From a virus: 20,316 nt of DNA. Positions 1 to 20,316 of this stretch are shown here, piece after piece. Each line of letters starts with the position of its first letter. The stretch's first letter is position 1. Made by a program: the position numbers and the translations under genes. The notes beneath the pieces were generated by a model. The model saw only the letters and a program-made list of their open reading frames with translations. It ran no database searches and was not told where the DNA came from. Location of the stretch: positions 1 to 20,316 of IMG/VR virus record IMGVR_UViG_3300046007_004354; one strand, given 5' to 3'.

Positions 1-731
1 ATTAATGCTGCTCTGCGAATACCACCTGATAATACTGCATCGGCAATATGGCAAATGATATCATGTGCTTCAATTGATTTTAATTTGTCGCCATTTTGCT
101 TGCGATCAAATATCTTTTGAATTTGAAACAAACATTCTTTAAGTGGCTCAGGACCAGGTGCTTTACCACCTGCTGTGATTAAACGAGCACCTTTTGGACG
201 AATATCTCTAAAATCAAATAACGGTAAAGGAGATCCAGTAAAATATGCTTTAACTAGGATTTTAACGGCGTCAGCCCATCCTTCAATACTATCGCCAACT
301 AAATATCTCTTGTGTTTAGTCGGGATTTTAATTTCAGGTAAGTTTTCAATGTGATGTTGTTGTACACTAAATCCTACTCCACAACCTGATAATAATAAAA
401 ACATTGTTTCACTAAATGAGCGGAAATCATCAACAGGTAAATAAGCACAGTTATATATACGTGCATTATTAATTTCAATTGGCTTTCCTGCGAACTGCAT
501 TGAACGCATTGATGGCAATACCTTTTTATCATAAACTAATTCATATGCCTTTTCAATTTCCTCTTTTAATTTTGGAAATTTGGATATATGCATATTTTTA
601 TTTCTCGTAACTATTTCTTCCCATGTTTCTCTTCTTTGTAATTCAGGGATGTACTTTGCATACTTGTTGTAAACTGTAATGTCAGAGAGAATGCTCACCG
701 AAGGATGAACATCATGTTTTCCTTTACTCAT
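1..731 (-). CDS. nrdJ: Adenosylcobalamin-dependent (class II) ribonucleotide reductase, N-terminal part
   Basis: This is the first 243 codons of a gene that runs off the low-coordinate end of the window, so its C-terminal part, including the catalytic barrel core, is missing here. Reading from the ATG at 729-731, the protein contains blocks typical of monomeric class II reductases: YNCAYLPVDD around residues 93-102, whose Cys95 is the likely first redox cysteine, then SGCGVGFSVQ at 115-124 and SGGIRRAAL at 235-243. Class II enzymes reduce ribonucleotides to deoxyribonucleotides using a B12-derived radical, without oxygen and without a separate radical subunit. The gene follows the helicase gene on the same strand after a 60-nt gap that holds a TATTTATT element. 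No cobalamin riboswitch is visible in that short leader. Assignment to this family is firm. The choice of the monomeric NrdJ subtype is likely rather than proven, because the cobalamin-binding region lies outside the window. Confidence 0.88.
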   Translation of the reverse strand, partial: MSKGKHDVHPSVSILSDITVYNKYAKYIPELQRRETWEEIVTRNKNMHISKFPKLKEEIEKAYELVYDKKVLPSMRSMQFAGKPIEINNARIYNCAYLPVDDFRSFSETMFLLLSGCGVGFSVQQHHIENLPEIKIPTKHKRYLVGDSIEGWADAVKILVKAYFTGSPLPLFDFRDIRPKGARLITAGGKAPGPEPLKECLFQIQKIFDRKQNGDKLKSIEAHDIICHIADAVLSGGIRRAAL

Positions 732-769
732 AATCTAATTAAATTTATAATATGTTTTTCGAATGTGCC

Positions 770-777
770 AATAAATA
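770..777 (-). promoter_or_regulatory. Candidate promoter element TATTTATT before nrdJ
   Basis: On the minus strand the gap between the helicase stop and the nrdJ start reads TTGTATTTATTGGCA. It shares the TATTTAT core found before the single-strand binding protein gene and four tail genes. It lies about 45 nt before the nrdJ ATG, the longest spacing of the set. A promoter role is inferred from recurrence and position only. Confidence 0.35.
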
Positions 778-791
778 CAATATATACAACG

Positions 792-2159
792 CTAATCGGA
801 ACTTAGGATAAAATTCTTTAAAAAGTTTTTTTCATCTCTATCCATTGCATTATAATCAACAGGTTTTTTAGGGTTTCCGTTATTAGTATCTTCTATTTCA
901 AGAAAATCTTCGTATATCTCTATATGCCCTGTTGATGTATCTATTTTAGAAGCAAACGTCATACCATCAGCACCTAATCTGTTCTTCATAATGTGCCAAC
1001 GGCCCGTACCTTCTAATTTATCTTTTCTATTACGTGCTAATGATACCACTATATCCCCAATCATTAATTTGGAATATGATCCTGCTATATTATCTCCTTC
1101 AATAATATCGCTTTTAGCACCGGTTCTATTTGCTTGTGATGGAGTTACGATAGGCAATCCTAATTCACGAGCAAGTCCTCGAATACTTGTATATATGTCT
1201 TCTGTTCCTTCAAGTCTATCTCTAGCTGAATTTTTTAGAAGATCAATGTAATCAATAATGATTATATCAGGCATAAATTCATATTGAGTTTTAAGTTGCT
1301 CAATATGTTGCTCAATATTATCTAATGTTGTTTTACCTGATGGAAATTCTTTTACTTTAATTTTACCAGGTAATTCATTTACAATACTTTCTACTTCAGC
1401 TCTGTGTTTTGTGATTTGGTCTACAGGGATGTTAAGTAAATTTGCATCTATACGTCTTGCAACATATGTTTCACTTAATTCCAAAGTGTAATATAATACA
1501 TTGTACCCTAATTTAGCAGCATGAGCAGCCATTGCTATAACAGCCCATGATTTACCTCCACCAGGATTACCAAACACTATACCTAATTCACCTTTACCAA
1601 TACCTCCTTGTGTAAGATTATTAAATACATCCCAAGGAAACGGAATAGGTCCTCTATTGTCTTCGCGATAACGTGTTTCTACATCTTTTTCGTATTCGTG
1701 TCCAATTGATCTTACTTCACCTACTTTAAGTGCATTTAAGATAATCTGGCGAATAGAATCAAAGTCATTTGTAACAAGCAAATCTGCTGATGTTACAATT
1801 GCTTTTTTCATTTGTTGGTTTTTACAAAACCCTAAAAATTCATCCTTAATGTATTGGATATCTGTTTGTTCAGATTCACGATATGCCTGTACTAATTGTT
1901 CTTTAATTGCAATCTTTAGTACTTCGTTGTCTATTTTTTGGACTTCAACTTTAATAGCATCCATTGATGGAACAGTGTGATACTTATTAAAATATTTAAG
2001 TATCTCCTTAATAATCCATTGGTGAGACGTGTTTTCAAAAAATTCATCACTTAATGATTCAGAAATTGTAATTAAAAAATCTCGGTCTGTAAGTAAAGCA
2101 CCCATTACTTTTGTTTGGAATGTAGGGCCGTACTGAGACAATTTGCTCAATGTAGTCAT
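792..2159 (-). CDS. Replicative DNA helicase, DnaB/T4 gp41-like
   Basis: A 455-residue hexameric-helicase-type protein, close in length to T4 gp41 (about 475). It should unwind DNA 5' to 3' at the fork, on the lagging-strand template. The N-terminal 130 or so residues look like the DnaB helical domain. The RecA-like core follows, with Walker A FGNPGGGKSW (Lys203) and Walker B DIIIIDYIDLL (Asp303). The segment PSQANR near residue 340 and the later SLARNRKDK stretch fit the sensor and arginine-finger region of DnaB proteins. The gene follows the RNase H-like gene after 26 nt and precedes the ribonucleotide reductase gene. No Shine-Dalgarno sequence precedes the ATG. No separate primase gene is visible in the window and the protein has no primase domain, so the primase must be encoded elsewhere. 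The family is certain; the gp41 equivalence rests on neighbourhood (UvsX, gp32-like, RNase H). Confidence 0.93.
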   Translation of the reverse strand: MTTLSKLSQYGPTFQTKVMGALLTDRDFLITISESLSDEFFENTSHQWIIKEILKYFNKYHTVPSMDAIKVEVQKIDNEVLKIAIKEQLVQAYRESEQTDIQYIKDEFLGFCKNQQMKKAIVTSADLLVTNDFDSIRQIILNALKVGEVRSIGHEYEKDVETRYREDNRGPIPFPWDVFNNLTQGGIGKGELGIVFGNPGGGKSWAVIAMAAHAAKLGYNVLYYTLELSETYVARRIDANLLNIPVDQITKHRAEVESIVNELPGKIKVKEFPSGKTTLDNIEQHIEQLKTQYEFMPDIIIIDYIDLLKNSARDRLEGTEDIYTSIRGLARELGLPIVTPSQANRTGAKSDIIEGDNIAGSYSKLMIGDIVVSLARNRKDKLEGTGRWHIMKNRLGADGMTFASKIDTSTGHIEIYEDFLEIEDTNNGNPKKPVDYNAMDRDEKNFLKNFILSSD

Positions 2160-2185
2160 GCGTAACTTTTATTTGTATGAAGATA

Positions 2186-3211
2186 CTATTTTAATATAAG
2201 GGATCCAAAAGTTTCTGAAAGCCATGAATGTGTATTGCCAATAGAATTTCTCAACCCATCTGCTTCATACAACATCATAAAAGCACCTATATTTAAATTA
2301 GTAAGATCTTCGTTTAATGATTCAATTATACTTTGCTTGTCAGGTGCTGATATATTTGGTTGTCTTAAATTCATCAATTGATAATTAATATTTAACTGAT
2401 GTTTAAATTCAAGTACATTACCATATACATTATTGCTACCTAAGTTGTCTTCACATATAGAATATAATTCTTCTATATCGTGTTCTTGTTCGTCTCCTAA
2501 AGGAAAGAATTTTACTGCTTTTTTAGGTCCTACTCCTCGTACTCCTGGAAGATTATCTGATTGGTCTCCCATTAGTACTTTGTAAAGTAAATAATTGTTA
2601 GGATGTACTTCAAATTCTTCAAGTACATCTTTTACTTTATATGTTTTACGTTTAGTAGGAGAATATACCGATGTTTTGTCACTAATTAATTGATAAAAGT
2701 CTTTATCTGCAGACATAATAGTAACTTCTTTACACTCATTATCCTTTTCAAAATGTTGAGCAATAAGACCTATACTATCGTCAGCCTCAATTTTATCAAT
2801 TGATATTAAAGTAACAGGAAGCTGTTTTAAATATTGGATAAGGCGTGTCATTTGCCCTACCATAGCTTCACTTTCGCTATCTTTATTTTCAAATATATCC
2901 CAGTTAGTAATACGAGTAATACTTCTGTTTGCTTTATATTGTGGATATAGATTTTTCTTATTGTTTGTGCTACCTAATCCATCAAATACAAGTATTACTC
3001 TAGTAGGACGAAATGTCTTTACAGCATACCCAACGCTTCTTAGGTACCCCACAAGACCACCAATGTGGTGGCCTGCGGGGTTCATAAGATTAACAGTAGA
3101 GAAACTACGAATGAAAGCATTCATCGAGTCTACTATAAGCACTCTACTGTTGCGGGTCGGCTTTTCTCCTAAGGAGCTGATTATTTGGTTTAAAAATTTC
3201 TTATCAAACAT
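2186..3211 (-). CDS. 5'-3' exonuclease / flap nuclease, T4 RNase H-like
   Basis: A 341-residue FEN-family nuclease that would remove RNA primers and 5' flaps during lagging-strand maturation. Acidic metal-binding motifs are visible in order: VDSMNAFIR near residue 28, VLVFDG near 74, EADDS with Asp144 and Asp145, SADKDF near 168, and the helix-three-turn-helix block GDQSDNLPGVRGVGPKKA beginning at Gly215, with Asp216 and Asp219. T4 RNase H has 305 residues, so the length is compatible. The start codon overlaps the uvsX stop as TAATG (3209-3213), implying translational coupling. A polymerase I 5' nuclease domain is the same superfamily. Here it is a stand-alone protein, while the polymerase-like gene lies four genes upstream. 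Confidence 0.9.
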   Translation of the reverse strand: MFDKKFLNQIISSLGEKPTRNSRVLIVDSMNAFIRSFSTVNLMNPAGHHIGGLVGYLRSVGYAVKTFRPTRVILVFDGLGSTNNKKNLYPQYKANRSITRITNWDIFENKDSESEAMVGQMTRLIQYLKQLPVTLISIDKIEADDSIGLIAQHFEKDNECKEVTIMSADKDFYQLISDKTSVYSPTKRKTYKVKDVLEEFEVHPNNYLLYKVLMGDQSDNLPGVRGVGPKKAVKFFPLGDEQEHDIEELYSICEDNLGSNNVYGNVLEFKHQLNINYQLMNLRQPNISAPDKQSIIESLNEDLTNLNIGAFMMLYEADGLRNSIGNTHSWLSETFGSLILK

Positions 3212-4293
3212 TATTCTGGTTCTTGTTCGAACCCAATGTCATCGATAAGATCATCTCTTTCTATAACAATATCAAAGTCTTTTGCACCAAGTTTTTCAAG
3301 CCATTCTGCTGAATGTTCTTTTTTGTATTCATCAATTGCTTTTTTATCATCATCAATAAAACCGTGAGTGGTCATAATGATGGTTCCTTTTGATGAAATA
3401 CCGTTTACGTGGTTTTTTTCAACTTGTATTTTAGTACGTTTAGCAAATTCAACGTCTTTACCGTTTTTGGTTGCTTTAATTTTGTTTGTACCAGCATTTG
3501 ATACATTACCAAATGTAATGATAAATGTTGCATCATACCACATTGCCATTCCACCTTTATTCATCATTTTAGGTTGTGACATTGGTGTTTCTGCTTTAGC
3601 CGTCCAAACTTTATTAACACATACTAAAGTATTAGTATAGGGATATGATTCCTTACGTGACAGTAGGATCTTTTGGTTTACACCGTTAGAAAATTGAGTT
3701 GACATTGCACCAGCAATCCACTCATTATTGTTTTTTCCTGAATTTAAAGACATATTACATGTAATACTTCCAATTGAATCCCAGAAGAATGCTAAATCAT
3801 GAGGTAAATTGCCTTTCTTTTGTTCGTCTAATAAATCAGAAATAAATGATGCTACGTCTTCAACTGAATTAAGATTACTTCTATCTGCAAATATAAAGAA
3901 TCCACTAAAATCAGCTACTTCTCCATCTTCATTTGCTACTTCATTAAATTGCAATCCCATTTCACGAGCATGTTCCCAATTCCATTTCATCTCTGTGATT
4001 AGGAATACAGGCAATACACCCATTTTTTGAGCAGCAACAGCTGCTTCGAGCATTGCTGTTGTTTTACCTGTATCCGAGTGACCACGTAACAGTGTTATGT
4101 GGCCCATCGGAATACCAGGTACAGAAGTAACGTCTTGGAAGGCTTTAGATAGTGGAATCCATCTTTGTTCTTTAAACTTGACAGCAGTAGTTAAATACTT
4201 TGCTTGTTTAAAAGCATCTAAATCAAACGATTTGCCTGATGATGTTTTAATAGCAGAGGATGCTGCTTCATTTAAACTTTTAGTTCTAGCCAT
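3211..4293 (-). CDS. uvsX: UvsX-like RecA-family recombinase
   Basis: A 360-residue RecA-fold ATPase that would form filaments on single-stranded DNA and drive strand exchange in recombination-dependent replication. Walker A is GHSDTGKTT (Lys77) within the stretch GHITLLRGHSDTGKTTAMLE. A Walker B-type strand AFFWDSIGS lies around residues 168-176. The region MNKGGMAMWYDATFIITF fits the core after the DNA-binding loops. T4 UvsX has 391 residues. The start lies 2 nt after the stop of the single-strand binding protein gene, without a Shine-Dalgarno sequence, and its own stop overlaps the nuclease start. The direct pairing with a gp32-like gene supports UvsX rather than a host-type RecA. The C-terminal tail is acidic (ending GFEQEPE), as in many RecA-like proteins. 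Confidence 0.88.
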   Translation of the reverse strand: MARTKSLNEAASSAIKTSSGKSFDLDAFKQAKYLTTAVKFKEQRWIPLSKAFQDVTSVPGIPMGHITLLRGHSDTGKTTAMLEAAVAAQKMGVLPVFLITEMKWNWEHAREMGLQFNEVANEDGEVADFSGFFIFADRSNLNSVEDVASFISDLLDEQKKGNLPHDLAFFWDSIGSITCNMSLNSGKNNNEWIAGAMSTQFSNGVNQKILLSRKESYPYTNTLVCVNKVWTAKAETPMSQPKMMNKGGMAMWYDATFIITFGNVSNAGTNKIKATKNGKDVEFAKRTKIQVEKNHVNGISSKGTIIMTTHGFIDDDKKAIDEYKKEHSAEWLEKLGAKDFDIVIERDDLIDDIGFEQEPE

Positions 4294-4295
4294 TT

Positions 4296-5102
4296 TTAGT
4301 CGTTAAATAAGTCATTGAATTTGTCTGCTTTAGATTGCTTGGTTTGCAAGTTAAAATTTGCATCTTGCTTTTTTTCCCAAGGCAAATCACTTTCTTCCTC
4401 TTCTTCTTTAGTAGCAATTGGCTCTTCAGTTTCTTCCTCAGGATTAGCCCATTTTTGGAAGATTTCATTCAAGCTTTCATAAGTGTGATGCTTATTAATT
4501 GCAAGAATGTCTGGTTGTTCTTCAAGCCAAGTGTTTACTGCATCTGCATCATCAGTAAGAGGAGTTGTCTTTACGCGTGGGGTAATGTTACATTTAATAC
4601 CTTTGCGTCCAGCAACTTCAGCGTCGACTGCTTCAACAACGAAATCACGACCATCTTGAATGTCTGTATAATCGCCATAATCTTCATTCATAGCGATATT
4701 CATAAGTTGAGTGTAAATTTCCTTACCAAATTCCCACAAACGAACACCCATTTGTTCTTCACCGCGCACGATAACAGGAGCAAATACTCGCATTTTAGGA
4801 GTAATTTTCTTAGCCATCTGCCAATGATCAGGGTTGTCTGATTTGCGAAGCTTTTGAGCTGCTTCAACAATTGGATCAGCTTCACCCCAGTTACTCAATG
4901 CAAGGATAGGTCCTTTTGTGTAACCATAGTGAAAATAGATTTCACGGAATGGAGTTGATTTGTTAAATTTAGAAGGAACAATACGAATCTGGTATTTACC
5001 AGCTGTTGGTTTCCAGAAAATCTTTTTGTAATCAATTTTCTCTCTCTTTTCTCCTTTGTTCTGGAAGGAGTCCAGTTTGTTTTTAATTAATGATAAATCC
5101 AT
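4296..5102 (-). CDS. Single-stranded DNA-binding protein, T4 gp32-like
   Basis: A 268-residue gp32-type protein that would coat single-stranded DNA and organise the replisome. The N-terminus is short and basic (NKGEKREKIDYKK), followed by a core rich in aromatic and basic residues (KIFWKPTAGKYQIRIVPSK, then YFHYGYTKG and GVRLWEFGKEIY). The C-terminus is strongly acidic from about residue 218 (EEETEE, KEEEEESDLPWE) and ends FNDLFND, like the protein-interaction tail of gp32. The whole sequence has one cysteine (in GIKCNITP), so the Cys/His zinc site of T4 gp32 is absent. T4 gp32 has 301 residues. The gene is preceded by a TATTTATT element and followed after 2 nt by uvsX. Confidence 0.85.
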   Translation of the reverse strand: MDLSLIKNKLDSFQNKGEKREKIDYKKIFWKPTAGKYQIRIVPSKFNKSTPFREIYFHYGYTKGPILALSNWGEADPIVEAAQKLRKSDNPDHWQMAKKITPKMRVFAPVIVRGEEQMGVRLWEFGKEIYTQLMNIAMNEDYGDYTDIQDGRDFVVEAVDAEVAGRKGIKCNITPRVKTTPLTDDADAVNTWLEEQPDILAINKHHTYESLNEIFQKWANPEEETEEPIATKEEEEESDLPWEKKQDANFNLQTKQSKADKFNDLFND

Positions 5103-5122
5103 AACAGTTTTTATTTTGTGAC

Positions 5123-5130
5123 AATAAATA
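5123..5130 (-). promoter_or_regulatory. Candidate promoter element before the gp32-like gene
   Basis: On the minus strand the 54-nt gap before the gp32-like gene contains CTTATATTTATTGTCAC, with the TATTTATT core about 28 nt before the ATG. The same core recurs before other genes. A dedicated promoter would suit a protein needed in large amounts. The promoter role is inference. Confidence 0.4.
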
Positions 5131-5156
5131 TAAGAAAATGAAAGTGGGAATCCAAA

Positions 5157-5618
5157 CTAGATTTCTACAATCTTATGGATCTTAGTATGTACACGTCTCA
5201 AACCACCGTCTTGAGTAAGTAGAATTGTATTGCGAAAATCGGTCCAAACAATTCTGTAGTTTGTATCTAAAATACCCCCGTTTAGTTCCTTAATAAGAGC
5301 ATTAAGGGCGTTAATTGTGTATAAAGTATTACTTTCCTTTTTACGATGTAATAGTATTGTACTAGGTAGTGCACTTTGTGCATTGTTATTTACAACATCA
5401 ATATTGTAAGTCAAAATCAACTCCTCAGTATCAGGTGATTCTAACACAAATATTTTATTGTATAAGATAGAGTAGCGAGTAGTTAAGGTATTTAACGTTT
5501 CGTCTAGTCTGTTGTGTTCAATAAAGGTACAAAATAATTTATTTCCAGCCATCTCGTCAATAACAATGTTTTCAAAATTGTAGCTGGTTATAAATATGGA
5601 TTGTTCTGTTGTAACCAT
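5157..5618 (-). CDS. Conserved-looking protein of unknown function between polymerase and SSB genes
   Basis: A 153-residue protein I do not recognise. It begins 5 nt after the polymerase-like gene stop and is followed by the gp32-like gene, so it probably belongs to the replication set. It has no signal peptide, membrane segment or coiled coil that I can see. It looks like a compact alpha/beta protein, with the hydrophobic strand KIFVLESPDTEELILTYNI near residues 55-73, the basic segment LLHRKKESNTLYTINALN near 90-107 and RIVWTDFRNTILL near 122-134. The ATG at 5616-5618 has an A/T-rich leader (TTAAATTAAACATT) and no Shine-Dalgarno sequence. A role beside the polymerase is suggested only by position. 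Confidence 0.75.
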   Translation of the reverse strand: MVTTEQSIFITSYNFENIVIDEMAGNKLFCTFIEHNRLDETLNTLTTRYSILYNKIFVLESPDTEELILTYNIDVVNNNAQSALPSTILLHRKKESNTLYTINALNALIKELNGGILDTNYRIVWTDFRNTILLTQDGGLRRVHTKIHKIVEI

Positions 5619-5623
5619 AATGT

Positions 5624-6901
5624 TTAATTTAATTCGTTATAATTGTTTCCGGTTTTTATACGTACAGGGTATTGTAATTTTGCGATTATATCGTTGATTT
5701 TATCGCGTTCTTCGCGCGAAACATCAATAAGTACGGAGTCATACGTGTAAAGTATTATGCGTGATTTTAGTGGTCTAAAGTCATTAAATAATGAATATAG
5801 TTGCGCTACGTTTTGTGATGTTTCGTAGTTTTGAATATAATAATTAAGTATTTTTTGTGGACTAGGATTGTCAATATCCTTTAATCTAAAGCGTTTTCCA
5901 GATGGAGTATCAATAAACCCTCCATATTGAATTGTATCCCATAAATCGTCTGTAAATGCTTGTATACTTTTAAAAAAGGGCTTGTTTTGCAATTCAGGTC
6001 TAATACCTCCGTATAAGTTTTGGAATGTTATTTCTTTAACTTTAGATATATCTTTATTATTTAATATTTTTGCTATTTGCTCGTACACATTTGTTTCCTT
6101 ATCAAAGTTATAATTTACAAGTGTGCCGAGGAGACGTGGATGATATCCGTTAAAGTCGATTTCAATAAATAAATCGTTGCGGGGTACGAAACAGGAGCGT
6201 TCGCCGTTTTCCTTATTTAAGGCAGCAAAATTTATACTGTTAAAGGCGTTAGAAGGGCGGCTAGTAAGAGTAAGTAAATTATAAGAAGTATAAATATATC
6301 CTTGTCTAACTGAAAAATGTGGCGTAGGATGTTCTTCATGATATTTAATAAAGCATGTTTTGTCTAATTTAATGCCTTCCTTTTCTATTTTAAAAAACAC
6401 CTCAATCGCCTTGTTCATGGCTTCGGTATTTTTATGTAGGTAAGGCTTTACTACACTATAAATATTTTCACAATATTCATAATGTTTGGAAATTGGAATA
6501 AGTTCATTAATATTCTTTAACGAACCATGCTCACGGTAGAAATTAGAAACGATATTTGGTTCACATCCACCAAAATCAAATCTACCACTTTCCTGTAGCG
6601 CATAATGAAACGAAGCATCATTAATTTTACCACTAAGGAAATATTTTGTGTATTTTGCATCTGCAGCATATAACTCCTTTTCTGATAAATATTTTTTGAT
6701 TGTTTGCCATTTTAAACTAAGTGATTCTGTATGTTTAATACAAAATATATATCCTTTACTTTCAAATGGTTTTACATATATAAGCGAAACATCGGCAATA
6801 GCCGGATGATAATTGCTGTTGTTTGTAATTATGTGAACAAAACATTTATCAAAGGGGGGTATGTGTTGTAACTGTTCTTCTTTTTCGACTATATAAAACA
6901 T
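5624..6901 (-). CDS. Family A DNA polymerase-like protein, short and lacking an active exonuclease
   Basis: A 425-residue protein whose C-terminal 220 residues carry the family A polymerase signature in the right order. Motif A is FIEIDFNGYHPRLLG, with catalytic Asp249 standing for the DxSQIELR motif. Motif B (O helix) is KEITFQNLYGG, with Lys289, Phe293 and Tyr297 at the spacing of E. coli Pol I Lys758, Phe762 and Tyr766. Motif C is TYDSVLIDV, with Asp388 in place of the Asp of HDE. The usual glutamate is Ser and the usual His is Tyr. The segment TSRPSNAFNSINF near 212-224 fits the template/primer TGR.S..PN.QN block. The N-terminal 150 residues may be a degenerate 3'-5' exonuclease fold: the usual DxE is not visible. 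It is far shorter than Pol I (928) or T7 polymerase (704). It could be the replicase or an accessory polymerase. No family B gene is visible in this window. Confidence 0.78.
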   Translation of the reverse strand: MFYIVEKEEQLQHIPPFDKCFVHIITNNSNYHPAIADVSLIYVKPFESKGYIFCIKHTESLSLKWQTIKKYLSEKELYAADAKYTKYFLSGKINDASFHYALQESGRFDFGGCEPNIVSNFYREHGSLKNINELIPISKHYEYCENIYSVVKPYLHKNTEAMNKAIEVFFKIEKEGIKLDKTCFIKYHEEHPTPHFSVRQGYIYTSYNLLTLTSRPSNAFNSINFAALNKENGERSCFVPRNDLFIEIDFNGYHPRLLGTLVNYNFDKETNVYEQIAKILNNKDISKVKEITFQNLYGGIRPELQNKPFFKSIQAFTDDLWDTIQYGGFIDTPSGKRFRLKDIDNPSPQKILNYYIQNYETSQNVAQLYSLFNDFRPLKSRIILYTYDSVLIDVSREERDKINDIIAKLQYPVRIKTGNNYNELN

Positions 6902-6914
6902 AACCTTTATCTTT

Positions 6915-6929
6915 GTACATTAAATGTAC
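6915..6929. promoter_or_regulatory. 15-nt perfect palindrome before the polymerase gene
   Basis: GTACATT-A-AATGTAC is a perfect inverted repeat with 7-bp arms and one central base. It lies 13 nt before the polymerase ATG (6899-6901) in the short gap after the 156-residue gene. It sits at the border between tail and replication genes, where a change in transcription control is expected. It could be an operator for a dimeric regulator or part of a promoter region. The sequence is clear; the function is inferred. Confidence 0.4.
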
Positions 6930-6939
6930 GTATAAAAAA

Positions 6940-7410
6940 TTATGTTACCAAAAATTCTCTTAATCCAGGCATTTGTTTATTAACGTCTTCTAATGTTTGT
7001 GTTTGTGAATTGTATGATATTACTTGAAAACTAGGATCATTTCTTTGAGATAATGTATTAAATGTTTTTTGATTTACTTCTTTAATTTTAATATCCTTTA
7101 CAGTTAAATCTTTATAAAAATAACGAGTAATATTTGATTGATCACTTAATAAAGAGTTTGCTTGTGTTACTAACGAACCAGCAGCAGCTACTGCACCAGC
7201 AGCTGCTTGTATAATACTATATTTTTCTAATGGTCTAGATGTTTTTTCATCATATGTTTTACCACTAAAATATTTACTACCATTTACTATACAATAAAAT
7301 CCTATATAAGGAATTTTTGATCTTACAAAACGTAAAGCAAGATTTTTTCCAATACCAGTACCATTAGTATATTGGTTTTCTACAATTCTATTTTTTGGTA
7401 TTTGTATCAT
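6940..7410 (-). CDS. Putative tail/baseplate-associated protein of unknown function
   Basis: A 156-residue protein I do not recognise. Its ATG overlaps the hub gene stop as TAATG (7408-7412), so it is probably co-translated with the hub and may be a virion or tail-assembly protein. It has a basic N-terminus, a compact segment IPYIGFYCIVNGSKYFSG around residues 33-50, an alanine-rich stretch IIQAAAGAVAAAGSLV around 66-81 that could be a short hydrophobic helix or turn, and a C-terminal polar part. No enzymatic motif is visible. It is the last gene of the tail group before the replication genes. Confidence 0.72.
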   Translation of the reverse strand: MIQIPKNRIVENQYTNGTGIGKNLALRFVRSKIPYIGFYCIVNGSKYFSGKTYDEKTSRPLEKYSIIQAAAGAVAAAGSLVTQANSLLSDQSNITRYFYKDLTVKDIKIKEVNQKTFNTLSQRNDPSFQVISYNSQTQTLEDVNKQMPGLREFLVT

Positions 7411-10400
7411 TAAAATATTATTTTAATATCTTTTACTCCAGTAAATCCTCCACCATCTCTTCCACCAGATGTTCCTGTAGGGGTATATTTTAATGTTATT
7501 CCTAAAGTTGCAAGTTTTGCTCGTATAGTATCTGTTGTTTCTATATCTCCTGATCCAAGTTCACTATCAAGAATATTTTGTAAACCATTTGTTGAGCCTA
7601 ATAGTCTATTTACTTCAGCAAATGTTATTCTATCTGGGATTAAATTAATAGCATCAATGAGTTCTTGTTCGTTTGTTCCTCCTCCTTCAGTAGCACCTTT
7701 AATTAAATCAGCAATATATTGAGGATTAGTATTTGAAGATGATGTTTCTGTTCCTGCTTCTGAGGCGCCTATAGCTCCTCCAGATACAGGGCCCCAATAT
7801 TCCCAGTGCCAAGCTTCATCCATTTTAACTCCATCTTTTAATCTTGGTGGATTTATCCAACCAAATCTAGCAGCATTTGCATTAAGCCATTTATATAAAT
7901 TATTATTATTTCTTACATTAGCATTTATAAGTGGGTTGCTACTACCGCCAGCTGCTGTAAATAGTTGTTGGATATCAACTGCGGCTCCCCAGCCATGAAT
8001 AGAACTTCCAGCTGGAGCTGCTACATTTGGGTTTTCAGTAGCCGTTGCTCGTTGGCGTTGAAGATTTCTATAAGCTGCTCCTGGTAGGTATGAGATATGA
8101 AATTTACCTACTGTGTATCCTGCTTTTCTTGCTTCTGCTACTAGGGCTTCCCATTGAGTAGCAGCTGATGGGAATAATTGATGTATGTTATTAGACTGAG
8201 GATCATCTGGTATTTTTAGATTGCGTAATAGTACTTCTCCGCTTGTGCTAGTATTTGGTATTTGGCCATTTTTATATCCTAATCCTTGTAAGTATTTAAC
8301 TACAGGAATATTACTCCTTTTAGGAACTTTACCATCTAAAAGAGGAGCCGTAATTATTGGTTTCCCATCAGCCCCTTTTAATACAACATTACTAGGAGCA
8401 TTAGCATATTCTTGACCATTCCATTTTTTCCATACTGGGTTTGTTTCTGATGTTTCTAGAATTATAGGATAAGCATATATGTTAGTAATCCAGTCATTAT
8501 TACTAATACTATGACCTAATTTACCAACTAAATATCCTAATTTCCTTCCAACAACAGACTGATATCCTTTAGGGACAATATCTTGATTTATTGTAAATAT
8601 ATTTCCTATTACAATACCCCCTATACCATCCATTTCAACAGATAATTCTGTTGGTATAATTGCTTTAAAAGCATTTTGTGGATCAAATCTATTAAGATTT
8701 GCTAAAAAGTCTCTATAGGCAAAATCTAATCCACCGTATGATAAATTAGCATTATTTGTTCCTTCACCATTTAAAGCACTAAAGTAAGCATATATTTTAG
8801 TTAAAAAAGGAAGTATAAATGAACCTGGGCTTTCTGTGTCTTCTAAACTAATAGCTGCTGAGAAATCTTTTTTAGGTATTAATCTATCTTGAACACCTGC
8901 ATTCCATGCTACTAATGTAGCATTATCATATCCCATTTTTCCAACAGCTGTTGGATCTTGAGCACTAATAGCTATAATAGACCCCATTTCTGGGAATATC
9001 TTGGAGCTGAATTTGTAATTTCTTACTGTGGAACTTAAATTATGAATTTGTAATGGAAAAGCATCTAATTTAGGATCTCCTGTAAAATTAATATCTATAA
9101 TTCGACCTACAGCATTTCTTTCATCTACTTGAATATCAAAACTATTAATATTTCCTATACTATTTTGTATTTGTCTTAAAATATTTTGAATATATTCTCT
9201 GATAGCAATAGTATTTTTACCTTGAGGGTCATTTGAGGCTACGTTTTTTGAAATAGCTTGATCAATCAAAAAATCCATGTTAACATATATGTTACTAATA
9301 TAGCCTAATGATTTTCCAGATTCTGTTGCATTTTCTACTAAAAATGGTAATATATCACTTGTCAAACCAGGAACGTCAGTAGCAACTTTTGCAACATCAG
9401 CTGCTGCTTCTGCTGTTTGTCTATTAATTAATGCTTGTACATCTGATGAAAAAGGAGCTTTTGTAAAACTATTTTTTATTTTGTTTCTTAATGCATTATT
9501 ATCCCATTTTATTTTAGAGTCATATATATCTTCATTCCAAGCATCTCCTAAAAGATCTTGAAGAGTAAAGTCTATTTGTTCTTCTAAAGAAGCAAGAAAT
9601 GCTGTGTCGGTATCTTCTTCTACAACTCTTGTATTAAAATAATCAAAAAACCTAATAAATCTTGTTGGTTCTTCTGCTGTTGATACAAATGAATTTGCAT
9701 CTAATAATGTAAATTTAGGAACTAATTTACCTCCAACTTCTTCTAAACTAACTTTTGTAATAGCTTTTTGTAAGTCATCAATGATTTTATCTATTTCTTC
9801 ATTTAAATCTCCATTAAAACGATATACTCCACTTGTTTCGGATATATTACTTAAAAATCTTGCTTCTCCTACGCGAGTTAAGTCAAAGCTAAAAGCAACA
9901 TTCCCAGTAGTAATACTACTTCTTATATCATCAGGAACAACTGTGCTTACTGATGTGTCGGTATCTACTTCATCTTGTCTAGTTTCATTTTCAGTTACAG
10001 TGGCATTTAATCCAAGCCAGTTATTATTTCTAATAAGACAAATACCATAATTAGTTGATAATGATAAAGGACTAGCAATACATCTTAATGATTTAGGTAT
10101 AACTGATTTATTTGAGAGTGTTTCAGTTAATGGAACTCCATTTGATCCTAATTCGTATGTAGTTACTCTGGATAAAGGATTATCATTTCCATCTTTTAAT
10201 AAAACATAGTTATTAAGTAAATCACAAAAACTACCTAATGAAATATACCCTTCAGTACCCTTTTCGTTTGAAAAATATTTTGGTAATCCTCCTCTATCAA
10301 ATTTTTCTAAATTACCTGATCGTTTGATCATGAATAGTTGATACTTATTCTTATATTTTGGATCTGTAACTTCTCTAGAATAACTTAAACTATTTCCAGA

Positions 10401-11300
10401 GTTTGCATTTTTATTCATATAGTGAAATAACTCTGCAAGTAGGCCAGGTATAATTCCTTTTTCATAGTCATTAGTAGGTGTAAATCCAGTACCATCAGGG
10501 TATTCCCCACGAGGAGCCAAAGTACCTCCACTATCTGTTGTAGCACCACCTAAAATACCTGTATTAGAAAAAGAAGTAGATTCCATCGGAATCCAATTAC
10601 ATTTTAGTGATTCTAATACCTCACCTAATGATATAATTGTAGTAGAACAATCATAACCACCATCATCACGAGCGTTCCAATTATAATTTTTTACATAACC
10701 AAGTAATGCATCATAATTACCATTACTATCTTCAATCAATTTATATATTTGAGCAAAAGCCTTGTTTAATGATATTTCTTTTTGATTTAAAATATCATAT
10801 GATGGGATTGTTGGTTTAATATAGTTCCATCCAAATTCTAAAAGTACAGTATATCCTGGGCGCATATAAAGTAATTCTAGGTCTTCTAATTGTCTTATAT
10901 CCCAAGCTATAAAATTTACAGTAGCTTCTTGTAATGAACCATAAGCGCCTTTAGAAGCAATAGAAACATTAGTAATACCGGGCATTGGACGAATACCTAA
11001 TCTGTTTAGATTTCCTCCAGGAGATAATCTATCATAAGTAGATGTTGCATCTCCACCTAATCCTTTTCTTAATGAAGTATTATTTAATAAAGTACCACCT
11101 TGTAAAACATATTTTGTAGCTAGTTCGTTATTTAATTCATTTTTACTATTAACAGTATTAACACCAGAAGTCATCCTTACCCAAGCAGATCTTGTGTTTA
11201 ATTCATGAAGAAAACCAGGAGTACGTGTACGCATTCCTGTTTGTCTTCTATCTATCTCGTTTCTTATAAACTTTGGAAAGGATTCTCTAAATATAGACAT
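7410..11300 (-). CDS. Baseplate hub/spike protein with embedded M15 zinc peptidase domain
   Basis: A 1296-residue tail protein. Residues about 105-160 contain a hub-like stretch (ATVNFIAWDIRQLEDLELL, then MRPGYTVLLEFGWNY). Another part with a hub-protein look lies near 900-945 (GKLGHSISNNDWITNIYAYP). Residues about 1060-1170 form an M15-family peptidase, as in VanY/VanX and phage L-Ala-D-Glu or DD-peptidases. The zinc ligands are His1102 and Asp1109 in SSIHGWGAAVDI and His1165 in DEAWHWEYWG, with Glu1162 as the likely catalytic base. This domain would cut peptidoglycan cross-links during tail penetration. Residues about 1206-1270 resemble an annexin-type repeat (GGGTNEQELIDAIN, then LQNILDSELGSGD). 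The gene lies between the LysM-like gene and a coupled 156-codon gene. The M15 call is strong. The hub call rests on size, position after the tape measure gene and these segments. I see no separate gp5-like lysozyme gene. Confidence 0.85.
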   Translation of the reverse strand: MSIFRESFPKFIRNEIDRRQTGMRTRTPGFLHELNTRSAWVRMTSGVNTVNSKNELNNELATKYVLQGGTLLNNTSLRKGLGGDATSTYDRLSPGGNLNRLGIRPMPGITNVSIASKGAYGSLQEATVNFIAWDIRQLEDLELLYMRPGYTVLLEFGWNYIKPTIPSYDILNQKEISLNKAFAQIYKLIEDSNGNYDALLGYVKNYNWNARDDGGYDCSTTIISLGEVLESLKCNWIPMESTSFSNTGILGGATTDSGGTLAPRGEYPDGTGFTPTNDYEKGIIPGLLAELFHYMNKNANSGNSLSYSREVTDPKYKNKYQLFMIKRSGNLEKFDRGGLPKYFSNEKGTEGYISLGSFCDLLNNYVLLKDGNDNPLSRVTTYELGSNGVPLTETLSNKSVIPKSLRCIASPLSLSTNYGICLIRNNNWLGLNATVTENETRQDEVDTDTSVSTVVPDDIRSSITTGNVAFSFDLTRVGEARFLSNISETSGVYRFNGDLNEEIDKIIDDLQKAITKVSLEEVGGKLVPKFTLLDANSFVSTAEEPTRFIRFFDYFNTRVVEEDTDTAFLASLEEQIDFTLQDLLGDAWNEDIYDSKIKWDNNALRNKIKNSFTKAPFSSDVQALINRQTAEAAADVAKVATDVPGLTSDILPFLVENATESGKSLGYISNIYVNMDFLIDQAISKNVASNDPQGKNTIAIREYIQNILRQIQNSIGNINSFDIQVDERNAVGRIIDINFTGDPKLDAFPLQIHNLSSTVRNYKFSSKIFPEMGSIIAISAQDPTAVGKMGYDNATLVAWNAGVQDRLIPKKDFSAAISLEDTESPGSFILPFLTKIYAYFSALNGEGTNNANLSYGGLDFAYRDFLANLNRFDPQNAFKAIIPTELSVEMDGIGGIVIGNIFTINQDIVPKGYQSVVGRKLGYLVGKLGHSISNNDWITNIYAYPIILETSETNPVWKKWNGQEYANAPSNVVLKGADGKPIITAPLLDGKVPKRSNIPVVKYLQGLGYKNGQIPNTSTSGEVLLRNLKIPDDPQSNNIHQLFPSAATQWEALVAEARKAGYTVGKFHISYLPGAAYRNLQRQRATATENPNVAAPAGSSIHGWGAAVDIQQLFTAAGGSSNPLINANVRNNNNLYKWLNANAARFGWINPPRLKDGVKMDEAWHWEYWGPVSGGAIGASEAGTETSSSNTNPQYIADLIKGATEGGGTNEQELIDAINLIPDRITFAEVNRLLGSTNGLQNILDSELGSGDIETTDTIRAKLATLGITLKYTPTGTSGGRDGGGFTGVKDIKIIF

Positions 11301-11305
11301 AACAT

Positions 11306-11605
11306 TTATTGTTGGTTTTCTTGATTATATAATGTAATAACAGTAGTTAAATCTGTTGGTATTCTTAATTGAATACCTGGTTCAGGAAACATTGAACCAA
11401 ATGTGATATTACTATTAGCAACAGATATAACCCACCATAATGATGGATCTTTATAGTATGTGTTTGCAAGTAAATCCAATCTATCACCTTGAACAGTAAC
11501 AACGTAAACGTCACTTTCTTGTGGTGGTATAGGTGGATATTTTTTTGCTTTATAATATTTTATACCCTGTGTTGTTGATAATATGTCATTTGAATTATAT
11601 ATCAT
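11306..11605 (-). CDS. LysM-like baseplate/tail protein (gp53 or tail protein X type)
   Basis: A 99-residue protein whose central part matches the LysM-like module of tail proteins: VVTVQGDRLDLLANTYYKDP followed by LWWVISVANSNI and PEPGIQLRIP. Such modules occur in T4 gp53 and in tail protein X of P2-like phages, where they help join tube, hub and baseplate wedges. It starts 2 nt after the preceding stop (TAATAATG) and ends 5 nt before the hub start, so it is tightly co-translated with its expected partners. It is much shorter than T4 gp53 (196) and more like the small LysM proteins of simpler contractile tails. No signal peptide is present, as expected for a cytoplasmically assembled virion protein. 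Confidence 0.78.
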   Translation of the reverse strand: MIYNSNDILSTTQGIKYYKAKKYPPIPPQESDVYVVTVQGDRLDLLANTYYKDPSLWWVISVANSNITFGSMFPEPGIQLRIPTDLTTVITLYNQENQQ

Positions 11606-11607
11606 TA

Positions 11608-13563
11608 TTATCTAGTTAATACTGGTATTTTTTCTCCAACTATTGGTTGTCCTGATGCATCTTTACCTTCTGTTAAGAATACATCTTGTAACCATTTGTT
11701 TTTATTATCTGGTCTATCAACTGTAAACGCTGGTAGGTTCTGCCAATCACCACTAAAGGTACCTGGGAATTTGCGAGGTAAGAAGCTGTGGATTGGAGCA
11801 AATGTCATTTGAACACTTAATACCTGAGGTAATTCATATAATTTTTCTCCTTCACCTCTTTCAGGATCTGTAATAGCAATTTCCCAAGGTGCTTTATTGT
11901 CAATTGAAAAAGTTAAATTTTTAATAATACCTGGTTGTCTATATATGTAATTGCCTATGGTCATTTTCATATATGGTGCTCTCATTATATTGTTACTATA
12001 ATCAGGCATCACATTTGAATATAAATAATTTAATTTTTGCCACATTGGCTTTAATTCCCCTTCAGACATTGCTGCTACTTGGAAATTAAATGAAATAGTT
12101 CTTTCAAATCCATTATAGATGTAAAATGGTTCTCCTCTACCAACATAATTTACAGTATTCCATGATGGACTAGGATTATCCGTTATATCTGTTAGTAAAG
12201 CTCTAAATACCATCCATACACTATCACTTGGTTTATCATTATCTACAGCTTCTATTCTAAATTTAATAATGTCTCTTGGATTATATGGTTTGCCATTTAC
12301 ATAAACTACAGCAGCACCGGGAGGTGCATCTGAAACATATAGTGGAATTGCATTTATATCATCTCTTTTATTAGCGCCTGGTAAGCCAAGACGTTTTTCA
12401 ATATTAAATTCATTTAAAGGCAATCCATCTTTATATTTACCTGTTCCTTCTTTATATGTTGATCTAGCATTTACATTATAAGTAAATGTAATAGGTGCTG
12501 TAACGTTACCTTGAGTATTTATAGTACCAACACCTGTGTTATTAGGACCGGCTTGAACTATATTTGCTTTTCCAATAGCAAAACTTCCTGTTTCTTGAGC
12601 AATTGCACTTCTTAAAGCATTATATGTTCTACCAGCAGAACTATAATTAACAACTGTTTGATCTACAAATGTAGGAGGAGTAGTAAGTGAACTTGTTACA
12701 ACTCCAATATTTGTTTCTATTGATGCTTGATTATAGTTATAATACTGTTCAGAAGCTCCTAATGTTAAAAAGTAATCTACATTAGGAGTAGGACGAATAT
12801 ATAGATTTGCTAAATTTGTTGATGTAATTAAATTAGTTGAAACACTACCAAGATTTCCTGTTGCAGGATTAAAATTAGGTACTTGTGCCCTAACATATCT
12901 ATTATACTGAGGGTTACTTAATGTATTATCAACTCTTAAAATTCTTGTTCTACCTATACCATCTACAGAACCAGGGCCACTAACATAATCAGCTATATAA
13001 GCATTTGGATTTGCTTGTAATTTAGCTTTTAATAATACTAATTTATTGTTTGCTCCTTCATTTTCAGGAGAGTTGTTTGCTCTAACTACATTATAATATA
13101 ACTGGCTTTCATTTAAAACTGGAAATAAACCATGTCTTACAATGTGGCCACCAAATGCATTTAAAGGTACTTGAGCTAATGTATTAATACCTAAATTGTA
13201 AATACGAGTAGGACCAACAGCACCTAGTAATTGACCTACAGCATCTGTTCTTCTTTCAAGTTGAGGATTAGTTAATTGTAATCCTACTTGTTTTGCTATA
13301 AACAAAGGACCACGAGGCGGATCAACAAGAAATTTTCCTATACGAAGTGTATCTAAAGCAGAAGCTACGGTTGCACCTCTAAAACCACCTCTAATTAACC
13401 CATTGTCTGAAAGCCAAAGGTTAGTAGATGGTACTTGTTGCTCGTATGGTGGTGGTATTTTTTGAGTAATATACGGTTCACCACTATCACCTCCGCCTTG
13501 AGTATCACGTCCGTATTTTAAACTTCGTAAAGCAGTTAATCCGGCTTGTGTTATTATAGGCAT
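11608..13563 (-). CDS. Large tail/baseplate structural protein, possible tube initiator or cap
   Basis: A 651-residue protein with no enzymatic motif. The N-terminal two thirds are rich in Asn, Thr, Pro and Gly, as in many beta-rich virion proteins. The last 220 residues look like a compact domain: VNGKPYNPRDIIKFRIEAVD near 415-434, an aromatic YIYNGFERTISFNFQVAA segment, ELKPMWQKLNYLYSN, YMKMTIGNYIYRQPG and a final ELPQVLSVQMTFAPIHSF. This strand pattern, with a PWE turn (KAPWEIAI), is like tube- or baseplate-associated proteins. With its place between the tape measure and the LysM-like and hub genes, it could be the tube initiator or cap (T4 gp48/gp54 role). That is inference. The start overlaps the 91-codon gene stop as TAATG. 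Confidence 0.75.
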   Translation of the reverse strand: MPIITQAGLTALRSLKYGRDTQGGGDSGEPYITQKIPPPYEQQVPSTNLWLSDNGLIRGGFRGATVASALDTLRIGKFLVDPPRGPLFIAKQVGLQLTNPQLERRTDAVGQLLGAVGPTRIYNLGINTLAQVPLNAFGGHIVRHGLFPVLNESQLYYNVVRANNSPENEGANNKLVLLKAKLQANPNAYIADYVSGPGSVDGIGRTRILRVDNTLSNPQYNRYVRAQVPNFNPATGNLGSVSTNLITSTNLANLYIRPTPNVDYFLTLGASEQYYNYNQASIETNIGVVTSSLTTPPTFVDQTVVNYSSAGRTYNALRSAIAQETGSFAIGKANIVQAGPNNTGVGTINTQGNVTAPITFTYNVNARSTYKEGTGKYKDGLPLNEFNIEKRLGLPGANKRDDINAIPLYVSDAPPGAAVVYVNGKPYNPRDIIKFRIEAVDNDKPSDSVWMVFRALLTDITDNPSPSWNTVNYVGRGEPFYIYNGFERTISFNFQVAAMSEGELKPMWQKLNYLYSNVMPDYSNNIMRAPYMKMTIGNYIYRQPGIIKNLTFSIDNKAPWEIAITDPERGEGEKLYELPQVLSVQMTFAPIHSFLPRKFPGTFSGDWQNLPAFTVDRPDNKNKWLQDVFLTEGKDASGQPIVGEKIPVLTR

Positions 13564-13838
13564 TATCTAGGAAGGTTGTCTGTATATTTGCGTCCACTTG
13601 AATTTCTGTACAATGATGTATTTGATGGATCTCCTTCTTCTAAATTAGATGGTGGAGGAACAGGCGGTACAAAGCCAGCTCCTATTGATCTAATTCTAGG
13701 ATTTCCATTAATAGAATACTCATCATGACGAGATCCTGGAGGGTTAGGTTCTACTTTAGATTGTCTGTTTGATGGTACAGGACCACCGCCCCAACCTAAT
13801 CTACTAACACCACCTAATAATAAATTAATTAATCCCAT
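13563..13838 (-). CDS. Small Pro/Gly-rich protein of unknown function
   Basis: A 91-residue protein between the tape measure gene and the 651-codon structural gene. It starts with a short hydrophobic stretch (MGLINLLLGGVSRLGWGGG) and continues as a polar, probably disordered chain with PPVPPP near residue 60 and a basic C-terminus (SSGRKYTDNLPR). Its stop overlaps the next start as TAATG, and a TATTTATA element lies about 32 nt before its ATG. These translation and transcription signals support a real gene. The function is not recognised. A minor virion or assembly protein is plausible from position. Confidence 0.6.
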   Translation of the reverse strand: MGLINLLLGGVSRLGWGGGPVPSNRQSKVEPNPPGSRHDEYSINGNPRIRSIGAGFVPPVPPPSNLEEGDPSNTSLYRNSSGRKYTDNLPR

Positions 13839-13862
13839 GTTTTTTGTTATTTTATTGTTTAA

Positions 13863-13870
13863 TATAAATA
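13863..13870 (-). promoter_or_regulatory. Candidate promoter element TATTTATA after the tape measure gene
   Basis: The minus strand reads TCAATATTTATATTAAAC just after the tape measure stop, 32 nt before the ATG of the 91-codon gene. The ATATTTATA form is identical to the elements before the tape measure, gp26-like and tube genes. A promoter role is inferred. Confidence 0.42.
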
Positions 13871-13875
13871 TTGAA

Positions 13876-16236
13876 TTATGCTAAATTAGTGTTGTACATT
13901 AGTTGAGCAGTACCCACTGTTTGCGCACCAATATTTACTTTTGCTTCTTTATTGTATAATCTATCTACACCTTTATTAGTATTTTTCATTTCATCACGTA
14001 AACTAGCAAGCATATTTACTACTTCTGTGTTATCTTGTGTTACAACTGTTTGTTTATTTGTATTAGCAATCATGTCTCCTAAACCAGGAGCAGCGGCTAA
14101 TTCATCATTATCACTTAATGAAAATAATCCACCTTCTTTAGTTGATACTACTGTTTTACCACCTGATGAAAACATATCGCCCACTGGTTGTGCTGCTTCT
14201 TCTTTAGAGTCCATAAAAGCAGCCATCATTAAACCAATACCAGCAGCAATAGCAATAGCTCCTATACCAAATGTCATAGCTGATGCTGCTGAAATAGTGC
14301 CAGCAGCAAGTATACCAGCTTGTACAGCAGATGCTGCTAATCCAGCTACTAATTTTACAAATGAAATACCAGCCATTAATCCTAAAGTAGTATATAATAC
14401 AAATGAATTTTCCATTAAACCAGCTATCATATCAGCTAATTGACCTAAAGGACCTCCTACTATTCTACCAATTATATCTTGCATTTTTTCCATTGCAAGA
14501 TTAAATTTATCTTGTGCACTTAATGCTTCCAAGCGTTTAGCTACTTCTTCACCTCCCAATGCAGCAACTTCTTCTCTTGATTTACCCATATATTGTTGCT
14601 TCAATAATTGGTCGGATAATTGATCTGATGTTGTTCCTAATGATGCTGCTAATTTATCTTGAGCAATAACATTCATTTGAGAAAACTTATTAAAGTCAAT
14701 ATTTTGACTATTAAGTTCTTTCATTACTGTTGTTAAATCACCAGCCAAAGAAGCACTACGGGCTCTTTCTAAATTTAACTGTTGTCCAGTTAATAATTCA
14801 GCTTGTAATTCATTACTAATTGATGTTTCAAAATCAAGTAATGATGATGCTTGCTTACGTACTGTATCTAAATTAGTACCTAATAGCTTTGCTTGAGCAA
14901 CAGCTTGAGCTAATGCAGGAACATCAGCTTTAAACATAGCTAGTGTTTGCCCTGATATTTTTCCTATTTCTTCAAGTACTTCTCTTTGATTTAACTGAAT
15001 ACCATACTGTGAAGATAATGCTTGTGATACTCCTAGAGCAGTAGTTTTAGAACTTTCTAGCGTGTTGCCAGTAGCAATAGATAATTTAGCCAAACCACCA
15101 GCTGCTTCTTCACTTAATCCAATTTGCTTAGTTAATTTAACAAATTGAACATTTAAATCCTCAGTAAATCTAGAACTAAATCCTAATTGTGCTCCTAAAG
15201 CAATAGTAGCTTCAATTAATCTATTTGTATTAATAGCTATATCACCTGAAGATTCAGCCATATTATTAAAGTCTTGCCTTAAATCATATGCTTCATCTCT
15301 ACTTAATACTAAGTTCTTTTGTAATTTAGTAACTTGATCTGATATACCAAAAGCAAATTTCTTAATAGCATCAAAAGCTGCAACTAGTGGTGCTATTAAA
15401 GCTCCTGCTTCTCTAACACCACTCATAAATGTTGAAAAGTTTTTACTTTGTAACTTGCCTTGTAGTGTTTGTTCTTTTAATGCTTGTAATAATGCTTCAG
15501 TATTTTTAATTTGGTCTTCATAAAGCTTTTTTAAAGCAGCATTATTTGCAATAAGTTCTTTTACTTTTCCTAATTCTTTTGTTTTTTGTTCTATTTGTTT
15601 TTGAATAGAAACTTCTCCTCTTTCTAAAGCACGTACATATAGATCTTGATCTTTGATTTGTTCTCTAAGATCCTTCATTTGGTCTTTTATACCTTTACGT
15701 CTATATGCTTGAGCATTATTAAGTTGAGTTTGTTTATTTATTAATTGTTGGGTTAGATTATCTAACTTTGCAGATTCATTACTTATTTCTTTTTGTCTAT
15801 TTACTTTATCTGCTTCAAGATCGCTTAATTTTCTTTGAAGAGCAGCTTGTGCTTGAATAAATCTATTATTTCTTTCAAAAGATTTACCACTACTATTTAT
15901 GTAATCCTTATATTTTTCTTGAAGGTTATTTAATTGTTCTGTAACTTCAGCTACCTTTGCTTTTCCACTTGCTACTCTTTTAACAAGTTTTTCTGTAATT
16001 TCTAGTTGTTGTCTGTATTGGCTAAGTTCATCTACTAATTTTTTATTAGCGCTAGTAGAAAGATTAAGATTTGGAGGAAGTTTACTTACTTGACTTGAAA
16101 GCTGTTTGGCCAAATCAACAGATTCTTTAAGAGCATTATTATATTGAAGTAATGCCTCCTGTGCACTCTGTATACCTTTTGGGTTTGGAGAGTTTGGATT
16201 ATTTGGGTTGTTCGGGTTATTTGGAGTAACAGCCAT
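13876..16236 (-). CDS. Tail length tape measure protein
   Basis: A 786-residue tape measure-type protein that would set tail length inside the tube and be ejected with the DNA. The N-terminus has PNN repeats (residues 5-19). Residues about 30-275 are a long coiled coil rich in Gln, Lys, Leu and Glu. Residues about 280-590 are helical and alanine/leucine rich. A strongly hydrophobic region follows at about 610-674 (FVLYTTLGLMAGISFVKLV and FGIGAIAIAAGIGLMMAAF), ending before the polar C-terminus. Such hydrophobic segments are usual in tape measures and may help cross the inner membrane. It is longer than T4 gp29 (590), so the tail may be somewhat longer than that of T4. The gene directly follows the gp26-like gene and its frameshift extension, the expected place for chaperone and ruler genes. 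Confidence 0.9.
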   Translation of the reverse strand: MAVTPNNPNNPNNPNSPNPKGIQSAQEALLQYNNALKESVDLAKQLSSQVSKLPPNLNLSTSANKKLVDELSQYRQQLEITEKLVKRVASGKAKVAEVTEQLNNLQEKYKDYINSSGKSFERNNRFIQAQAALQRKLSDLEADKVNRQKEISNESAKLDNLTQQLINKQTQLNNAQAYRRKGIKDQMKDLREQIKDQDLYVRALERGEVSIQKQIEQKTKELGKVKELIANNAALKKLYEDQIKNTEALLQALKEQTLQGKLQSKNFSTFMSGVREAGALIAPLVAAFDAIKKFAFGISDQVTKLQKNLVLSRDEAYDLRQDFNNMAESSGDIAINTNRLIEATIALGAQLGFSSRFTEDLNVQFVKLTKQIGLSEEAAGGLAKLSIATGNTLESSKTTALGVSQALSSQYGIQLNQREVLEEIGKISGQTLAMFKADVPALAQAVAQAKLLGTNLDTVRKQASSLLDFETSISNELQAELLTGQQLNLERARSASLAGDLTTVMKELNSQNIDFNKFSQMNVIAQDKLAASLGTTSDQLSDQLLKQQYMGKSREEVAALGGEEVAKRLEALSAQDKFNLAMEKMQDIIGRIVGGPLGQLADMIAGLMENSFVLYTTLGLMAGISFVKLVAGLAASAVQAGILAAGTISAASAMTFGIGAIAIAAGIGLMMAAFMDSKEEAAQPVGDMFSSGGKTVVSTKEGGLFSLSDNDELAAAPGLGDMIANTNKQTVVTQDNTEVVNMLASLRDEMKNTNKGVDRLYNKEAKVNIGAQTVGTAQLMYNTNLA
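16180..16224 (-). repeat. Imperfect 9-nt PNN-coding tandem repeat at the tape measure N-terminus
   Basis: Codons 5-19 of the tape measure gene are imperfect copies of a 9-nt unit encoding Pro-Asn-Asn (reading PNNPNNPNNPNSPNP). The unit uses mixed synonymous codons, so the protein repeat appears to be kept. It probably forms an extended linker. Confidence 0.7.
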
Positions 16237-16252
16237 AGTAAATTATTGCAGG

Positions 16253-16260
16253 TATAAATA
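16253..16260 (-). promoter_or_regulatory. Candidate promoter element TATTTATA before the tape measure gene
   Basis: The minus strand reads CAATATTTATACCTGCAATA, with the octamer 16-23 nt before the tape measure ATG. It comes 2 nt after the perfect hairpin at 16263-16290. The arrangement of hairpin then element suggests a terminator or processing site followed by a new start. The role is inferred from recurrence of the octamer. Confidence 0.42.
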
Positions 16261-16262
16261 TT

Positions 16263-16290
16263 GAAAGCGCCCTATTTTTTGGGCGCTTTC
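16263..16290 (-). terminator. Perfect 10-bp hairpin overlapping the stop of the frameshift extension
   Basis: GAAAGCGCCC and GGGCGCTTTC form a perfect 10-bp GC-rich stem with an 8-nt A-rich loop. The stop codon TAG of the frameshifted reading frame (16272-16274) lies in the loop/stem junction. The 3' side on the minus strand reads AATATTTATA rather than a clean U-run, so it may be a weak terminator, an mRNA stabiliser or a processing signal. The stem itself is clear. Confidence 0.6.
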
Positions 16291-16532
16291 GCAGTATATG
16301 TTGGTGCTTTAGGTACTTTAGGTACGTTAGGAGTTCGAGCTTTTGCGGCTTGTTGTTGTTTTTCTGTATCTTTTGCTTGTTTTTCGTAATGTTCCCTAAT
16401 CTGATTGTATATAAAATTACGATGATATATGGGCAGGTTATATACAGTATCCCAATCGTACCCACCTTGACCGTAAAATACTATTTCATGTATACGAGTA
16501 AATAAATACTCTCTATATTTAGGCGTCAGGCC
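16272..16532 (-). CDS. Frameshift extension of the gp26-like tail assembly protein (86 codons)
   Basis: This open frame begins immediately after the T7 run and is in the +1 frame relative to the gp26-like gene. It encodes 86 residues starting GLTPKYREYLFTRIHEIV and including GQGGYDWDTVYNLP and FIYNQIREHYEKQ, and ends in a Lys/Pro/Ala-rich tail (KVPKAPTYTAKAPKK). It contains no ATG, GTG or TTG codon, so it can scarcely be an independent gene. A +1 slip on TTT-T gives a fusion of about 333 residues; a -2 slip gives 334. This is the arrangement of the G/GT-type tail assembly chaperones that lie directly before tape measure genes in many phages. The sequence shows the open frame and slip site. 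Actual shifting is inferred. A sequencing indel in the T-run is the main alternative. Confidence 0.72.
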   Translation of the reverse strand, partial: GLTPKYREYLFTRIHEIVFYGQGGYDWDTVYNLPIYHRNFIYNQIREHYEKQAKDTEKQQQAAKARTPNVPKVPKAPTYTAKAPKK

Positions 16533-17274
16533 AAAAAAAGTTAATATTAATTGGTATGACTACGCCCTCCTGTACGTAGCCATCTTTATCAACTGTAATG
16601 ACGGTATCAATATCAGGAGAAACATCATTGTAATATTTTTTAAATGCTCGTGAGTCTGGAGCAAGTAAATAATTATCTACAAAATCACGAATTGATGCTT
16701 GATCTGATTTTCCATTAATAGATGTAATCATGTGCTTTAAACGAGTAGTGTTTTCAAAAGCATTATTTGGATCTGCTTTTTGTAAACCTTTAACTTCAGC
16801 ATCAATTGCTTTTTCATCTTTACCCGTTAATAGCTTAAATGTAATGATGTTGCCTGATTGAGGTAGAGTAAATTTGAATTCATTTTTGCCCTTAGTAAAT
16901 AATGATTCATTGATTTCTTTTTCTTTAAGTGTAGTTAAATCTACTGTGTAGTCATCTTCTTTACCTAGTGATTCATTTCTAAACCTAAATGAATAATCTT
17001 TACCATATCCTAAGATACGAGCCGAGAATAAAATAGCATTTTTATCTCCTGTAATTAAATCATCAATGTCAATTGGTGTAACAATAAGTGATTTTAGCAA
17101 TTTATCAATTGCGGTTCCTTGCTTAATAAAGTTAATGTTAGTTAGTATGTCTTCATCTTTAGCAGACATGTAACGCATTTCAATTTCACCTTTAGCGAGC
17201 AATGAATCTTCGGGATATACAAGACCTTTTGATGGTAGTGTAACCGTTTCTGTTGGAATTTTTAATTCAGCCAT
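16519..17274 (-). CDS. gp26-like baseplate hub assembly / tail assembly chaperone, short frame
   Basis: A 251-residue protein with the look of the T4 gp26 baseplate family: an N-terminal LPSKGLVYPEDSLLAKGEIEM segment, then MRYMSAKDEDIL and LLKSLIVTPIDIDDLITGDK. It continues as an alpha/beta domain and ends NFFWPDA. In T4 this family is needed for hub assembly. Here its place just before the tape measure gene and its apparent frameshifted extension point to a tail assembly chaperone that would hold the tape measure during tube growth. The ATG is preceded by an A/T-rich leader and a TATTTATA element 31 nt away, and upstream of that lies a hairpin terminator. This makes the gene the first of a new transcription unit. 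Family assignment is by remembered motifs, not alignment. Confidence 0.75.
   Translation of the reverse strand: MAELKIPTETVTLPSKGLVYPEDSLLAKGEIEMRYMSAKDEDILTNINFIKQGTAIDKLLKSLIVTPIDIDDLITGDKNAILFSARILGYGKDYSFRFRNESLGKEDDYTVDLTTLKEKEINESLFTKGKNEFKFTLPQSGNIITFKLLTGKDEKAIDAEVKGLQKADPNNAFENTTRLKHMITSINGKSDQASIRDFVDNYLLAPDSRAFKKYYNDVSPDIDTVITVDKDGYVQEGVVIPININFFWPDA
16533..16539 (-). other. T7 slippery site, candidate programmed +1 or -2 frameshift
   Basis: The gp26-like frame reads AAC TTT TTT TGG here. A peptidyl tRNA-Phe on the second TTT can move forward one base or back two and still pair fully with TTT. The window where both frames are open is only about 40 nt, because the new frame has a TAG just upstream near 16560 and the old frame stops at 16519. 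The T-run is the only slippery sequence in it. Confidence 0.65.
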
Positions 17275-17297
17275 AAACTAATTTTTGTTTTTATATA

Positions 17298-17305
17298 TAT
17301 AAATA
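17298..17305 (-). promoter_or_regulatory. Candidate promoter element TATTTATA before the gp26-like gene
   Basis: The minus strand reads TTATATTTATATATATAAA, with the octamer 31 nt before the ATG and about 29 nt after the hairpin terminator at 17334-17355. A terminator followed by this element is good positional support for a promoter. Surrounding AT repeats make chance occurrence easier here than at the other sites. Confidence 0.42.
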
Positions 17306-17333
17306 TAATAAAATTAAATCTTTTAGACAAAGA

Positions 17334-17355
17334 AACCCGGTATTTCTACCGGGTT
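17334..17355 (-). terminator. Hairpin terminator with GAAA tetraloop
   Basis: On the minus strand AACCCGGTA and TACCGGGTT form a perfect 9-bp stem closed by a GAAA tetraloop, a very stable loop class. The stem is followed by TCTTTGTCT, a moderately U-rich tail. It lies after the 85-codon gene and before the gp26-like gene. It fits termination of the tail sheath and tube unit, or attenuation. Confidence 0.7.
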
Positions 17356-17367
17356 CTTTTCTCCAAC

Positions 17368-17389
17368 GAGTAATTACACCTTATTACTC
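17368..17389 (-). other. Second hairpin upstream of the terminator
   Basis: GAGTAAT and ATTACTC form a perfect 7-bp stem with an 8-nt loop, just after the stop of the 85-codon gene and 12 nt before the GAAA-loop terminator on the transcript. It may be part of a tandem terminator or protect the 3' end of the tube transcript. Confidence 0.45.
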
Positions 17390-17398
17390 AATTATTTT

Positions 17399-17656
17399 TT
17401 AAGCATTATTGCTGTGTGATTCTTTTAGTGCTCTAAACGCTTCAGCTAATTTTTTAAATTTCTTTTTAGCTGCTCTTTCACCAGCGGCATATCCAGCGCC
17501 GTATACATCTTCTTCGCCTTTGTCTTTGGCTACTTTATCTTTTTCGCCTTTGTCAACGCGCTTGAATTCATCGTCGCCTTTGCTTTTCTTTTTTCTTTCT
17601 TCTAACACTTCGGCAAGACACTCTTGCACTAATGCTTGTAATTCTTGTTTTTTCAT
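17399..17656 (-). CDS. Small highly charged protein of unknown function
   Basis: An 85-residue Lys/Glu-rich protein between tail tube and gp26-like genes. It starts 6 nt after the tube stop and is followed by two hairpins, so it shares the tube transcript. Residues 1-22 look like an amphipathic helix (MKKQELQALVQECLAEVLEE). The middle (KKKSKGDDEFKRVDKGEKDK) is probably disordered, and GAGYAAGERAAKKKFKKLAE forms a second helix. The N-terminal pattern resembles short proteins and leader segments often seen in T4-like marine phage structural genes, but I do not know a function. The antisense frame of similar length is a shadow. Confidence 0.65.
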   Translation of the reverse strand: MKKQELQALVQECLAEVLEERKKKSKGDDEFKRVDKGEKDKVAKDKGEEDVYGAGYAAGERAAKKKFKKLAEAFRALKESHSNNA

Positions 17657-17662
17657 TACTGA

Positions 17663-18154
17663 TTAGTAGTTTAAGATACAGTAATCCATTCCGATAGTCA
17701 TGGTAATGTTGATAGCTTCAGTGTAAGTAGACCAGTTATAATCGCCAAAGTTTGATGTCTTAATAAAGGCACCTTTAACGATCCACTCTGATACTACATC
17801 ACCTACTGGACCTAAACCATTAAATGTTAAGTCTTTTTTATAGAAATCAGAATAACCAGCACGGCCAGTTACTGATTCGTATGCTAAACGAGCCCATTCC
17901 ATTACAGCTTGAGCACCACTTGGAGCAATTGGATCAAATAAAGTGAAGGTTAAATCTTGCCATAATCTTTTACCACTACGTATTTTTCTATAGGTGTTAA
18001 TATGGTCTAATATAATTTCACCATCATCGAAGTTCACTCCAGATACACCTTTTACAAGGAATGATGGAATACCATTTATGTACATGATGAACCTGTTAGG
18101 AACTTTAGGTTCATACTGTGTAAACATAATTTCATTTGGATTTAATACAGGCAT
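17663..18154 (-). CDS. Tail tube protein, T4 gp19-like
   Basis: A 163-residue protein, the same length as T4 gp19, whose hexameric rings build the inner tail tube. Typical features are the N-terminal PNRFIMYINGIPSFLVKGVSG segment, ILDHINTYRKIRSGKRLWQDLTFTLFDP, a helix SGAQAVMEWARLAYES, and the C-terminal strand pair TYTEAINITMTIGMDYCIL. It follows the sheath gene after a 39-nt gap with a TATTTATA element and precedes a small charged gene. The ATG has an A-rich leader (AAATACAACATAAA). The family is confident from sequence pattern, length and order. Confidence 0.93.
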   Translation of the reverse strand: MPVLNPNEIMFTQYEPKVPNRFIMYINGIPSFLVKGVSGVNFDDGEIILDHINTYRKIRSGKRLWQDLTFTLFDPIAPSGAQAVMEWARLAYESVTGRAGYSDFYKKDLTFNGLGPVGDVVSEWIVKGAFIKTSNFGDYNWSTYTEAINITMTIGMDYCILNY

Positions 18155-18181
18155 TTTATGTTGTATTTAATAGTTGTTTGT

Positions 18182-18189
18182 TATAAATA
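18182..18189 (-). promoter_or_regulatory. Candidate promoter element TATTTATA before the tail tube gene
   Basis: The minus strand reads AAGAAATATTTATAACAAAC in the sheath-tube gap, just after the sheath stop and 35 nt before the tube ATG. The ATATTTATA core is the same as at three other tail genes. Tail tube protein is needed in high copy, which would fit its own promoter. The role is inferred. Confidence 0.45.
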
Positions 18190-18193
18190 TTTC

Positions 18194-20316
18194 TTAGGCA
18201 GGGAACTCAACACCAGTTGGTAAAATATTGAAATCTAATACAATAAATTCAGCTGTCTTAGTTGGCTGGATGTAGATTTGGCCTATTAATTGATTTCTAT
18301 CTACAACACTTGGTGGGTTGTTAGATTCATCCATTACTACCTTGTAAGCATACAAACCTTGACGTTGTACTACGTTATCAAGATATGGGTTTACTTGGTT
18401 TAAGAAGGTATTTCTTGTAACAGCAGTATTTTGTTCGAATACTAAGCCACGAGCAACACCACCAATAAATCCTTTTAAGGCAATTAATAAACGACGAACA
18501 TTTACACGATCAAGAGCAGATGCTTTTTGTTGTAATGTCTTTTGACCAAATACTACAACACCTTCACCAGGGAATGTAGCGAGTGGATTTACATTATCTT
18601 CGTATAAAGTATTTCTATCGTTTAATGAAAGTTTTCTTTCAACCTTAACTACATTTGGAATACCACCTCTAGTTACACCAGCAGGAGCAAACCAAGGAGC
18701 ACTTACTTCATCAGTGAAAGCAAATACACCACCCATTAATGTTGAAGCTGGAACCCATACTAATCTACCCATTGCAGAGCTAAATACTTGACACCAAGGC
18801 CAATATGCAGCACCATAGCTTGAATTAGAAGCATTTGCAGCGGTTGCAGCAGCTGTAATACTACCACCATAAGGAAGTGGGTCTACTACTGCTAAAGCAT
18901 CAGCTCTACCTTCGCAAAGTGCAATTGGATCAGCACCGTTAGCACCTAAATTAATTGCAGTGTTTCCACCAGCTAAGAATAAACCTGGAGTTAATAATAA
19001 GTTGAATTGATATTCATCTGTGTTTGCTAACAAGTTTAATGCTGTAGCGTAGTCAGCTGAAGTAAATCCTTGAGCGTTTGTAACACCACTAACGATGTTT
19101 TCAAACATGAATTTTGATAAGTTAGTATCAACAATACCACCATTGAAAGCACCATTTACAGATCCACTTCCAAGGGCTGGTAAGCTACCACTGTATCTAG
19201 CTGCTTGATAAGTACCATTATTATTTACTGTATTGTATTGAGCTAAAGGAACATTAGCTACACGAACATATCTTGAAGCATTTGGAAAATCACCAACATA
19301 ATCAATATATCCTTGACCGTCAGCGGCTGAATAAGTATAAGTTGGTTTTTGATTACCAATTACACGAGAGATATAGTTTGGTTGGTTAACGTCCATAGAC
19401 AAGTTAGTCCATGTTTCAAGAACATTCTTTTGATTGTTATTATCGTTACCACTTCTAACTAATAATGTAAATGTACCTTGTTCGTAGTTAACTTGGTTTA
19501 CTTCCCAACGTACGTTTGTAGCGCTACCACTTGGTAAAGCACCAGATACTACAGTACCACCTTGGTTGTTCATTTGGGCACCCCAAGCTAATGTTTCAAG
19601 TACAAATGAATTAGCAGGAATACCAGCAGTACCACCAGTAAATGATGCTACAACACCTGAAGGATCACCAATATAATCTATAGAAGAACTAAGGAACCAG
19701 TTATTATTAGGAGTAGTACCATCATTAACTGAAGTTACAGTTAATGTGTTAGTACCGGCATTGTAAGAAGCAGTTAAAAGACCTGATGTGTATTGGTTGC
19801 CATTGTAGTTAAAAGCACCACTAATTGCGTTACCAATAACGTCAACGTCTGTACTTCCACCTGTACCAACATATACTAAATCATTCCATGCATAATACTG
19901 TCCAAAAGTTAACCAAGGAGATACCTGGAAGTAAAAATTATTTCCAGGAAGTGGAGTTGGGATACCTACTTGAAGGTATTTGTAATCAGCAACGTTAGTA
20001 CCATAATTTAATACAAGAGATACATTAGCTTTACTACCAACAACACTAGCAGTAATTGCTGGTACACTTGCTGATGCAAAGCTGTTTAATGCTGAGCTAC
20101 CAGTTCCTGTATTTGTAATTCTGGTTACTAACATGGTGCTACCACCATTTTCAAAGTAGTTTTTTGCAGCAATAGAGGTAAAATACTCTAAATCACCATT
20201 AGTACCATCGTTAAAAGTAGTACCAAATTTAGCAATATAATCGCTATATGAGGTAACAATGGTTGGTACATAAGGAGTACCGTTTACAGTTGGGCCAACA
20301 ATAGCGGCACCAACTA
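18194..20316 (-). CDS. Contractile tail sheath protein, 5' end outside the window
   Basis: The visible 706 codons lack only the start. The frame stays open to the window edge, and the residues before the internal Met at 20134 are typical sheath sequence (VGAAIVGPTVNGTPYVPTIV, then SDYIAKFG), so that Met is not the start. The sheath surrounds the tube and contracts on infection. The C-terminal part has the conserved sheath region (DRVNVRRLLIALKGFIGG, ARGLVFEQNTAVTRNTFLNQ, then YAYKVVMDESN and FIVLDFNILPTGVEF). The middle is Ala/Gly/Asn/Thr-rich and probably includes a surface-exposed beta-rich insertion near visible residues 110-250. At more than 706 residues it is longer than T4 gp18 (659). 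It is followed by the gp19-like tube gene, the standard order. Confidence 0.92.
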   Translation of the reverse strand, partial: VGAAIVGPTVNGTPYVPTIVTSYSDYIAKFGTTFNDGTNGDLEYFTSIAAKNYFENGGSTMLVTRITNTGTGSSALNSFASASVPAITASVVGSKANVSLVLNYGTNVADYKYLQVGIPTPLPGNNFYFQVSPWLTFGQYYAWNDLVYVGTGGSTDVDVIGNAISGAFNYNGNQYTSGLLTASYNAGTNTLTVTSVNDGTTPNNNWFLSSSIDYIGDPSGVVASFTGGTAGIPANSFVLETLAWGAQMNNQGGTVVSGALPSGSATNVRWEVNQVNYEQGTFTLLVRSGNDNNNQKNVLETWTNLSMDVNQPNYISRVIGNQKPTYTYSAADGQGYIDYVGDFPNASRYVRVANVPLAQYNTVNNNGTYQAARYSGSLPALGSGSVNGAFNGGIVDTNLSKFMFENIVSGVTNAQGFTSADYATALNLLANTDEYQFNLLLTPGLFLAGGNTAINLGANGADPIALCEGRADALAVVDPLPYGGSITAAATAANASNSSYGAAYWPWCQVFSSAMGRLVWVPASTLMGGVFAFTDEVSAPWFAPAGVTRGGIPNVVKVERKLSLNDRNTLYEDNVNPLATFPGEGVVVFGQKTLQQKASALDRVNVRRLLIALKGFIGGVARGLVFEQNTAVTRNTFLNQVNPYLDNVVQRQGLYAYKVVMDESNNPPSVVDRNQLIGQIYIQPTKTAEFIVLDFNILPTGVEFPA

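Follow-up and report, generated by a model that had tools for sequence, protein, structure and literature searches.

Phage T4 gp26 and gp51, which PMC3004832 lists as hub assembly chaperones, and phage lambda gpG and gpGT, which bind the tape measure protein (PMC5009743), are the closest described counterparts of the locus presented in this study. According to a review from 2016, chaperone frameshifting is widely conserved among phages with long tails, "except T4" (PMC5009743). According to papers that cite their study, Vladimirov, Gautam, and Davidson (Virology 2022) identified the T4-like chaperone genes, some of which are frameshifted and some of which occur as two genes; the same papers describe separate short and long genes in some T4-like phages and poly-T -1 signals in T4-like TAC-N genes (PMC10885494, PMC12846349). 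As the study is cited there, the logic of short and long forms was already known for gp26; its extension to a gp26-type gene, which an earlier note on this DNA had proposed, thus holds but is not new. On the other hand, no report of a +1 direction in T4-like chaperones was found in the literature, in which the 2022 study is represented by the papers citing it, and this direction seems to be the new part. Other +1 frameshifts are described in capsid or tail tube genes of the phages Listeria PSA and SPP1, where proline CCC codons slip, while the tail gene of HSTV-2 is only "very likely +1" (PMC5009743).

The window, i.e., the whole stretch of DNA analyzed, comprises 20,316 nucleotides of the virus record IMGVR_UViG_3300046007_004354. 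Its minus strand carries, in order, the genes for the tail sheath (assigned from position and the annotation of relatives) and the tail tube, an 85-amino-acid open reading frame, the gp26-like gene, the extension, and the tape measure gene, so that the gp26-like gene lies between the tail tube and tape measure genes, as in the T4-type chaperone family. The features of the locus are as follows.

17663..18154, minus strand: tail tube protein gene (phrog_4542 tail tube, E = 6e-13)
16519..17274, minus strand: gp26-like gene, putative short form of the tail assembly chaperone (TAC-N), 251 amino acids (PF12322 and phrog_150 matches; zero-frame pN/pS 0.19)
16565..16572, minus strand: Shine-Dalgarno (SD)-like element CAGGAGGG, candidate 5' stimulator, 25 nt upstream of the first slip codon (constancy of GAG; dG)
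16533..16539, minus strand: putative slip site, Phe codons TTT TTT followed by T(GG) (UUU-Y step kept in 164/165 +1-group loci)
16272..16559, minus strand: +1-frame extension (TAC-C) (pN/pS 0.28; homology to -1 tails and the gp51 tail; modeled as helix, short helix, and long helix)
13876..16236, minus strand: tape measure protein gene (matched by BLASTP, E = 5e-33, to the tape measure protein annotated in Flavobacterium phage immuto)

The gp26-like protein matches PF12322 (E = 3.8e-7, above the gathering cut-off) and the "baseplate hub" profile phrog_150 (E = 4e-13). Its gene ends with ATT AAC TTT TTT TGG CCT GAC GCC TAA, in which the T-run occupies 16539-16533 and the stop codon 16521-16519. 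The +1 frame is open from 16559, directly after a TAG at 16562-16560, overlaps the zero frame for 38 nt up to the zero-frame stop, and ends with a TAG at 16274-16272; the tape measure gene starts 35 nt past this stop. The two Phe codons are followed by 86 codons of the +1 frame (16532-16275), giving a predicted fusion product of ~333 amino acids, and neither ATG, GTG, nor TTG occurs anywhere in the extension. The earlier note had read this region as a gp26-like frame ending shortly after the T7 run (AAC TTT TTT TGG ... GCC TAA), a joint open stretch of ~40 nt, and 86 +1 codons lacking these three triplets, with a junction at F247-G248, and the sequence agrees on each point, the numbering being correct for the +1 product (F246-F247-G248).

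A first search of genome contigs found no close relative. A scan of IMG/VR supplied a comparison set of 80 relatives. The +1 frame runs 229-289 nt past the zero-frame stop in every relative that is long enough (80 IMG/VR loci). Among 29 unique close relatives, pN/pS is 0.28 in the extension and 0.19 in the zero-frame gene, and 0.98 and 2.38 in the other two frames of the extension DNA. A wider scan, with a profile built from the distant phages named below, added 80 viral loci and 10 loci from metagenome-assembled genomes, i.e., 90 distant loci, of which an automatic rule called 83 as +1 and 3 as -1, with 4 falling under the 120-nt length cut-off. Inspection of two of the three -1 calls showed TTT TTT TGG CCT, which is probably +1; the third (L273) is a true exception in the +1 group, with TTC TTC TGG and an extension apparently open in the -1 frame. 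The same layout was observed in the isolates Flavobacterium phage immuto, Microcystis phage Mel-JY01, Bacillus phage SP-15, Listeria phage LIS04, Streptococcus phage SagM-GXN1, and Rhodothermus phage RM378, as well as in the uncultured LR756508; when used as queries against IMG/VR, RM378 and SP-15 matched only themselves. Locus counts in this study include near-identical contigs, except where they are given as unique. Recurrence in relatives and purifying selection at the codon level confirm that the +1 layout is far beyond chance.

In S-PM2, P-SSM2, HTVC008M, phiM12, and Cr30, the phrog_150 match falls on two pieces of DNA that overlap and differ in frame, the second piece covering approximately the last 50 positions of the profile. 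This second piece lies in a clean -1 frame in S-PM2, P-SSM2, phiM12, and Cr30, and the -1 frame of HTVC008M was seen separately. T4 has two intact PF12322 genes, gp26 (208 amino acids) and gp51 (249 amino acids), of which gp51 is longer by a C-terminal tail. Because the direct hhalign match between the +1 extension and the gp51 tails is weak, the -1 tails were used as intermediates: the +1 tails match the -1 tails with a probability of 94% (P = 9e-8), and the -1 tails match the gp51 tails with a probability of 97% (P = 6e-11). Judged by these profile matches, the extension is homologous to the out-of-frame tails of cyanophage gp26 and, via them, to the T4 gp51 tail. The predicted helices of the extension (H5-21, H28-32, and H36-66) resemble those of the tail in the gp51 model (H206-221, H226-230, and H234-248). 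Foldseek of the extension alone against BFVD gave no significant structural match, and Pfam and PHROGs gave only weak matches to it, including phrog_634 "baseplate hub assembly catalyst" (E = 0.13-0.35) and phrog_32580 "tail assembly chaperone" (E = 0.07). The -1 tails of KVP40 and S-PM2 carry an annotation of their own, as a "gp51"/hub assembly catalyst gene, and the KVP40 record itself notes similarity to a 40-amino-acid stretch at the C-terminus of T4 gp51.

In a tree of the N-terminal domain, the +1 and -1 loci cluster strongly by direction, with 4 changes vs. a shuffled mean of 15.6. T4 gp26 and gp51 are placed together beside KVP40, a -1 phage, in this tree, in which several branches are long and weakly supported; from this placement, the T4 gene 26/51 pair is likely a duplication within a frameshifting lineage. 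The jumbo phages GAP32 and XacN1 have a -1 extension (TTT TTC and TTT TTT) and lie near +1 loci, which is perhaps a change of shift direction, although long branches make the placement unsure. Campylobacter phage CP220 has two unlinked PF12322 genes (225 and 244 amino acids), somewhat like T4, and this pair is possibly a second duplication.

The T7 run is present at the junction, as the earlier note had stressed, but the homopolymer is dispensable as a slip signal: the extension is conserved in the shifted frame in relatives that read TTT CTT TGG, TTT CTA TGG, TTC TTT TGG, TTC TTT CGT, or TTT TTT TAC, the run being interrupted in several lineages. What stays constant is the Phe codon UUU with a U or C directly after it, located in a frame overlap that leaves few codons available for a shift in the +1 group. 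Of 165 loci, 164 permit cognate +1 re-pairing, in which tRNA-Phe moves from UUU to UUU or UUC. A phage Mu-type -2 shift of the ribosome on the T7 run would yield the same extension with one extra Phe. Frameshifting of this type is known to occur in tail chaperones, and cognate -2 re-pairing is permitted by the U7 of the window and possible in 150 of the 165 loci; however, it is barred in the remaining 15 (TTT CTT TGG, TTT CTA TGG, TTC TTT TGG, TTC TTT CGT, and TTC TTC TGG), all of which except the TTC TTC TGG locus permit +1. The frame that had been described as "+1/-2" is confirmed; within it, the re-pairing counts favor +1 slippage of tRNA-Phe as the more likely step, and a -2 shift appears unlikely.

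A canonical -1 site (X XXY YYZ) does not describe the window, where the extension lies in the +1 frame and TTT TTT is preceded by a C. In contrast, all 80 cyanophage (S-PM2)-type loci read NNT TTT TTC, i.e., the canonical -1 heptamer U UUU UUC; the putative shift direction of the window is unusual, as had been suggested. Because this heptamer needs a T before the first Phe codon, T is found there in 80/80 -1 loci vs. 8/165 loci of the +1 group; by re-pairing and by the preceding base, the +1 and -1 directions therefore have separate signatures at the Phe-Phe site. As for a downstream RNA structure acting as a stimulator, no strong fold was found (mean z = -1.2).

Upstream of the slip site, the codons CAG, GAG, and GGC vary little or not at all among 34 unique close relatives, and GAG is used at the element in 34/34 even though the gene-wide GAA:GAG ratio is 525:70. 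The mean dG of the SD-like element is -10.5 vs. -4.4 in synonymous shuffles (z = -26, 56 unique loci), and in immuto a GGAGG core occurs in a different codon register at about the same distance from the slip. Among 87 unique wider loci, the SD-like excess lies 20-26 nt upstream (z of about -10), and the best SD-like sites are mostly 14-28 nt upstream, 54 of the 87 reaching -8 kcal/mol or lower. The SD-like peak of the -1 group is found 8-10 nt upstream, which is the usual place for a -1 stimulator. The element is missing from one locus (L067), and SD-like 8-mers are not uncommon in the coding DNA of the window; therefore, the evidence is the evolutionary constancy of the element and not its mere presence. 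At 14 of 16 gene starts in the window there is essentially no SD pairing (dG near 0). A far-upstream SD-like element in phages whose genes do not use SD sites seems to be new. The near-absence of SD sequences before the start codons is as in Bacteroidota; together with relatives that infect Flavobacterium and Rhodothermus, it suggests that the host of this phage belongs to the Bacteroidota.

The extension could also be a separate protein with its own start, either a non-AUG start or termination-reinitiation. The tails of S-PM2 and KVP40 are annotated as "gp51" genes of their own, an ATG or GTG lies close to the zero-frame stop in 49 of 80 -1-type relatives, and ribosomes could be recruited by the SD-like element. 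As a ribosome entry for the extension, however, this element was rejected, since the +1 frame of the window is closed by a stop right after it and no start lies at the right distance. An independent start codon in homologues was what the earlier note had named as evidence against a shift, and 48 of 49 unique +1 extensions have none within 12 nt of the zero-frame stop; as the extension of the window likewise has no ATG, GTG, or TTG, a separate start is very unlikely. Transcriptional slippage, by which the loss of one U or the gain of two on the T7 run would join the frames in part of the mRNA, has in its favor a homopolymer exactly at the junction, but seven T is short and the run is broken in several lineages that have the same extension, which makes this explanation highly improbable. 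A sequencing error, a pseudogene, or a chance open frame has a negligible probability and is refuted by the comparison, with the same frame relation found in about 160 contigs and several isolates and under purifying selection.

Very probably, then, this single gene encodes a short form and, by a +1 slip, a frameshifted long form of the T4-type tail assembly chaperone. The programmed shift into a start-less extension proposed in the earlier note is supported by the conservation, selection, and homology of the extension, and the homology to tails of the gp26/gp51 type leads to the assignment of the locus to a chaperone with two forms, whose function would, by homology, be that of gp26 and gp51. 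We infer the frameshift, its efficiency, and the +1 step from the sequence of the locus and its relatives. Most ribosomes would stop at TAA and release the 251-amino-acid short form, the presumed counterpart of T4 gp26 and lambda gpG. In a fraction of ribosomes, the P-site tRNA-Phe would move one base forward, off its UUU codon and onto the UUU (UUC in relatives) that overlaps it, probably with UGG still unread in the A site. These ribosomes would read 86 more codons to produce the long form, whose C-terminal helical domain would be the counterpart of the T4 gp51 tail and make the protein an analogue of lambda gpGT. Both forms may associate with the tape measure protein, the product of the neighboring gene, and protect it, and the long form may couple it to the assembly of the tube or hub. 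A broader proposal, which is tentative and on balance doubtful, is a new +1 recoding signal that consists of a UUU-Y slip, a sense codon in the A site (mostly UGG), and an SD-like stimulator 14-26 nt upstream that would pair with 16S rRNA, all in phages whose own starts are SD-free; the chaperone family would have moved back and forth among -1, +1, and gene duplication (T4 26/51).

Several other features were observed in the window. A hairpin formed by GAAAGCGCCC and GGGCGCTTTC spans the stop codon of the extension (16263-16290, minus strand; -19.6 kcal/mol, z = -6.9). A fold of -10 kcal/mol or better is found there in 41 of 42 relatives, with arms that change yet match; the hairpin is terminator-like with no clear T-run, and its stems and loops are one base out of register among relatives. 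The sequence TATTTATA occurs on the minus strand at 13863-13870, 16253-16260, 17298-17305, and 18182-18189, approximately 17-28 nt upstream of four structural gene starts, and is possibly a late promoter element, its total count in the window being not clearly above chance. A VanY D-Ala-D-Ala carboxypeptidase domain (PF02557, E = 5e-12) lies close to the C-terminus of a 1296-amino-acid tail-region protein (7410-11300, minus strand), and a 425-amino-acid protein (5624-6901, minus strand) shows a weak match to DNA polymerase A (PF00476, E = 5e-4, below the cut-off).

The long chaperone form predicted here is missing from the annotations of a large, mostly uncultured group of T4-like phages. At the Phe-Phe end of this protein, the direction appears to be +1 in the group vs. 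-1 at the equivalent position in other T4-like phages, which provides a natural experiment on frameshift direction, with the base preceding the first UUU, the codon in the A site, and the SD position as variables. The conserved far-upstream SD-like element is a testable stimulator in hosts that perhaps do not start translation by SD sequences.

The +1 frameshift of E. coli prfB takes place at CUU UGA with an SD sequence 3 nt upstream. The window resembles it in the proposed +1 slip of a P-site tRNA and in the SD-like sequence upstream, and the CTT TGG of relatives resembles the prfB slip codon; however, the A-site codon is a stop in prfB and UGG in the window, where the SD-like spacing is 25 nt (mostly 14-26 nt in the wider group). 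PSA, SPP1, and HSTV-2 share +1 recoding in phage structural genes, whereas PSA and SPP1 use a CCC slip in different genes and the window a putative UUU-Y slip in a chaperone gene. Similar to lambda gpG/gpGT, a short chaperone and a predicted frameshifted long form are encoded just before the tape measure gene; the shift is -1 in lambda and probably +1 in the window, and the likeness described here is one of layout. The S-PM2, P-SSM2, KVP40, and phiM12 types have a -1 U UUU UUY heptamer with an SD-like sequence 8-10 nt upstream, whereas the window has a +1 arrangement with the SD-like element 25 nt upstream. With the T4-like TAC-N/TAC-NC pair (T4 gp26/gp51), the locus shares PF12322, the place before the tape measure gene, the short and long forms, and a homologous C-terminal tail; T4 has two genes for these forms, and the window has one gene with a probable +1 shift at UUU-Y.
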